From Thermoplasmata archaeon (lineage in GTDB: Archaea > Thermoplasmatota > DTKX01 > VGTL01): a stretch of 64,000 nucleotides of DNA. Made by a program: the position numbers and the translations under genes. The notes under the pieces were generated by a model that saw nothing but the letters and a program-made list of their open reading frames with translations, ran no database searches and was not told the origin of the DNA. Location of the stretch: contig JAWCLH010000002.1 in NCBI GenBank assembly GCA_038851035.1, forward strand, positions 1 to 64,000, written 5' to 3'. Positions 1-64,000 of the stretch are shown piece after piece (the stretch's first letter is position 1; every line of letters begins with the position of its first letter).

Positions 1-620
1 GAGCTCTGCTCCTGGTCCTTGACGACTTTCTTGCCGCCCTGGAGCTGGACGGAGGCGCTGATGCCCTGTGCGTCCTGCGGGATGCCGGAGATGTGGAAGG
101 TTTTCTGCTGCGAGGGGCCGATGTCGAGGTTCTCGGCGGATGTGCTGGCGGGCGTGGGGTCGGTGGGTGCGGCATCGAAGCTCATTGATGCGCCGTTGAC
201 GGCCGCGCCCTTGGGGAGCTTGACGGCCTTCGGGCTGGTCGTGCTTGTTGAGACTGTGAAGGAGTGCGAGGTCAATCCGTCGGAGAAGGAGTTCTGGAGG
301 CCGAGGGGGCCGTAGCCGGTTCCGTCGAAGCGCCACTCTGCGGTGCCGTCGTCTCCGACGTCCACGGCGGGGCCGAGGCACTTCGGGCCGGGCATTGTTG
401 AGACGTTCATTGTGGCGCTGAGCGGTGTCGAGGGCTTAGGGACGGAGATGTTGACCGTGGCCTCGAGCTCCGGGGGCTCGAGGGAGACCTCTTTGAAGGG
501 CTCGGGGCCTTCGAAGCCTCGGAGCTCCGTCCCCGTCCCGGTGTTCTGGAGTGAAAGTAGGCACAGGGCAACGAGCATGGCCGAGAGCAATTTTTGCGCG
601 CCGCGGGCACGACAGGGCAC
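1..620 (-). CDS. secreted protein with surface module, partial (3' end outside window)
   Basis: The frame is open from a GTG at 620 to the left edge of the window, so only about 206 N-terminal residues are visible. The first 30 residues have a basic start and a hydrophobic stretch (LLSAMLVALCLLSL), as expected of a signal peptide. A module around residues 75-115 (EWRFDGTGYGPLGLQ, then SDG) matches one near residues 75-115 of the next upstream gene. The rest is a Thr/Ser/Pro-rich beta-type sequence with no domain I recognise. It starts 4 nt after the stop of the NHL-repeat giant, so the two are probably co-transcribed. An overlapping ATG start at 625 is in another frame and gives an Arg/Pro-rich shadow product. 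The frame is well supported; the function is unknown. Confidence 0.75.
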   Translation of the reverse strand, partial: MPCRARGAQKLLSAMLVALCLLSLQNTGTGTELRGFEGPEPFKEVSLEPPELEATVNISVPKPSTPLSATMNVSTMPGPKCLGPAVDVGDDGTAEWRFDGTGYGPLGLQNSFSDGLTSHSFTVSTSTTSPKAVKLPKGAAVNGASMSFDAAPTDPTPASTSAENLDIGPSQQKTFHISGIPQDAQGISASVQLQGGKKVVKDQEQS

Positions 621-624
621 TCCA

Positions 625-3600
625 TCACCTCTTCATTAGCTTCGCCTTCATCTCCCTGTAGCTCTCCTCCGATATCTCACCGAGCAGGAACCTGTCCTCC
701 AGAAGCTGGAGCTTCTCCTCTCTCGAGAGCGTCTTCTTGGGCGGAGCGGCGGTCTCTTCCCCCGCCGGAGCCTCCTCCTCTTCCTTCGGCTCAGGCTTCA
801 TCAGAGCGGCCTCGCCGGCCGGGGCCTTCTGGGCGGCGCCGATTTCCTCGGCTGGCGGCGGAGCCTCCACCTCTCCCTCCCCCTCCGGTGCCGTCTCCCG
901 AGGACGAGATGGAGGCGTGGGGCTTGATGGGCCAGCTCCCTCAGGTCGGGAGGGGGCGGTCGGACCCGGCGCGGCCCTTGCAGCGGGCACTTCTGGAGAC
1001 TTCCGGTGGGGCTTATGTTCCCTCGGGGCCTCCTCATGCCAGGTCGCGCCGCCCTCGTCCTCCCAGACCTCCTCGCCTGCGAATCTTTCGACCATCCTCT
1101 TAACGTCCTTCACCTTCGTGAAGTCGCCGTCCCATATCTTGAAAAGGACCCTGTACTTCTCGTCTATGGCGTTGAGCAGGCGCCTCATCTCCCTCCTCAG
1201 CTGTTCGAACTCCCTGAGGGGCGTGACCACGACCATGTACATCATGTTGCCCCTTTCCATGATGATGTTCTTGTTCTCGTACTGCATCGAGTCCAAGCGA
1301 CCGAGCTGGCCCGAGAATGATGCCTTCACGAATTTTCTTATCATGTCCAGAGTATCGTCCAGCTCCGCGCTGTCAACCCTTGAGAAGTAGGTTATCAGCC
1401 TTCCGTCGTGGTAGATGAGAAAAACACTGTCCACAGGTTTCTGGGCCGGGGCGGTGGGGGCTGGGGCTGCTCTGGCCTGAGGGGGTCCGGGCGTCGGGGC
1501 CGCCTGAGCCGCCGCGGGCGCGAGGCCGCCGGGGGCGGTCGGCGCCGGCGCGGTAGGTCCTCCGGGTTGCGCGGGTGGGGGGACGGTTCCAGCGAGCCTC
1601 CTTCGCCGGGCCGCGAGGTAGGCAGTGGCCATCGCGGCCGCGCTCGCCAGGAGCAGAACCGCGAGCCAGAGTAGCAGACCCTCCGGAAGCGCGGCCGGGA
1701 GAGGCGCGACGGCGTTGGCGACCACGAAGCTCAGGCTCGTCTCGGCGAAGTGACCCTCGGTGTCTCGGACTCGGGCGTAGAGCACATGTCTCCCGTCTGC
1801 GAGCTTGGTCGTGTTGAGTTCGAAGGACCAGCTGGATCTCCCCTGCGCTGGCTCCCAGCCCCAGCTGTCCACCCTGACCTCCACGAGTTCCACGGCGCCG
1901 ACCCTCGCCGAAGCGGTGCCGCGGACCAGCACGGAGCCTCTGAGCTTTGCACCGGGTTTCGGCTCTAGAATCACAATCGTCGGTAGTATGGAGGTTATGT
2001 TCTCCGCAACGGTTATGTTGAACTCCTGCGTCACGGAGCTCTTCCCGTCTGAGACCCTCACGACGACCTCGTGGACGCCGATGTCTCTCACCCCAGGGAC
2101 CCACTCGATGACGCCAATCGAGTCAATCGTCATGCCCTCAGGCGATTTCTCTAAAGTAAAGGTCAGGACGTCGCCGTCGTCGTCCGTGGCCCTCAGCCTG
2201 TACTCGTACCTCTTGCCCGCTTCGGCGATGGTGACGGGCGTGCTCAGAATTCGGGGGGGCCGGTTGGGGCCGCCCGCGGCCGAGACGTTGATTACGAATG
2301 CCTGCTCGTCATACAGCTCCCCATCAGAAACACGGATCACAACCTCGTTCTCTCCTAGCTGCGACGCCGCCGGCGTCCAGTGGACCCAGCCCGTTTGCGG
2401 CTCTAGGACCATTCCCGTGGGCTTCGTCACGAGGGAGAGGGTGAGGTCGTCATCGTCGACGTCGCTGGATATAATCAGATAGCTCCACTCCTCTCCGGCG
2501 GTTGCGTTTAGGTCGGCGGGAAAGCTTTCAATCACCGGCGCGTCGTTAACAGGCCGCACATTGACTCTGAACGGATTGGAAGCAACGGTGAAGCCCCTAG
2601 AGTCGTACGCCTGCGCCTGCAGCTCTATCCAGCCGTACCAGTTGAGAGCGGAGGGGACGGTGCAGTCGACGGAGAGGAGACCGTCGATGGATAGCTCTAC
2701 GTGCGCAACCGAGGAGTTCGAAGCGCTCATGAGAACGTAGTTGAGGGAGTGGTCAAGGTCGTCGGCAAAATAGTTTGATAGATTGCAGAGGCTCGGGGCG
2801 CGGGTGTCCTCGTCCATCATAAGGTCGGGGACCGGCGAGAGTAGGACGGGGGGGAAGTCGCCGGAGATGTTCAGGTCCCAGACCCTCACCCCGCCGGCCG
2901 ACGCAGCGGAGAAGAGCAGAGGCACCTTCACATTTCCGTTCGCGTCCGCCTCGGTTGCATGTGTGGTGAGGTAATCTCTGAGCGCTTGCGAAAGGTTTGG
3001 AGGCTCGACCGAGACGTCGTACTCGATCACCAGCGAGTTCAGGACCACACGGCCGAGTCCGTCGTTGCTCAGATTGAGCTGGACGCGCACCATGCGGTTT
3101 CCGTAGGCGTCGGGAGAGCCCGTGAGGCCGGAGAGGGCGGTGGCGAGTGCCTCCGTGAGGTCAACATCGAAGCGCCCGACCGCGGCCCCATGCCGGCTCC
3201 AGCACTCGATCCCGCCAAACTCGAGGGAGAGGTTCTCCGGAACAAACAGTGGCTCCTCCACCCCCAGCATGAGCGAGGCCGGAGTGATTCTCAGAACCCT
3301 GTTGTTCCCGGTGTCCGCGATCAGAATTTTTCCATCATCGGCAACATGAACACCCGAGGGCGAGTTCAGGTGGAAGGCGTCGGAGAGGTTCACGCCGGTC
3401 TCGCCTATCGTGCGTATAAAATCGCCGTTGGCCTTGAAGACCTGAATGCGGTGGTTGCCCTTGTCCGCGACCAGAATATTTCCGTCTAGATCCGAATCAA
3501 TATCGATCGGTGTGTTGAACTGATTATTGCTGCTGCCCATCGCCCCGGAGGGGTTGATGATGAGGTCCGCCTGATTGTCGCCGTCGTTCTTGAATACAAC

Positions 3601-5985
3601 GACGCGGTGGTTGTCCGTGTCCGCAACGTATACTGCCCCGGAGGGCGAGACGCCGACCCCCATGGGCATGTTCAGGAGGGTTGTGCTACAGCCCGGCGTT
3701 CCTGGCACGCCGTAGGTCATGTCAATAACAAAGTCGTTCAGGTCGCTCAGAATCTGGACCCTCTGGCCGTAGCATGTGGCCGGGTAGGAGGTCGTCCAGA
3801 ACCCCTTGTCCGCAATGGCTGTCCTCCCGCCGGGCCCGATGGAGACGTCGGAGGGCTGGTTCAGGTGGTGCATGTCGTTGCTCCCGACGCCCGTGACGCC
3901 GATGGTGGCGTCCGCCGCCCCGTCGCTCAAGTCGTTATATACTTGCACCCTGTGGTTTGAGTGGAACTCGGGAAAAACCCAGACCCCGCAGTCGGCGACG
4001 AATACCCTCCCGTCAGGGGCGACGTCCAGCCCCCGCGGGTGGTCGAGGTGGAGGGGGTCGCTGCCTATGACGCCGGTCGTGCCCAGGGTCTGGACCCTCG
4101 CGCCTAGAGGCGTGTAGACCTGCACCCTCTGGTTCTTCGTGTCGGAGACGAAGAGCGCCCCCGTGGAGTTCGAGGCTACCCCGCAGGGCTGGTTGAAGGC
4201 GTAGTCCGAGTTGCCGGGGGTTACGAGGCCGCTCCAGTGGCGGGCGCCTATGGAGAGGATGTGCCTGAGGCTCGAGTCGTAGACCTGGACCCGGCCCTTT
4301 ATGAAAGTGCCTCCTGGAGGGTCACAGACGAAAATCTCACCCGTGGGAGACACGGAAACGCTCGAAGGATAGCAAAGGTGCTCATTGTCAAGGCCCGGCT
4401 GGCCGGTCACCCCTATCGTAGCTTTGTAGACGGTTCCCGTGAACTTCTGGACCCTCGAATTAAGCGTGTCGGCCACGTAGGTGTTCCCAGATAAGTCCAT
4501 GCACACGTCTTGGGGGGCGTTGAAGTGTTCGATGTCGCTCCCCGCAACCCCAGTGAACCCGAGGGTGTAGTTGTAGACATAGTTCGCACCGCCAATGTGC
4601 TTCAGGGCGAGCACCCTGTGGTTCCCCGTGTCGGCCACAAGAATGTCCTTCCAGGGCGTGACAAAGAGTCCCATGGGTGCGTTGAACTGCATGGTCCCCG
4701 TCCCGGGCGTGCCGGGGCTCCCGAGCGTCCTTAGCCACGTGCCGTTCCTGTCGAAGACCTGGACCCTGTGCAGCGCCGCGTCCGAAACATATATGTTGCC
4801 GTCTCCGTCGGTCGCCACGCCCGACGGGAAACGGAAGTGCCGGTCGTCGTCCCCCGCCTTGCCCGTTTCCCCGAGGATGAACGCCAGGGTCCTGTCCGGC
4901 CTGAAAACGCAGACCCTGAAGTTGCCCCTGTCGGCGACAACGAGGTACCCATCGTTCCGCGCCGCAACGTCCTGACACATTGAGAAGTGGCTGGCGTCGC
5001 TCCCGGGTGAGCCGGGGGTCCCGAGCGTTCCAGTGTAGCCGAAGACGGCGGCCTGTATTCTGTCGGCGACCCAGAGGTTCCCCCAGCGGTCGACGGAGCA
5101 TCCCCAGGGGAGGAATAGGTCCTCCATTATCGAGCGTTCTACGGTCTGGCCGGAGAGCCGGTTTCTGATTAGTCTGCCGTGAAAGTCCGTGTAGAGAGGA
5201 GACGGGCCCGTAGCCTCGGAGTTGTTGAAATAGATATAATAAGTCTGGGACGAGCCCGCGCCCAGCCCGGATACGACGAAGAGCAGAGCGGCCTCGAAGC
5301 ACTTTGACCCGTTGTTTATTTCATCAAGAATCTGGATGGGAACCTCTGTCTCCTTTCCGGACGCCGCCTCAACTCTCGTGACCCTGAGCTCGTTTCTGGC
5401 GCTCCTCAGACTCCAGTTGCGGGTGTCGAGCAGGAGCTCTACCACGAAGTCGGTCTGATTTCTCCCCGCGAGTTCGGTGAGCTGAATCGGGACCCGGTTC
5501 CTCCAAGAAGTGTTCCACCAAGTGCTTGCGGGCATTGCCTCGAGCGAAAGAGAAGCCCTCCTAACCATGGCTCCCTCGGGCAGCGCCACCACGCACGAGG
5601 CCGTTCCCGGGGAGGAGAATTCCCAATCCTTCGAGTCGGCACCGTCGGACAGGAGGCTCTGGCGCCCGAAGGCTCCATATCCCTCGCCCTCGAACCTCCA
5701 TTCAAAGCCCCCGTCCGCACCGACGTCGAGAGAGGGTTGGAGGGGGAAGGAGTCGTTGAATGCGACAGGTGAAACCCTGAGCGAGCCTCGGGTCAGGTAG
5801 GACTGGACCGGCAGGGAAATGTTGGCGAAGACCACCGAGCCGGCCCCCCCAACCAGCGCTAGAGCGCTCCTTTCACCCCCTTCGAACCCGGTCACTGTGC
5901 CACCATGGCATACGGGAAAGAGAGCTACAATCTGTGAGGCTGCAATAAACACCAGAATTGCGCGCCTCCATATCCCATCCATCAT
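625..5985 (-). CDS. giant membrane-anchored NHL-propeller surface protein with cytoplasmic roadblock/longin-like and SHOCT tail
   Basis: About 1786 residues. Seen in order: signal peptide (IWRRAILVFIAASQIVALF); a surface module at about 75-115; a DUF2341-like domain from about 153 (WWNTSWRNRVPIQL ... YYIYFNNSEA); 12 NHL repeats at about 290-905 (pattern P.GV....G.I.VAD..NHRVQVF), enough for two six-bladed propellers; a beta domain; two He_PIG/cadherin-like domains; an Ig-like domain; one membrane segment at about 1433-1460 followed by RRRR; a Pro/Ala linker; a compact alpha/beta domain at about 1517-1640 resembling roadblock/longin sensor folds (ENKNIIMERGNMMYMVVV); an acidic linker; and a C-terminal SHOCT-like helix pair (LLEDRFLLGEISEESYREMK). 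The start is the ATG at 5985, with AGGAGG at 5995-6000. The frame stays open upstream but would overlap ftsZ. Role unknown; the outside propeller plus inside sensor-like domain suggests signalling or anchoring. Confidence 0.85.
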   Translation of the reverse strand: MMDGIWRRAILVFIAASQIVALFPVCHGGTVTGFEGGERSALALVGGAGSVVFANISLPVQSYLTRGSLRVSPVAFNDSFPLQPSLDVGADGGFEWRFEGEGYGAFGRQSLLSDGADSKDWEFSSPGTASCVVALPEGAMVRRASLSLEAMPASTWWNTSWRNRVPIQLTELAGRNQTDFVVELLLDTRNWSLRSARNELRVTRVEAASGKETEVPIQILDEINNGSKCFEAALLFVVSGLGAGSSQTYYIYFNNSEATGPSPLYTDFHGRLIRNRLSGQTVERSIMEDLFLPWGCSVDRWGNLWVADRIQAAVFGYTGTLGTPGSPGSDASHFSMCQDVAARNDGYLVVADRGNFRVCVFRPDRTLAFILGETGKAGDDDRHFRFPSGVATDGDGNIYVSDAALHRVQVFDRNGTWLRTLGSPGTPGTGTMQFNAPMGLFVTPWKDILVADTGNHRVLALKHIGGANYVYNYTLGFTGVAGSDIEHFNAPQDVCMDLSGNTYVADTLNSRVQKFTGTVYKATIGVTGQPGLDNEHLCYPSSVSVSPTGEIFVCDPPGGTFIKGRVQVYDSSLRHILSIGARHWSGLVTPGNSDYAFNQPCGVASNSTGALFVSDTKNQRVQVYTPLGARVQTLGTTGVIGSDPLHLDHPRGLDVAPDGRVFVADCGVWVFPEFHSNHRVQVYNDLSDGAADATIGVTGVGSNDMHHLNQPSDVSIGPGGRTAIADKGFWTTSYPATCYGQRVQILSDLNDFVIDMTYGVPGTPGCSTTLLNMPMGVGVSPSGAVYVADTDNHRVVVFKNDGDNQADLIINPSGAMGSSNNQFNTPIDIDSDLDGNILVADKGNHRIQVFKANGDFIRTIGETGVNLSDAFHLNSPSGVHVADDGKILIADTGNNRVLRITPASLMLGVEEPLFVPENLSLEFGGIECWSRHGAAVGRFDVDLTEALATALSGLTGSPDAYGNRMVRVQLNLSNDGLGRVVLNSLVIEYDVSVEPPNLSQALRDYLTTHATEADANGNVKVPLLFSAASAGGVRVWDLNISGDFPPVLLSPVPDLMMDEDTRAPSLCNLSNYFADDLDHSLNYVLMSASNSSVAHVELSIDGLLSVDCTVPSALNWYGWIELQAQAYDSRGFTVASNPFRVNVRPVNDAPVIESFPADLNATAGEEWSYLIISSDVDDDDLTLSLVTKPTGMVLEPQTGWVHWTPAASQLGENEVVIRVSDGELYDEQAFVINVSAAGGPNRPPRILSTPVTIAEAGKRYEYRLRATDDDGDVLTFTLEKSPEGMTIDSIGVIEWVPGVRDIGVHEVVVRVSDGKSSVTQEFNITVAENITSILPTIVILEPKPGAKLRGSVLVRGTASARVGAVELVEVRVDSWGWEPAQGRSSWSFELNTTKLADGRHVLYARVRDTEGHFAETSLSFVVANAVAPLPAALPEGLLLWLAVLLLASAAAMATAYLAARRRRLAGTVPPPAQPGGPTAPAPTAPGGLAPAAAQAAPTPGPPQARAAPAPTAPAQKPVDSVFLIYHDGRLITYFSRVDSAELDDTLDMIRKFVKASFSGQLGRLDSMQYENKNIIMERGNMMYMVVVTPLREFEQLRREMRRLLNAIDEKYRVLFKIWDGDFTKVKDVKRMVERFAGEEVWEDEGGATWHEEAPREHKPHRKSPEVPAARAAPGPTAPSRPEGAGPSSPTPPSRPRETAPEGEGEVEAPPPAEEIGAAQKAPAGEAALMKPEPKEEEEAPAGEETAAPPKKTLSREEKLQLLEDRFLLGEISEESYREMKAKLMKR

Positions 5986-6080
5986 TCCACATATCCTCCT
6001 TTGAAGCCAGCTGGCACCGCTCCCGATGGAATCTCTAATTAGAACGAGTCCCTGACTTAATAAACTTTTTGTGGTATGTA

Positions 6081-7094
6081 TCACGGGTGCGGAATCGGGG
6101 GGCCCGGGGCCCTCTCTTTTCCCACCACGGCCACCAGCCTCACCTCTTTCTCCAGCGATGGGTCCACAATCGGCCCCCACATGATTTCCGCGTCCTCGTG
6201 AAGGAAGGTATGGAGCTCCTGGACTATTCTGTGAAGCTCGTCGTCCTTCGACCCGGGGGGGCAATGGAGCACCACTACGGCCTTGTTGTGGTTGTGGAGG
6301 TCGGTGCCGGGGGCTAGTGGGCCGAGGGCGAACTTGACACCGCTGCTCGGGCCGTGGCCCAAGCTCCCCTCCCCCAAGCAAATGTGAGCGATGTCCCTTA
6401 CCCTCAGAACCCTGCGAAGATTGGGCAGGTCAGCCCGTGTCAGAACCTGCGTGATGCTCCTGACCGGGTCGAGGAGGAGGTGGTCCGCCATGCAGAGCGC
6501 CTCCTTGAACCCGAGCATCGGGTGCTCTGTGACAAGTCTGTCGTTCTCGACAACCAGAACAGCGTCCGCGGTCTCGCGCAGTCTCTCAAGACCGGCGCTG
6601 GCTATCCGGCCCCGGAGCGCTCCCTCTGCTTTGAAAGGCATCGTAGCGAGTGCCACCACAAGCGCCCCCATCTTCCCGGCCAGTCGAGCGATGACGGGCG
6701 ATGCTCCGGTCCCCGTGCCGCCTCCAAGACCACATACGAGGAAAAGCACATCAGTGCCCGCCAGAGCGGACCTGACCGCGTCGATATCGGAGAGCACAGC
6801 CTGCTCCCCAATCGCCGGGTCGGAGCTAGCTCCGCGGCCCCGTGTCAGTTCTTTCCCAATTAGTATCTTCCGGCAGCTCAGGCCGTATAGGCTCCGGGCG
6901 TCCGTGTTGATGGCGATTCTCTCGGCGTGCCTGAAGTCAATATCAGCGGAGCCGACGATGTTGCACCCTGCTCCCCCGACCCCCACCACCTTGATCACCG
7001 GTCTCAGCTCCTGACCGGCTAGCGAAGCGCCGAGGCCGAAGGTCACATAGACTCTCCCGCCCATGTTTTTGCGGACTTGAATGCACTCTCCCAC
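6081..7094 (-). CDS. ftsZ: FtsZ-family GTPase, divergent (altered T7 loop, no C-terminal tail)
   Basis: A tubulin/FtsZ-family GTP-binding protein, 337 residues. Visible motifs: GVGGAGCN nucleotide loop; GGGTGTGASP tubulin signature; MPFKAEG; ENDRL with a later MAD for guanine contacts; and the C-terminal core IMWGPIVDPSL. The T7 (synergy) loop is unusual. Where FtsZ has NxDFADV, this protein reads RADLPNL, so the first Asp is kept but the second acidic residue is Asn and the Asn is Arg. The protein ends right after the core, with no linker or C-terminal peptide. The GTG at 7094 overlaps a TAG that ends an upstream frame by one base. An internal ATG at 7064 is the alternative start. Family is sure; whether it is the division FtsZ or a paralogue with weak GTPase activity is not. 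Confidence 0.9.
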   Translation of the reverse strand: MGECIQVRKNMGGRVYVTFGLGASLAGQELRPVIKVVGVGGAGCNIVGSADIDFRHAERIAINTDARSLYGLSCRKILIGKELTRGRGASSDPAIGEQAVLSDIDAVRSALAGTDVLFLVCGLGGGTGTGASPVIARLAGKMGALVVALATMPFKAEGALRGRIASAGLERLRETADAVLVVENDRLVTEHPMLGFKEALCMADHLLLDPVRSITQVLTRADLPNLRRVLRVRDIAHICLGEGSLGHGPSSGVKFALGPLAPGTDLHNHNKAVVVLHCPPGSKDDELHRIVQELHTFLHEDAEIMWGPIVDPSLEKEVRLVAVVGKERAPGPPIPHP

Positions 7095-7306
7095 TAATCA
7101 ATATTCCCCCGTGGGTGAAATCCCTCTCGTTTTATCCGGGCGCTTGGCTCGTTGGTGCATGGGAGCTCTGAAGGCCTACAACATCTCAAGCACATCTCCT
7201 AGAGCGAGTTCTCAAAAATGGATTCCCGGGAGGGCGGGCCACCCGGGCTGTAGAGTGTCAGTATGGGCTGGTCTATCCGTCGTCCGCACTTGTTGCAGTA
7301 GGACAT
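7094..7306 (-). pseudogene. possible small zinc-ribbon gene interrupted by an in-frame TAG
   Basis: Minus strand, downstream of tRNA-Leu. An ATG at 7306 follows AGAAGG. The frame gives CNKCG at residues 4-8 and runs 35 codons to a TAG at 7199-7201. It then continues open for 34 codons, starting EMCLRCC, to a second TAG at 7094-7096 that shares one base with the ftsZ GTG. Two CxxC pairs about 31 residues apart fit a small zinc ribbon. Ordinary genes in the window (uS15, CarS, GlcD-like) end in TAG, so TAG is a normal stop here and a nonsense mutation is the simplest reading. It may also be chance, with only a 35-residue peptide or nothing made. Confidence 0.35.
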
Positions 7307-7342
7307 TCGTCCTTCTTCCCGTTTTGGAACTACTCTACTAAT

Positions 7343-7430
7343 TGGTGCGGGAGATCGGATTTGAACCGATGAACCTCTTCAGGACCGGACCCTGAATCCG
7401 GCGCTTTTGACCAGGCTGAGCTACTCCCGC
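7343..7430 (-). tRNA. tRNA-Leu (anticodon CAG), CCA encoded
   Basis: The minus strand folds as a class II cloverleaf. The acceptor stem is GCGGGAG with CTCCCGC. The D-stem is GCT/AGC. The anticodon stem CCGGA/TCCGG closes the loop TTCAGGG, with U33, anticodon CAG and G37. A long variable arm (CCT/AGG) follows, then T-stem ATCGG/CCGAT with TTCAAAT. The discriminator is A at 7346, and CCA is encoded at 7343-7345. It reads CUG codons. No intron is seen. Confidence 0.95.
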
Positions 7431-7458
7431 GCGCGATAAGCAAAAGCACTTCTCCTTA

Positions 7459-7470
7459 ATCATATTTTCG
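7459..7470 (-). promoter_or_regulatory. TATA element for tRNA-Leu
   Basis: On the minus strand AAAATATGATTA lies about 30-40 nt upstream of the tRNA 5' end, in an otherwise GC-rich stretch. This is the expected place for an archaeal TATA box. Confidence 0.5.
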
Positions 7471-7576
7471 AGCCCCGGGAAGGGTCGGGAGGAGGTCTTA
7501 ACAACGTCTTGTCCGCCTCCGGAACAGTAAATTTGATATTCACAAGCAGTATGGGGAGGGCGCAATCGGGGAGAGA

Positions 7577-8575
7577 ATGAAAGCGCGTGGATGGAGAAAG
7601 GGTCGATGTATTGGATTCTCGGCTCTTGGCTGGGGCGCAGTCACGGCTTTCCTTCTTTTCTCGGCGTGCGCTTCAACCAGCAACGCCGAACCGTCAGGCA
7701 ATGTCGGGGATAGTGCACTCGTGGTGGACGTAGGTATCTATGTTCTGAGCTTCGGCAACCACGATACAAACAAGGGCACATTCACGCTCGATTTCTACCT
7801 CTGGTTCATCTACAACGAAAGCGCGGCTGAACCAAATTTTACAGTTGCAGGGTTCGAGTTCATGAACGGACGCGCCGGTTCGAAAGAAAAGATATTTGAT
7901 TCTATAAATTCCGATACGGGCATGCGTGAGGTCTGGTACCGCATCCAAGCGTCTCTTTATTACAAGCCGACCTTCAGGGACTATCCCTTTGATAGGCAGG
8001 AATTCTCCGTGCTGGTTGAAGATACTGCCAGACCGCTTGAAAGGCTGGTATACCGCCCCCTGGCCGATAGAAGTGGCTGGGACCCGGGAGCAGAAATACG
8101 CGGATGGCGGGTAGATTCCGTCACCTACACCAGCACCGTCCACTCCTACCCATGGGGTGAGAAATATTCCAGATTTGCTATGTCCGTGGTGATATCGAGA
8201 GAGCCACTCTCCACGGGTATCAAATCCATTTTACCGCCAGTAATTTTCTGCATTGTCTCAGGCCTCTCATTTTTCTTCACCCCGGACAAAATCGCCAATC
8301 GAATCGGCTTCGGCACGTCAATGCTGATATCGGCGGTTATGTTTCATGTGTCCCAGACCGGCAGCCTCCCGCCACTGGGCTCCCTCATCCTGATCGACAA
8401 AATAATGATTGCCGCTTATTCCTTCCTATTTATGTCCCTCTTTGTGACTACATTGATTTATATTAACGACCAGTACTGGAAGAACCGGGATTACACGAAG
8501 GAATTCAATCGGTGGGGAGGGGTTGTGTCGGGTGTCCTGCCCTTTATAGTGTATGCTTTGCTCGCGCTCGTATAA
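7577..8575 (+). CDS. pentameric ligand-gated ion channel homologue (Cys-loop receptor family)
   Basis: 332 residues: signal peptide (about 1-35), an extracellular beta-rich domain to about residue 210, then four membrane segments. The ligand domain has the family signature YPFDRQEFSVLVED, where the eukaryotic Cys-loop lies; both cysteines of the loop are absent, as in prokaryotic members. M1 begins IKSILPPVIFCIVSG. M2 (IGFGTSMLISAVMFHVSQ) follows a short M1-M2 loop and ends SLPPLGSLILIDK, a pattern typical of bacterial members. M3 follows, and M4 (GVLPFIVYALLAL) ends the protein. Known family role: ion flow gated by a small molecule or proton; the ligand cannot be told here. ATG at 7577 follows GGGGAGAG. 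It stands alone on the plus strand, divergent from the tRNA, with a TATA-like TAAATTTGATA at 7528-7538. Confidence 0.8.
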   Translation: MKARGWRKGRCIGFSALGWGAVTAFLLFSACASTSNAEPSGNVGDSALVVDVGIYVLSFGNHDTNKGTFTLDFYLWFIYNESAAEPNFTVAGFEFMNGRAGSKEKIFDSINSDTGMREVWYRIQASLYYKPTFRDYPFDRQEFSVLVEDTARPLERLVYRPLADRSGWDPGAEIRGWRVDSVTYTSTVHSYPWGEKYSRFAMSVVISREPLSTGIKSILPPVIFCIVSGLSFFFTPDKIANRIGFGTSMLISAVMFHVSQTGSLPPLGSLILIDKIMIAAYSFLFMSLFVTTLIYINDQYWKNRDYTKEFNRWGGVVSGVLPFIVYALLALV

Positions 8576-8818
8576 ATCGATTTTGACCTTGAGATGGGTG
8601 GAATAGGGCCGCTCGGCTCGCGGATCGCGGTGCAATGACGATTTTTACCACCAGTCTCCCTACCACGGCGGCGGGACGATTTTTGTGGCCCAGACTATCG
8701 AACAGCCAACCGGCCGGGACTGGGATGGGGAATTCAAGCTGGCCCCGTTTTTCTTTAGAAGACCCAGAAAAGGCGTGGAACCGGTCGGATGGTGGGCGGC
8801 GAGCGCCGCGGCGAGGAC

Positions 8819-8832
8819 AATATTTAATTATC
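8819..8832 (+). promoter_or_regulatory. TATA element upstream of the 8866 gene and rps15 operon
   Basis: AATATTTAATTATC in a GC-rich region, about 35-45 nt before the ATG at 8866. No other promoter is visible before the downstream rps15-recJ genes, so it may drive all of them. Confidence 0.5.
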
Positions 8833-8865
8833 AAGGACGGAATATACACCCGTTCCGGTGTGTAA

Positions 8866-9477
8866 ATGGCTAAGAAGAGCGAGAGGGGCGCTCCGGCGGC
8901 TGAGCCGGAGAGGGGGAGGGGGCTCTGGGTAGTGCCACTGCTGGCGATTCTGAATCTCCTGCTCTACTTTTTTATTTCAATGGGGCTTATAACGGACTTC
9001 GGTCTCCCGATTTTTTGGTGGAAGGCTGGCTCAATAGTCTTTCAGTTCGTTTTGTGCATCATTCTGATAAGGGTGCTGATAACATCCTACTCCTCAGACC
9101 GCTTGAGCGCATCACAGGAGTTTGAGGAGGATATCTCTGAAACCACACCGAAGCCCGAGCTCAGGGGACGCGCGCGAGAGACCATCCCAGCGAGAGATTC
9201 CCAAGCCGCGCCTGTGAGGGCGGCGCCCCGCGGGCCGAAGGTCATAGAATATCCCGAAGAGGTCAGCGGCGGGATATACGCCACGACGCTTGTGCGCGTG
9301 GACGATGATAGAGTGCTGAAGCTCAGGACATTACTCGCAAGGGCCTGCCTCCTCTGCGATGAGCAGGGCGACTGCTGGAGCACCCTCTCCGGCACTGGAA
9401 AGGCTGATGAACTCAGATTCAATGTGGATTGCAGGGAGGGGCTGCAGAGCATCAGGCTCAAAAAATCAGGGATGTGA
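8866..9477 (+). CDS. small membrane protein of unknown function
   Basis: 203 residues, not recognised. A charged N-terminus is followed by two hydrophobic segments (WVVPLLAILNLLLYFFISMG and a second ending FVLCIILIRVLITSY). A Pro/Arg-rich linker follows, then a soluble C-terminal region of about 70 residues with three cysteines clustered as CLLCDEQGDCW and one more before the end (FNVDC). The cysteine cluster could bind metal or form disulfides; it does not fit a standard zinc ribbon. The stop is 5 nt before the rps15 start, so it probably belongs to the same transcript. This is inferred from spacing alone. Confidence 0.75.
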   Translation: MAKKSERGAPAAEPERGRGLWVVPLLAILNLLLYFFISMGLITDFGLPIFWWKAGSIVFQFVLCIILIRVLITSYSSDRLSASQEFEEDISETTPKPELRGRARETIPARDSQAAPVRAAPRGPKVIEYPEEVSGGIYATTLVRVDDDRVLKLRTLLARACLLCDEQGDCWSTLSGTGKADELRFNVDCREGLQSIRLKKSGM

Positions 9478-9482
9478 GCTGG

Positions 9483-9938
9483 ATGGCAAGAATGCATGCC
9501 AGAAGGAGGGGTTCGTCATCATCAACACGCCCCCTGCGTGACCACAACCCAGACTGGGTGCCTCTGGGGCCGGATGAGATCGTCAAAGAGGTTGCGAAGC
9601 TCGCTAGGGAGGGCCTGAGCTCGAGCCAGATAGGTCTCCGCCTCAGGGACCAGTACGGCGTCCCCGACGTCAAGCTGGCGACTGGCAAGAGCATCGTTGC
9701 GATAATGAAGGAGGCGGGAGTGAAGTTCGATTTCCCGGAGGACGTGAGGAGCCTGATGAAAAAGGCCGTCAGGCTGTCCGCGCACCTAGCTACCACGCCG
9801 AAGGATCTGAGCAACCGCCGGAGGCTGCAGCTAGTAGAGGCCAAGATTCGGCGTTTGGTCAAGTACTACCACCGGACGGGCGTCCTTCCGAAGGACTGGA
9901 ACTACTCTCTAGAGACCGCCAAGCTTCTCGTTGAGTAG
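9483..9938 (+). CDS. rps15: 30S ribosomal protein uS15 (archaeal S15/S13e)
   Basis: 151 residues. It has the archaeal N-terminal extension (MARMHARRRGSSSSTRPL, then PDWV) and the conserved helical core binding 16S rRNA and the central domain, ending LPKDWNYSLETAKLLVE. The ATG at 9483 is chosen over upstream in-frame codons because archaeal family members start exactly with MARMH/MARLH; an ATG at 9492 is the alternative. It ends 18 nt before the recJ-like gene, a neighbourhood seen in other archaea, linking translation and nucleic-acid processing genes. The stop codon is TAG. Confidence 0.97.
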   Translation: MARMHARRRGSSSSTRPLRDHNPDWVPLGPDEIVKEVAKLAREGLSSSQIGLRLRDQYGVPDVKLATGKSIVAIMKEAGVKFDFPEDVRSLMKKAVRLSAHLATTPKDLSNRRRLQLVEAKIRRLVKYYHRTGVLPKDWNYSLETAKLLVE

Positions 9939-9956
9939 GGGCGGCGGGAGGGGAGG

Positions 9957-11339
9957 ATGCCGGCGAGGGAGCTTCCCCGGTCTCTTTCCAGCGCCCTACA
10001 GAAGGCGCGGGAGGTCTCGTCTTCCCTCTCATCGGGCGCCGAGGCCGTCCGTATCATCTCTCACTACGACGCGGATGGCCTCTGCGCCGCCGGAATTCTG
10101 TGCAGGGCTCTGCTCAAGATGGCCGTTCCCTTCCATTGCACAATCGTCCATAGCCTCGACGCCGCCGCGATTGAAGCTCTCAGGTTGCAGGACTATCCAG
10201 TAACGATTTTCTCTGACATCGGGAGCGGCTATCTGGAGCTTTTGGAGGGCCTTAATAAACGCATCATCGTGATCGACCATCATAGCCCCGTCCGTGATTC
10301 AAAGACGGTGGCACAGCTGAACTGCCATCTATGGGGAGTTAATGGTGCGTTTGAGGCCTCGGCCTCCTCTCTGGCGCTGCTTTTCGCAGTTTCTTTGAAC
10401 GAAACGAACTGGGAGCTGGCCGGTCTCGCCCTCGCCGGTAGCATGGGGGACAGGCAGCACATCGGCGGCTGGAGAGGGCTCAACGCCGAGATTCTTGCGG
10501 TTGCCGAGAGGCTCGGTTATGCGCGCACGAGAAGGAGTCTGGTGATGGATGGGGAGACCCTAGTCCGCGCGCTGGCCGAGAGCAACGAGCCTTTTATCCG
10601 TGGGGTCTCAGGAAACCCCGGCGGGGCCGCGGCGCTGGTCGAGGCCGCGGGCCTCAGCCCGGCCGCCGCGCCCGGCGAAATCGACCTAGCCGGCGCGAGG
10701 GCTCTCGCCTCACTCATAGCACTAAGGCTACTCAAACAGGGGACTCCCGATGAGTTCGTAGCGAGCGTGCTTGTGGACCGCCATTATCTCCCCGGCTTCG
10801 GGACGGATGCCGCCGAGCTGTCAGCGGTGGTCAATGCCTGCGGGAGGCTTGACCGAGAAGAGCTGGGGCTCTCCGTTTGCATGGGCAGCAGAGAGGCGCT
10901 GGCGGAGGCCAGGGAGGTCCGGAGGCAGTACAGATCCCACGTCATGAAACGGATGCTGGAGCTCCAGGAGAGGGGCATTCAGGAGATGAGGCATATCCAG
11001 TATTTCTATGCAGAAAGCGCCTCGATGGGCGGCGCCCTCGCGGCACTGGTTATGAACTTTCTCTTCCCGGGGCCGAAGCCCACGGTCTCGCTTTCGAGTA
11101 GTGGGGGAAGAGTCAAAATCTCCCTCAGGGGCACCAGAGAAATGACCTCAAGGGGGCTTGATCTCGCGCGCGCGGCGGCCGCGGCGGCCAGAAGGTGTGG
11201 AGGGCAGGGCGGAGGGCACAGCATAGCTGCCGGAGCCACGATACCTCTAGGCATGGACATGAATTTCCTGGAGGCCCTCGACACGGAGGTTGGGGCCTGG
11301 CTTGGCGGTCGTGCGGGGGGCGGGGGTGAGAGTGGGTGA
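9957..11339 (+). CDS. RecJ-like DHH-family exonuclease/phosphoesterase
   Basis: 460 residues. The DHH core shows HYDADGLCAAG (Asp38/Asp40), FSDIGSG and VIDHHSP (Asp107-His108-His109), which together bind Mn/Mg. The C-terminal DHHA1 domain contains GGQGGGHSIAAGATI, the nucleic-acid-binding loop. Archaeal relatives (GAN/RecJ groups) are single-strand 5'-3' exonucleases that associate with the GINS/CMG replicative complex or act in RNA decay. Which subgroup this is cannot be decided by eye. The ATG at 9957 follows GGGAGG closely. Its TGA overlaps the GTG of the next gene, indicating translational coupling with the aRF1-like protein. Confidence 0.88.
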   Translation: MPARELPRSLSSALQKAREVSSSLSSGAEAVRIISHYDADGLCAAGILCRALLKMAVPFHCTIVHSLDAAAIEALRLQDYPVTIFSDIGSGYLELLEGLNKRIIVIDHHSPVRDSKTVAQLNCHLWGVNGAFEASASSLALLFAVSLNETNWELAGLALAGSMGDRQHIGGWRGLNAEILAVAERLGYARTRRSLVMDGETLVRALAESNEPFIRGVSGNPGGAAALVEAAGLSPAAAPGEIDLAGARALASLIALRLLKQGTPDEFVASVLVDRHYLPGFGTDAAELSAVVNACGRLDREELGLSVCMGSREALAEAREVRRQYRSHVMKRMLELQERGIQEMRHIQYFYAESASMGGALAALVMNFLFPGPKPTVSLSSSGGRVKISLRGTREMTSRGLDLARAAAAAARRCGGQGGGHSIAAGATIPLGMDMNFLEALDTEVGAWLGGRAGGGGESG

Positions 11340-12454
11340 GCCAACCGGATCTCCGGAGACTCGCCGACATCTGGGACACATGCCCATCCTTCCTGAGCAT
11401 CTATCTGGATCTCTCGGAGGCTCTTGACATAAATTTCATTCAGAGGAGGCGGAGGGACTGCGAGAGAGCCCTTGCGGGCGACAGGGAGGCTCTCCTTCTT
11501 TTCAGGGAAGCAATGGCCACCGCGATGGGCGTGCTTGAGCAGGTTGGAAAAGAGGGGGCGCCCCGGACCCGAGAAGGATTGGCAATCTTCTGCAGTCCAA
11601 GGAAGAATTTTCTAGAGGTGTATGATGCCCTCCGGGAGGTCGGAAACCTTCTGGTCTTCGACTCCTCGCCGTACATAAAGCCCCTGGTCATGCTTAGCCA
11701 CGAATGGGAGGAATGGTGCGTCGTCGCCCTTGACCACACCCATGCCCGGATATTTATGGTCTCACACCACAGAGTCATAGACCGCGATGAGGTTGTGAAG
11801 GATATAATCCGAAAGCACAGGAAGGGGGGGATGTCCCAGCTCCGATTCCAGAGACTCCATGATGGATACGAGACGCACTATTTCAAGGAGGTGGCGGAGC
11901 ATCTAGTTAAGGAGGTGGAGAAGTGGAGGGCTGTGGGGAGATTCAGGGGAATAATCCTCGAGGGACCGAGCGGAGCCCGGCGGGAGCTAGAAAGGCACCT
12001 GCCACAGGAGCTGGCCAGACTTGTCCTCGGGAGAACAGAGACGGGTGGGGATGTCCCGGAGGCCGAGGCTTTGAGGGCGGCGGAGGCGGTCGTCAGGAAG
12101 CGGGCCCGCCTCCAGGAGGCGGAGCTGATTCAGCACCTCAGGACAGGAATTCTCAAACAAGGGCTCGTCGCCTACGGCTTTGAAGAGGTCGAAGCAGCAA
12201 CCGCACTCGGCCGTGCCGACACGATAGCGATCCAGCGGAATCTTGCCCTTAGAGGCTGGAGGTGCGAGAGCTGCAGGGCCTTCGGCTCCGGCGACCGGAG
12301 TACCTGCCCTTCCTGCGGCAGCCCACCCCTCTCGGTGGATGCTATCGAGGAGCTGGTGGAGCTCGCGATGGACAGAAGGACCCGTGTGGAATTTGTTTCG
12401 CCAGAGTCGGGAATTTCGGAATTTGGTGGTGTCGGAGCTCTTTTGAGATATTAG
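11336..12454 (+). CDS. aRF1/Vms1-like factor with GGM in place of GGQ
   Basis: 372 residues with the layout of peptide release factor paralogues (eRF1/aRF1, VLRF1 and baeRF groups). The central domain carries KHRKGGMSQLRFQRL at residues 160-174, matching the aRF1 loop around GGQSALRF but with Met where the catalytic Gln should be. Domain 3 has YGFEEVEAATALGRADTIAI, and a four-cysteine zinc ribbon is inserted at C310, C313, C324 and C327. The N-terminal domain shows no NIKS-like stop-codon motif. It starts at a GTG overlapping the recJ stop. The likely role is ribosome or peptidyl-tRNA quality control rather than canonical termination; this is inference. Confidence 0.8.
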   Translation: MSQPDLRRLADIWDTCPSFLSIYLDLSEALDINFIQRRRRDCERALAGDREALLLFREAMATAMGVLEQVGKEGAPRTREGLAIFCSPRKNFLEVYDALREVGNLLVFDSSPYIKPLVMLSHEWEEWCVVALDHTHARIFMVSHHRVIDRDEVVKDIIRKHRKGGMSQLRFQRLHDGYETHYFKEVAEHLVKEVEKWRAVGRFRGIILEGPSGARRELERHLPQELARLVLGRTETGGDVPEAEALRAAEAVVRKRARLQEAELIQHLRTGILKQGLVAYGFEEVEAATALGRADTIAIQRNLALRGWRCESCRAFGSGDRSTCPSCGSPPLSVDAIEELVELAMDRRTRVEFVSPESGISEFGGVGALLRY

Positions 12455-12474
12455 TATTATTGAAATCTAAAAAT

Positions 12475-12510
12475 TGTTAAATATTTTAATATATATCTAT
12501 AAAGTATTAG
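12475..12510 (+). promoter_or_regulatory. AT-rich promoter of the 13-Ig-repeat surface protein gene
   Basis: A 36-nt block of nearly pure A/T (TTAAATATTTTAATATATAT, then CTATAAAGTA) that stands out from the GC-rich surroundings. Several overlapping TATA matches are present, leaving a leader of about 60-70 nt before the start codon at 12585. Confidence 0.55.
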
Positions 12511-12584
12511 CTCGTACAATAAACGAAGAGTAGGCGGAGAGTAGGACGAGAGAGATTTGAAAGGGAAACGGGAAGGGATTAGTG

Positions 12585-15500
12585 ATGAAATGGACGGAGA
12601 GCCAATCAAGGCTAATCTGCCTCGTATTGACCGCGCTTTTTTTCGTTTGGACGCTCCTGCCCCTAGCCTCTGACGTGGCGAGCGCCGCCTATCAGGGCTG
12701 GCTGACTAGTGACAGCGTGGATATTGAGACGCTCACAAATCTTGACCAAACCGACTGGTGGGACTTCAGCGAGGTCAGCGGAAGATACGTGGCCGTGTTC
12801 ATGGTGCCCAGCACGGACTACGACTTGAGAATCTACTCGGCAACTGGAGGAGGGGGCGGTGGCGGGGTTGTGATCTCGACCTCCTCCACCGCAGGCACAA
12901 CTCCCGAGCTCTGCGTTTGCAACTGCAACTCCAACAGCGGCAGAAGCGCCGAGGTTTATAACTCTGGGGGCGGCGGGTGGAACAATGCATTCAGAATCGA
13001 GTACCAGGTCTCGTCATCAATCACCGTGAACAGCGTCTACTCCAACGCGATGAGCAACAGCGACATGGTTGAAGTTTATACGGTCAGCGTTCAAGCGGGG
13101 GTGCCCTATACATTCAGGTTCACATCCGTCACGAGCGCTACGGCGGATTTCAGGTTCTATGTGTTCAACTTGAACGCGGGCAACTGGGGCACGAGGGCGA
13201 GCGCTATTGGGGGTGGGAGCTACACCTCGGGCGTCTCGACCCCTTGGTCAATCACCCCTCCGGCCGCCGCAACCTATGGCATCGTCATCGTCAACTGGAA
13301 CCTGGCTAGCGCGACCTACAATTTCGTCGCCGGAGCTCCGGACCTTGTCGTCACTTCTATATCAATATCCCCCAGCCCGGTCACATGCTCTAGTATCTCC
13401 GTAATTCCGCAGAACAGGCTCTATACCTACACCGTCACCGTCTACAACCAGGGCTACGCGGACGCGGGACCCTTCACTGTCACAATGTACTTTGATTGGG
13501 TTGCGGTGGCGAACTGGAACCTCCCGAGCCTTGCTTGGAGGACCTCGATATCGAGCGACAGCTACATCTACAACACCGCCAACCCTGACACCCACGTACT
13601 CGCCGTTCAGGCCGATTCGCAGGGCACCATCAGCGAGGACGGCTCCGGCGCCGAGTACAACAACTGGAACAGCAGAACAGACGCGGTGGCGGAGGTGAGG
13701 AGTGCATTCACAAATGACGCTGACGACACGCTTCCGAGTACGTTGGGTTATTCCTATTATTTTTATGCGTATTATATGACAAATGAAGAAAGGCAAAAGT
13801 TTGCCCTCTGGGGCGCCCCGGTCGGCACGGACTTCGATATGTACCTCTTCAGCCCGACGGGGACCCAATTGGCCTCAGCCCAATCCGCCTCCTATCCCGA
13901 GACGCTGACGCACACCGCCACAACGAACGGATACCACTACATCCAGATTGTCCGGGCCAGTGGCGGAGGCAAGAGCTTTACCTTCAGCATTGACGACGCC
14001 GCGCCCACGATTCAGGTGGTCCAGCCGGGCGATGGAGCCTATATAAAAGGCAACTATGAACTCCGCTTGAACTGTCAGGACTACGGCAGCGGCATAACCG
14101 ACACCGCCTCCAACCCCGTGTATCGTGTCGACGGAGGCGCGTGGCAGGACCTCTCCTACACCGCCCAGGTCGGCTACAACTATGTCGCCACCCTCGCCAC
14201 CTCCGGCCTTCTTGACGGCGGCCACACGATTGAGTACATGCTGTGGGACAACGCCAACAACTACGCCTATGTGAAGCAGAGCCTGACCTCCGACAATACC
14301 GCGCCATCTGTGTGCTCCCTCGTCTATCCGACCTCGGGGCAGCACATTGAGGGAACCGTTACCTTCAAGGTCTCCGCCAGCGACCAGATTGGCCTCGGGG
14401 GTGTCGACATCTCCTTTGGGGGCAATCTGGCGGGCCTCGGAACCCAGCATGCATCCCTGGGCGGGTCGGGCGTGTACTGGGAGTACCAGCTCGATACAAC
14501 CTCCTACCCCGACGGTGTCGCCAGCGTCCAGCCTACCGCGAGGGACAAGGCGGGAAACACGCTGAGCCAGTCGGCCACGGCCTTCACGATCGACAACAAT
14601 CCACCCTCGCTCTCGGTAAGCTCCCCTTCCAATGGTGACTATGTTGCTGGCGCGGCGGTCCCGATAGTCGCCGCAGCCTCCGACGCGGCGGGAACCGTTA
14701 CTGTCCACTACCGCGTGGACGGTGGCGCCTGGAGGAGCATGAGTCTCGCCGGAGGTTCTTTCATGGCGAGCTGGGACACTACGGGTTTCGAGGACGGGGA
14801 GCACACGCTGACCGTCCGGGCCACCGATGGAATCGGTCACACCGTGGAGCAGAAGCTGACGGTTGTGGTGGACAACCACGACCCGACATGCTCTCTCATC
14901 TCACCCTCCCCGGGTCAATATATAGAGGGCAGGTTCGATTTCAAGGTCTATGCTAAAGATGCGAACGGTATTTCTAGCGTGAAAATGACGATTGCGGGCG
15001 TTGGAACTTACATGATGACTTACAACAGCATTGAGGACATTTACGAGCGGGAGCTCGACACAACCCTCCTATCTGACGCTCTCTACTCCCTCTCGGTTCA
15101 GGTGGTGGATAACGCCGCCGCCCGAGGCTTGCGTCCGCCGGTAACTCTCTCGCTACCCAATCCGGGCTTCTATATTGACAACGTGCCCCCGACCCTCTCA
15201 CTCATTTCGCCGCAGGACCGGGCGCTTATTGAGGGGACGGTGTCTCTGGGCGTGACCTCCTTCGACGCCCCCACGCCCCCTATTGTGGAGTATAGCATCG
15301 ATGGTATTTCCTGGGTCTCAATGGTTTCGGCTGGGGGGAACTCTTGGACTGCCCACTGGGACAGCACGAGAGTTCTGGACGGAGAGCACAGAATTCTCTT
15401 CCGTGCGCGGGGCCAGCTTGGGCACCAGGCCAACCTCAATATCACGGTGGTCGTGGACAACAACAGTCCAGTTTGCGCGGTCAGCGCTCCAATTGAGGGC

Positions 15501-17987
15501 CAGCACATCGAAGGCTCATATGTCATTAAAGTTTCAGCTTGGGACGCGGTTGGCATCGCGGATATTGCCCTCGCGCTCTCGAACGCCACTACGGGATTCT
15601 CACAAAACCTCTCGCCTCAATACAACCCGCTCACCGGCTACTACGAGACTGTGGTTGAGACCCGAACGCTTTGGGATGGTGTGTTCTCCATCAATGCCAC
15701 CGTGTGGGATTACCACGGACACAGAATGGTCTCGAGTTCTGTTGAGTTCAGCATAGATAACAACGCCCCATGGCTACGAATTCAGGCCCCGGGACCGGAG
15801 AGTTTCGTCTCAGGCGAGGTTGAGCTGAGAATTCAGGTCATCGACGCTTTTCTAGCTTTCATGGCATGGTCCGTTGATGAGGGGCCCCCCACGCTCATGC
15901 AGACTGTCTCCACCCTCTGGGACACCCGCTCCGTTCTGGACGGAAGGCACACCCTCACTTTTTACGCCGTGGACATGATCGGCCACCTGAGCTCGGCGTC
16001 AGTGAGCGTCGTGGTGGACAACCATGGCCCCTCCCTATTCTGGGGTGCGCCTGACGAGCTTGCGTTTATTTCCGGCACATACCTTGTCAAAGTGAAGGCT
16101 TTAGACGACGTCGGCATAGCCTCCGTGACCCTCTACGTCGGCGCCGGCGAGTATCCGATGACCTACAACACTGGAAGCGGTTACTACGAGTACCCACTCG
16201 AGACCGCCGGTCTGGACGGAACCTGGGACCTGAGGGTGGTGGTCAGGGAACTCTCGGGCCAGAACGCCGACAACGTCTCCATCAGGCGCGTCCACATAGA
16301 CAACAATCCGCCCATGCTGCACGTGCACAGCCCTTCTCAGGGCTCAGTGGTCAGCGGTCTTGTTGAGCTAAACTATACTGTCCAGGACGTCCATTTGCTT
16401 AAGGTGGAGTACAGGCTAGACAACCTCGGCTGGTTTGACGCTACAGACACCTGGAACACCACTCTACATCCGGACGGCATCCACACCCTGGTGTTGAGGG
16501 CGAGCGATATGATGGGCCATACCACAGAGGTGTCCTTTGGCGTCACAATAGATAACTCAATGCCCTCTTGCATTTTCATTGCTCCGCCCAACAATACCTT
16601 TGTGTCGGGCGTTGTGGTTCTGAAGGTGCACGCACTCGACGAGGCCGGTCTCTCGAGCGTGAGCCTCGGCGGCGTTGGTGCACTGCCCCTGACCCTCAAC
16701 CCCACCAGCGGACTGTACGAGGCCGTCATCAACACATTGGCACTTGAGGACGGAGAGTGCTATTTCACCGCTTCCGCAGTGGACCTTTCTGGCCGGGAGA
16801 CAGTAGCGCACCTCAAGCTCAAGGTCGACAACCATCCGCCCTGTCTATCCGTTCTGAGCCCCGAAGAGGGGGCCCATCTGAGCGGAGAGCTCGAGGTCCG
16901 GGCGGAGGGCAAAGACGTCTTCGAGGTTTCGTTGGAGTATCAGGTAGATAGCCTCGGCTGGAGGCCGTTGAACAGGACCCTGGACACCGCCGCCCTTTCG
17001 GACGGCGCCCATTCCTTGCTGGTCAGGGCCACAGACCTCTCGGGCTGGTCCACGGTCGTCAGCCTGATTCTCCACACCGACAACACCCTTCCCACGGTAT
17101 CGATTCTCGAGCCCGTCTTCGGTGGCATTGCGGTCTCGGGCGATATGACGCTCCGCGTCGCGGTCGATGAGGATGGAGGGGTTTCGAGGGTCACGTACGC
17201 CGTGGACGACTGGCCCCCGATGCCTATGGTGATGAACCGCGCCACCGGTTACTACGAAGTCCCAATTCCGACTAGGGCCCTCCAGGAGAGTGTGGAGCAC
17301 AAAGTCACAGTAAACGTGACGAGCCGCTCAGGCCTGACGACCAGCCAGGTACGGAGTTTCAAGGTGGACAATTCGCCTCCTGAAGTGGTCGTCCGCTCTC
17401 CGGACAGGTCGGACCAGAGGGGAGAGGTCAGGGTGGTTGTGGATGTCAGCGACGCCACGGGCGTCTCCTCAGTCCTGATACGCATTGACGGCGGGCAGTG
17501 GAGGGAGATGGTTGTTTCCAGACCGCCGGGGAGGTATATATATAAATATCCGACGACAGTGGCCCAGAACGGCGAGCACACCTTCGAGGTCAGGGTCGAG
17601 GACACGCTGGGTAATAGGGGCACGACGGTACATACCTTCAGGGTGAAGAACGAAGACTACAGCGTCGTCATAGCCCTCGCGCTGGTGATTATTCTGATTG
17701 TTGGCGCAGCCCTCGTAATCTTCAGGGGAAAGAAAAAGACGCTGGAGGTAGAGCCCCTGCCGGCGGAACCAGAACCAGAAACAGTGGAGAGGTCCTCCGA
17801 GGCTTTCCCTGAGATGCCTCAGGTGACACCGCCGGAGCCTCAGGAGAAGCCGTTCGTCCATGTGGTGCTCGGGGACAAGAGGGCCGAGAGCGAGGCCCCC
17901 GCTCAAGAGACCGGACCCCGTGAGGAGCTCTATCCCATAGAGGAAATCACCGGAAAGCTGAAAGAGGAGAAAGAAACGAAGTCCTAA
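12585..17987 (+). CDS. giant membrane-anchored surface protein with 13 alternating Ig-like repeats
   Basis: About 1800 residues. A signal or anchor segment (LICLVLTALFFVWTLLPLA) is followed by two pre-peptidase/CARDB-like beta regions to about residue 470. Thirteen Ig-like repeats of about 85-100 residues then run from about 470 to 1690, each opening with a hinge such as IDNNPP or VDNHDP and then SP..G..V.G. The repeats come in two types that alternate (see finding). One membrane segment (VVIALALVIILIVGAALVIF) lies near residue 1695-1715, followed by KKK and an acidic Pro/Glu-rich cytoplasmic tail of about 90 residues. GTG at 12582 and ATG at 12585 are adjacent; ATG is preferred. It is a stalk or cell-surface matrix protein by architecture; no catalytic domain is seen. 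Confidence 0.85.
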   Translation: MKWTESQSRLICLVLTALFFVWTLLPLASDVASAAYQGWLTSDSVDIETLTNLDQTDWWDFSEVSGRYVAVFMVPSTDYDLRIYSATGGGGGGGVVISTSSTAGTTPELCVCNCNSNSGRSAEVYNSGGGGWNNAFRIEYQVSSSITVNSVYSNAMSNSDMVEVYTVSVQAGVPYTFRFTSVTSATADFRFYVFNLNAGNWGTRASAIGGGSYTSGVSTPWSITPPAAATYGIVIVNWNLASATYNFVAGAPDLVVTSISISPSPVTCSSISVIPQNRLYTYTVTVYNQGYADAGPFTVTMYFDWVAVANWNLPSLAWRTSISSDSYIYNTANPDTHVLAVQADSQGTISEDGSGAEYNNWNSRTDAVAEVRSAFTNDADDTLPSTLGYSYYFYAYYMTNEERQKFALWGAPVGTDFDMYLFSPTGTQLASAQSASYPETLTHTATTNGYHYIQIVRASGGGKSFTFSIDDAAPTIQVVQPGDGAYIKGNYELRLNCQDYGSGITDTASNPVYRVDGGAWQDLSYTAQVGYNYVATLATSGLLDGGHTIEYMLWDNANNYAYVKQSLTSDNTAPSVCSLVYPTSGQHIEGTVTFKVSASDQIGLGGVDISFGGNLAGLGTQHASLGGSGVYWEYQLDTTSYPDGVASVQPTARDKAGNTLSQSATAFTIDNNPPSLSVSSPSNGDYVAGAAVPIVAAASDAAGTVTVHYRVDGGAWRSMSLAGGSFMASWDTTGFEDGEHTLTVRATDGIGHTVEQKLTVVVDNHDPTCSLISPSPGQYIEGRFDFKVYAKDANGISSVKMTIAGVGTYMMTYNSIEDIYERELDTTLLSDALYSLSVQVVDNAAARGLRPPVTLSLPNPGFYIDNVPPTLSLISPQDRALIEGTVSLGVTSFDAPTPPIVEYSIDGISWVSMVSAGGNSWTAHWDSTRVLDGEHRILFRARGQLGHQANLNITVVVDNNSPVCAVSAPIEGQHIEGSYVIKVSAWDAVGIADIALALSNATTGFSQNLSPQYNPLTGYYETVVETRTLWDGVFSINATVWDYHGHRMVSSSVEFSIDNNAPWLRIQAPGPESFVSGEVELRIQVIDAFLAFMAWSVDEGPPTLMQTVSTLWDTRSVLDGRHTLTFYAVDMIGHLSSASVSVVVDNHGPSLFWGAPDELAFISGTYLVKVKALDDVGIASVTLYVGAGEYPMTYNTGSGYYEYPLETAGLDGTWDLRVVVRELSGQNADNVSIRRVHIDNNPPMLHVHSPSQGSVVSGLVELNYTVQDVHLLKVEYRLDNLGWFDATDTWNTTLHPDGIHTLVLRASDMMGHTTEVSFGVTIDNSMPSCIFIAPPNNTFVSGVVVLKVHALDEAGLSSVSLGGVGALPLTLNPTSGLYEAVINTLALEDGECYFTASAVDLSGRETVAHLKLKVDNHPPCLSVLSPEEGAHLSGELEVRAEGKDVFEVSLEYQVDSLGWRPLNRTLDTAALSDGAHSLLVRATDLSGWSTVVSLILHTDNTLPTVSILEPVFGGIAVSGDMTLRVAVDEDGGVSRVTYAVDDWPPMPMVMNRATGYYEVPIPTRALQESVEHKVTVNVTSRSGLTTSQVRSFKVDNSPPEVVVRSPDRSDQRGEVRVVVDVSDATGVSSVLIRIDGGQWREMVVSRPPGRYIYKYPTTVAQNGEHTFEVRVEDTLGNRGTTVHTFRVKNEDYSVVIALALVIILIVGAALVIFRGKKKTLEVEPLPAEPEPETVERSSEAFPEMPQVTPPEPQEKPFVHVVLGDKRAESEAPAQETGPREELYPIEEITGKLKEEKETKS

Positions 17988-18066
17988 GGGATTGGAAGAA
18001 GGGCGCTGGCTTTTCCATCCTGTCAAAAGAATCGCTCCCAATACAATCCATGACCTGTCCCTCCAA

Positions 18067-19506
18067 TCACTCCCTCCACTCCCTTCCATCCCTCCGTGCG
18101 CCGAGCTGGTCGAGGGCCGGGTTGAGCCTCAGGCCCACGACGCCGCCGATGACCAGTGCTGCGCCGGTGAAGAAGGCCGCGGGGTAGCCCGCTAGCTGGG
18201 CAACGCCCCCGCCGGCGAGCGCTCCAACGATACCACCCAATGAAACAATGGCATTGAAAAGGCCGAGGTTCTCGCCTCGGGCCCATCCGGGGGCGCACCT
18301 GGAAACGATGGTTGTGGACGAGACGCTGACGAATGCCCAGAAGAATCCCGCGCCGACTTGCATCGAGAGCAGAAGGCCTATCAGGAGGAGGTAGGGGATC
18401 TGGGGTCCGGAAGCGATGAGGAGGGCAATAAACCCGAAGCCTGTAAATATCCCCGTCCGGATGATGTTTGCTGCGATCAGAACCCTTCTTTCCCCGAACT
18501 CCGGTATGAGCCTTCCGGCCCGGGAGTACATCAGGGTGGCGGTCACTGATGAGAACAAGTAGAAAATGAAAACCACGAGACCTGAAGCAAGAATTCTCTC
18601 GCTGAGAAAGACTGGAATCGGTGTGTAGACCGTCTGGAACCCAGAGAAGAGAAATAAGATTGTGACATAATAGAACCTGAGAGCCCGTGGGATGGTCTCC
18701 CCCACAGAATGGACCCGGTGCATGGCGTCATGATACTTTCTCCTATACATCCAGAGCGGAAGATATCGAGTCCGCTCGACTATTCGGCCCTGAAATATCA
18801 CGAGCTTGTCCACTTTCCTCTGAGTGAATGGTCTGATGGGGGGTTCTCGGATGAGGAGCCAGGCAGCTGCGCCAGAGGCAAGTGATAGGCCGCCGAGGAT
18901 AAGGAAGAGCCATCTCAGGCTCTCACCCGAGGGCATGGACCTGACGCTCAGCTCGAGCCAGAGGCCACCCCCGATAAGCCCTAGAATCCAGCCTATGCCG
19001 CCCAGCTTCGTGAAAATCCCTATCTCGCGGGACCAGCGCCGGGCGTCCATGGTCTCAGTGATGAGAAGCGTCGAGACTGGCACGCTGGCGGCGGCGATAA
19101 GGCCGAGAAGGATGTTTAGGCCCAGGAATTGCTCTATTGTGTCGCTAACGCCCATAAGGAGAAAAAGGACCCCAGTGCCGATGTATCCGACGAGTATGAA
19201 GGGTTTCCTCTTCAGGAGAGCGTCTGAGAGCTCTCCCCACCCGATGGAGGCGGGGACCGAGGCCATGGACGAGGCGGCACTCACGAGCCCGACGTCTGCC
19301 ACACTCCCGCCAAGGACGCCGGTCACGAAGAGCGGGACGAGTGGGCTCGCACCTCCATCGGCGGCGTAGTGGAGACCGTGGGCGTAGTACCAGCTCTGAA
19401 TGGGCGTTCCGGAGGAGCGGTCCCGGCCGCTGGCTGGAGAGGAGGCTCCCGGGTGGGTAGGGGGAAAACTCCCTGCCTTCGAGAAGCGCTTTCTCCCGCT
19501 GGGCAC
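18067..19506 (-). CDS. major facilitator superfamily transporter
   Basis: 479 residues with about 12 hydrophobic segments in two halves and a charged central loop (residues about 235-275). Typical MFS features are the loop 2-3 region (GELSDALLKRKPFI) and a symmetrical second half (SRAGRLIPEFGERRVLI). The N-terminus has about 40 extra hydrophilic residues. The GTG at 19506 lies 4 nt after the IMPase stop, so it is the third gene of an ahcY-IMPase-MFS operon. The substrate cannot be told; nucleosides, sugars or drug export are all possible. It converges on the Ig-repeat gene, with an 79-nt gap. Confidence 0.88.
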   Translation of the reverse strand: MPSGRKRFSKAGSFPPTHPGASSPASGRDRSSGTPIQSWYYAHGLHYAADGGASPLVPLFVTGVLGGSVADVGLVSAASSMASVPASIGWGELSDALLKRKPFILVGYIGTGVLFLLMGVSDTIEQFLGLNILLGLIAAASVPVSTLLITETMDARRWSREIGIFTKLGGIGWILGLIGGGLWLELSVRSMPSGESLRWLFLILGGLSLASGAAAWLLIREPPIRPFTQRKVDKLVIFQGRIVERTRYLPLWMYRRKYHDAMHRVHSVGETIPRALRFYYVTILFLFSGFQTVYTPIPVFLSERILASGLVVFIFYLFSSVTATLMYSRAGRLIPEFGERRVLIAANIIRTGIFTGFGFIALLIASGPQIPYLLLIGLLLSMQVGAGFFWAFVSVSSTTIVSRCAPGWARGENLGLFNAIVSLGGIVGALAGGGVAQLAGYPAAFFTGAALVIGGVVGLRLNPALDQLGARRDGREWRE

Positions 19507-19510
19507 CCGC

Positions 19511-20320
19511 TCACCCCCACCTGGCCCTCACTACTCTGTCGAGAACACGCCGGTTCGCCGCGGCGATGATGTCGGTCCTGGTGGTCAGGTCCACGCTAAG
19601 GTGGTCAATGGTCCCCCCACTCTCGTCGGTGACGAGGCCCCCCGCCTCCTCGAGAATCAACTTTCCAGCGCACTGGTCAAGCGTTCTGAGGAGGCCCCCC
19701 CGGAAGTCCACCAGCGCGCTCGCAACGCCGGAGGCGACCAGGCAGAAGTCCAGCGCGACGGAGCCCAGGCACCTCACGCGCGCGGTCTGCTCGAGGAGCC
19801 CGCGCGAGACCCTCAGAGCCTTCCTGTGGCCGGGCGAGAGCTCCATCAGAAGGAGCTCTATGGTAGATTGGTTGGAAGCCCTTATCCTCTTTCCATTTTT
19901 AAACGCACCGCCGCCCTTAAAGGCCCAGTACTCGTCGCCGCTGACCAGGTTCCGGACATACCCGACGCGTACGTCAGCCATTCTCGGCTCCAGGGGGGCG
20001 AGGGCGTAGGAGACCGAGAAAAAGGGCACGCCGGCTTTTGCATTAACCGAGCCGTCGAGCGGGTCGGCAATGATACAGACCTCCGGCTCTCCGAAGTCCA
20101 TCACCCCCGCCTCCTCGGAAATGAGGCGGACGTTCCCGGCCCTCCGAACGGTCCCGATGACGAGCTTCTCAAGGGCTCGGTCAAGGAAGACCGTGGTGTC
20201 GCCAGCCGCTCCCCTCCCGAGCTCCCTGCGTCCAGTCTTTGTGCCGTAGAGCCGACCCGCCGCTCGGCCCGCTCTCCTACCGAGCGACCTGAAGACACCA
20301 AGCCACTCCGCGTCCCTCAT
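19511..20320 (-). CDS. inositol-1-monophosphatase / fructose-1,6-bisphosphatase family phosphatase
   Basis: 269 residues with the metal-dependent IMPase/FBPase signature: GDTTVFLD near residue 40, ISEEAG near 68, and DPLDGSVN near 87-94. The third conserved region near the end reads LRTLDQCAGKLILEEAGG, where family members usually have a Trp-Asp pair; Leu-Asp here keeps the metal-binding Asp. Archaeal members hydrolyse inositol-1-phosphate and fructose-1,6-bisphosphate and so serve gluconeogenesis or inositol-lipid synthesis. It sits 29 nt after ahcY and 4 nt before the MFS gene, in one apparent operon. Confidence 0.88.
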   Translation of the reverse strand: MRDAEWLGVFRSLGRRAGRAAGRLYGTKTGRRELGRGAAGDTTVFLDRALEKLVIGTVRRAGNVRLISEEAGVMDFGEPEVCIIADPLDGSVNAKAGVPFFSVSYALAPLEPRMADVRVGYVRNLVSGDEYWAFKGGGAFKNGKRIRASNQSTIELLLMELSPGHRKALRVSRGLLEQTARVRCLGSVALDFCLVASGVASALVDFRGGLLRTLDQCAGKLILEEAGGLVTDESGGTIDHLSVDLTTRTDIIAAANRRVLDRVVRARWG

Positions 20321-20349
20321 CCGGAGGTCCTCCTGCCGGGCTCGACTCC

Positions 20350-21693
<1,344 letters not shown>

Positions 21694-22893
21694 ATGATAG
21701 CTCGAATGGAGGACCCTTCTGAGGAGCACCTCCGGCTGGGGAGGAAGGCCCACGAAGATGGTCGAATCGAGGAGGCGCTGGCCCACTACGACACCGCCCT
21801 CGCCCTCGACCCCGCGTTCGTCGAGGCATTCTACAGCAAGGGCCACGCCCTCGGCTACTTGCAGAGGTGGGAAGAGGCACTGGAGTGCTTCGAGAGGGCG
21901 CTGGAGCTTGACAGGCTACACGTGGGCGCCTGGTTCTTCAAGGCCATTGTTTTAGAGAAGCTTGGTAGGAAGGACGAGGCGCTCATGGCTTATGAAGAGG
22001 CCCTGAGGCTGGAGCCGCGCGCCCCTGAGATATGGTCGGCCAAGGGGGCCCTTTTGGGCGAGATGGGTCGGGACGAGGAGGCCGTCCACTGCTTCGGTGC
22101 CGCGATTGATATCAAGCCGACGGACGAGACCACCTGGTATAATAAAGGCGTCTCTTTGAGCAAACTCGGAAGAATCGAGGAGGCGCTGAAGGCTTTCGAG
22201 ACCGCTCTGGCACTCAAGGAGGACTTCCCGCTGGCCTGGTACAACGCGGGCATCCTGCGCTGGCGGCTCGGAAGGCCCGGGGAGGCGCTCAGGGCCTTCA
22301 ACGCCGCACTGGGCACCAACCCCCGCTTCGTCCAGGCATTCATTGGCAGGGCCTCCATTCTCGAGGAGCTCGGCAGGGAGGGGGAGGCGCTGGAAAACCT
22401 CGAGAGGGCTCTGGAACTCGAGCCCACGAACTCTGAGGCTTGGAATAATAAGGGGGCACTGCTCTGGATGACCGGTAGGCAGGAAGAGGCGATGGAGTGC
22501 TTCAACAGGGCGGTCGAACTTGACCCCCGGAACGGCCGCGCGTGGTTCAACCGGGGCAACGCCTTCGGACGTAGGGGAATGCCAGAGAGAGCGGTCGAGT
22601 GCTTTGACCGGGCGCTGGAGCTGGAGCCTCGTGACGAGCAGATATGGTTCAGCAAGGGCGTCGCGCTCGACGACATGGACAGACCCCTTGAGGCCCTGAG
22701 GTGCTTCGACGAGGCGCTGGCCCTCAACCCGAAATACGCCGATGCATGGCACAATCTTGGCATCGTCATGGCGGAGCTGGGGCGAAACGCGGAGGCTCTG
22801 AAGGCCTTTGAGAGGGCCTTGGAACTCAATCCGGGCTACGGACCGGCGCTGGAGGCCCGGAGAATACTGCTCGAAGAGACAGAGAGACGATGA
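21694..22893 (+). CDS. tetratricopeptide repeat protein (11 TPRs)
   Basis: 399 residues that are almost entirely TPR: 11 consecutive 34-residue units with the usual small/large pattern (W.NKG..L..LGR.EEAL.CFDRALEL.P). There is no signal peptide, membrane segment or catalytic domain. Such solenoids act as protein-binding scaffolds; the partner is unknown. Starts at 21694 and 21706 are both possible. The TGA at the end overlaps an ATG (22890) that is in frame with the next gene, but that gene more likely starts at 22941. Confidence 0.9.
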   Translation: MIARMEDPSEEHLRLGRKAHEDGRIEEALAHYDTALALDPAFVEAFYSKGHALGYLQRWEEALECFERALELDRLHVGAWFFKAIVLEKLGRKDEALMAYEEALRLEPRAPEIWSAKGALLGEMGRDEEAVHCFGAAIDIKPTDETTWYNKGVSLSKLGRIEEALKAFETALALKEDFPLAWYNAGILRWRLGRPGEALRAFNAALGTNPRFVQAFIGRASILEELGREGEALENLERALELEPTNSEAWNNKGALLWMTGRQEEAMECFNRAVELDPRNGRAWFNRGNAFGRRGMPERAVECFDRALELEPRDEQIWFSKGVALDDMDRPLEALRCFDEALALNPKYADAWHNLGIVMAELGRNAEALKAFERALELNPGYGPALEARRILLEETERR

Positions 22894-22940
22894 CCGGCCG
22901 GAGCACCAAAAATTATATTTTAAGGAGGGAAAATGGTCTG

Positions 22941-25900
22941 ATGATGATTGGACCGCGGGCATCCCTTATGGTGGTGGTGCTCCTTGCGCTTCCCATGCTT
23001 GTGGGGCTCCCGCCATTCCAGGTTTCCGGGGCCGGGGCGAATCTGACGCCGACCACCTCCACAGAATTCCCCATAGATTCTAAGAAGTCGGGGGAGCCGC
23101 GGTTCCCGAGCCCACCCACCGAGGAGCATGTGAGGACCCCAGTCGCTTGTCTCTCCGAGGGGTTCTGGAACAACCTTCCTGGGGTGCTGGATGCTCGAAA
23201 GTTTCATCTGTGGGTCTCGGCAACGCCATTGGTGAGAATGGGAATAATTGAGATTGGGGAGGGAGGAGAGGGGGGCGGGAGCGGGAGAGCGATGGAGCTC
23301 ATGTTCGTCGGTGCTCATTGCAAAATATACGTCGACAGCAGCTGCAGACCCTATCCATCGGAGTCGACGGTGGAGCTCCTGGCCGCGGAGTTCGACGAGA
23401 GGATATGGCCCAATGTAACCGAAGTCTTCGGGACGGTGCTGTTCAACTACATCGACATAAATCTCGTCAACATCGATGGACCGTATGGCATCGGCGGCTA
23501 CTTCACCCCGGTTGACCCGGACGCGGTCTACATAGACTGTGCTGATGTTAATTCCTGGGGTTATCAGATTGCAGCCCACGAGTTCCAGCACCTGATTCAC
23601 AACCAGAAGGATCCTGACGAGGAGCTTTGGATCAACGAGGGCTGCGCCGACATGGCGATTGCCGTAGTGTACGGTGGGGAGGATGGGACCCTAGTGGGGC
23701 ACATCGACGCTTTCGAGAACCGGCCGGACAACGACCTAACGGTCTTCAAGAACGAGATGTACGACTACGGCTCAGCCTATGCCTTCGTCCAGTACTTCTG
23801 GGACCATTTCGGTGGAAGGGAGGCCGTACGCGCCCTTGTTGCAGAGAGGGACAATGGAATTCTAGGCGTGAACAGTGTTCTGAGCGCTCTGGGCTATTCA
23901 AAGCGATTTGACCAAGTCTTCAGGGAGTGGTGTGTAGCCAACCGCGTCAATAACATCTCAATTGCCGATGGACAGTACGGCTACTCCCGGCTGAGCATAA
24001 GGGTCAACTTAGCGGGCGACCACTCGAGCCTTCCTATCTGCGCAACCGGCGAGGTTCAACGCTGGGCTTCGGACTGCTACCGCTTCCGGGGGGGCAACGG
24101 CCTCGACCTGCTGGTCGAGTTCTACACCATTTCGGGCCAGTACGCGCCCATCCTTTATGGACAGGGCCGGGAGGCCACAGAGCCTGCTGTGATCGACGTC
24201 CCGCTGGATTCAAACGGATGCGGCTCTGCCCTTCTGCGAGCGTTCGGCAGGAGTTACTCTGAGGCGCTTCTGTTCACGCCCGCCCAAGCCGGCGGGAGCT
24301 ATACCTACATGGCCCGGATGGTGGACCTCACCCCGCCCGTGACCGCTTGCTTTGTCCTCCCACCGGAACCCAATGGTCTCGAGGGCTGGTACGTGACCAT
24401 ACCCCGGATAACCTTGAGCAGCAGCGAGGACGGGTCGAGAATCTTCTACAGGTGGGACGGGTCGGATGAGATGGAGTATCACTCCCCAATCGAGGCCCCA
24501 GAGGGCAAGCATATTCTGTGGTTCCGCTCGATTGACCCGGCTGGGAACGCTGAGGAATGGAGGAGCTTCGAGTTAAAGGTTGACACGAAACCACCGGAGA
24601 CGCTCTTTACAATCTACCCTCCCTCCCCTGACGGCGAGAACGGGTGGTATACGACGAGTCCGACAGTGACCCTTTTTTCCGAGGAGAGCGCCTGCGTTCA
24701 TTACTCGTGGGATGGTGGAGAAACCGAGAACTACACAGGTCCCCTACTAGCGCCCGAGGGCAGGCACCGGCTGGAGTTCTTCGCAATCGACAGGGCGGGC
24801 AACGAGGGTCCGTCGAGAACTCTGGAGCTGCAGGTCGACACAATAGCGCCGGCTGCGATGGCGTGTCTGTCTCCCTCCAGCCCCGATGGCGTCGGAGGAT
24901 GGTATATCACCCAGCCCACGCTCACCCTCCTGTCGGAGGAGGTCGGCGCCCGGCTTTTCTTCGCATTGGACGGAGGCAGGGAATCCCCCTATGTCGCTCC
25001 CTTTAAAATACAGGATGGAGTGCATAGGGTGACTTTTAGAGCGAGGGACCAGGCAGGCAATTTGGGTCCCATGCAGGAGTTGGTGGTTCGTGTAGACAGC
25101 CAGCCCCCCCAGACCACAATCGTGGTGGAGCCTAGGTTTCCGGACGGGAGAGGGGGGTGGTACAGAACGCGCCCGACCGTAACACTGCTGGTCGAGGACG
25201 CCGACCCTGGGGCCGTGATTTATTACTCTTGGGACGGCGGTGAGATGAGACAGTATTACGGACCACTGAAGCCACCTGAAGGCATCCACACTCTCCGGTT
25301 CTTCGCTAAGGACACGCGCGGCAACACAGGTCCCGAAGGCACGAAGGTGTTTAGCGTAGACATAAGACCTCCCGTGACCACGCTCAACATTTATCCGCAG
25401 GATCTCGGGTTGGAGTGGTATCACGGCGCGCCACAGCTCATATTCAACACTGAAGAGGGGGCCGAGGTGTGGTACTGGTGGGACGGCGGTCTCCCGATGC
25501 TCTATACCGGGCCCCTAACACCCCCAGAGGGTGAGCACGTGCTGGGATACATGGCGAGGGACGCGGCAGGGAACGAGGAGAGGTCGAGGAGCAGGGAGTT
25601 CAGGGTGGACCTTGGACCGCCCGTGGCCGCGCTCTCACTATCTCCGCGCTCGATGATTTTGGGGGATGTGCTGAGTCTCGACGCCTCCGGCTCATTCGAC
25701 TCAAACGGTTTAGAAACCTATTTTTTTGACTTCGGGGACGGAACAAGGAAGTCAAGCCAGAGCCCAAGGGTGGAGCACCAGTACGAGGCCCCGGGCAATT
25801 TCACCGTCACGCTCAGGGTCAGGGATCTCAGCGGTGTCTGGAGCGAGCCTGTGTTTGTTAACGTAACTGTAGCACTTCCCCCTAGAGCGCCACCCCCGGG

Positions 25901-26003
25901 AGCTAGTGGAAAGGCCCTCTCGATTCAACCAATGCATCTCCTGGTGCTCGCTCCTCTCGTAATCGCCCCCATCGCCGCCGCGGCCCTCCTGCGGAGGCGC
26001 TAG
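22941..26003 (+). CDS. membrane-anchored surface zinc metallopeptidase with five repeat domains and PKD
   Basis: About 1020 residues. After a signal peptide (LMVVVLLALPMLVGL) and about 180 residues, the sequence shows HEFQHLIH and then LWINEGCADMA. This is an HExxH zinc site with a downstream Glu, as in gluzincin-type secreted peptidases. Five repeats of about 90 residues follow (pattern DG..GWY...P.VTL.SE......Y.WDGG....Y.GP...PEG.H.L.F.A.D.AGN, then VD..PP), resembling beta-sandwich domains of secreted hydrolases. A PKD domain (YFFDFGDGT) and a C-terminal membrane anchor ending RRR complete it. The ATG at 22941 is chosen because AAGGAGGG lies at 22922-22929 and the signal peptide begins there; the in-frame ATG at 22890 adds 17 polar residues. 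Confidence 0.82.
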   Translation: MMIGPRASLMVVVLLALPMLVGLPPFQVSGAGANLTPTTSTEFPIDSKKSGEPRFPSPPTEEHVRTPVACLSEGFWNNLPGVLDARKFHLWVSATPLVRMGIIEIGEGGEGGGSGRAMELMFVGAHCKIYVDSSCRPYPSESTVELLAAEFDERIWPNVTEVFGTVLFNYIDINLVNIDGPYGIGGYFTPVDPDAVYIDCADVNSWGYQIAAHEFQHLIHNQKDPDEELWINEGCADMAIAVVYGGEDGTLVGHIDAFENRPDNDLTVFKNEMYDYGSAYAFVQYFWDHFGGREAVRALVAERDNGILGVNSVLSALGYSKRFDQVFREWCVANRVNNISIADGQYGYSRLSIRVNLAGDHSSLPICATGEVQRWASDCYRFRGGNGLDLLVEFYTISGQYAPILYGQGREATEPAVIDVPLDSNGCGSALLRAFGRSYSEALLFTPAQAGGSYTYMARMVDLTPPVTACFVLPPEPNGLEGWYVTIPRITLSSSEDGSRIFYRWDGSDEMEYHSPIEAPEGKHILWFRSIDPAGNAEEWRSFELKVDTKPPETLFTIYPPSPDGENGWYTTSPTVTLFSEESACVHYSWDGGETENYTGPLLAPEGRHRLEFFAIDRAGNEGPSRTLELQVDTIAPAAMACLSPSSPDGVGGWYITQPTLTLLSEEVGARLFFALDGGRESPYVAPFKIQDGVHRVTFRARDQAGNLGPMQELVVRVDSQPPQTTIVVEPRFPDGRGGWYRTRPTVTLLVEDADPGAVIYYSWDGGEMRQYYGPLKPPEGIHTLRFFAKDTRGNTGPEGTKVFSVDIRPPVTTLNIYPQDLGLEWYHGAPQLIFNTEEGAEVWYWWDGGLPMLYTGPLTPPEGEHVLGYMARDAAGNEERSRSREFRVDLGPPVAALSLSPRSMILGDVLSLDASGSFDSNGLETYFFDFGDGTRKSSQSPRVEHQYEAPGNFTVTLRVRDLSGVWSEPVFVNVTVALPPRAPPPGASGKALSIQPMHLLVLAPLVIAPIAAAALLRRR

Positions 26004-26011
26004 TTTTAAAG
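26003..26011 (+). promoter_or_regulatory. TATA element for the MBL-fold gene
   Basis: GTTTTAAAG, centred about 28 nt before the GTG at 26035, directly after the stop of the metallopeptidase gene. The spacing implies a leaderless mRNA. Confidence 0.45.
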
Positions 26012-26034
26012 CCCGCATCGGCCTTTACAACTCC

Positions 26035-26925
26035 GTGTCCGGGCAGATATCGAAACTCACCTTTCTCGGGACGGGCGGGGGCAGGTTCGCCTGCATCCTC
26101 CAGGCCCGCGCGACGGGCGGGCTCTACCTCCAGCTGGAAAGGCCGGAGCCCGGCGAGAGGGCGAGGTTCCATATAGACCCGGGGCCCGGCGCGCTGGTCC
26201 GGATGCTCTCGAAAGGCCTCGACCCCCTGAGAACGGACGCCATTCTCGTCTCCCATTGCCACCCCGACCACTACGCCGACGCCGAGATTCTCATCGAGGG
26301 AATGACCCGGGGCGGAAGGGAGAGGGCGGGCGCCTTCTTGGCGAGCCGAAGCGTGATCAACGGGGTAGAGGGATACGGGCCAGCGATATCGAAGTACCAC
26401 CGCGAGAGGCCGCGAATCGTTAGGGCCCTTTCGGCGGGGGAGAGCGCCACGATAATGGGCATTGAGATCAGGGCCACTCCCTCAGCTCACTCTGACCCGA
26501 GCTCTGTCGGCTTCAGGCTCAGCACTCCGCGCGGAGTCCTTGGGTATCTGAGCGACACAGCGCTCTCAGATGAGGTTACGGAGGCGCACAAGGGGAGCCG
26601 CGTCCTGATTCTCCCCGTTACCAGCCCTCTCGGGCGAAGAATTCCCCATCATCTGAATGTAGAGGACGCAGCAAGAATATGCGAGGCCGTGAGACCGGAA
26701 CTCGCCCTCCTCACCCACTTTGGAATGAGGGTGATTTGTGAGGGGCCAGCTCTCGCCGCAGAGGAGGTCCAGAGGAGAAGCGGGGTGGCGGCTTTGGCGG
26801 CTGAGGACGGGATGGAGGTGGAAATGGGCGACACAATAAGATTGTTGGAGAATTCCCCTCCCGCCCCTCCCCTGAACTCTGAAGGACTCTCGCGGGCAGA
26901 CAAATGGTTTGAAGGAGCGGTCTGA
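26035..26925 (+). CDS. metallo-beta-lactamase fold hydrolase
   Basis: 296 residues. The MBL metal motif SHCHPDHYADAE gives H74, H76, D78 and H79. Further ligands are likely the His in SAHSDPSS, the Asp in YLSDTA and the His in LLTHFGMR. The N-terminal LTFLGTGGGRF resembles the RNase Z/PhnP-like branch of MBL proteins that cut phosphodiesters. There is no recognisable tRNA-binding exosite, so tRNase Z cannot be claimed. The GTG start lies about 25 nt after a TATA element. A single gene between the surface peptidase and the convergent cupin. Confidence 0.85.
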   Translation: MSGQISKLTFLGTGGGRFACILQARATGGLYLQLERPEPGERARFHIDPGPGALVRMLSKGLDPLRTDAILVSHCHPDHYADAEILIEGMTRGGRERAGAFLASRSVINGVEGYGPAISKYHRERPRIVRALSAGESATIMGIEIRATPSAHSDPSSVGFRLSTPRGVLGYLSDTALSDEVTEAHKGSRVLILPVTSPLGRRIPHHLNVEDAARICEAVRPELALLTHFGMRVICEGPALAAEEVQRRSGVAALAAEDGMEVEMGDTIRLLENSPPAPPLNSEGLSRADKWFEGAV

Positions 26926-26979
26926 AAGCTTTTCCGCGCGCTGAGGGGATGCCATCGGTCGCCGAATATGGTAGTGACA

Positions 26980-27327
26980 TCATCTCTTCTGGAGGGGGAT
27001 GAGGCAGATGAAGAAAAAGGTCTCCTCTCCATCATTCAGAAACTGGTGTCTCTCGCCGGCCGGGATGAAGAGCACATCACCGGGCTGAAGGGGCAGCGTT
27101 TCTTTCCCTGTCACTAAATTCCCCTTTCCTTCCAATATAAAAACCTCGTGCTCGTAGTCATGGGCGTGGAGGGGAGTCCTTCCCCCCCGCGCCAGCTCGA
27201 ACACGCGCATCGCGAAATTTCGCGCACCCCTCCTCTCATCAATGAGCCACCGAATTCTCACCCCGGTCGCTCCTTCCGTCTCCACGGCCTCCGCCTTCAC
27301 GTCCCTCCAGCGAAATTTATGAATCAT
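26980..27327 (-). CDS. single-domain cupin
   Basis: 115 residues, a lone cupin barrel. Motif 1 is PLHAHDYEHEVFILEGKG (metal ligands H54, H56, E61). Motif 2 is GDVLFIPAGERHQFLN (H94). The metal site is complete. Small cupins of this type bind a metal and a small molecule, or are isomerases or dioxygenases; the substrate cannot be told. The ATG at 27327 lies about 25 nt after a minus-strand TATA-like AATTATATGG, so the mRNA may be leaderless. It converges with the MBL gene. Confidence 0.88.
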   Translation of the reverse strand: MIHKFRWRDVKAEAVETEGATGVRIRWLIDERRGARNFAMRVFELARGGRTPLHAHDYEHEVFILEGKGNLVTGKETLPLQPGDVLFIPAGERHQFLNDGEETFFFICLIPLQKR

Positions 27328-27585
27328 GGTTGGAGGGTATGGTCTCCACCATATAATTACTCTAACGCGGCTCTGAGCAACAAGAACGTGCGGTGGCCTC
27401 TGTTTATGGAACAGGATAGGAACGGAGTCAGCTCAAATTGCGGAGGGGCTAGAATAAGTCGTTATGCCACTGGTATTCTTGTGGAGCAGAGAAGCAGCCG
27501 GGCGGGGTGTGGTCACTGATATTGGAGGAACTCAGAGGGGGCTATCTCCTGATGGATTTCTCCTGTTCGCGATGGGGGGTAATAT
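27328..27585. other. intergenic gap with cupin promoter only
   Basis: 258 nt between the cupin start and the end of the CARDB protein gene. Apart from the minus-strand TATA-like element near 27350-27360 I see no gene, RNA fold or repeat. Confidence 0.5.
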
Positions 27586-28638
27586 TTAGAGCCGGATGGT
27601 TCGCCGCTTGGTGAGCGGGTGGGGGCGGACCCGCCTTTGGGGCCTCCTCCGGCGCTCTTCCAAAAATGAGCGAAACCCCTTCCTGTACCTGAGCACCAGC
27701 GCTCCAGCAAGCACGAGGGCGAGTGTTATCGCCGAGAGATACGGTATCCAGTCCCTGTAGTTCACCCCGACAGAGACATGTACGACGCGACTGTCCCTGA
27801 CGATGGCTGTGGAAAGGTTTCCCCATGCTTCCGGTCCCGCGTCCCAAGCCTCGATGACGAAATTGTGTTCGCCGAGGCTCGCCACCCATCTCACGGTGAC
27901 GAGCAGAAACCTGCCCGCTTCCAACCGCACCGTCGAGTTCTCATCGAGAGACCGCCCCTCTACAATGACCCGGAGCGGGCGCCCGTCGATGCTCGCGCGT
28001 GCGCCGAAGAAGCTGCCTCCGTTGCCCGTGTTCCTGACCATTGCTGTGAGCTGGACAACCTCCCTTTCTACAGGTGAGTTGGAGGAGAGGGTCACGTTCT
28101 CCAACCTTATTCCATGCCATTGCCTTATCGTGAGCGATATCAGGAGGAAATCCGTGACGGCCGGGTTCTGTTCGCACTGAGCATCTATTCTCAGTGATGC
28201 CACAAGCGATGAAGACGTCTCCGGGGGAAGAAAGACCTTGACCGCCACACTCGAGGACTCCTGCGGCAGGAGCAGACCGGTCCTAGTGGGGTTGAGCTCC
28301 ACGCTTCCGCCGAGGTTTATGGTGGCGGCCAGCCTCACGCTGCCGGGGGAGGTCCCGTTATTTCTCACCGTCACGGTTAGGAAAGCACTGGGCTTGGTCG
28401 GGTCCGAGACATTAGCCTCGTAGGTGTTTCTTTCTGAGACAATATCGAAGTCGAGGAGAATTCCCCTCCCGCCAGGGGAGAAAAGGGGGAGCAGTCCGGA
28501 GGGTGGGAATCTAGCGTTCCAAAGCCCTAGCATTTCAGGGGAGGCCACGAGGGCTTCCGGGGTTGCCGGTTCGAACCCCATCAGGCCACCCAGTTGCGAA
28601 AGAAGGAGTGCGGCAGGGACTAGTGCCTCGAGATTCAT
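27586..28638 (-). CDS. membrane-anchored protein with CARDB/NEW3-type beta domains
   Basis: 350 residues: a signal-like N-terminus (LVPAALLLSQLGGLMGF), two beta-sandwich domains of the CARDB/NEW3 type (TVTVRNNGTSPGSV; QLTAMVRNTGNGGSFFGARA), a membrane segment (IPYLSAITLALVLAGALVL) and a short strongly basic cytoplasmic tail with RRRR runs. No enzyme domain is seen. Such domains assemble stalks or bind other surface proteins. It lies downstream of endA on the same strand with a 28-nt gap, so the two may share a transcript although their roles look unrelated. Confidence 0.8.
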   Translation of the reverse strand: MNLEALVPAALLLSQLGGLMGFEPATPEALVASPEMLGLWNARFPPSGLLPLFSPGGRGILLDFDIVSERNTYEANVSDPTKPSAFLTVTVRNNGTSPGSVRLAATINLGGSVELNPTRTGLLLPQESSSVAVKVFLPPETSSSLVASLRIDAQCEQNPAVTDFLLISLTIRQWHGIRLENVTLSSNSPVEREVVQLTAMVRNTGNGGSFFGARASIDGRPLRVIVEGRSLDENSTVRLEAGRFLLVTVRWVASLGEHNFVIEAWDAGPEAWGNLSTAIVRDSRVVHVSVGVNYRDWIPYLSAITLALVLAGALVLRYRKGFRSFLEERRRRPQRRVRPHPLTKRRTIRL

Positions 28639-28666
28639 AATGATTTCTCCATATCAGATGCAATTC

Positions 28667-29695
28667 TCAGGGCCTTACCCTTTTGAAGAGGACGTAATCG
28701 AGCTCGCTCCCGGAACCAACTCGTGCGAAGAGAATCTCCTTCTTTACCCCGTGGGCGACTCTAACGGCCCGGCTTATTTCGGGCCACGTGCCAACATAGC
28801 CTGCGGGGAAACAGTGTATCAGGTAGCGGGCGTGGGTAGCATCCGGGTCTCGTTCGTAGACACGGAAATGGGTTCCGTATTTAAAGCCTGTCCTGGGCAA
28901 CAGGCCCTGTTTTCTCAGAGTCGTGTAGACCCGGAACCGTAGCTCGAAGTCCTTTTGGCGCCTTCGGGCCATCCTCCGTAGCTCCGCCTTCCCAACCTTT
29001 TTACCACCATCGGCTCGGAAGAGCTCGATAAGACCTTTTTCTAGTAGATGGGCGGCTTCGATGAGCGAGAGCTGGTGGGCCCTCCCAGCCGGCCGGCCGA
29101 AATGGTTTTCTTTAAGGGCATCAGCGAGTTGCCGGTCGAAGACTAGGACCCTCTCATCAAGCACCAGCGCCTTTCCCCTCTCCGGGCAGGAGCATTCTCC
29201 GAGCTCTCCAGAGGGCTGGTGAAGATAGGCCTCGTAGTATGTGACGTCGCCTTCTTCGTCAACAAGTGCCACCAGAAGCCCCCTCCCCACAGAGGAGGCG
29301 CGCTGCACTAGTTTGTTTATTGAATCCAACTTGAAAGGGGCCCTTTCTGAAATGGCCAAGACGTGATACCTTGGGTACGAGCGGCTAGGTACTGCCCCCC
29401 TCTCATAGCACACGAAATCCGGCGGGGATGGCCGGAATGGCTTGAGGGTCAGACCCCTCCTCCTGAGGTCGGCGTAGACAGGGTAGCGGGTCTCGAAGGC
29501 GGGCTCCCTTGACACGGCGTGCCGGAAGAGGAACTCTGGGTCCACCCTTTCTCCGTCCCTGGAGAGCTCCAGACGGCCGGTCTCGAGGAGATACATGGCC
29601 TCGACGAGTTCTAACGACAGGCCTCCGCCGGGAAGTGGGGTGCCGAACCATCCCTTGTTATATACCCGGCTGGCAAAAGATGGGTCCTCCACCAC
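28667..29695 (-). CDS. endA: tRNA-intron splicing endonuclease, fused-repeat (alpha-prime) type
   Basis: 342 residues from the GTG at 29695. Two related halves are visible, each with a helix such as LSLELVEAMYLLETG or LSLIEAAHLLEKG. This is the tandem, two-unit form found in part of the Euryarchaeota, which works as a homodimer. The C-terminal half carries the catalytic triad: Tyr in FRVYE (about 280), His in THARYL (about 288) and Lys in VKKE (about 318). It cleaves bulge-helix-bulge junctions in pre-tRNA. The family's usual first strand seems to be encoded upstream of the GTG (see finding), so the true start may lie near 29737-29743 at a non-ATG codon. Confidence 0.9.
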   Translation of the reverse strand: MVEDPSFASRVYNKGWFGTPLPGGGLSLELVEAMYLLETGRLELSRDGERVDPEFLFRHAVSREPAFETRYPVYADLRRRGLTLKPFRPSPPDFVCYERGAVPSRSYPRYHVLAISERAPFKLDSINKLVQRASSVGRGLLVALVDEEGDVTYYEAYLHQPSGELGECSCPERGKALVLDERVLVFDRQLADALKENHFGRPAGRAHQLSLIEAAHLLEKGLIELFRADGGKKVGKAELRRMARRRQKDFELRFRVYTTLRKQGLLPRTGFKYGTHFRVYERDPDATHARYLIHCFPAGYVGTWPEISRAVRVAHGVKKEILFARVGSGSELDYVLFKRVRP

Positions 29696-29907
29696 CGCGC
29701 CCTCCTCACCGAGCTTTCCAACAGGTGTCCCCCCCAGGTTAATCGCCCCTTTTCCCTGATGACCCCTAGCTATCCCGAGAAATAAATCATTACCGGTTGT
29801 CGCGAGGCGAGCGAGGAATTAAAGGTAGGATGTTGCTGGCTATATTACCTTCAATGCCAGCATCTTTCCGTAAGAAGAAATGGCCAGCGGATTGTTAACC
29901 TATCTAG

Positions 29908-30084
29908 CCCATCCATTTCCTGGTTACAGGGGAGCGCTGCGACTGCAACTCTCTCCGAATAGACGATTCCTGGAATTTCGAAGGGATGATTGAGAACTAC
30001 GACCATGGCTGGGAGACGGAAGCGGGAGTCCAGGTGAGTGGCGATTTCTTCCCATCACAAAAACTCGAGGAGAGCCTGTTATGA
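29908..30084 (+). pseudogene. possible gene remnant without a start codon
   Basis: 58 codons are open between a TAG and a TGA. Codon use is natural (TTC, GAG, GGC, TAC) and the composition is protein-like (DDSWNFEGMIENYDHGW, ending DFFPSQKLEES). There is no ATG or GTG before the first third. It looks like the 3' end of a decayed gene; no family is recognised. Chance openness cannot be ruled out. Confidence 0.25.
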
Positions 30085-30107
30085 GGTAATTATTCCTCCC
30101 GGCAACT

Positions 30108-30263
30108 ATGCGCTATGACTGGTGGCTGCGTCTCGAGCGCATTATAAGGAGGCCCCAAGTCTTCTTTACTATTACTTTGCTCGTATCCAGATACCACACG
30201 TATGGCGGGAGTAATGGTGGATTGAAGACCTTTCAGGTGCCTCGCCACCTGATAGCTCGGTAG
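30108..30263 (+). CDS. very small hypothetical ORF
   Basis: An ATG-initiated frame of 51 codons with a basic N-terminus (DWWLRLERIIRRP) and a short hydrophobic run (QVFFTITLLV). There is no clear ribosome binding site and no family match. It is listed only because it lies in an otherwise empty stretch. Confidence 0.18.
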   Translation: MRYDWWLRLERIIRRPQVFFTITLLVSRYHTYGGSNGGLKTFQVPRHLIAR

Positions 30264-30472
30264 CGCCTATTTTCGGTGGGTTAATGGGTCATTTTAATGT
30301 AGACTTACCCCCCACGGATTAATTTATCGTGCCCGGATGGAGAATTCCCGTGGGAAACAAAGGTTTATGTGGGATGGATGAGCAATGGAGGTAGATATAT
30401 ATTTTTAAGTTTAAGGGGGGATAGGGCTAACAATCAATTATTAATAGGAGTACATATTTATGAAATATTGCA

Positions 30473-31465
30473 ATGAACCGCATGGAGACCACAGGAACCT
30501 CGTCCAGACTCCATGAGCGCAGGGAGGCTGTTTTAAGGTTGAGAAGAATGCTTGCGCGTTGCGGCTTCTTCGTATCCGACGACTATGGTGTGCGCGGCCT
30601 GAGCTTCGACATCATCTGCCGTCGGGACAACCTTCTTTTGGTGGTCAAGGTAATGGTCAACATTGACGGCTTCAGCCCGTCCAACGCGGCGGAGCTGAAC
30701 ACGCTCGCCCGGGTTCTGAAAGGGGCGCCAGTTGTCGTTGGGGACAGGTGCGGCTCCGGGCCGCTTTCTGATGGAATTATTTATCTCAGGCATGGAATTC
30801 CGATTATGAATTTTGCGACAATCAGGGAATATTTTGAGGAGGGAGTACCACCATTCATATTTGCGGCTCCCGGGGGCCTTTTCGCAAAAATCGACCCTGA
30901 GACATTGTCCAAGGTGAGGAGGGAAAGAGGTCTCTCCCTTGGAGCGATGGCAAAGATCGCGGGCGTGTCGAAAAAAGCGATACAGATGTATGAGGCCGGG
31001 GCCATAAGTGCCAACCTCCCGGTCGTGGACAGGCTTGAGAAATACCTCGGTGAGCCGATAGCAATGCCCATAAACCCTTTTGGCATGAGCGAGGGGGTCG
31101 AGACTGTGCCCACCTCGTGGGAGGATGAGGGCACGCCCTTCAAGCGGAAGGTCTTCAAGAAGTTGGCTGGCCTTGGCTACAAAATAATTCACACCCGAAG
31201 GTGCCCCTTTGACGCTATCTCCGAGAGTCAGCTCCGGGCGACCGTGCTCCTCACAGGGGTGGGTCAGGCGGACGGCGAATGCTTGTTCAAGGCGAGAGTT
31301 ATTGCAAACATCTCCAGGATCACGGAGACGGACGGCGTCCTCTTCCTCGACAGGCGGCTGAGCCGGGAGAACATCAGCGGGACCCCCGTCATCAGCCGGG
31401 ACGAGCTCCACCGCATCCACGACGAGGATAAGATCGTACGCCTGATTCACGAGAGGAGAAGGTGA
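30473..31465 (+). CDS. archaeal HTH transcriptional regulator, COG1395 family
   Basis: 330 residues. The N-terminal third (SFDIICRRDNLLLVVKVMVN) has a nuclease-like alpha/beta look. The middle carries a Cro/C1-type helix-turn-helix at about 145-175 (LGAMAKIAGVSKKAIQMYE). The C-terminal third repeats a similar alpha/beta region (RCPFDAISES). This layout matches the conserved archaeal COG1395 predicted regulators, whose targets are unknown. Start ATG at 30473, with a second at 30482. An ATTATTAAT element about 30 nt upstream suggests a short or absent leader. The next gene begins 16 nt after its stop. Confidence 0.85.
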   Translation: MNRMETTGTSSRLHERREAVLRLRRMLARCGFFVSDDYGVRGLSFDIICRRDNLLLVVKVMVNIDGFSPSNAAELNTLARVLKGAPVVVGDRCGSGPLSDGIIYLRHGIPIMNFATIREYFEEGVPPFIFAAPGGLFAKIDPETLSKVRRERGLSLGAMAKIAGVSKKAIQMYEAGAISANLPVVDRLEKYLGEPIAMPINPFGMSEGVETVPTSWEDEGTPFKRKVFKKLAGLGYKIIHTRRCPFDAISESQLRATVLLTGVGQADGECLFKARVIANISRITETDGVLFLDRRLSRENISGTPVISRDELHRIHDEDKIVRLIHERRR

Positions 31466-31481
31466 ACGGGGGGTGCCCGGT

Positions 31482-32129
31482 ATGGCTGGCAACCGCTCCC
31501 GCACCATCGCTCTCCGCGTCGGGAGCTCCAGCCTGACCATTTTTCCCACAATCAGGGGTCTGGAAAGCGAGAGGCCCCTTGTGCGAGAGGCTGTGGCGGA
31601 GGTCAGCCCCAGGGCCGTCGCTCTGCCCATCTCGATAGAGGGATTGAGGGGTCTGAGGGAGCTTTACAGGGGCAAGGAACCTGAGGTGTTCCTTTCCCAT
31701 TATGAGGAGATATACGCAAGTCATCTATCAAAATACGGCCGTGTATCGGTACCGCCTCCGAGCTTCAGCGAGGCCTATGCCGCCAGCGTCGAGCGAGGCA
31801 TACCTGTGAAGGCAATTGACCTGAGCGAGAGGGAATATGCCGACGCATTCTGCGAGAGCGTCTCCACAGCCAGTCTCCTGTTCCACTCCCTGCGCTGGCG
31901 TTGGCTTAGGAGGAAAAGATTCAGGGAGGAGACGCCCGAGGATTTCGTCCTTGCGTGGGACAGAGTCATCAATTCCTTGAAGGGGTTTCGAGAACTCGAG
32001 ACGAAAAGGGAGGAGCACATGGCCGCGCGCCTGCGTCACCTCTCAGGTAAGTATTCGTCAATTCTTGCAATTTTAGAGCTAGAAAGGACTGAGGGTGTGG
32101 TGAGAAGACTGAGGGGGGAGGGGAATTGA
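31482..32129 (+). CDS. conserved-looking protein of unknown function
   Basis: 215 residues from the ATG at 31482 (GTG at 31473 also possible), with a GGGGGGTG ribosome-binding stretch upstream. Mixed alpha/beta sequence without membrane segments. SPRAVALPISIEGLRGL and GIPVKAIDLSEREYADAF, then a basic helix and a final KREEHMAARLRHLSGKYSSI, faintly recall TraB/Tiki-like proteins, where a DERDxxMA helix precedes a final strand. I cannot support that assignment. It lies between the COG1395 regulator and the first M14 peptidase, and its stop overlaps the TTG start of the latter. Confidence 0.75.
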   Translation: MAGNRSRTIALRVGSSSLTIFPTIRGLESERPLVREAVAEVSPRAVALPISIEGLRGLRELYRGKEPEVFLSHYEEIYASHLSKYGRVSVPPPSFSEAYAASVERGIPVKAIDLSEREYADAFCESVSTASLLFHSLRWRWLRRKRFREETPEDFVLAWDRVINSLKGFRELETKREEHMAARLRHLSGKYSSILAILELERTEGVVRRLRGEGN

Positions 32130-35100
32130 AAGCGCTTAAGGGCCTGAAACCCCCAATGCAGTCCCGTCTCAGGAGAGCTCTTCTGATAGTCATGGCTGTG
32201 CAGTGCCTGATTCTCCCACTCCCCCCCTCCTCTGCAACTGATATCCGTGAATTGGGCTCGTTCAGGGCGGGATACCACACCTATGATTCCATGACGCAGG
32301 AGCTGAGGGCGCTCGAGGCCAGCCACCCGGACTTGGTTATGGTGGAGAGCTTGGGCAGGACCTATGAGGACCGGGACATCTGGGCTGTGAAAATCTCGGA
32401 CGACGTCCGGACCAACGACAGCGCAGAGCCCGACGTCCTCATTATGGGCGGACTCCACGCCCGTGAAATCATGGGTGTGGAGGTCCCTCTCTACCTCATC
32501 AACTACCTAATAAAAAATTACGGAACTAATGAGACCTGCACCATGCTCGTGAACACAAGGGAGGTATGGTTCGTTCCCATGGCAAACCCCGACGGCCACG
32601 TTTACGTGGAGCGCGGGAACGACTGGCGGAAGAACCGCAGGCCAACAGTCGGGGGAAACATTGGGGTAGACCTCAACAGGAATTGGGGCTACATGTTCGG
32701 TGTAGACGCTCAGACCAGCGACGACCCCTCATCTGACGTATACCACGGCCCCTATCCTTTTTCCGAGAACGAGACGAGGGCAATAAGCGAGCTCGCGCTC
32801 AGACAGCGCTTCGCCACTTCCCTCTCCTTCCACAGCTACGGGCAGTTGATTCTCTACCCGTGGGGCTTTACCACAGACCCCGCTCCCGACAGCGAGGAGC
32901 TCGAAAGGATGGCGCGCGCGATGGCGGCCATAAATGGCTACACGCCCCAGCAGTCCTCGAGGCTCTACCTGACCCACGGCGATTCGGAAGACTGGCTCTA
33001 CGCCAACACGAGCACGCTGGCCTTTACCTTCGAGCTGGACACCTCTTTCTACCCCCCGGCGAGCCAAATTGAGACGACCTGCAGCCTCAACTGCGAAGCG
33101 GTGATTTACCTCATAGCCTATCCTAAAGCGCTCATCGTCGATGCTGGCGTGGTCGCGATATCTTCCCCGACACCGGGTGCCATTGTCGAGCCTGATAGGC
33201 CCTTAAACATCACAGCCACGGTGATGAACTTCGGGACAGACGCATCGGAGATTCCGATTGAGATTGAGGTGTCCTCGGCCGATGGCTATCTCCACACAAA
33301 TTCGACCTCAGTCACACTCAGACCGGGCCAGTTGGGCGAGGCCTTCTTTCAGTGGTTCCCTCCTTTCCCGGGCTCGGAGAATTACACCCTAGCAGTCCGC
33401 ACCAAACTGGGTGGAGACCATTATAGTTGGAACGATGAGCGCACCACTCAGTTTAAAATAAGAACAAAATACGGCGCCGCGCTATCAGCAGACGAGACAT
33501 CAAAGGAGTGCTTCCCCGGCCAGAGCGCCATCTATAGGCTCACTGTGATGAGCCTGAGCAACAGGGAGGATTGTATTCTGCTGGAGCTCGAAGGGGCCCG
33601 CAGGGATTTGGCTAGCATTGTGGACAGCATCCACCTCCCTCCGGGAGGGGCAGGGGAGGTGAACTTGACTGTGCGAATTCCGAGAGATGCGTCGCCGGGA
33701 GAGAGGGTTTACGTAGCGGTCCGCGCCCTATCCTCAACGGGGCAGGGGGCCTCCGGCCTCGTCTCCACCGTCACCACGGTTCTTGACCCCTCCCCCGTCG
33801 CGGATGCGGGTCCGGATATTGTGGTCGACGTGATGGAGGAGGTCGAATTCGATGCCACAGCCTCCACGAGTCCGGCGGGCACGATTGTGCGTTACTCCTG
33901 GGTATTCGGCGACGGGACCACTGCCGAGGGGCTCCGGGTCCGCCACGCCTATTCCCGGCGCGGCCTCTATACTGTTAATTTGACAGTCGAAAATGAATTC
34001 GGCTGGAGCGATACCGACTCCCTTCTGGTCACGGTCATCCAGAATTTCAGCCTCAGGCTTGAAACGCCCGCATTGGAACTCTCTCTCAGGCCGGCAGAAA
34101 CCAAGACCATCAACCTCACGCTGAGAAACATGGGCAACGGCGCCGATGAAGTGGAAGTCAAGCTGGACGCTCTCAGATGGAGCGCCTCCATCGACAGGTT
34201 ACGGATTTCTCTTCAGAGCGGGGAGAGCGCCGGAATCACCCTCTGCATTACTGCACCGGAGAGAGCGACTGCGGGCTCGAGCGCCATGTTCAGAGTCACG
34301 GCGGCTTCGTTGGAGAGCCCCTACGCCCGTGACGAAGTCATCATCAGAGCGACTGTGGCCGAGGTCAGGGATTTAAACCTGATGGTGGAGGAGAGGGAGG
34401 GAGCGGTAGAGGCGGGAGGGTCGGTGCGTTTCATAGCCATCGTCGAGAATAAGGGGAACGTAAACGAAACACTCGTCTTGGTAGCTGCGGAAATTCCGGA
34501 GGAGTGGAGGGTAGCCTTCTCCCAGCAGGAGCTCACTATTCCACCATGGAGCAATGCTTCGGTCGAGATTCTGGTGTGCGTGCCCGCACGGGCTCTAGCG
34601 GGAGTCTACAGATTGTTCGTCAACGGCCTCGGACTTGAGGTTTCGGTGAGGGCGAGGTACGGCCTCACGGCCTCTGTGGAGCCTCTGAACGCAACCGCGA
34701 GACCTGGCGGGCGTGTCGTTTTCACAATCAACTTCACGAACATGGGCAATGCTCCCGACTCATTCACGCTCAATGTCTCAAACCTTCCCATGGGATGGGG
34801 CACTGACCCCCTTCTCCCGCCTTCTGAGGTAGCTCCGGGCGCGAATGGGTCCATGCACGTCTCAGTCCAGATTCCTGAAGATGTCCGGTCGGGGGGATAC
34901 GATATTGTGCTTGAGCTCCGCTCGGACAATTACCCCGGTGCGTCCGTGTCTCTGCCCGTTCGAGTGGTGGTCGAGAGGCAGGAGCCACCACCCACCAATT
35001 CCACTGTGCATGCATTTCCATCTATCTTATGGCCTCCACTGGCTCTCGCAGCTGCGGGTGCTGTGCTCGCTATATATCTCAGCAGGCGCAGGAAAAAGTG

Positions 35101-35389
35101 CCATGGGGGACCGGCCAAGGGTTGGGACGTGGATTCCCGGCCGGGAGCTGGAGAAGGCGCCGAGAACGCCCCGGCGGGGCCCCTGCCGCAGACCGATGGG
35201 TGGGATCCCAGCATCCAAGCTACTCGTGCGGTTTCAGGGAGAGAACTGGAGCCCTGGGAGACCTGCCTCTGGTGCTTTGGCCAGCTGGGGCGAGAGCCAT
35301 CGATTCCCTGCCCGTCTTGCGGTGGAACCTTCCATAGGCGCTGCGCCCAGGAGGCCCGCGGGTGTACTAGATGCGGCGGGCCGCTTTGA
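32126..35389 (+). CDS. membrane-anchored M14 carboxypeptidase with PKD/NEW3 domains and cytoplasmic RING-order zinc finger
   Basis: 1087 residues from the TTG at 32126 (ATG at 32156 alternative). Signal peptide to about 38. An M14 zinc carboxypeptidase domain spans 45-330, with all key residues: H111 and E114 (GGLHARE), NR in VDLNRNWG, H236 (SFHSYG) and catalytic E303 (FTFELD). Then CARDB/NEW3, PKD (about 552-640, WVFGDGT) and more NEW3 domains, a membrane segment at about 965-990, and RRRKK. The cytoplasmic tail ends in a zinc-finger pattern C1047-x2-C, C1062-x2-C, H1070, C1073, C1080-x2-C1083. The peptidase trims C-terminal residues of extracellular peptides; the zinc finger is unexpected. 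The TTG overlaps the previous stop. Confidence 0.85.
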   Translation: MKALKGLKPPMQSRLRRALLIVMAVQCLILPLPPSSATDIRELGSFRAGYHTYDSMTQELRALEASHPDLVMVESLGRTYEDRDIWAVKISDDVRTNDSAEPDVLIMGGLHAREIMGVEVPLYLINYLIKNYGTNETCTMLVNTREVWFVPMANPDGHVYVERGNDWRKNRRPTVGGNIGVDLNRNWGYMFGVDAQTSDDPSSDVYHGPYPFSENETRAISELALRQRFATSLSFHSYGQLILYPWGFTTDPAPDSEELERMARAMAAINGYTPQQSSRLYLTHGDSEDWLYANTSTLAFTFELDTSFYPPASQIETTCSLNCEAVIYLIAYPKALIVDAGVVAISSPTPGAIVEPDRPLNITATVMNFGTDASEIPIEIEVSSADGYLHTNSTSVTLRPGQLGEAFFQWFPPFPGSENYTLAVRTKLGGDHYSWNDERTTQFKIRTKYGAALSADETSKECFPGQSAIYRLTVMSLSNREDCILLELEGARRDLASIVDSIHLPPGGAGEVNLTVRIPRDASPGERVYVAVRALSSTGQGASGLVSTVTTVLDPSPVADAGPDIVVDVMEEVEFDATASTSPAGTIVRYSWVFGDGTTAEGLRVRHAYSRRGLYTVNLTVENEFGWSDTDSLLVTVIQNFSLRLETPALELSLRPAETKTINLTLRNMGNGADEVEVKLDALRWSASIDRLRISLQSGESAGITLCITAPERATAGSSAMFRVTAASLESPYARDEVIIRATVAEVRDLNLMVEEREGAVEAGGSVRFIAIVENKGNVNETLVLVAAEIPEEWRVAFSQQELTIPPWSNASVEILVCVPARALAGVYRLFVNGLGLEVSVRARYGLTASVEPLNATARPGGRVVFTINFTNMGNAPDSFTLNVSNLPMGWGTDPLLPPSEVAPGANGSMHVSVQIPEDVRSGGYDIVLELRSDNYPGASVSLPVRVVVERQEPPPTNSTVHAFPSILWPPLALAAAGAVLAIYLSRRRKKCHGGPAKGWDVDSRPGAGEGAENAPAGPLPQTDGWDPSIQATRAVSGRELEPWETCLWCFGQLGREPSIPCPSCGGTFHRRCAQEARGCTRCGGPL

Positions 35390-35412
35390 TTTTTTCTTCA
35401 CCCTCCGCAAAG

Positions 35413-35424
35413 TTTTATTATTTA
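35413..35424 (+). promoter_or_regulatory. TATA element for the second M14 gene
   Basis: TTTTATTATTTA, centred about 27 nt before the ATG at 35446. It supports that ATG as a leaderless start rather than the in-frame GTG at 35437. Confidence 0.5.
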
Positions 35425-35445
35425 GCGTGCTCGTAGGTGGAGCGA

Positions 35446-37515
35446 ATGCGCAAATTGGTCTCCCTTGGCATTGTCCTCCTCTTCTTGGCCTTGCCGCCCT
35501 CGGAGAGCTGTTCAGGGGAAGGAAGGGATGAAGGGCTCGGCCGCTATCATACTTATCAGGAGATGGTGACAGAGCTCCAAGACCTCACCGCCACCCACAC
35601 AACTATCTCACGTCTCATCACCATTGGGGAGACCTACGAGGGGAGGAGGATCTGGGCAGTGAAGATATCGGACAACGCGAGCGAGGACGAGGCCGAGCCG
35701 AACATGACGATTATTGGAGGCATACACGCCCGCGAGTTCATATCGGTGGAGGTGCCGCTCTACATAATTCACAACCTTCTCGGGAATTATACCTCCAACT
35801 CCACGATAAAACGCTTTGTTGATAGTACCCAGATATGGGTCGTGCCGATGCTCAACCCCGACGGGCATGTTTATGTAGAGCTGGGCCATGACTGGAGGAA
35901 GAACAGGAGACCTGTGGATGGGGGAGTCGGGGTTGACCTGAACCGCAACTTCGGCCATTTATGGGGCCTGGAGGCAAGCCACAATCCCACAGACGAGAAT
36001 TACTGCGGCCCGGGGCCTTTCTCGGAGAACGAGACCAAAGCTATTGAGGGGCTGGTCACCTCCCACCGCCCGCGTGTGGCGCTGAGCTATCAAAGCTTCG
36101 GGGGCTATATCCTTTATCCTTGGGGCAATTCAATCAACACCGAGCCCGTTGACCCCCTTCTCCCCGCTCTTGCACTAAATATGTCCCTTGTGATGCCGGA
36201 GGGGAGGAGATACACACCCATGATGGCGCGCGAGATGTACCCAGCGACGGGCGACACGGACGACTATTTCTACGCAAATTTCAGCATCCTTCCGTTCACG
36301 GTCGAGCTCTCGAATTCCCATCGTCCACCCGACCAAGAAGTGGACGGAATCTGTCTTGACAATCTTCCCCCTGCCCACCTCCTCATGAATTTCACCGCAG
36401 GTCCAGCACCCGAGCCGCCGCTGCATCGGATTTCTCTTGATGGGCCAAACTCGTTCATCAGCGCTCCTGGCAGGTTGGTTAGGATGGAATACCTTCTTGT
36501 CAACGAGGGGGAGGCTACTGAGGAGGTGGAGCTCTCGATAGAAACTGAGTTCAATTGGACCGCGGAACTCCTGAACCGCCACGTGAGTCTAGAACCGGGG
36601 CAGAGCGCCTTGATTTTCCTAGAAATAATGGTTCCCGCCACAGCCGCCGCATATGAGAGCGCGAGTTTTCTGCTGCGTGCTAAGTCAGCAGGCGGCGTTG
36701 TGGCAGAGCTTAGAATTCTGGGCAGAGCGGAGCATCTGCGGGGTCTTCGGGCGTCGCTCAGCGGACAGACAGAGGCCGCTCCGGGAGGTTCGGTGAACAT
36801 CAGCGCGACCGTCGAGAACCTAGGGAATGGGCCTGAACTACTTGCACTCTCCGCCGGGCTGAGCACGGGCTGGCAGATCTCTCCACTTCCAAATCCACTC
36901 AACCTGAGTGCCGGGGAGAGAGCGGTCGTGTTCATCACATTTCTGGTTCCAGCCTCAGCCCGGGCGGATACCCCCGTTGAGTTAATATTCACCGCCAGAG
37001 CCGAGGGGGTGGCACCGGCGAGGGCCATCCACACTATTTCCATCCTTCCGGTGAGGAATGTTACAATGGAAATCCTTCCATCCAGCGCCAGATTTCCTGA
37101 AGGGGAAACGAGGAATGTTAGTATAAGAATAGCCAACAACGGTAACGTCTGGGAAAACGGGACTCTGGTGCTATCCGGAAGATATGGGGCATCGAGAATC
37201 CAAAACGCGAGCGTCAATATTCCTCCATTCTCAACAATCAACGCAACCCTGACCCTCGGCGCCGCCAGAGGCCATTGGTCCCTCACCGTGATGTTCCTGT
37301 CGGCCTCAGGGGAGCTCAGGGCGAGCCGAATCGTTAACTTCACCGTTATAGAGAACACGACGGTCGCGGGCGCGGGTCCGCCAGGTGACCCAGTCCTACT
37401 CTTTGCAGTCCTTGTGATTGTTTTAGTCTCTGTGATGGGCATAATTTACTGGGACTGGCGGAGGGAGGAGAGGCTGGAGCTGGAGGAAAGGGAGAGGAGG
37501 CCAAGGAACCGCTGA
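35446..37515 (+). CDS. M14 carboxypeptidase-like surface protein, likely inactive (zinc ligand His to Gln)
   Basis: 689 residues, paralogue of the preceding gene over the peptidase domain. Signal peptide (LVSLGIVLLFLALPPSES), M14 domain about 33-320, NEW3/CARDB-type domains about 335-640, a membrane segment (LLFAVLVIVLVSVMGIIYW) and a charged tail. H94 and E97 (GGIHARE), the NR pair and E288 (FTVEL) are kept. The third zinc ligand is replaced: SYQSFGG at 214-220 has Gln216 where the paralogue has His. Zinc binding is therefore probably impaired. It has its own TATA element and lacks the zinc-finger tail of its neighbour. Confidence 0.85.
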   Translation: MRKLVSLGIVLLFLALPPSESCSGEGRDEGLGRYHTYQEMVTELQDLTATHTTISRLITIGETYEGRRIWAVKISDNASEDEAEPNMTIIGGIHAREFISVEVPLYIIHNLLGNYTSNSTIKRFVDSTQIWVVPMLNPDGHVYVELGHDWRKNRRPVDGGVGVDLNRNFGHLWGLEASHNPTDENYCGPGPFSENETKAIEGLVTSHRPRVALSYQSFGGYILYPWGNSINTEPVDPLLPALALNMSLVMPEGRRYTPMMAREMYPATGDTDDYFYANFSILPFTVELSNSHRPPDQEVDGICLDNLPPAHLLMNFTAGPAPEPPLHRISLDGPNSFISAPGRLVRMEYLLVNEGEATEEVELSIETEFNWTAELLNRHVSLEPGQSALIFLEIMVPATAAAYESASFLLRAKSAGGVVAELRILGRAEHLRGLRASLSGQTEAAPGGSVNISATVENLGNGPELLALSAGLSTGWQISPLPNPLNLSAGERAVVFITFLVPASARADTPVELIFTARAEGVAPARAIHTISILPVRNVTMEILPSSARFPEGETRNVSIRIANNGNVWENGTLVLSGRYGASRIQNASVNIPPFSTINATLTLGAARGHWSLTVMFLSASGELRASRIVNFTVIENTTVAGAGPPGDPVLLFAVLVIVLVSVMGIIYWDWRREERLELEERERRPRNR

Positions 37516-37590
37516 GTCGGTGGGAAGGAAAAAGTGTGGAGATTGGAAAGGTGGGACCTAGTATGGGGCCCAGGAGGATGGAGTGGGGCT

Positions 37591-38877
37591 ATGAAGGGGG
37601 GAATATTCGATGGGGACAGCGGGAACCTGTGTGTCGCCTGCAAGGGCTCGAAAATGCTCTGCGGCAAGGAACGCTGTCCGATTCTGGTCAAACATTTTGC
37701 GCAGCTCAGGGCCCGCGCGCTGATTGACACACTTGAGCTTGAGGGCTCCTCTCCGCCAGGGGTGTTTGTCGGTCAGTGGGGCTACCCTAAGGTCCTCGTC
37801 GGCCCACTCATCCCACCCATCTCTGGTGACACGGGCGTCATGGACACCCCGGAGATGTGGCTGGGAAAGAGCATTGACGAAATCGTGGACTTTAGGGTCC
37901 GGCTGGTCAGGGGGATGCACCCTGTAAACATTTACGATGTTGAAAGGGGAGGGAGGCTGGTGGACCTGGTGAGGGAGCTTGCCCTCGCCTCCTCCCCAGC
38001 GGACTCCTGGGCAGAGTTCCTGAAGAAGCCAGTCGGCAGACTCATTCTCGACGATGAGGTCCAGCCCTTCGGGCCATCCGCACCGCTGAAGAGGCTGGAG
38101 GTCGGGAACTTCAGACTGGACCAGAGGTTCGAGAAGCGCTGGAGGGACACTGACCTCACAGCCCGCGAGGCGGTCCTCTCTCTTTACTCGGAGGGTGCTC
38201 TGATATCAAGAATTCAGAAGGCCTTCAGCGTGGGCTCCTTCGGCCTGCGCAAGAACCGGAGGTTCGTGCCGACGAGATGGAGCATCACCGCCGTGGACGA
38301 CACGATAGGGAAGGAGCTCAGGGAGAGGGTGAAGAGGCTCCCTCTCATTAACGACTACAGAATTCATGAATCGTGGACCCTTGATAACCGATTCATCGTC
38401 CTCCTGATGCCCACGAGCTGGAGGTACGAGCTCGTCGAGGCCTGGTACCCGAATACGGTCTGGAACCCCCTAGGTAGGGAAATCATGATGATATCGAGCC
38501 ACGAGGGGTATGAGGGCCGAAAGGACTACGCTGAAATCGGCGGTTGCTACTACGCCGCGCGGCTCGCGACCTGCGAGCACTTGCTCCATCTGGGCCGTCA
38601 GGCGGGGTGCGTAATTCTCAGGGAGGCCCACCCCGGCTACATTATGCCCGTGGGCGTTTGGAATGTGAGGGAGAACGTGCGAAACGCGCTAAGGGGCCCA
38701 TTCGTTTCATTCAGGACTCTGGGAGAGGCCCTGGAGCACATCCAGACCCGTCTCGACATCAGGATGAAGAGGTGGCTACGCGCAAGTCGGATTCTGGCGG
38801 ACCTAAGGCATCAGAGGCGCATCGACGAGTTCCTGCCCGTCGAGCCCGCGGCGAGGAATCAGGAGGGCGTGGGTTGA
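37591..38877 (+). CDS. nreA: archaeal DNA repair protein NreA
   Basis: 428 residues. The N-terminal CVACKGSKMLCGKERC cysteine cluster, WGYPKVLVGP, and SVGSFGLRKNRRFVPTRWS are hallmarks of the archaeal Nre family (DUF650/DUF651). Haloferax NreA works with PCNA in repair of DNA damage. A PIP-box-like QRRIDEFL lies at 408-415, close to the C-terminus as in the family. The ATG at 37591 follows AGGAGG with a 13-nt gap; a GTG at 37534 in the same frame would add 19 residues. It heads a stretch with uracil-DNA glycosylase and a radical SAM gene, all plausible repair functions. Confidence 0.9.
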   Translation: MKGGIFDGDSGNLCVACKGSKMLCGKERCPILVKHFAQLRARALIDTLELEGSSPPGVFVGQWGYPKVLVGPLIPPISGDTGVMDTPEMWLGKSIDEIVDFRVRLVRGMHPVNIYDVERGGRLVDLVRELALASSPADSWAEFLKKPVGRLILDDEVQPFGPSAPLKRLEVGNFRLDQRFEKRWRDTDLTAREAVLSLYSEGALISRIQKAFSVGSFGLRKNRRFVPTRWSITAVDDTIGKELRERVKRLPLINDYRIHESWTLDNRFIVLLMPTSWRYELVEAWYPNTVWNPLGREIMMISSHEGYEGRKDYAEIGGCYYAARLATCEHLLHLGRQAGCVILREAHPGYIMPVGVWNVRENVRNALRGPFVSFRTLGEALEHIQTRLDIRMKRWLRASRILADLRHQRRIDEFLPVEPAARNQEGVG

Positions 38878-39068
38878 GGCGGAGGGAGGGTGTTGACGGG
38901 AAGAGAGAGGAAATGGATGAAGAGAATGGGGTAGGTGGAAGGGCGGGGAGCGTGGCCGGGGCGCGGAGGGGGGACCCACGGGGCCTGGGGATGGGGAAGG
39001 CTATGAAACGAGGAAGGAGCTGTTGCGTAATTTGGGGTAGCGAATCTGGTCGCGCTCGTCCGGGGGAA

Positions 39069-39656
39069 ATGACGCTCGAGGACGTGGCGGCAGGTGTGAG
39101 GAGGTGCAGGGCCTGCGCCCTCCACAGGACAAGGAAGAAGCCGGTTCCCGGCGAGGGCAGTGGGCGGAGCGGTGTGGTTCTGGTCGGCGAGGCGCCCGGC
39201 GCGAAGGAGGACGCCCTCGGCCGTCCCTTCGTCGGCTCGGCCGGTAAGCTCCTCGACAGAATGCTCCGCATTGCGGGGCTCGCTAGGAGCGAGGTCTTCA
39301 TAACCAATGTCGTCAAGTGCAGGCCTCCGGGAAACCGGCCGCCGAAGCCGGCCGAGGTCAGGGCCTGTGCTCGGCATCTCAGGCTCCAGCTGAACATCAT
39401 CGCGCCGGAGCTGGTCTGCACGATGGGCAACTCGGCCCTTCGAGCGCTCGTGGACCCCAAAGGCAATATCACTCGGTTAAGGGGCAGAATCGTCGAGAAA
39501 GACGGAAGGCGCTACCTTCCCCTCTATCACCCCGCCGCGATTCTCTACCGCAGAAAGTTGATAAAAGAGATAGAGGAGGACTTCAGAAGACTGGGGGGAA
39601 TCGCGAGGAGGGCCGGCCGCGCCGCCCAGACCAGACTGACGACCGAAGAGGAGTGA
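39069..39656 (+). CDS. udg: family 4 uracil-DNA glycosylase (4Fe-4S)
   Basis: 195 residues. Motif 1 is GEAPGAKEDALGRPFVG at 40-56 and motif 2 is the HPA of YHPAAIL, binding uracil. Four cysteines at 13, 16, 84 and 100 (CRAC; CRPPGNRPPKPAEVRAC) match the iron-sulfur cluster spacing of thermophile and archaeal UDG. It removes uracil from DNA after cytosine deamination. The frame is open far upstream, but ATG 39069 (after CGGGGG) gives the normal family N-terminus; ATG 39003 is an alternative. The 190 nt after nreA are purine-rich and hold nothing else I recognise. Confidence 0.9.
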   Translation: MTLEDVAAGVRRCRACALHRTRKKPVPGEGSGRSGVVLVGEAPGAKEDALGRPFVGSAGKLLDRMLRIAGLARSEVFITNVVKCRPPGNRPPKPAEVRACARHLRLQLNIIAPELVCTMGNSALRALVDPKGNITRLRGRIVEKDGRRYLPLYHPAAILYRRKLIKEIEEDFRRLGGIARRAGRAAQTRLTTEEE

Positions 39657-39792
39657 GGGTGAATGAAGCGAAGGCTTGGGGAAAGTGATGCCGGCGGGAT
39701 GGATGGGGACACGGCTGGACACTGGACCGGTGCCGGGCCAGCGGCCAAGGGGAAATGGAGGAGGAGGTGCTAGCGCCTGTGGCGGAGGCTGG

Positions 39793-40695
39793 ATGCCCAT
39801 GGAGGAAGGGCGGATAACGGACCGGGGTGCGGAGGCAGATATAACAAGGGGGAACCCGGAGGTAGCCGAGGGTAGCGGGAGAAGGGCGAGGGTGAGGGAG
39901 GTGAGGTGCGTCTCCGCGCTCTCGCGCTCGCGGCTGACGGGGCTGGACTATGCCCTCAACCCCTACAGGGGCTGCGAGCATGGGTGCCTCTACTGCTACT
40001 CTCCTGCGGTCATACACTGCGATGAAAGGGAGCCGTGGGGGGAGTGGGTCGAAGCGAGAGTCAACATGCCCGTTCTTCTATCGCGCGAGCTCAGGAGGCT
40101 CCCGCGGGGGACGGTGGGGGTGGGAACCGTCACCGACCCCTACCAGCCCGCGGAGCTCAGGTATCGAGTCACCCGGCACTGTCTCGAGCAGCTCCTGCGC
40201 CACCAGTGGCCCGTCTGCATTCAGACCAAGTCCAGAAACGTGGTCGAGGACATCGGTCTCCTTTCCCGCTTCAAGAACATCGAGGTTGGATTTACATTAA
40301 CCACGGCGGACGACGGTCTGCGCGGGGCCTTCGAGCCCCGTGCGTCATCAGTGGGGGAGAGGCTCGGGGCCCTGGCTGCCCTCAGGGACGCGGGCGTACC
40401 GACCTTTGTATTCTTCGGGCCCGTCCTGCCCGGCGCCGTGGAAAAGGGGCTGGAGGGGCTCTTCAGATCCCTCGCCGAGCTCTCCATTCGTAGAATTCTC
40501 ATAGACAGACTCAGGGTCCACCGGGGGGTGTGGGAGAGGCTCAGGCCGTATATCGCAAAAAGCCACCCCGCTCTAGTGGCGGAGTATGAGGCGATTCTGT
40601 TCGGCCTCTCTGAGGACTACGAGCGCCTCATCCTCGACATCGTGGAGCTCGCGCGCGCATGCGGCCTGAGCGCTGCGGCGGTTGGGAGGCCGTGA
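39793..40695 (+). CDS. radical SAM protein of the spore-photoproduct-lyase-like family (COG1533)
   Basis: 300 residues. The radical SAM cluster motif is RGCEHGCLYCY (C61, C65, C68). Following features are typical of COG1533: VNMPVLLSREL, GTVTDPYQPAE, ETK-like IQTKSRNV, and IEVGFTLTT. Members use a 5'-deoxyadenosyl radical; the best known repairs UV spore photoproduct, but most archaeal members have no proven substrate. It follows the UDG gene by about 135 nt. ATG 39793 and ATG 39799 are both possible starts. Confidence 0.88.
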   Translation: MPMEEGRITDRGAEADITRGNPEVAEGSGRRARVREVRCVSALSRSRLTGLDYALNPYRGCEHGCLYCYSPAVIHCDEREPWGEWVEARVNMPVLLSRELRRLPRGTVGVGTVTDPYQPAELRYRVTRHCLEQLLRHQWPVCIQTKSRNVVEDIGLLSRFKNIEVGFTLTTADDGLRGAFEPRASSVGERLGALAALRDAGVPTFVFFGPVLPGAVEKGLEGLFRSLAELSIRRILIDRLRVHRGVWERLRPYIAKSHPALVAEYEAILFGLSEDYERLILDIVELARACGLSAAAVGRP

Positions 40696-40752
40696 AGGAA
40701 AGGCAGTCCCGGGCCCGGACTGTGCGATATTCGGAGGCCCCCCCGGGCCCTA

Positions 40753-40761
40753 TCTTTAAAT
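40753..40761 (+). promoter_or_regulatory. TATA element for carS
   Basis: TCTTTAAAT, centred about 27 nt before the GTG at 40784. It indicates a leaderless transcript starting at or next to that GTG. Confidence 0.5.
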
Positions 40762-40783
40762 CCGCCCTCCGCAATTCCGGCCC

Positions 40784-41401
40784 GTGGACCTGCCTGCGAT
40801 GGTCGGAGGGGCTCTGCTGCTCATCGGCCAGTCCTTCTGGATAATGTTCCCGGCCTATGTGTCTGGGTCAGCCGCAGTGCTTTTCAAGGGGAAGAGGCCG
40901 ATGGACTTCGGAGCAAGTTGGAGGGGGAACAGGGTCCTGGGCGACGGAAAGACCTGGGAGGGCTTCATCTTCGGCGGCCTGACGGGGGTATTTGCGGGAA
41001 CGATGCAACAACTCGTCTCCGCTCTCTCCGGCCAGTCCCACCTCGTCGCCTTCGGCTATGCCTACGCTGGGAGCTTCGACCCAGTCCTGCGGCCCTCGAT
41101 GAGCCCAGGCTCCCTCGCAATAATCGCCTCCCTGTCCTACGGGGGACTGGTCGGCGACCTCCTGAAGAGCTTCATCAAGCGGAGGATGGGCCTGAAGCGG
41201 GGCAGCCCCTCGCCCTTCCTCATGGATCAGCTCGACTTCGTCGCAGGCGCTTGGCTGGTCACCCTCCCGATTTTCTGGAGATGGTTCCTGAGCGTTTTCA
41301 CGGTCTATAACTTCTTCATCGTCCTCATAATGACACCCCTCCTCCACCGCGGCGTAAATATTATAGGCTACAAACTGGGTGCAAAGAAGGAGCCATGGTA
41401 G
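40784..41401 (+). CDS. carS: CDP-archaeol synthase
   Basis: 205 residues, integral membrane enzyme with about five hydrophobic segments. It transfers CMP from CTP to unsaturated digeranylgeranylglyceryl phosphate, giving CDP-archaeol, the precursor of archaeal polar lipids. Family motifs: VLGDGKTWEGF near the N-terminal third, GDLLKSFIKRRMGLKRG, and PFLMDQLDFVAGA. Its presence fixes the organism as an archaeon. The GTG start at 40784 fits a leaderless mRNA; ATG 40799 would shorten it by five residues. It stops with TAG. Confidence 0.94.
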   Translation: MDLPAMVGGALLLIGQSFWIMFPAYVSGSAAVLFKGKRPMDFGASWRGNRVLGDGKTWEGFIFGGLTGVFAGTMQQLVSALSGQSHLVAFGYAYAGSFDPVLRPSMSPGSLAIIASLSYGGLVGDLLKSFIKRRMGLKRGSPSPFLMDQLDFVAGAWLVTLPIFWRWFLSVFTVYNFFIVLIMTPLLHRGVNIIGYKLGAKKEPW

Positions 41402-41640
41402 GGAGGAGCGGGATGAGGCTCGGGATGGGCGGGGACGCGGAGCTGGCGGGATAGAAGGAACGGCGGGCGAGGATACAGTAATTGGAAAGAAGAAGCAGGC
41501 GGAAGAAAGGGAGGAGGGGACGATGGGAGAGGGAGAAAAAGGTGGAGGAGTAGAGGGAGGGGAAGAGCAGCGGGCGGGGGGCGAGGAGAGGGTGGACAGG
41601 GAGGGACGAGGAGAGAGGAAATGAATCAGCCCCCGGGCTC
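41402..41640 (+). other. purine-rich intergenic tract
   Basis: 239 nt between carS and pyrE with a strong excess of G and A on the plus strand (runs such as GGAGGGGACGATGGGAGAGG). The apparent ORF is only Glu/Gly/Arg/Lys and is best explained by composition. No RNA fold or promoter box is obvious. Confidence 0.5.
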
Positions 41641-42204
41641 GTGACGGTCCTAGAAGAGAGGTTGAAACGAGGAGGAATTCCCCTGCCAGAGCTGCTGGAG
41701 ATGCTCGTCGGATGCGGCGCGGTGAAGTTCGGCAGGTTCAGGCTAACCTCGGGCAGGGAGAGCGACTACTACATCGATATTAAAGCGGCTTCGACAAGGC
41801 CTGAAATCCTCCGGCGAATCGCGGAAGAGATGGCAAAGTACGTAAAGGGAACACGGCTGGCTGGAATGGAGCTGGGTGCGGTTCCCATCGTGGCCGCGGT
41901 CTCGCTCCAGACGGGGCTTCCCTTCGTCATGCTCCGGAAGCAGCCGAGGGAGCACGGCACTGGCAGCCAGATAGAGGGAGAGCTCAGAGCGGGCGAGATG
42001 GTTACGCTGCTCGAGGATGTGGCAACCACCGGCGGCTCAATGCTCCGCTCCGTCGCTCTGCTCAGGGGGGCAGGCGCCGAGGTCCCGAGGGCGGTGGTCG
42101 TCGTCGACAGAGAGGAGGGAGCGCGCGAGGCCCTCCAGAGAGAAGGCGTCGAGCTCGTCGCGCTTGTGAAGATTAGTGAGCTCCTGGGCGCGCGCGGGAG
42201 ATGA
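41641..42204 (+). CDS. pyrE: orotate phosphoribosyltransferase
   Basis: 187 residues. Condenses orotate with PRPP to make OMP in pyrimidine synthesis. FRLTSGRESDYYIDIK is the orotate-site region and VTLLEDVATTGGSML is the PRPP-binding loop. RKQPREHGTGSQIEG covers the flexible catalytic loop; archaeal enzymes read like this. The GTG at 41641 gives a normal-length protein. Its TGA overlaps an in-frame ATG for purD by four bases, so pyrimidine and purine genes are co-transcribed here. Confidence 0.94.
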   Translation: MTVLEERLKRGGIPLPELLEMLVGCGAVKFGRFRLTSGRESDYYIDIKAASTRPEILRRIAEEMAKYVKGTRLAGMELGAVPIVAAVSLQTGLPFVMLRKQPREHGTGSQIEGELRAGEMVTLLEDVATTGGSMLRSVALLRGAGAEVPRAVVVVDREEGAREALQREGVELVALVKISELLGARGR

Positions 42205-42227
42205 TGGGAGAGTTTGGAGGTATGTTG

Positions 42228-43562
42228 ATGGGGACGAAGGTGCTATTAATAGGAGGAGGAGCAAGGGAGCACGCCATCGCACGGGCTCTCGTGGAGGGGG
42301 GTGCGGAGCTCTACACGGTGATGAAAAACCGCAACCCAGGGATAATGAGGCTCTCAAGAGACGTCCTGCTGGCGGGCGAGACGGATGTGGAGAAAGTCTG
42401 CCTCTACGCAACCTCGAGAGGCGTGGAACTCGCCATCGTGGGTCCTGAGGCCCCGCTGGAGGCCGGCATCGTAGACGGGCTGGAGAGAGCGGGGGTGCGT
42501 TGTGCCTCCCCTACAAGGGCAGCCGCAAGGATAGAGACATCAAAGGAGTTCATGCGCTCGCTAATGGAGAGGCACCGACTCCCCGGGAGGGTGGAGTATA
42601 AGGTCTTCAGCCGGCCCTCTGAAGTCAGGGAGTTCTTGAGGGATTACCCGAAGGGCGTGGCGGTGAAGCCCGTGGGGCTGACAGGAGGGAAGGGAGTGAA
42701 GATCACCGGCGACCAACTCCTCACAAGGGAGGACGCAATCGCCTATGCAACCGAGGTCATAGAGAAGAAGGTCGGAGGGGAAGCCAAAGTGGTGATAGAA
42801 GAGAAGTTGGAGGGCGAGGAGTTCACGCTACAGGCTTTCTCCGATGGGAAGAGGGTTGTGCCGATGCCCGCCGTCCAGGACCACAAAAGGGCGTACGAGG
42901 GTGACGTCGGTCCCAACACGGGCGGCATGGGATCTTACTCACAAGAAGACCATCTCCTGCCCTTCATCACTAAGGAGGAGTTTGACGAGGGTGCGAAAAT
43001 CGTCCAGAGAGTCGTGGATGCGCTGGCCTCGGAAGGGACACCGTTCAGGGGTCCAATATACGGCCAGTTCATGCTCACCCGCGAGGGGCCAAAGGTGGTG
43101 GAGGTCAACGCCAGATTCGGGGACCCAGAGGCGATGAATGTCCTAGCGATAATGAGCTCAAACCTGCTCGAAGCCTGCGAGGCGATGGCCGCCGGTAACC
43201 TCAATCCTGCCCGAGTAGCCTTCGAGGCGAAGGCGACGGTGTGCAAATACGTCGTTCCAGTAGGCTATGGCACCGAGCCGAGGGTCGGGGCGGAGATTCT
43301 CGTGGACGAAAAGGGAGTGGAGGGCGAGGGGGCGAGGCTCTACTATGCATCTGTGAACGAGCAGGGGCAGGGGAGGGTATTGACGACCTCCTCCCGCTCG
43401 CTGGGTGTGGTTGGAATCGGCGGGAGAGTCGAGGAAGCAGAGGTTAGGTGCGAGGCCGCCCTCAGACACATCAAGGGCGAATTCTTTGTCAGGCATGACA
43501 TCGGGAAACCCGAGGCGCTGAGAAAGAAATTGGAGCACATGAGATTCATCCGGGGGCGCTGA
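42228..43562 (+). CDS. purD: phosphoribosylamine--glycine ligase (GAR synthetase)
   Basis: 444 residues, ATP-grasp enzyme of purine synthesis. MGTKVLLIGGGAREHAIA at the N-terminus, AIVGPEAPLEAGIVD, AVKPVGLTGGKGVKI and GPIYGQFMLT followed by EVNARFGDPEAMNVL (metal- and ATP-binding Glu/Asn) are all present. ATG 42228 has GGAGG seven nt upstream (42216-42220); earlier in-frame ATGs at 42201 and 42222 are less likely. It follows pyrE directly and precedes the METTL5-like gene with a 27-nt gap. Confidence 0.94.
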   Translation: MGTKVLLIGGGAREHAIARALVEGGAELYTVMKNRNPGIMRLSRDVLLAGETDVEKVCLYATSRGVELAIVGPEAPLEAGIVDGLERAGVRCASPTRAAARIETSKEFMRSLMERHRLPGRVEYKVFSRPSEVREFLRDYPKGVAVKPVGLTGGKGVKITGDQLLTREDAIAYATEVIEKKVGGEAKVVIEEKLEGEEFTLQAFSDGKRVVPMPAVQDHKRAYEGDVGPNTGGMGSYSQEDHLLPFITKEEFDEGAKIVQRVVDALASEGTPFRGPIYGQFMLTREGPKVVEVNARFGDPEAMNVLAIMSSNLLEACEAMAAGNLNPARVAFEAKATVCKYVVPVGYGTEPRVGAEILVDEKGVEGEGARLYYASVNEQGQGRVLTTSSRSLGVVGIGGRVEEAEVRCEAALRHIKGEFFVRHDIGKPEALRKKLEHMRFIRGR

Positions 43563-43589
43563 GACCTCGGTTTCGCCGGGGTGGGTGGG

Positions 43590-44234
43590 GTGAAGAAGAA
43601 GGAGCTCGAGAGAATTCTCCAGAGCATACCACCCCATCCGAGGCCATCGGCCGGGCTCGAGCAGTACACCACTCCGGCCGATGTGGCTGCGGACATGCTC
43701 TTTCTGGCAGCACAGCTGGGCGACATTGAGGGCAGGATAGTGGGGGACCTCGGGTGCGGGACGGGCGTGCTCGCGATTGGCGCCGGGCTGCTGGGAGCTC
43801 GGAGGGTTGTGGGCGTGGACATCGACCCGGAAGCGCTCGACGTGGCCCAGCGGACAGCGCGCGCGATGGGGGTTGAGCTCGAGCTCAGGAAGGGCAGCGT
43901 GGAGGATTTTCGGGAGGAGCTGGACACTGTTTTGATGAATCCGCCTTTCGGGGCCCAGAGAAGGCACGCCGACCGCCCCTTTCTCCACAAGGCCTTTGAA
44001 TGCGCCCCGGTGATCTACTCTTTCCATAATGCGGCCACGGAGGACTTCGTCCGACGTGAGGCCCAGGGAGCCGGGTTTACCGTCACCCATAAGAATAAGT
44101 ACAGATTCAGCATACCTCACATGTTCAGCTTCCATAAAAAAGAGACCCAGGAGGTCAGGGTCCTGTTGCTCCGGATGGAGTTCGGGGGAGCAGGGTCCCG
44201 AATTAGTGGAGTGAGAGGGAGGGACGACAATTGA
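43590..44234 (+). CDS. METTL5-like RNA methyltransferase (COG2263)
   Basis: 214 residues. SAM-dependent methylase with LEQYTTPADVAADML, DLGCGTGVLAIGAGLLGA, DIDPEAL and the adenine-methylase motif NPPFGAQRR. These features, including the LEQY..TP start, are those of archaeal COG2263 proteins, relatives of METTL5 that makes m6A in small-subunit rRNA. RNA is therefore the likely substrate. Start GTG 43590 (MKKKELER) is preferred over GTG 43581. Its stop overlaps the csl4 start region, tying it to the exosome gene. Confidence 0.9.
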   Translation: MKKKELERILQSIPPHPRPSAGLEQYTTPADVAADMLFLAAQLGDIEGRIVGDLGCGTGVLAIGAGLLGARRVVGVDIDPEALDVAQRTARAMGVELELRKGSVEDFREELDTVLMNPPFGAQRRHADRPFLHKAFECAPVIYSFHNAATEDFVRREAQGAGFTVTHKNKYRFSIPHMFSFHKKETQEVRVLLLRMEFGGAGSRISGVRGRDDN

Positions 44235-44998
44235 CGGTGAAGCGGATGGTCCTACCGGGTGAGGAGATAGGAACGATGGAGGAGTTCCTGCCCGGGCAGG
44301 GTACTTACGAGGAGAACGGCAAAATCTACTCGGCGCTCGCCGGGGTGCTTGAAATCGACCCCCGGGAGATGGTGACTAACATCAGGGCGTTCAATCCGCC
44401 CGTGAAGCTCAAAATCGGCGACGCCGTGATTGGCAGGGTGACGGATATCCGCAGCTCGATGGTGGAGGTGGAGCTAATAAAGGTCGCGGGAAAGGACAGG
44501 GCGATATCCGACCAGGGCGTGGCCTCGATTCATATAGCGCACATCTCCGAGAACTATGTTCCGGATATAGAGTCGCAGTTCCGCCTTCTGGATTATATAA
44601 GGGCCAAGGTCATTCAGGTCACGCCGTCCATACAGCTGAGCACGGTTGGACCAGAGTTCGGTGTTATCAGGGCGCTATGCTCGGTTTGCAGGATACCTAT
44701 GGTGGTCAAGGGAGAACACCTTTACTGTGAAGCGTGCCACAGGACCGAGAGCCGAAAGCTCGCCCGTAGCTATGGAACCTCGGACTTCTGGACAGCTCCG
44801 ACCGCCGAGCAGATCGCCCTCGACCAGCAGAGGTACGGTTCTCAGACCCTCAGGAGGGGCGGAAGGGACCGCGGGGAGAGAGCGGGGGGAAGGGGGGGAT
44901 GGAGGGGCGGGGGCAGAAAGAATCGAGGGAAGGGGGAACTCAGGGGTCGCGGGCCAAGAAGGGAGGACCGCGCTCGCAGCAATGGCCGGTCAGCCTAG
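44231..44998 (+). CDS. csl4: exosome complex subunit Csl4 with RGG-rich tail
   Basis: 255 residues from the TTG at 44231, after GAGGGA; GTG 44237 and ATG 44246 are alternatives. The family start MVLPGEEIGTMEEFLPGQGTY is the N-terminal domain. An S1-type RNA-binding domain follows (KIGDAVIGRVTDIRSSMVEVEL), then a zinc ribbon (CSVC and CEAC near 150-170). Csl4 caps the archaeal RNA exosome and helps load RNA. Unusually, about 50 residues of Arg/Gly-rich sequence with RGG-like units follow the normal end. It overlaps the methylase stop by four bases. Confidence 0.93.
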   Translation: MTVKRMVLPGEEIGTMEEFLPGQGTYEENGKIYSALAGVLEIDPREMVTNIRAFNPPVKLKIGDAVIGRVTDIRSSMVEVELIKVAGKDRAISDQGVASIHIAHISENYVPDIESQFRLLDYIRAKVIQVTPSIQLSTVGPEFGVIRALCSVCRIPMVVKGEHLYCEACHRTESRKLARSYGTSDFWTAPTAEQIALDQQRYGSQTLRRGGRDRGERAGGRGGWRGGGRKNRGKGELRGRGPRREDRARSNGRSA

Positions 44999-45196
44999 TG
45001 CAAGAAGACCAGTGGAGTAGCGAGAGAGTGGGGAGAGTACGTAGGGCTCACGAAGGGCCAAAGGAGGCCTCCTGAGGAGTCCCCGGTTGCGCTCACTCTT
45101 CACCCGGTCACGTAGGCCGGTGGTTCCGCTGGGGTCCCTCGAGCAACCCAGCAACAATATCAAACCACACCAAAACCAATATTTATTTGGTGATAT
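44999..45196. other. intergenic region with promoter of the coiled-coil miniprotein
   Basis: 198 nt. It contains a 10-bp palindrome GGAGGCCTCC near 45062-45071 and, at 45178-45188, an AATATTTATTT element that should drive the next small gene. No RNA gene was recognised. Confidence 0.4.
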
Positions 45197-45409
45197 ATGG
45201 GCTGTATGAGAAGCATGAAGAGCCCGCAGCCCGCGTCCCAGGAGGAGCTAGCCAAGGAGCTTGTTTTATTGCGGCAGGAGGTTCAGCAGCTTCGGCAAAT
45301 GGTGAATATGCTACTGGACATGGTTATTGAGCCAGAGGAGGACGAGTGGGACGCCGACCCCTTCAACCGCAAGGGTGATAGAGGCGGGCGGAATATGATG
45401 TGTATGTAA
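45197..45409 (+). CDS. small acidic coiled-coil protein
   Basis: 70 residues from ATG 45197; ATGs at 45206 and 45215 are in frame and fit the TATA spacing better. The middle is a clear coiled coil (EELAKELVLLRQEVQQLRQM), followed by an acidic stretch (EPEEDEWD) and a Met/Cys-rich end (GRNMMCM). Not recognised. The codon pattern and a well-placed TATA element argue that it is real. It sits alone between csl4 and the membrane glycosyltransferase-like gene. Confidence 0.6.
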   Translation: MGCMRSMKSPQPASQEELAKELVLLRQEVQQLRQMVNMLLDMVIEPEEDEWDADPFNRKGDRGGRNMMCM

Positions 45410-45448
45410 AATATGTAAAGGCCCGCCCGAAACTTGTATAACCGGCCA

Positions 45449-47188
45449 ATGGATATCTCACGCGGCATGAGACGGTGGGCCTGGGCCACGTTAGTCGGAA
45501 TTCTCAGCCTCGCGATGGTGATGAGGCTGGCGCCCTTGCTCCACTACTCTGTCTGGGGTTCCGACACCGGAGAGTATTATGTCCTGACAGAGAAGCTGGT
45601 GGAGGGAGGCGCCCTGAGCACGGACTACAATGGCTGGGGCTTCGGTTATCCCTATTTTCCGGGAATGTTTGTTCTGACGGGTGGGGTTGTGGACCTGTGT
45701 GGCACGCCCCTCTTCGGCACACTGCTTACGGTGGCTCCTCTGGTTGCGTGCCTCTCGGTACTGGCGCTCTTTATCATCGGCGTCCTCTCATTCGGCGACG
45801 GGCGAGCTGGCCTCTTCGCCGCCGCCTATCTCTCCGTCTGCACCCCCCACGTTTTCGCAACCTCTCACCCCATGCCCGGAGCGATCGGGGACTTTCTTGC
45901 CCTTCTCTGCATATTGCTTCTGTTGAAGGGCATTGAAAAACCCGCCGTCATGCCGGCGCTTGCGCTCGTCACGCCGGCCCTTGTACTCACCCACCACCTC
46001 TCCACCTTCTTCGTCATTGTTCCGGTGCTTATCGCCCTCCTTGGCAGAGAGGTGCTCAGGGTCAAAACGGACACCAGCCGCACAACCATTGAGGCTGGGT
46101 ACCTGAGCTTCATAATGGGCCTTTCAATTGTATATTGGTTCGGATATGCCGTTCCCTTCAGGGAGAGGGTGATCTCGGAGGCGTTTGGCACCTCCCCCTG
46201 GCTGATTCTGGGTCTGGCCCCTCTCCCCATCATCTTTCTCCCCTTGATTGTCGGCCTCAGGCGCAAGCTTTTACCCCATCTACGCTACCGGCCTGCTTTC
46301 CCGTCGCTGAAAAGGGTTTCTGCGAACTACGCCCTCTTCGCCGCAGGTGGCACCCTCGTCATGGCCGGGGCAGCCCTCCTGAGCGCGCCCGGCACATCCA
46401 TAGACGTAAACGAGAATGCCATTGTCTGGTTCCTCCCTCAGGTGCACCTGCTGGGCATCGCCATTGCCGGCGTGGGCTGGGCCGAATACTCCAGAGAAGG
46501 GCTCTTCATACTCCTGTGGCTTGGAGCGATCGGGCTTACATTCATCATCGCAACCGCCACTGAAAACCATGTGCTGATGCCCTACCGTCAGACACAATAT
46601 ATGATGGAGCCCCTGGCACTGTTCGCGGGAGCGGGGGCGGTCTTCATCCACGACCATTTAAACCCCGACGGGAGAAGGCACCGGGCCCTCGCGGCCGCAA
46701 TCGCGCTCACGGCGGGAATTGTACTGGTGGGTGCAACTTCATATCCACCGAGAGAGGTCATGGGGGGATTTGAGGAGGGGACGGTGGAGGAGGAGCTAGC
46801 GGCCGCGATATGGCTCAAAGACGGAAAGGGGAGCTGGGACCTTTTAGCAACCGACCACAGAATGAGTTCGATATGCTTCGGCATAGCGGGCATCAACGGC
46901 TCATGGGACGATGCCTACATGACCCTCCATGGTAACCTGAGCGAGGCGGCGCAGGAGCTGGAGAGCCTTGAGGTCCCCTCAGGGCGGCGGAGCGTGGACC
47001 TGGTCCTCCTCAGCCCGTCCATCATCAGGGGCGCGGCCCTAGTCCAATGGGAAAACGCAGAGCCGATTTCCGGAGATGCCCTTGCCAAGTTTGAAACGCC
47101 GGTGTTCGTGAAAATATACGATGCGGCCGGTGTAAAGGTATATTACACGGACTTCTCCGCACTGTCCGCCTTAGAGACCGGAGAATGA
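45449..47188 (+). CDS. multi-pass membrane protein, GT-C glycosyltransferase-like
   Basis: 579 residues with about 12 hydrophobic segments followed by a soluble domain of about 120 residues. The first extracellular loop carries WGSDTGEYY, an acidic pair placed like the catalytic DxD-type site of GT-C enzymes, and a second loop has SHPMPGAIGDF. The arrangement fits dolichol-phosphate-sugar-dependent transferases (mannosyl- or oligosaccharyltransferase type) that glycosylate surface proteins outside the membrane. It lacks a WWDYG motif, so AglB is not supported. The abundant surface proteins in this window are possible targets. ATG 45449 is chosen; a TATA-like AAAATATGTAAAG lies at 45408-45420. 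Confidence 0.72.
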   Translation: MDISRGMRRWAWATLVGILSLAMVMRLAPLLHYSVWGSDTGEYYVLTEKLVEGGALSTDYNGWGFGYPYFPGMFVLTGGVVDLCGTPLFGTLLTVAPLVACLSVLALFIIGVLSFGDGRAGLFAAAYLSVCTPHVFATSHPMPGAIGDFLALLCILLLLKGIEKPAVMPALALVTPALVLTHHLSTFFVIVPVLIALLGREVLRVKTDTSRTTIEAGYLSFIMGLSIVYWFGYAVPFRERVISEAFGTSPWLILGLAPLPIIFLPLIVGLRRKLLPHLRYRPAFPSLKRVSANYALFAAGGTLVMAGAALLSAPGTSIDVNENAIVWFLPQVHLLGIAIAGVGWAEYSREGLFILLWLGAIGLTFIIATATENHVLMPYRQTQYMMEPLALFAGAGAVFIHDHLNPDGRRHRALAAAIALTAGIVLVGATSYPPREVMGGFEEGTVEEELAAAIWLKDGKGSWDLLATDHRMSSICFGIAGINGSWDDAYMTLHGNLSEAAQELESLEVPSGRRSVDLVLLSPSIIRGAALVQWENAEPISGDALAKFETPVFVKIYDAAGVKVYYTDFSALSALETGE

Positions 47189-47343
47189 GCTAACGAATTT
47201 CATTGCGATGAAAGGGGACTTTGACCAACTGGGAATGGCTGGGGGCGGAATTCCTGTCCCAGAGCCTTCAGGCTTCTCCTCCCGATGGCGATTCTAGACC
47301 CATAGGGGGATGGGCTACTCGACCCTTCAGGATTGGAGAGAAA

Positions 47344-47859
47344 TCAATGGAGGCCGTTCCTTGCGTCGCTTAGTGAGCTCCTTGAGGCCCAGACTTCGTC
47401 ATCGACCTGGTCATATATTAGTGCATAGTTGTCCATCTGTGTTTTGCCCCTCTCGACCCTGTCCCGTGCGAGGGCCAGAATCTCTTTTTTCCGGAGAATC
47501 CAGTAGTGAATTCTCCACATCTTGCCCTTGAGCAGGTATATCTCCTCCCTTTCTGTCCTCAGGAGCCCCTCCTCCTCCAAAGTATAGAAGACGTCCCTAT
47601 CTTCGGCTTCTAGCACATTATCTATCATGCAGTCCTCGAAACCGAAGAAATTCATCAGGTAGTCCGCAAGCTTGTCTGTCTCAGGGTCGCTCATCCCCTT
47701 GCTTCCGAGCACAGCCCTGAGGGCAAGCCTCATGTCTTGTAAGGTGACGACCTCGTCACAGTCGCGAAGGCTCGGGGCGGAGGTTGTGGTGGGTAAATCC
47801 TCATCCTCTTTCAACGCGGGTGCCTCCCTTTCGGGGGTGCCTCGGCGGGCTCGAAACAC
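47344..47859 (-). CDS. archaeal protein of unknown function (possibly DUF6015-like)
   Basis: 171 residues, soluble and helical. The core LADYLMNFFGFEDCMIDNVL, DRDVFYTLEEEGLL, and WRIHYWILRKKEI looks conserved and resembles a small archaeal family I recall as DUF6015, without certainty. The VFYTLEEEGLL segment resembles the end of a winged helix, so nucleic-acid binding is possible. GTG 47859 lies about 25-35 nt after a minus-strand TATA element and is divergent from cutA. Confidence 0.7.
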   Translation of the reverse strand: MFRARRGTPEREAPALKEDEDLPTTTSAPSLRDCDEVVTLQDMRLALRAVLGSKGMSDPETDKLADYLMNFFGFEDCMIDNVLEAEDRDVFYTLEEEGLLRTEREEIYLLKGKMWRIHYWILRKKEILALARDRVERGKTQMDNYALIYDQVDDEVWASRSSLSDARNGLH

Positions 47860-47883
47860 ATGAATTAATTATATTGACGGGAT

Positions 47884-47923
47884 GCTATATTAATAATTTT
47901 CGGTCTAAAACGATAAATTTATC
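47884..47923. promoter_or_regulatory. divergent promoter pair between the DUF gene and cutA
   Basis: Minus-strand TTATTAATATAGC (47884-47896) precedes the 47859 start, and plus-strand CGATAAATTTATC (47911-47923) precedes cutA at 47949. Both spacings fit short or absent leaders. Confidence 0.5.
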
Positions 47924-47948
47924 TCCATGTTAACGCAACACATGCCCC

Positions 47949-48293
47949 ATGCAGAAGCTCATCCTTATTTATGTAACGGCGCGGGACCGGACTGAAGGCC
48001 TCAAAATCGCACGCTGTGTAGTGAGGGAGCGCCTCGCCGCCTGCGCCAACGTTTTCCGAATTCGCTCGGTGTACTGGTGGAAGGGAAGGGTGGAAGAGGG
48101 CGGTGAGGTTGCGGTCGTGCTCAAGAGCCGGACTGAGCTTTTGCGCCGGCTGGTGGCCAGAATTAGAGAGCTTCATTCATACGAACTACCCTGTGTCGTT
48201 GCGGTCCCGATCATGGGCGGTAACCCGGCCTTTCTGAGGTGGATTAAGGAAGAGACGGGGTCGGCGGCCAAACCTGACCCAGCTGAACGCTAG
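47949..48293 (+). CDS. cutA: CutA1 family protein
   Basis: 114 residues, the ferredoxin-like CutA fold. LILIYVTARDRTEGLKIARCVVRERLAACANV and the core IRSVYWWKGRVEEGGEVAVVL followed by ELHSYELPCVVAVPI are the family pattern. CutA proteins form trimers. E. coli CutA was linked to copper tolerance, but the biochemical role remains unclear. Single gene with its own TATA element. The tail after LRWIKEETG is slightly extended and polar. Confidence 0.93.
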   Translation: MQKLILIYVTARDRTEGLKIARCVVRERLAACANVFRIRSVYWWKGRVEEGGEVAVVLKSRTELLRRLVARIRELHSYELPCVVAVPIMGGNPAFLRWIKEETGSAAKPDPAER

Positions 48294-48426
48294 GCATCAT
48301 TATAAAAGAGCACAAATCACCGCTTCTCTCTCCTTCGTCTTCCCTTCGACTAGAAATGCGCTAGATATGCGCTGTCTCACAACGGTTATTTATTGTCGGG
48401 GCTATGCAGGTCTCCAGGGGACGCGG

Positions 48427-51018
48427 ATGGGTGGGAGCCGTATTGCTCGGTGTCTTGATGAGCTGAAGAGCATTGTCGGCGCTGGGAACGTGAGGACCGA
48501 CCCTCTGGAGCTTCTTGCATATTCAAGGGACATGTCGGTTCATAAAGGAGTCCCTGAGGTCATAGTTTTTCCCCGGAGCACGGAGGAGGTCTCTAGGGTA
48601 CTGAGGCTGGCGCACCGGGAGCGCATACCCGTTACCCCGCGAGGCTCGGGAACGAGCGTCACCGGAGGGGTCCTCCCGCTGAAAGGGGGCATTGTTCTGG
48701 ACATGTGCTTGATGAACCGGATAAAGGAGATAAAGCCGGAGGACAGGCTCGCCGTGGTCGAGCCGGGGGTTATTTGCGCGGATTTGAATGCGGCGCTCGC
48801 CCCTAAAAAGATGTTCTTCCCCCCGGACCCCGGGAGCTCTGCGATTGCGACTCTCGGGGGGATGGTTGCGACAAACGCCTCAGGCCTCAGGGCAGTCAAG
48901 TACGGCACGATGAAGGACTTCGTCATGGGCCTCGAGGTTGTCCTAGCGGACGGCAGGGTCATCCGCACGGGCACCAGGGCCCCCAAGAGCTCCTCGGGCT
49001 ACGACCTGACCCGGCTCTTCGTCTGCTCTGAAGGGACCCTTGGAGTCTTCACGGAGATAACACTCAGAATTCTCCCCGCGCCAGAGAGCGTGGTGGCGGT
49101 CGTCGCCGCCTTTAAGAGAATCGAGGAGGCGGGTCTGGCGATATCGCGCATTCTGGGCGCCGGCGTCCCGCTCGCATGCGCCGAGGTTATGGACCGAATC
49201 TCACTCGCGGTTATCAAGGAGGCAATGGGGCTCTCCATACCCGATTGTGACGGTATGCTCTTGATGGAACTCGACGGTGATAGGGCGGCGGTGGCGGGGC
49301 AGCTCGAGAAGGTGCTGGCCATATGCAGGGAAATCGGGACTGTGGAGCTCCGCTCGACCGACGACCCAAAGGAGCGGATGGTGATGTGGACAGGCCGCTC
49401 CGGACTTGTGCCGTCCTTCTCACGCTACAAGCCGGGCTCCCGCCTGATTCCGATTGCCGAGGACTTCGGCGTTCCACCTACAAAAATCCCCGACGCAATC
49501 AGGGGAATTCAGGAGATCGCGAAAAGGAATGACATCACCATCGCTACATTCGGGCATGTGGGCGACGGGAACCTCCACTCCACATTCATAGCGGACGTCA
49601 GGAAGAGGGAGGAGTGGAATAAGATACATAAGGTGGGCGAGGAGCTCATCGAGCTAGCGGTCCGTCTCGGGGGTACAGTCACAGCGGAGCACGGGACTGG
49701 CCGCTCCAAGGCCCCGTTCATAAGGAGAGAGCTCGGGGGGGCGGTGGAGGTGATGGCTGCGATAAAAAGGGCCCTAGACCCGGAGAACATCCTCAACCCC
49801 GGCAAAATGGGGCTAGAGAATGGGACCGCTGACATCTATGACTTCTTCGCCTACGACCACGTCGTTGAGCGGGAAGAGGGTCTTAGGAGCTTTGGGGGGG
49901 ATGTGGACAGCGAACTCCTCGCCTGCATCCAGTGCGGCTTCTGCAGGGGCGGTTGCCCTGTCTTCGCCTTAACTAGAATGGAGTCCTACAACGCAAAAGG
50001 CTTCGTCACTCTCGCCTTCGGACTCTATGACGGGACCCTGGAGCCATCGAGGGAGCTCGTGGACAAGTTCTTCCACTGCACCACCTGCATGAACTGCAGG
50101 GCCAAGTGCCCAGCCGGAATAAGGATACCGGCGCTCGTTCAGGCCGTCAGGGCCCGCCTCGGCGAGAGAGGTCTTACACCGGAGGTTTTCAGGGGAATGA
50201 TAAAAAATATCATGGAAGTGGGGAACCCTTACGGCGAGGACCCCACTAGAAGGGCCGAGCTGCTCCCCGCCTCTCTGCGCACCCCCGTACCGGGCTCCGA
50301 GGCGCTCCTATTCATGGGGTGCCTGCCCACCCTCAAGGACGTCCGCATCCTGCCCGCCACCCTCAGGGTCCTGGAGAGCGCGGGCGTCCGGGTGACGACG
50401 ATGGGGACCGGGGAGGGTTGCTGTGGCCTCCCAGCCTTTCTAGTGGGAGCGCCCGAGACCTCCTCCATCCTGAAGAAAAATATGGAGAGAATCGAGAGCC
50501 TGAGGCCGGGCCTCATCGTCTCCCCGTGTGCGGGCTGCGCCCGCTCTTTCAAGGAGCTTTACCCGAAGCACACGGGCCTTAGGATACCCGCGATGCATCT
50601 CGTCGAGTACCTGCACAGACTCATGGAGGAGGGCCGGCTCAGACCCACCGGCGAGTTGAGACGCACTGTGGCCTACCACGACCCCTGCGACCTTGGGAGG
50701 CATCTCGGCATCTACGAGCTGCCGCGTGAGATTCTGAAAAAAGTTCCGGGCCTGACGCTCGTTGAGTTTAAAGAGAACAGGGCCTTTGCGAAGTGTTGCG
50801 GAGGGGGCGGCGGATTCAAGGCCTACGACACCCAAATGAGCCTGGCGATAGCCGAGAAGAGAGTCCTAGGGGCCGTCGATGTGGAGGCAGACACAATCGT
50901 CTCCGCCTGCCCAACCTGCAAGAGCAATCTCTCACAGGCTGCGGCGAAGCTGGCGAAGGAGGGGATTGCGAGGCTTCAGGTAATGGACATCGTCGAGGTT
51001 CTGGCGAAGGTGCTCTAG
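48427..51018 (+). CDS. GlcD-GlpC fusion: FAD-linked 2-hydroxyacid dehydrogenase with Fe-S/CCG domain
   Basis: 863 residues. The N-terminal half is a FAD-binding PCMH/GlcD oxidase (VTPRGSGTSVTGGVLP; DPGSSAIATLGGMVATNASG; SEGTLGVFTEI; FGHVGDGNLHSTF; AEHGTGRSK). Two 4Fe-4S motifs follow (CIQCGFCRGGCPVF and CTTCMNCRAKCPAGI), then two CCG domains (CCGLPAF; SPCAGCARSF; CCGGGGGF; ACPTCKSN). Such fusions oxidise D-lactate, glycolate or another 2-hydroxyacid and pass electrons to quinones, ferredoxin or heterodisulfide-type partners. A TATA element at 48385-48394 supports ATG 48427. Its TAG shares CTAG with the TAG of the convergent gene. Confidence 0.92.
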   Translation: MGGSRIARCLDELKSIVGAGNVRTDPLELLAYSRDMSVHKGVPEVIVFPRSTEEVSRVLRLAHRERIPVTPRGSGTSVTGGVLPLKGGIVLDMCLMNRIKEIKPEDRLAVVEPGVICADLNAALAPKKMFFPPDPGSSAIATLGGMVATNASGLRAVKYGTMKDFVMGLEVVLADGRVIRTGTRAPKSSSGYDLTRLFVCSEGTLGVFTEITLRILPAPESVVAVVAAFKRIEEAGLAISRILGAGVPLACAEVMDRISLAVIKEAMGLSIPDCDGMLLMELDGDRAAVAGQLEKVLAICREIGTVELRSTDDPKERMVMWTGRSGLVPSFSRYKPGSRLIPIAEDFGVPPTKIPDAIRGIQEIAKRNDITIATFGHVGDGNLHSTFIADVRKREEWNKIHKVGEELIELAVRLGGTVTAEHGTGRSKAPFIRRELGGAVEVMAAIKRALDPENILNPGKMGLENGTADIYDFFAYDHVVEREEGLRSFGGDVDSELLACIQCGFCRGGCPVFALTRMESYNAKGFVTLAFGLYDGTLEPSRELVDKFFHCTTCMNCRAKCPAGIRIPALVQAVRARLGERGLTPEVFRGMIKNIMEVGNPYGEDPTRRAELLPASLRTPVPGSEALLFMGCLPTLKDVRILPATLRVLESAGVRVTTMGTGEGCCGLPAFLVGAPETSSILKKNMERIESLRPGLIVSPCAGCARSFKELYPKHTGLRIPAMHLVEYLHRLMEEGRLRPTGELRRTVAYHDPCDLGRHLGIYELPREILKKVPGLTLVEFKENRAFAKCCGGGGGFKAYDTQMSLAIAEKRVLGAVDVEADTIVSACPTCKSNLSQAAAKLAKEGIARLQVMDIVEVLAKVL

Positions 51019-51863
51019 AGGCTGACCAGCTCGCTCCTCCTACCCTCCGTTTTCTCCCTTCTATAGGTTCTGTAGAGCGGCGTCCTCAGCCCGGCGTCCA
51101 TAATGGCTTCCATCGCAAGAGCCCTGGCGGTCTCGTAGTCGTTGTTGTCGCGCCGTGGGTCGTAGTGGTTCTCGCTGATGTGGGCCAAAAAGACCGCTCT
51201 CGTGTCAGCTGTCAGGACGCGCCGGAGAGCATCGGCGCAGGCCTGATTGGAGAGGTGCCCCCTTGGGCTGTCCACCCACCTCAGGTAGGGCCAGAACGCG
51301 GAGAAGGAGGGGTCCTGCAGCTTCTGCAGGACGATGGGCCGATGGTAATTGGCCTCGATGACGAGCAGGTCAACGCCCCTGAGAGCGTCAACGACGCGGG
51401 AGGTCACCTCGCCACAATCCGTCAGGTAGCCGGCCCTCCTCCCGTCGCTCTCTAGGACGAAGCCTACGGGCTCCCCTGTCTCCCTTCCTCCGTGGGGGAC
51501 AGTGAATGTCTGAATAACAATGTCCCCGAGCCTCTCCGGGAAGCCCCTGCACTCCCTGACTCTCCAGAAAGAGCCGCAGCTCTTTTTCCTATCTATCGCT
51601 CGCAGAGTTGCACGGCTGGTGAATACTGGGACACCATACCTCGCGTGCAGGGTGCCCGCGGATTTGAAGTGGTCGAGGTGGGCGTGGGATATGAGGATGC
51701 CCTGAAGCTCGCGCGGGGACACCCCGAGCTCGGCCAAGCGCTGGACAATGACTCTGGCAGGAATGCCGCAGTCGATTAAGAGGCTGGTGGTCCCCGAGGA
51801 GACGTAGGTAGCGTTGCCCGAACTTCCGCTCGCAAGAACGCAAACCCGGAGAACCATCCTCAT
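51015..51863 (-). CDS. metallo-beta-lactamase fold hydrolase, YycJ-like
   Basis: 282 residues from ATG 51863. VCVLASGSSGNATYV and the metal motif ISHAHLDHF are typical of the YycJ/PhnP-like branch. Additional ligands are likely in VPHGGRE, YLTDCGEVT and FLAHISENHYDP. The bacterial namesake cleaves DNA or cyclic phosphodiesters; activity here is unknown. A TATA-like GCTAAATATT at about 51880-51889 (minus strand) implies a nearly leaderless start. The longer open frame to 51944 adds an unlikely Pro-rich leader. Confidence 0.85.
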   Translation of the reverse strand: MRMVLRVCVLASGSSGNATYVSSGTTSLLIDCGIPARVIVQRLAELGVSPRELQGILISHAHLDHFKSAGTLHARYGVPVFTSRATLRAIDRKKSCGSFWRVRECRGFPERLGDIVIQTFTVPHGGRETGEPVGFVLESDGRRAGYLTDCGEVTSRVVDALRGVDLLVIEANYHRPIVLQKLQDPSFSAFWPYLRWVDSPRGHLSNQACADALRRVLTADTRAVFLAHISENHYDPRRDNNDYETARALAMEAIMDAGLRTPLYRTYRREKTEGRRSELVSL

Positions 51864-51945
51864 TAACTCTGGATGGGGAATATTTAGCCCTTTCGGGGGG
51901 ATAGGCGGCTCCGTTCCTGGCCTTCCAGGGAGTGGTGCCCTCATT

Positions 51946-52797
51946 TTATAAGGAGCACACCTCGACCCTCACCTTTCCGCGATCCAGCTGGGCCTCAAGA
52001 AAGGTTCCGTCCCGCAGGGGAACCCACCTCCCCACCGGCTCCGTCCTCTCCGACGCCACGACCAGCCCCCTCCCCCCATCCTCCAGCCTGTAGCACATCT
52101 CGAAGAGGGGCCTGGGTGGTTCCGCCCCGCAGAGCCAGTTGTCCTCGCCCTTTGGTCTGTACCCATCATATTTGCATAACGCATAGAGCTTTTTCCCATC
52201 GCTCAGGATAAAATTCAGACCGATATAGGGGAGGCGCGCTCTCCTCCTCTCCTCCCTGGAAAGCTCGCTCCAAACTTTTATTATTGCTGACCATGTCTCA
52301 AGGAAGGCGCTCCTGACCGAAGCCGTCCGCCGTATGCCGGCCATCATCAGCCAGAAATAGACCTCGCTGTCGTTTGTACCCCTGAGGCGCTCTTTGTATC
52401 TCCCTAGCACCTCCGCGACCCTGTCTGGATAGTTAATAGTTCCATTGTGGACAAAGACCCATCTCCCGCTGGAGAAGGGTTGGATGTTCTCGGGACGGCG
52501 GAGCATCTCGAGCGGGAGCTTGCATGGGTTGCTCGCCCTCCGGATGTGGGCGAGCACAATCCTCCCACCGACTTTATCTACCGCTTTGAAAAAAGTATCC
52601 TTATCCTCAAATATGGGTAAGGTACTCCGAACAATCTTCGCTCTTCCGCTATTCAGGTAGTAGGCGAGCCCCCATCCGTCGGCCTGGAGCCTGTGCGGGC
52701 TGGCGTTACTCTGAGAGAGGAGGGAGCATGGAGAGGAGACAAGGTGCCTCCTCAGGCTATCCCGGGAAACATTGAGCGAGCCGAACAGCCTGCACAT
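51946..52797 (-). CDS. class II glutamine amidotransferase-like protein (YafJ type)
   Basis: 283 residues. Met is followed directly by Cys (MCRLFGS), the N-terminal nucleophile of class II amidotransferases. ADGWGLAYY, RIVLAHIRRASNP, WVFVHNGTI and the GTNDSEVYFW loop complete the glutaminase site. There is no synthetase or sugar-isomerase domain, so it belongs to the stand-alone group (YafJ/EgtC-like) that hydrolyses glutamine or another gamma-glutamyl amide for an unknown acceptor. It lies 17 nt after the acyl-CoA ligase gene on the same strand. Confidence 0.88.
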   Translation of the reverse strand: MCRLFGSLNVSRDSLRRHLVSSPCSLLSQSNASPHRLQADGWGLAYYLNSGRAKIVRSTLPIFEDKDTFFKAVDKVGGRIVLAHIRRASNPCKLPLEMLRRPENIQPFSSGRWVFVHNGTINYPDRVAEVLGRYKERLRGTNDSEVYFWLMMAGIRRTASVRSAFLETWSAIIKVWSELSREERRRARLPYIGLNFILSDGKKLYALCKYDGYRPKGEDNWLCGAEPPRPLFEMCYRLEDGGRGLVVASERTEPVGRWVPLRDGTFLEAQLDRGKVRVEVCSL

Positions 52798-52814
52798 GTA
52801 AATCCTGCCTCGGT

Positions 52815-54380
52815 CTATTTTTCCATCTTGGCTTGGTACCTCTCCCTCAGAACCCTATGGAGGATTTTGCCGGTTGCGGTTCTCGGCATTTCCTCGGGCT
52901 TGATGAAGTCCACGGATTTCGGCTTTTTGAAAGAGGCCAGTCTTTGTCCTGCAAAGTCGATAATCTCCTTCTCTGTCGCGCTCATTCCCTCTTTGAGAAT
53001 TACTACTGCCTTCACAGCCTCGCCCCATTTCTCGTGGGGAACACCTATAACGGCCACGTCGAAGACCGCCGGGTGCTTCGATATAACCTCCTCGACCTCC
53101 GATGGATACACATGCTCCCCCCCGGTGATAATCATGTTGGCCTTCCTGTCCACGAGATAATAGTAGCCGTCCTCGTCCATTCTAGCCATGTCACCGGCAG
53201 AGAAGTACTCCCCAACGAAGGAGCTCTTCGTCAGCTCGGGCATCTTGTAGTATTCCTTGAACATCATCGGTCCCCGAGAATACAGCTCCCCCACCTCCCC
53301 GGGCTTGACGGGCTGCTTGTTTTCGTCCAGAATCTTGATCAGGTCCGTGCCGGAGCATTCCTTCCCTATCGAGCCGAGCTTCTTCAGCTGGTCCTCCGGC
53401 CTGAGCAGAGTAACTAGTCCAGCCTCGGTGGAGCCATAGGCCTCGAAGAGCTTTGCGTTCTTGAAGAACTTCATTATCTCCAGCTTCGTCTGTTGGCGAA
53501 CCGGGGCCGAGGAGCATAGAATCTGCTTCATCGAGCTACCATCGAACTTTTTGCGCACCTCCTCTGGGGCGTTGAGAATCAGATTGTAGTGGGTGGGAAT
53601 CAGGGATGTGAATGTGATTTTCTCCCTATCTATTATCTCTAGCAGCTCCGCAGCGTCGAAGTTGTACTCCCTGTGGATGTAAACCGAAGCGCCGATGTAA
53701 GTGAAGACGAACGAGTAGAATGTCGAGTTGACGTGGCACAAAGGCATTACTATAAGGCCGTAGTCGTGCTGGGTGAAGCCGTAGTCCACGGCGTTGAGGA
53801 TGTAGAAGGCGATGTAGGACTCATGGGTCCGGACGACGCCCTTGGGCTTCCCGGTGGTTCCGGAGGTGTAGAGCTGAATCCAGACGTCTTCGGGGGCAAC
53901 CCGAATGCCCGGTTCTTCCGGAGACGAGGCTGCCAGCAGCTCCTCATAGTTCTTGTATCCTTTGTGGGGCTTATCTGAAATTGCGATAAAGGCCCCGTCG
54001 GGAATATCCGTCAATCCCGGTCTTATGTTCTCGACGGTCTCAATGAACCTCTCGCCCACAATAAGCGCTCTTGCATCTGAGTTGTTTACGACGTACTTGA
54101 TGTCCTCCGGAGAAATTCTCCAGTTGATGGGGACGGCCACGATGCCGGTCTTCGCTGTCGCGGCGTATATCTCCATGAACTCAAGACAGTTGTAGGAGAG
54201 AATACCGACTCGGTCGCCCTTCTTTAGGCCAATGCCGAGGAGTGCGTTGGCAAGGCGGCAGGAGCGTTCGTTGTACTCCTTGAAGCTCAATTGGCGCTTC
54301 GCGTCCTTAAGGGCCATTTTGTCCCTGAACTTCACAGCGTTGACGCGAAGAATCTCTCCGATGTTCAGCCAGGCGGCCAT
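52815..54380 (-). CDS. acyl-CoA synthetase (AMP-forming)
   Basis: 521 residues, ANL superfamily. Motifs: YTSGTTGKPKGVVRTH (ATP loop), YGSTEAG, SAGDMARMDEDGYYYLVDRK, ITGGEHVYPSEVE and the C-terminal TATGKILHRVL with the catalytic Lys. It activates a carboxylic acid as acyl-AMP and then acyl-CoA; overall pattern resembles medium- and long-chain ligases, but the substrate cannot be read. ATG 54380 has GGAGGT six nt upstream, and a strong TATA element lies at 54419-54430. The open frame continues to 54503 but that part contains the promoter. Confidence 0.92.
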   Translation of the reverse strand: MAAWLNIGEILRVNAVKFRDKMALKDAKRQLSFKEYNERSCRLANALLGIGLKKGDRVGILSYNCLEFMEIYAATAKTGIVAVPINWRISPEDIKYVVNNSDARALIVGERFIETVENIRPGLTDIPDGAFIAISDKPHKGYKNYEELLAASSPEEPGIRVAPEDVWIQLYTSGTTGKPKGVVRTHESYIAFYILNAVDYGFTQHDYGLIVMPLCHVNSTFYSFVFTYIGASVYIHREYNFDAAELLEIIDREKITFTSLIPTHYNLILNAPEEVRKKFDGSSMKQILCSSAPVRQQTKLEIMKFFKNAKLFEAYGSTEAGLVTLLRPEDQLKKLGSIGKECSGTDLIKILDENKQPVKPGEVGELYSRGPMMFKEYYKMPELTKSSFVGEYFSAGDMARMDEDGYYYLVDRKANMIITGGEHVYPSEVEEVISKHPAVFDVAVIGVPHEKWGEAVKAVVILKEGMSATEKEIIDFAGQRLASFKKPKSVDFIKPEEMPRTATGKILHRVLRERYQAKMEK

Positions 54381-54418
54381 AGGCTCACCTCCAATCCCTG
54401 TTATTGGATAAAGTGTAA

Positions 54419-54430
54419 CTATAAATATAA
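54419..54430 (-). promoter_or_regulatory. TATA element for the acyl-CoA ligase gene
   Basis: TTATATTTATAG on the minus strand, about 40-50 nt upstream of the ATG at 54380. This leaves room for a short leader that includes the GGAGGT ribosome binding site. Confidence 0.6.
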
Positions 54431-54573
54431 TTTTCATGACAATGGATAGCAGGGAAACCCCCTGGGCGCCGGGAGCCCGGCCTCCCCATCCGCCCGACGG
54501 CACTACCCAGACTCCCGATAAACCAACCTCCAGACATATCTGACCGATGGAGGCAGCGTTGCCTCCGCCGGAT

Positions 54574-55161
54574 TTAAAACCCGGGTTGGTACTGGCCTCC
54601 CTGCTCGTAGAATGGAAGGTAAATCAGCCGAGAGTGCTGGACTGCGACCTCATACCTAATGTCCTGAAGGACGCCCGGCTTCTCGGCCTCGAAGGACAGA
54701 ATCAGGAAGTCGGCCAGTTTACGGGCGCTCTCCTCGTCAATCGTGGTCGGGAGCCTCTCCGCAGTGAATCGCTCTACGCTCCTGTACTGGGGGGGATTTG
54801 TTGTGAGCGTCTGCGCCCAATATTTATACACGGGCGGTGGGAGGTCTACTGCGGGCACGAAGATGAACAGGTTCCCGCTGCGGCTCCCTCCGCTCGCGGC
54901 GCTCATCAGCCTCGCGACCCAGCCGCCGCTGACTGTCTCACTCAGTATGTTCACCGAGGAGAAGAGCCTCCAGAAAGGCATGTGGACCTTCCTCATCGGC
55001 AGCTCTCGCGCGAAATCGCCTATCTCGTGCTCGATGACCACCGGCCCGGCGTCGGTAACAGTATGCAGGGTGCGGCAGTCCTCGCAGAAGACCATGCTGT
55101 CCCTGAGCTTGGAGAACGACGGCCTACCGCACCTTGGACACCTCACCTGGACGACCCTCAT
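54574..55161 (-). CDS. zinc-ribbon protein, third of a paralogous trio
   Basis: 195 residues. The N-terminus is a two-knuckle zinc ribbon (VRCPRCGRPSF, then FCEDCRTLH). The rest is alpha/beta with MPFWRLFSSVNIL and a final SRLIYLPFYEQGGQYQPGF. These WK/WR-L and LIYLPFY segments also occur in the two upstream genes, so the three are related, but this one has no membrane pair at the end. Its ATG overlaps the stop of the preceding gene by four bases. Function unknown; the trio is probably one operon from 56861. Confidence 0.8.
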   Translation of the reverse strand: MRVVQVRCPRCGRPSFSKLRDSMVFCEDCRTLHTVTDAGPVVIEHEIGDFARELPMRKVHMPFWRLFSSVNILSETVSGGWVARLMSAASGGSRSGNLFIFVPAVDLPPPVYKYWAQTLTTNPPQYRSVERFTAERLPTTIDEESARKLADFLILSFEAEKPGVLQDIRYEVAVQHSRLIYLPFYEQGGQYQPGF

Positions 55162-56126
55162 CTCAGGAGCCCCCCTAGGTCTGCATAGGCCTTTGGAATG
55201 TCTCCCTCGGTTATCTCACTACCGTGCCTGAAGAATAGGTACGAGGCGCCGAAAAGCGCAAGTCCTATAACCACCAAAACCCCGCCCAGGGTCCCCGAGG
55301 CGCTGAGCAAGCTGAGGCCGAGACCGGCGAGGAGGCCACCGATGGCGGAGCCCGCGGTCATCACTAGGCTCTGGTACAGCGGGTCGCCGGGCGCCCTGCC
55401 CGAGAGAATGGACCCGGTTACGCCATCCACTGTTGCGAAGTAGGATCTACCGGCGTACTCGTACCGAGCTATCCAGATCGGGTAGAATATCAGAACCAAA
55501 ACGCGCGGAATCACATGTATCTTCTCAAAAGTGATTCTGGGGACGCCGGCGCTCGCTCGGGCCATCCCTCTTATCGCTTCGGTGCCCTGCTGCATCGCGT
55601 CCGTCGAGGAGGTCGTGACCTCGAAGGTGGGTATGGTGCCTTCCTCGTGAAGAACCGCCTCGCCCCTCATGTTTCGGAGGCTCTTTATGCCAAGATCGCC
55701 GGCGTCGCAAGCGATTCTGCTCCATTCGAAATCCCTGAAGACCATCCTCTCCATCGGTATTCTCTCGACCGTGACGCGTCCCTTCGAGTCCGTCCGCCTC
55801 CTCTCTTCGTAGCCGCAGACCCAGCCTGCGGCGCGTGCAGTTAGCTTCCAGAACGGAAGGTAAATCGGGTAGAGCTCGGTCAAGGTCGCCCTCTGGGGCA
55901 GGTCCCGGGACTTCAGCCCGCTGCCAAGCCACTGCCTCACCGCCGCCGCGGCTCTCTCCTCGTTCATATTATTTTTAAAAGTAGTCTTGAACACCCCCCG
56001 CTCCCCCTCGACGAAGAGAAGGGCGTCACAGTAGCCGCAGTTCGTGAACCTCAGGCCCTCCTCTATCGTCAGAGCGCCGCCGCACGAGGGACAGGACAGG
56101 TTGATCGAGATGTCGCCCATCCTCAC
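55158..56126 (-). CDS. zinc-ribbon membrane protein, second of a paralogous trio
   Basis: 322 residues. N-terminal zinc ribbon (LSCPSCGGALTIEEGLRFTNCGYC), then a soluble region with LYPIYLPFWKLTA and VLVLIFYPIWIARYEYAGRSYFATVDG, then two hydrophobic segments near 255-300 and a short tail. The order zinc ribbon, soluble core, YPIW..YEY.G..Y...VDG.(S/T)G, membrane pair matches the gene upstream. The core region resembles no enzyme I know. ATG 56126 or 56120. It starts four nt after the neighbour's stop and overlaps the next start. Confidence 0.8.
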   Translation of the reverse strand: MRMGDISINLSCPSCGGALTIEEGLRFTNCGYCDALLFVEGERGVFKTTFKNNMNEERAAAAVRQWLGSGLKSRDLPQRATLTELYPIYLPFWKLTARAAGWVCGYEERRRTDSKGRVTVERIPMERMVFRDFEWSRIACDAGDLGIKSLRNMRGEAVLHEEGTIPTFEVTTSSTDAMQQGTEAIRGMARASAGVPRITFEKIHVIPRVLVLIFYPIWIARYEYAGRSYFATVDGVTGSILSGRAPGDPLYQSLVMTAGSAIGGLLAGLGLSLLSASGTLGGVLVVIGLALFGASYLFFRHGSEITEGDIPKAYADLGGLLR

Positions 56127-56129
56127 ACC

Positions 56130-56861
56130 TCACATATTCTTTGCGACATAGTACCCCGCGAAGAAAACCACAGGAGCGGTCACCGCCGCCGCAATCAGGC
56201 CCCACGGGATGAAGAAGCCTTCGATGATGAAAGCCGCCAGTCCCGCTCCGGCGACGAGGATGTATGGTGCGGCCTGTCTGGGGGGATAATCGGTGGCGAA
56301 TATCTCCCCAGAGGAACCATCGACAACTGCGGAGTACTTACGCCCTTTGTAGTGATACTCAATTGCCCAGATCGGGAAGAAGACCAGGGCCTGTTCAACC
56401 GATTTTCCGGGGAGCTGGTCCAGATAGGCAAGCATATCGAGCTCGGGCTGGAGGAGTTCGACGCCCTCCACATTGTACTTCTGGTCGAAGATTTTCAAAT
56501 CTCCCGGGGGGATTTTGAGGCTGCGGAGACCCGGAAGGGTCGTGGAGCGGGCCGGCCGGACGACAACGCTCTCCTTCCCGCCGAGGTCCCTCTTGAACAT
56601 ATATACAGGAAAATATGACTGCCTAAGGACAGATATCCTCGCCTCGGATTCCAGATCCCGGGCCATGTTCGAGCCAGCGGTCCACCGCCTGAAGACGCCT
56701 TGAACCTGCGTGGCGTTTATCATAAACGGAATAATATAGAAGAAACCAGCACCACTTTTATCGATATAAATTTGGGAGTCGCAGTAGCGGCACTTCGAGA
56801 ACTTAGCTCCGGGGTCGAGCTCCATAGGTGCCCCGCACTTCTTGCAGTTTATTGTCGCCAA
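56130..56861 (-). CDS. zinc-ribbon membrane protein, first of a paralogous trio
   Basis: 243 residues from a TTG at 56861 directly after GGAGGG. Zinc ribbon INCKKCGAPMELDPG with FSKCRYCDSQ, soluble core with YFPVYMFKRDL and VFFPIWAIEYHYKGRKYSAVVDGSSG, then two hydrophobic segments near 195-240. It is the first gene of the trio and the nearest promoter candidate must lie between it and the divergent DUF362 gene. Function unknown. Zinc ribbon plus two helices at the membrane suggests a small assembly rather than a transcription factor. Confidence 0.78.
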   Translation of the reverse strand: MATINCKKCGAPMELDPGAKFSKCRYCDSQIYIDKSGAGFFYIIPFMINATQVQGVFRRWTAGSNMARDLESEARISVLRQSYFPVYMFKRDLGGKESVVVRPARSTTLPGLRSLKIPPGDLKIFDQKYNVEGVELLQPELDMLAYLDQLPGKSVEQALVFFPIWAIEYHYKGRKYSAVVDGSSGEIFATDYPPRQAAPYILVAGAGLAAFIIEGFFIPWGLIAAAVTAPVVFFAGYYVAKNM

Positions 56862-56917
56862 CCCTCCACCCCGTGAACCGAAACGCTTTCGGAGGAGAAA
56901 AAGGCTGCGCCCCCAAC

Positions 56918-56928
56918 TTATTTATTTA
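56918..56928 (+). promoter_or_regulatory. TATA element for the DUF362 gene
   Basis: TTATTTATTTA, centred about 29 nt before the ATG at 56952, implying a leaderless or almost leaderless transcript. It may sit back to back with the promoter of the zinc-ribbon trio. Confidence 0.5.
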
Positions 56929-56951
56929 CGTCTTCGCGCTATCAAGGAACC

Positions 56952-58055
56952 ATGGCATCGAAGGTCTACTTCGCCAGCGTCAGGGCAAGGGGTGAGAGGG
57001 AAAGCAAGGTTAACAAAGTGAAGGGGCTCTTCGACGCCGCGGGCTTCGGCAGTCTATTCGGGAAGGGCGAGCTCGTTGCGGTCAAGCTCCACTTTGGCGA
57101 GAAGGGTGGGGACGCCTACATCAGGCCGCCGCTGGTGAGGGTCGTGGTGGAGAAGCTGAAGGAGAAGGGGGCGAAGCCCTTCCTGACCGATAGCTCCACC
57201 CTTTACTCTGGAAGTAGGTCCAACGCTGTAGACCACATCCTTACAGCCGCGGAGCACGGGTTCGAACTAGCGGTTGTCGGTTGCCCCATTATCATCGCGG
57301 ATGGACTGCACGGGAATAACGCGGTGTGGGTCCAAATCAATAAAAAGCACTTCAGAAAAGTCTGCATCTCCGGCGATATCGCCGCCGCTGACGGCGTGAT
57401 GGTGCTCTCGCACTTCAAGGGGCACATGCAGGCTGGGTTCGGCGGAGCGATGAAGAACCTCGCGATGGGCTGCGCGCCCCCTGCAGGGAAGAGGGAGCAG
57501 CACGGCGCGAAGGCAATGGTGGGCGACAGGTGCGAGGGCTGCGGCTCTTGCGAGAGGGTCTGTCCCGCCGGCGCGATCAAGGTCGTGGACAGGAGGGCGA
57601 GGATGGACAGGAAGAAATGTGTGGGGTGTGGCGAGTGCATGAGCGTCTGCCCGAACGAAAATATCGAGTTCGACTGGGAAACCGAGTCGGGACCGTTCGG
57701 CGAGAGACTGGTGGAATATGCTCTCGGATCGCTTATCGGGAAAAAGGGAAAGGCGGCCTTCATCAACTTCCTACTTAGCGTCTCGCCGGAATGCGACTGC
57801 GTTCCCTGGAGCGACGCGCCAATCGTTCCAGATATCGGTATTCTAGCCTCGACTGACCCGGTAGCCATTGACAGGGCCAGTTATGACCTCGTCAACAGGC
57901 AGCCCGGCCTCCCCAGCTCCGCTCTGAAGAAAGCCCACGCGCCCGGCGCCGACAAGTTCAGGGACCTGTGGCCCAGAATAGATGCGATGGTCCAGTTCAG
58001 GCACGCCGTGGAGATAGGCCTCGGGAGCGAGGACTATGAGCTCGTTGAAATATAG
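56952..58055 (+). CDS. DUF362 protein with two 4Fe-4S clusters
   Basis: 367 residues. DUF362 core: VAVKLHFGEKGGDAYIRPPLVR, FLTDSSTLYSGSRS, LSHFKGHMQAGFGGAMKNLAMGCA and ILASTDPVAIDRASYDL. Inserted between is a ferredoxin domain with CEGCGSCERVCP and CVGCGECMSVCP. The family is widespread in anaerobic archaea, with unknown reaction but likely redox or maturation roles. It is followed by an iron-sulfur flavoprotein gene, which fits a small electron-transfer pair. Confidence 0.92.
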   Translation: MASKVYFASVRARGERESKVNKVKGLFDAAGFGSLFGKGELVAVKLHFGEKGGDAYIRPPLVRVVVEKLKEKGAKPFLTDSSTLYSGSRSNAVDHILTAAEHGFELAVVGCPIIIADGLHGNNAVWVQINKKHFRKVCISGDIAAADGVMVLSHFKGHMQAGFGGAMKNLAMGCAPPAGKREQHGAKAMVGDRCEGCGSCERVCPAGAIKVVDRRARMDRKKCVGCGECMSVCPNENIEFDWETESGPFGERLVEYALGSLIGKKGKAAFINFLLSVSPECDCVPWSDAPIVPDIGILASTDPVAIDRASYDLVNRQPGLPSSALKKAHAPGADKFRDLWPRIDAMVQFRHAVEIGLGSEDYELVEI

Positions 58056-58298
58056 CCCCGTCAGACCCTTTTCAATCTCTTTACACGCAGCCGGCCGGGG
58101 GTTCTCGGTCCGGAAATCCCGGCAGCGCGGAAGGTGGCCTCGAGGGCCTCCATTTATGGAGGAGGACACACGCGCGCCACGGGCGAAAAATTGATGCCCC
58201 CCCAAGCCCTCCATGCTGAGAGGTGCGGCGCGATGGCTAGGAAGGGGAGCGATGCCGTTGGGAAAAAGGGCGCCGTTATCGGTGAGAGCGGTGGAAGA
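58056..58298 (+). other. intergenic region with TATA-containing palindrome
   Basis: 243 nt. At 58147-58162 the sequence CCTCCATTTATGGAGG is a perfect 7-bp inverted repeat around TT and contains a TATA-like TTTATGG, so it may be promoter and operator in one. The frame of the flavoprotein is open across part of it, but the family start is at 58299. Confidence 0.4.
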
Positions 58299-58862
58299 AT
58301 GAAGAGGGTTCTTCTGATTTCCGGGAGCCCGAGGGAGCGAGGAAACACGGTGCAAGTCCTCGAGAGGTGCGCGGAGGCGATAAGGGGACGCGGGGTTGAG
58401 GCGGAGCTCATCTCGCTCGCGGGAAAAACAATTCAGGCCTGCACAGCCTGCAGGAGGTGCGTGGAGCTGAAAAAGTGCGTGCTGGAAGACGACTTCGACC
58501 CGATTCTTGAGAAGGTCAGAGCCGCAGACGGCCTCATCGTCGGCTCGCCGGTTTATTTTGGGACCGCCCGGGGCGACGTGATGAACCTTCTTCAGAGATT
58601 GGGCATGGTCAACCGCTCCGGGGACCGCTTCCTCACCGGCAAGGTCGGCGGGCCTATCGCGATCGCGCGCAGGGGGTCCCACACCGCAACGATTCAGGAA
58701 ATGATGATGTTCTTCCTCATATCGGACATGATAGTACCCGGCTCCACCTACTGGAACATGGTCTTCGGAAGGGAGCCAGGGGAGGCATTGAACGACAAAG
58801 AAGGCATGGACACGGTTCTCCACTTCGCAGAAAATGTGGCGGAACTAGTTAAAAAGCTCTGA
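58299..58862 (+). CDS. iron-sulfur flavoprotein / NADPH-dependent FMN reductase family
   Basis: 187 residues. Flavodoxin-like start MKRVLLISGSPRERGNTVQVL (FMN phosphate loop), then a compact cysteine motif CTACRRCVELKKC typical of archaeal iron-sulfur flavoproteins, and GLIVGSPVYFGTARGDVMNLL. Members bind FMN and, when the cysteines are complete, a 4Fe-4S cluster, and reduce O2, H2O2 or quinones or serve as electron carriers. ATG 58299 follows GGTGG and is the natural family start. It follows the DUF362 ferredoxin on the same strand. Confidence 0.88.
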   Translation: MKRVLLISGSPRERGNTVQVLERCAEAIRGRGVEAELISLAGKTIQACTACRRCVELKKCVLEDDFDPILEKVRAADGLIVGSPVYFGTARGDVMNLLQRLGMVNRSGDRFLTGKVGGPIAIARRGSHTATIQEMMMFFLISDMIVPGSTYWNMVFGREPGEALNDKEGMDTVLHFAENVAELVKKL

Positions 58863-58950
58863 GCGCTCACCGCTGGGCCTAGGCGTCCGGTCCATCAACA
58901 ACTTACTATCTCAGCACTCTCCCCGCGATTTACATATATCTGATTCCACT

Positions 58951-58961
58951 AATTATAAATA
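58951..58961 (+). promoter_or_regulatory. TATA element for the C25 peptidase gene
   Basis: AATTATAAATA in a GC-rich setting, about 42-52 nt before the ATG at 59003, leaving a leader of roughly 20 nt. Confidence 0.5.
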
Positions 58962-59002
58962 GAAACGGATCCTTAAGTTCTCCAGCACCCGAGAGTGGAT
59001 AC

Positions 59003-62000
59003 ATGATCAGCTGTCCAAAGTGCCGTGCGCTCCATGCGTTAGCGATCTGCGGCCTGATACTTATACCCGCTCCAATATTCTTCACCGGAGCATCCTCCAA
59101 ATCAATTCCTCAATGCCCCAGCGCATCCCCCTCCACACCTCCCTTTCCACCTTGCACTGTGGATGCTGAGGCCAACTCGTCTCGGGAAGCCGCCTTGTTA
59201 TCGCCGGAAGGGGGGACCTCCCCGAGAGGTACCGGTTCCCTAATTTATGCGATATTGTGTCCCGCGCGCTTTAAGGACGAGCTTGTCCCCCTCAAGAACT
59301 GGAAAACCAAGAAGGGCATGAATGCCGAGATATTCACCCTTGAAGAGATGCTCTCGGCCTATACAGGAAAGCCGGGGGTGCCAACGTTCGCAAAGGTCCA
59401 TCAGTTCCTGAGGAATCTATATAGAACCAACCCCGAGCTGAAGTGGGTGCTCGTGGTGGGCGACGGCGACGCCGACTCAGAGACCTTTCCCGTGCCCTAC
59501 ATATTCACCAACGCCTCCCACGACGACAGAATGGGGGACGAGAGCATCCTCGACTATGTACCCTCGGACGTGATGTACTCCGGCCTCAACTATGACTGGG
59601 ACACAGATGGTGACGGCCTCTACGGTGAGTTCGGGGAGGAGGACTGGGTCCCGGAGGTCTACGTAGGCAGATGGCCGTGCAAGTACGAGGGGGAGGTCAC
59701 GATAAATGTGAATAGGCTCCTCACCTACGAGAGAAACCCCCCCATCGGTGATTGGATGCGCTCCGCCCTGTTTGCGGGCGCCCTGTATGATATTCCGAAC
59801 ATCGTCAACCCGGACCCCAACCAGTGGGTCGAGAATATGTACGAGTGGACTCACGACAACGGCCGGACGCCGATTCTCCAGGCGGCGGCCCAGTTCCCCT
59901 CGTATATGAATAAGAAAATGCTATTCGATTACAACGAGACCTACGGCGGCCGCTACACGAAGGAGAATGACACCCTCGATGAGGTGGCCTTTAGGGCAGA
60001 GATGAATGCCGGCTACGCGCTAGTTACCACTGCATCCCATGGGTGGATAAGTGGGAACGGCATTAACCACTACTTCGGGAACGGCTCAGACCCCCAGCTG
60101 CCCGTATATTCAAAATTCAAATCATTCTATTTCTGGACTGACGCGAGGGATGCCTCGAACGGCGACCGGCTGCCCCTGATGTACTCCTCCGGATGCGACG
60201 TTGCCAACTTCACAACATTCTGGCACTACACGGTGGGTGAGAATAGGGACAAGACGCTCGAGCAGCTTCTGAAGAACGCCGGGGGTGGCGCGATTGGGTT
60301 TATATCCGGAACCAATGGAGACTACTGGAACCCCACTGATGGTAACTGGTGGCTTCAGGTGACCTTCTGGAGGCTGTTTTTCAACGGCTCATACAGGCCC
60401 GGGGAAGCCCTGTATAAGAGCAAGGTGGAGTATGACAACTTCCTCCGCTCCCAGATGATAAACACCGGCCTCCCCAGATACCGCCAGAACAAGGCGGTTT
60501 ACTGCCTTCTCGGGGACCCGGAGGTGCCGGTCTGGACCGATATCCCCTCGACGCTTCAGGTCACTGTGGACTGGCCCTCGCGGCTCCTCACACTTCCCCA
60601 GACCGTCAACGTCACGGTGCGGGACGCCTCCACGATGACCCCGGTGAAGAACGCGATGGTGGCCCTCACCTCGCGCGGCACTTTCGCACGCGGCTTCACC
60701 GATGTCTCCGGGAGGGCCAGCGTGCTCGTCGAGCCCGAGGACCCGGGCTATATCAACCTCACCGTCACCGCCCACAACTACCTCCCCCATGAGAGCACGC
60801 TTGATGTCGAACTCGCCCCGGCCGACCTGTCGGTCACCCCGGCCAATATCAGGGTTATCTCCTCCGGGCCCGTGGTGGGTGAGGGCGAGGAGGTCACGAT
60901 AATGGCCAACATAAGCAACCTTGGAAGGCTACCCGCGGAGGAAGTACTCGTCAGGTTCTATGACGGAGAACCCGGGAGCGGCGTCGAGATAGCGAGCCGG
61001 ACCATTCCTTCCATACCGCCACGCGAGAGAGCCGCCGCCGAGGCCAGATGGACCGCAACCGGCGGCTTCCACCGCCTCTATGTATGGGCGGACCCATTAA
61101 ACACAGTGACCGAATACGATGAAGAAAACAATCTGGCATCCATCGAGTTACTAGTCGCAGCGCTTGACCTGACTGTCACTCCCGAGAATATTCGGGTCAG
61201 TCCCGCGGTGATGCTGAGGGGCGAGCTGACCGCCGCCAACGGCTCCACCCTCACAATAAATGTTACAATCCTCAACCGCGGCGGGGGCTCCGTCGAGGGC
61301 GTTTATGTCCGCCTCCTCGACGGAGAACGTGACGGCGGGCTGCCGATAGAGGGGGACAAGAGAATCGACATCATTCCGGGCGGAGGGAGTGGTTCCGCAG
61401 AGTTTCTCTGGAGCGACACCAGCGCCGGCCGTCACACCCTCACCGCAATCGTGGACCCCCTCGGAAAGCTGGTTGAATTCGACGAGAGCAACAACGAGGC
61501 CAGCATCTCGCTCCGCCTCGACGCCCCGCCCGGCTTCTACAGGCCGCTTGACCCCGCGTTCATAGACGAGGACCGGGGCCAGAGCATCGCCTTCGACCTG
61601 CACGATTACGTGACGGACCCGGACACTGACCCGTCGGAGCTTGTCTTCAGCCTCGTGGAAATAACAAGACCGGAGGCCAACGTGACCGTCACGCCCCAGG
61701 GTCTCGTAGGCTACAGGCCCCTGCCCGACTGGAACGGAGTCGCCATCGTTACGGTCGCCGTATCGGACGGTGTCTCGGAGGCGAGGGCGAGCTTCGAGCT
61801 CACCGTGAGACCGGTCAACGACCCGCCCCGGATAGAGCCGGTACCCGATGTCGAGTTAGAAGAGGGAGACTATTTCCACTGCGTCGTCAACGCGTCGGAT
61901 GTGGACATCGGCGACATACTGACCTTCTCCGACGACACCCCTCTCTTCGAAATCAACTCCTCGACAGGAAAGATATCGTTCACGCCGAAGAGGAGCGATG

Positions 62001-62728
62001 TCGGACGCCACACGATCACAATCACTGTGAAGGACTTAGGCGGCCTCTCTGACTTCTTCGTATGGAAAGTAACCATCGTAAAAAGGAACCATCCGCCCCA
62101 GCTCCTTCTCGGGCCGGAGGTGGTGATTCGGGGGGTCGAGAGGAGGCCGGTGATTTTCAGGTTCAACGCGTCCGATCCGGATGGGGACCCCCTGACCTTC
62201 TCGGACGACTGCCCTTTCCTAGATGTCGACCCTCTTACGGGTGAGCTGAACTTCACACCCTCAAGGGGCTCGGCCGGGAACTACAGCTTCAATATTACAG
62301 TGCGCGACACCGGCGGCCTTTCGGACAGCCGCCCCGTGGCGCTCGTAATAGACCCGGCGCCTGCCGTCCACCTTAACGGAGAAACCCGCCCAGCCGTGGA
62401 GATGGTCCTCACGGTTTCGGCTATCCTAACCATTCTCGTTTTGGTAGCGGTGAGTGCGATTTTATCCCGGAGGAGGGCGCGGATTGCACTGAAAACCGTC
62501 GAGAGGGAGAGATACGAAAGAATCTACGGTGACGGCAGCTATGCCGCGACCCGGCACGTGTCCGGCCGGGTGGCGCCTCTTCCAAGAAAGGAGGAGGAGG
62601 GCCAGGCCCCGGGGGGAGCTGAGGGCAAGAGCGGTCCGAGGTGCCCAAAATGCGGCAGCGACCGGGTGCAGCTTTTCGAGGACGGAGGCGGTATCTGCAA
62701 TATATGTGGAAAAGTAATTAAAAAATAA
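59003..62728 (+). CDS. membrane-anchored C25 (gingipain-like) cysteine peptidase with CARDB/Ig stalk and cytoplasmic zinc ribbon
   Basis: 1241 residues. Signal peptide (LHALAICGLILIPAPIFF). A C25-type peptidase domain covers about 80-520: VLVVGDGDADSETFPVPY, PEVYVGRWPC, catalytic His346 (TTASHGWISG) and Cys398 (YSSGCDVANF). A carboxypeptidase-regulatory-like beta domain and two CARDB domains follow, then cadherin/He_PIG-type domains (DPDTDPSELVF, then DVDIGDILTFSDD and DPDGDPLTFSDD). A membrane segment near 1130-1155 is followed by RRRAR, and the tail ends in a zinc ribbon (CPKCGSDRVQLF, then CNICGKVIKK). C25 enzymes cleave after Arg or Lys outside the cell, so this is probably a surface protease; the intracellular zinc ribbon is unusual. 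Confidence 0.87.
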   Translation: MISCPKCRALHALAICGLILIPAPIFFTGASSKSIPQCPSASPSTPPFPPCTVDAEANSSREAALLSPEGGTSPRGTGSLIYAILCPARFKDELVPLKNWKTKKGMNAEIFTLEEMLSAYTGKPGVPTFAKVHQFLRNLYRTNPELKWVLVVGDGDADSETFPVPYIFTNASHDDRMGDESILDYVPSDVMYSGLNYDWDTDGDGLYGEFGEEDWVPEVYVGRWPCKYEGEVTINVNRLLTYERNPPIGDWMRSALFAGALYDIPNIVNPDPNQWVENMYEWTHDNGRTPILQAAAQFPSYMNKKMLFDYNETYGGRYTKENDTLDEVAFRAEMNAGYALVTTASHGWISGNGINHYFGNGSDPQLPVYSKFKSFYFWTDARDASNGDRLPLMYSSGCDVANFTTFWHYTVGENRDKTLEQLLKNAGGGAIGFISGTNGDYWNPTDGNWWLQVTFWRLFFNGSYRPGEALYKSKVEYDNFLRSQMINTGLPRYRQNKAVYCLLGDPEVPVWTDIPSTLQVTVDWPSRLLTLPQTVNVTVRDASTMTPVKNAMVALTSRGTFARGFTDVSGRASVLVEPEDPGYINLTVTAHNYLPHESTLDVELAPADLSVTPANIRVISSGPVVGEGEEVTIMANISNLGRLPAEEVLVRFYDGEPGSGVEIASRTIPSIPPRERAAAEARWTATGGFHRLYVWADPLNTVTEYDEENNLASIELLVAALDLTVTPENIRVSPAVMLRGELTAANGSTLTINVTILNRGGGSVEGVYVRLLDGERDGGLPIEGDKRIDIIPGGGSGSAEFLWSDTSAGRHTLTAIVDPLGKLVEFDESNNEASISLRLDAPPGFYRPLDPAFIDEDRGQSIAFDLHDYVTDPDTDPSELVFSLVEITRPEANVTVTPQGLVGYRPLPDWNGVAIVTVAVSDGVSEARASFELTVRPVNDPPRIEPVPDVELEEGDYFHCVVNASDVDIGDILTFSDDTPLFEINSSTGKISFTPKRSDVGRHTITITVKDLGGLSDFFVWKVTIVKRNHPPQLLLGPEVVIRGVERRPVIFRFNASDPDGDPLTFSDDCPFLDVDPLTGELNFTPSRGSAGNYSFNITVRDTGGLSDSRPVALVIDPAPAVHLNGETRPAVEMVLTVSAILTILVLVAVSAILSRRRARIALKTVERERYERIYGDGSYAATRHVSGRVAPLPRKEEEGQAPGGAEGKSGPRCPKCGSDRVQLFEDGGGICNICGKVIKK

Positions 62729-62867
62729 AATAGAAATAACCCGAGCCCAGAAAAAATCACCCTTCGAATTTTGTATCACTCTTCGATAATTGTATCACTT
62801 TTCGAGCCTTGTCCGATAAGGTTTTTATGGACCTCCGGACGAAAAAGAAAGCCAGAGGTGAGGAGTG
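62729..62867 (+). promoter_or_regulatory. promoter with three 19-bp tandem direct repeats
   Basis: Units begin at 62763, 62782 and 62801 (consensus TTCGANNNTTGTATCACTY; the third is degenerate, ending CCGATA). Each starts exactly 19 bp after the last. A half unit ATCACCC precedes the first. They lie immediately upstream of a TATA-like GGTTTTTATGG at 62820-62829, and GAGGTGA precedes the ATG at 62868. The position is typical of a regulator binding site. Confidence 0.6.
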
Positions 62868-64000
62868 ATGAGAAAGCTCGCACTGACCGTGGGTGCGCTT
62901 ATGGTGACCGCAATGCTGGCGGGGCTTGTCCCCGGGCTGGACCCCCTCGACCCTAAAGACTCAATGAAGGACTCGGACGGAGACCGCCTGAGCAACCTTC
63001 TCGAGTTCATCTACGGTACCGACCCGAACTGCAGGGACACGGACAACGGCGGAGCGGACGATGGCTGGGAGGTCTATTACGACCTTAATAGAGCGCACTG
63101 GCCAGTGGGCAGCAGGTGCCACCAGCTCTACGCCAGATACGACAGCGACGGAGACGGCTTCCCGGACGTGAACGTCGACCCGAACTACAGGTTCGACCCG
63201 ACCAACTTGTGGGACGAGGCCGACCTTGCGGACCAGGACGGCTGGAGCAACCTCAGGGAGTATTTTGAGGGAACCGACCCCACAAACCCGGATACCGACA
63301 GTGATGGCAGGATGGACGATGTTGACCCGCAGCCATTGATTCCGAATGATGAGTGGGGCCCCGGCGGGGGAGGGAACATAGGCCAGAACAGCGGCCAGGG
63401 TCAGGGGCTCGGGCAGGGAATGGGGCAAGGCATGGGCCAGGGATATGGCCAAGGAATGGGTCAGGGCCAAGGCAACGGCCAGAGCCAGATCCCCGGCAGC
63501 GGGAACCCGGGCGTGTCCGGCCCCGGCCAGGGCTCGGGCAACGGCCAGAACCAGCCCGGGCCGCTCCCCTACCATGGCCAGGGAACCCACTATGGAGAGG
63601 GCTGGGGGAATGGCCAGAACATCGGTCCGGGGCCCGGCTTCACGCCTCCGTCCAGAATAAGGGTGATATATGCAGAGGCGGGGCGTTTCCTCAATCCAGA
63701 CGGCAGCTCCGCTACTGGCTCCGCATCGTGGGTTAAGGGGAAGCCCTTTACCGTGCGCGGCCTCGTCGAGGTCTACAATGAAGGCCTAGACTCCTGGGTC
63801 CCGATTGATCAGGCAATGGATGTTGTCATCCAGCTCAACCAGACCGGCGCTTCTTATACCCTCTGGGAGGGAAAGGCGGGCGACAGGGGCAACGGAGCCT
63901 TCGAGGCCACCTGCGTGATACCGGGGAATGCGGCTGGTGGAGCGGGGGTCATCGCAATCCATGCCCTCGGGAACAGCGCCGCCGGCGAGAGCTGGCTTGT
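62868..64000 (+). CDS. secreted calcium-repeat protein with Gly/Gln-rich linker, partial (3' end outside window)
   Basis: Open from ATG 62868 to the right edge, 377 residues visible. A signal peptide (LALTVGALMVTAMLAGLVP) is followed by thrombospondin-type-3-like acidic repeats (DSDGDRLSNLLEF, DSDGDGFPDVN, DTDSDGRMDDVD) that should bind calcium. A low-complexity linker of Gly-Gln-Gly-Met/Asn units spans about residues 168-240, followed by a beta-type domain (KGKPFTVRGLVEVYNEGLDSW). The last part has a Big/transglutaminase-associated look, but the sequence ends before a catalytic core could appear. GTG 62865 is directly adjacent as an alternative start. Confidence 0.82.
   Translation, partial: MRKLALTVGALMVTAMLAGLVPGLDPLDPKDSMKDSDGDRLSNLLEFIYGTDPNCRDTDNGGADDGWEVYYDLNRAHWPVGSRCHQLYARYDSDGDGFPDVNVDPNYRFDPTNLWDEADLADQDGWSNLREYFEGTDPTNPDTDSDGRMDDVDPQPLIPNDEWGPGGGGNIGQNSGQGQGLGQGMGQGMGQGYGQGMGQGQGNGQSQIPGSGNPGVSGPGQGSGNGQNQPGPLPYHGQGTHYGEGWGNGQNIGPGPGFTPPSRIRVIYAEAGRFLNPDGSSATGSASWVKGKPFTVRGLVEVYNEGLDSWVPIDQAMDVVIQLNQTGASYTLWEGKAGDRGNGAFEATCVIPGNAAGGAGVIAIHALGNSAAGESWL

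Follow-up and report, generated by a model that had tools for sequence, protein, structure and literature searches.

A probable RING finger on the cytoplasmic tail of a surface carboxypeptidase from a Thermoplasmata archaeon

A surface carboxypeptidase encoded in a 64,000-nucleotide stretch of DNA from a Thermoplasmata archaeon (hereafter the window) very probably ends in a RING finger of the Prok-RING_1 group. We consider it probable that this RING is a membrane-anchored, E3-like module that recruits the E2 of a ubiquitin-like cascade encoded by the same genome, with E2 binding and ligase activity as the properties we infer for it. This reading draws on the homology of the domain, its predicted fold, its positive-inside topology, the presence and clustering of the cascade genes, and a co-occurrence that extends across the phylum.

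Archaeal RING proteins accompanied by a ubiquitin-like cascade are a known kind of system, and Burroughs and colleagues reportedly surveyed prokaryotic RINGs in 2011. Within the open-access literature that we searched, which yielded no account of archaeal surface proteins with a transmembrane helix and a RING, three things appear to be new: the phylum-wide architecture of such proteins, the fusion to a peptidase, and the fusion of a RING to a JAMM peptidase on one surface protein.

The RING tail and its surface peptidase

Features of the gene and of the cascade genes discussed below are collected in Table 1. Residues are counted from a TTG codon, and an ATG at position 32156 is the likelier start. 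The protein has the make-up of an M14 metallocarboxypeptidase, namely an M14 domain with the HxxE, H and E residues, and the motifs concerned (HARE with H111, SFHSYG and FELD) are all intact. The membrane helix has no lysine or arginine in the 12 residues before it and five after it, where SRRRKK follows, and the positive-inside rule therefore places the tail in the cytoplasm. Hydropathy and this count agree with the sequence-only reading, which had put the zinc finger on the cytoplasmic side after one membrane helix and a linker. The neighbouring M14 paralog that has no RING is a natural internal control.

Table 1. Features of the surface peptidase region (window positions) and genes of the cascade cluster in the same genome
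Feature	Position	Strand	Basis or remark
Surface M14 carboxypeptidase with C-terminal RING	32126..35389	+	1087 aa counted from TTG
N-terminal hydrophobic signal segment, res. 15-33	32168..32224	+	hydropathy
Peptidase_M14 catalytic domain, res. 56-324	32291..33097	+	PF00246 5.5e-74
PKD domain, res. 556-637	33791..34036	+	PF18911 8.5e-24
NPCBM_assoc (NEW3-type) / FixG_C Ig-like stalk, ~res. 638-950	34037..34975	+	PF10633 7.2e-23, four stretches; PF11614 3.2e-11
Single transmembrane helix, res. 967-985, then SRRRKK	35024..35080	+	hydropathy, positive-inside count
Cytoplasmic linker, low-complexity Gly/Pro/Ala	35081..35263	+	
Prok-RING_1-type RING domain (probable), C4HC3, res. 1047-1083	35264..35374	+	
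Tandem paralogous M14 surface peptidase	35437..37515	+	TM and short charged tail, no RING
Cluster gene 1: 971-aa surface protein			PKD/Ig repeats, one helix, C-terminal RING; abuts E1
Cluster gene 2: E1			ThiF 2.8e-47; directly adjoins RING-tailed surface protein
Cluster gene 3: giant coiled-coil-like protein	G000:C3:113663-123130		3155-aa frame, C-terminal RING
Cluster gene 4: ubiquitin-like protein			C-terminus GGG
Cluster gene 5: E2			UQ_con 8e-15; HPN and Cys present
Cluster gene 6: JAMM peptidase			hydrophobic C-terminal segment (TM)

The tail runs for 41 residues from the first ligand, C1 (residue 1047, nucleotide 35264), to the end of the protein, and its ligands lie at positions 1047, 1050, 1062, 1065, 1070 (the histidine), 1073, 1080 and 1083 (C8). 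This is exactly the spacing that had been read from the sequence, C-x2-C-x11-C-x2-C-x4-H-x2-C-x6-C-x2-C. When all 638 open reading frames of the window were searched with an independent RING profile, the tail was found at E=9e-8 and the runner-up at 0.44. Among 5000 shuffles of the tail, the best reached 9.5 bits versus 34.2 for the real sequence. Given these two results, the RING signature is more than chance. The independent profile has 14 member RINGs, 12 of family f5 and two of f29, all from other Thermoplasmatota genomes and none of the window's class. They had been gathered with another profile (A1) to which the window tail had contributed, so their collection was not blind, but the model itself is window-free.

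Against the Pfam model of Prok-RING_1 (PF14446), the tail scored 14.5 bits within the full-length protein, 19.7 bits alone and 19.5 bits in the genome search, and did not reach the curated cut-off of 29.1 bits. Two relatives do exceed it (L164 with 32.3 bits and L173 with 33.7 bits), and the profile that recovers the window tail contains the first of these, so that the tail is homologous to members that pass. The comparison with profile models therefore assigns the tail to the Prok-RING_1 group. Its spacing (x2, x11, x2, x4, x2, x6, x2) fits that of the archaeal group (x2, x10-14, x1-2, x4, x2, x4-8, x2). The C4HC3 order, which had been linked to RING-v and PHD fingers, is present as described, but it is ordinary in the archaeal group, where 81 of 87 domains have it. 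No special tie to RING-v/PHD proteins is therefore needed, and we rejected kinship to MARCH or PHD proteins on this ground. A profile of four RING tails from the window genome matched eukaryotic E3 RINGs in the PDB (RNF4, 8e-6; AMFR, 3e-4; EL5, 4e-4; RNF13, 0.025).

For the window tail, AlphaFold2, run on an alignment of two sequences, gave a pLDDT of 89.4, although two of the five models were near 62. Foldseek aligned the tail model with RING and PHD fingers at TM scores of 0.5-0.76, none of them at E<=0.001. The model suggests that the tail adopts a RING/PHD-like fold, and the fold matches point to two zinc sites. The paired plain zinc ribbons named beforehand as the outcome that would count against a RING were not obtained in this predicted structure. 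For the RING of the corresponding operon in a sister genome, AlphaFold2 gave a pLDDT of 85 and a Foldseek top list composed throughout of E3 RINGs (probability 0.96-1.00), many of them from structures of E2~Ub complexes.

Cascade genes and RING proteins across Thermoplasmata relatives

The Prok-RING_1 search uncovered three further RING tails in the window genome, and a fifth was found with the A1 profile. It had been suggested that the genome be searched for ubiquitin-like, E1 and E2 genes, and this search located an E1, a modifier with a C-terminal GGG, an E2, a JAMM peptidase and RING proteins in a single cluster of six genes on one strand (C3:109973-125070). The window RING thus has an E1, an E2 and a modifier in its own genome, and the peptidase gene itself lies outside the cluster. 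The genome also has two subunit genes of a 20S proteasome. The giant coiled-coil RING protein of about 3150 aa encoded between the E1 and the ubiquitin-like gene is kept in the sister genome (L121:5619-15170). A second cluster, on C47 (L120:7008-9509; L125:5515-9183), comprises an E1, a HAD-family phosphatase-like gene, an E2 and a ubiquitin-like gene whose product ends in IPDPEGG; no RING or JAMM gene was found in the stretch of it that was examined.

Clusters of E1, Ub, E2 and JAMM genes recur among relatives. HPN and the cysteine are invariant in an alignment of 19 E2 sequences, and a C-terminal GG is present in all 25 ubiquitin-like entries, which represent 23 distinct genes because two of the loci overlap with clusters of the window genome itself. 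A profile search with the E2 alignment yielded 80 named loci, only one of them with a RING detected by profile; their titles name Thermoplasmata/Thermoplasmatota, Methanomassiliicoccales or Euryarchaeota, and one reads just 'archaeon'. A search of genome contigs with the whole peptidase as query gave no matches.

Across 243 Thermoplasmatota genomes, 42 have both a RING (E<1e-5) and an E2, 14 a RING only, 9 an E2 only and 178 neither, such that an E2 is present in 42 of 56 RING-positive genomes versus 9 of 187 others (Fisher p=3.6e-26); it is important to note that the PF00179 model was added only for RING-positive genomes that had no first-pass E2, which contributed three genomes to the 'both' class and a slight upward bias. 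Given that the genomes are related, the count for 40 families is the safer figure (15 with both, 3 RING only, 2 E2 only, 20 neither; p=2e-6). RING proteins are also present in families f11, f24 and f35 (L155, L156, L157, L158, L190, L194, L199), where no PF00179/UQ_con E2 was detected in the RING-bearing genomes, so a RING need not imply this cascade.

Among the RING proteins retrieved, 31 are large membrane proteins with at least 300 residues before the helix and a RING after it, drawn from 21 genomes and 10 families. In 29 of the 31, lysine and arginine are more frequent on the side of the helix that bears the RING (124 versus 36 residues), and the two exceptions, L197 and L198, have several helices each. 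The ectodomains include cadherin/Ig/PKD arrays, cohesin-like domains, beta-helix, laminin-G and NHL repeats. A peptidase catalytic domain was recognised only in the window protein among the RING proteins scanned, and the fusion was found in the window genome only. The expectation that a fusion to an extracellular peptidase would be new appears to hold for the peptidase ectodomain, but a membrane-anchored surface RING as such is recurrent.

One protein of 1696 aa (L140:5941-11031, genome G079) combines a signal, a beta-helix ectodomain, one helix, a cytoplasmic RING and a JAB domain in which the H-S-H-P...S-x-x-D motif is intact. Judged by its domains, it is a surface protein that joins a RING to a putative de-conjugating JAMM peptidase. 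Another surface RING protein is encoded beside it (L140:1543-5472). In a separate genome, G041, RINGs are expanded to 17 matches (L126-L137), and one of its surface proteins has three RINGs in the tail (L128:4802-10765).

Possible roles of the membrane-anchored RING

If the RING acts as we propose, the E1 would charge the GGG-ending modifier, the E2 would receive it from the E1, and the RING, anchored in the membrane, would recruit the E2~modifier there. Tags for turnover might then be placed on the peptidase or on proteins near it, and a membrane-tethered JAMM peptidase could reverse the tagging. The activity of the peptidase outside the cell might be coupled to the RING. More tentatively, it is possible that the type I transmembrane RINGs of Thermoplasmatota, with their diverse sensory or enzymatic ectodomains, are receptor-like E3 ligases through which outside events such as peptide trimming control the tagging of membrane proteins. 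The recurrent membrane RING surface proteins, the RING-JAMM fusion and the RING gene that abuts the E1 point to the cell envelope as a site of archaeal ubiquitin-like tagging, and the membrane proteins offer concrete candidates for testing this. If true, the layout of transmembrane RING ligases is not exclusive to eukaryotes and receptor-type RING ligases exist in archaea. Protein tagging from the cell surface may work in these microbes in a way similar to that in our own cells.

Residues typical of E3 ligases bear on the foremost alternative, which we regard as rather unlikely: that the RING-fold module is a binding adaptor, PHD-like or docking an E2 or other partner, that links the peptidase to a partner in the cytoplasm and has no ligase activity. 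In RING E3s, the loop between C1 and C2 contacts the E2, and the window RING has a tryptophan at this contact position, which is hydrophobic in 76 of 81 members of the group. Active RINGs carry a linchpin arginine or lysine just after C8. The window RING has Gly-Gly there and a threonine in place of the C-P-x-C proline, both of which favour an adaptor, as do the mixture of RING and PHD fingers in the Foldseek list and the RING proteins of lineages that have no detectable E2. However, some RINGs that lack the linchpin are active, and close relatives retain these residues and adjoin E1 and E2 genes: 36 of 81 have R/K at C8+1 or +2, including all four other RING tails of the genome, and 63 of 81 have the proline. 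The strong co-occurrence of RING and E2 also argues against an adaptor. In the Caldiarchaeum RING, residues I30 and W58 matter (PMC5654768).

It is less probable still, and in our view improbable, that the tail is a recent acquisition in decay with little or no function, reflecting a shuffling of RING modules onto the tails of surface proteins. The peptidase ortholog in the nearest sister genome, G004, is 53% identical over residues 13-1001 and has no RING, since it ends about 25 aa past the helix, and the E1-adjacent surface protein has a RING tail in the window genome and a coiled-coil tail in G004. Cytoplasmic tails are therefore swapped or lost between genera, and of the five RING tails in the window genome, that of the peptidase is the sole one to lack R/K after C8. 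Against decay, the tail has kept each of its eight ligands, spaced as in the group, and its third-position GC resembles that of the gene body. Unlike the RING tails of the peptidase and the E1-adjacent protein, a pair of RING-tailed proteins (the C20 pair) is common to the two genomes; this tandem surface pair, one member of which has a long Pro-rich linker, is seen in both genera of the family (L023:4069-8754; L122:1-2347).

A plain pair of zinc ribbons or an unrelated treble-clef finger, such as the double zinc ribbon (DZR) of many archaeal membrane proteins, is very improbable and was rejected on profile and fold scores, because the DZR match (E 0.93) trails Prok-RING_1 by three orders, the relatives' RING profile finds the tail at 9e-8, and the ribbon-type matches near the top of the Foldseek list (HVO_2753 and a ribosomal zinc-finger protein) have TM scores of 0.44-0.45, with HVO_2753 at 0.45 versus up to 0.76 for RINGs.

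Relation to known systems

Returning to the E3-like module that we favour, its nearest relatives by profile are Prok-RING_1 proteins, with which it shares the C4HC3 order and spacing and, in its genome, a neighbourhood of E1, E2, ubiquitin-like and JAMM genes; it differs in scoring below the cut-off and in being placed at the cytoplasmic end of a surface peptidase. Surface M14 carboxypeptidases with PKD/NEW3 stalks are alike in catalytic motifs and stalk, whereas the paralog and the G004 ortholog have short tails that lack a RING. The operon of Caldiarchaeum subterraneum encodes Ub, E1, E2, srfp(E3) and JAMM/Rpn11, and its cascade has been reconstituted in vitro (PMC5654768). The Thermoplasmatota cluster resembles it in uniting genes for ubiquitin-like, E1, E2, RING E3-like and JAMM proteins. 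However, srfp is a small RING-H2 protein (C3H2C3), whereas in Thermoplasmatota the RINGs belong to giant coiled-coil proteins or to membrane proteins of the cell surface.

The PA-TM-RING E3 ligases (RNF13, RNF43/ZNRF3) and the plant RING-H2 protein EL5 have in common with the window protein a type I layout of signal, ectodomain, helix and cytosolic RING. Hydropathy and the positive-inside rule indicate the signal peptide, single helix and cytosolic C-terminal RING of the PA-TM-RING layout, but the ectodomains are unrelated (here M14 peptidase, PKD/Ig or beta-helix), and a Pfam scan of the window ectodomain detected M14, PKD and NEW3 and no PA domain. We regard the match in layout as an analogy and claim no common descent. 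The RINGs of RNF13 and EL5 were matched by both the profile and the fold searches.
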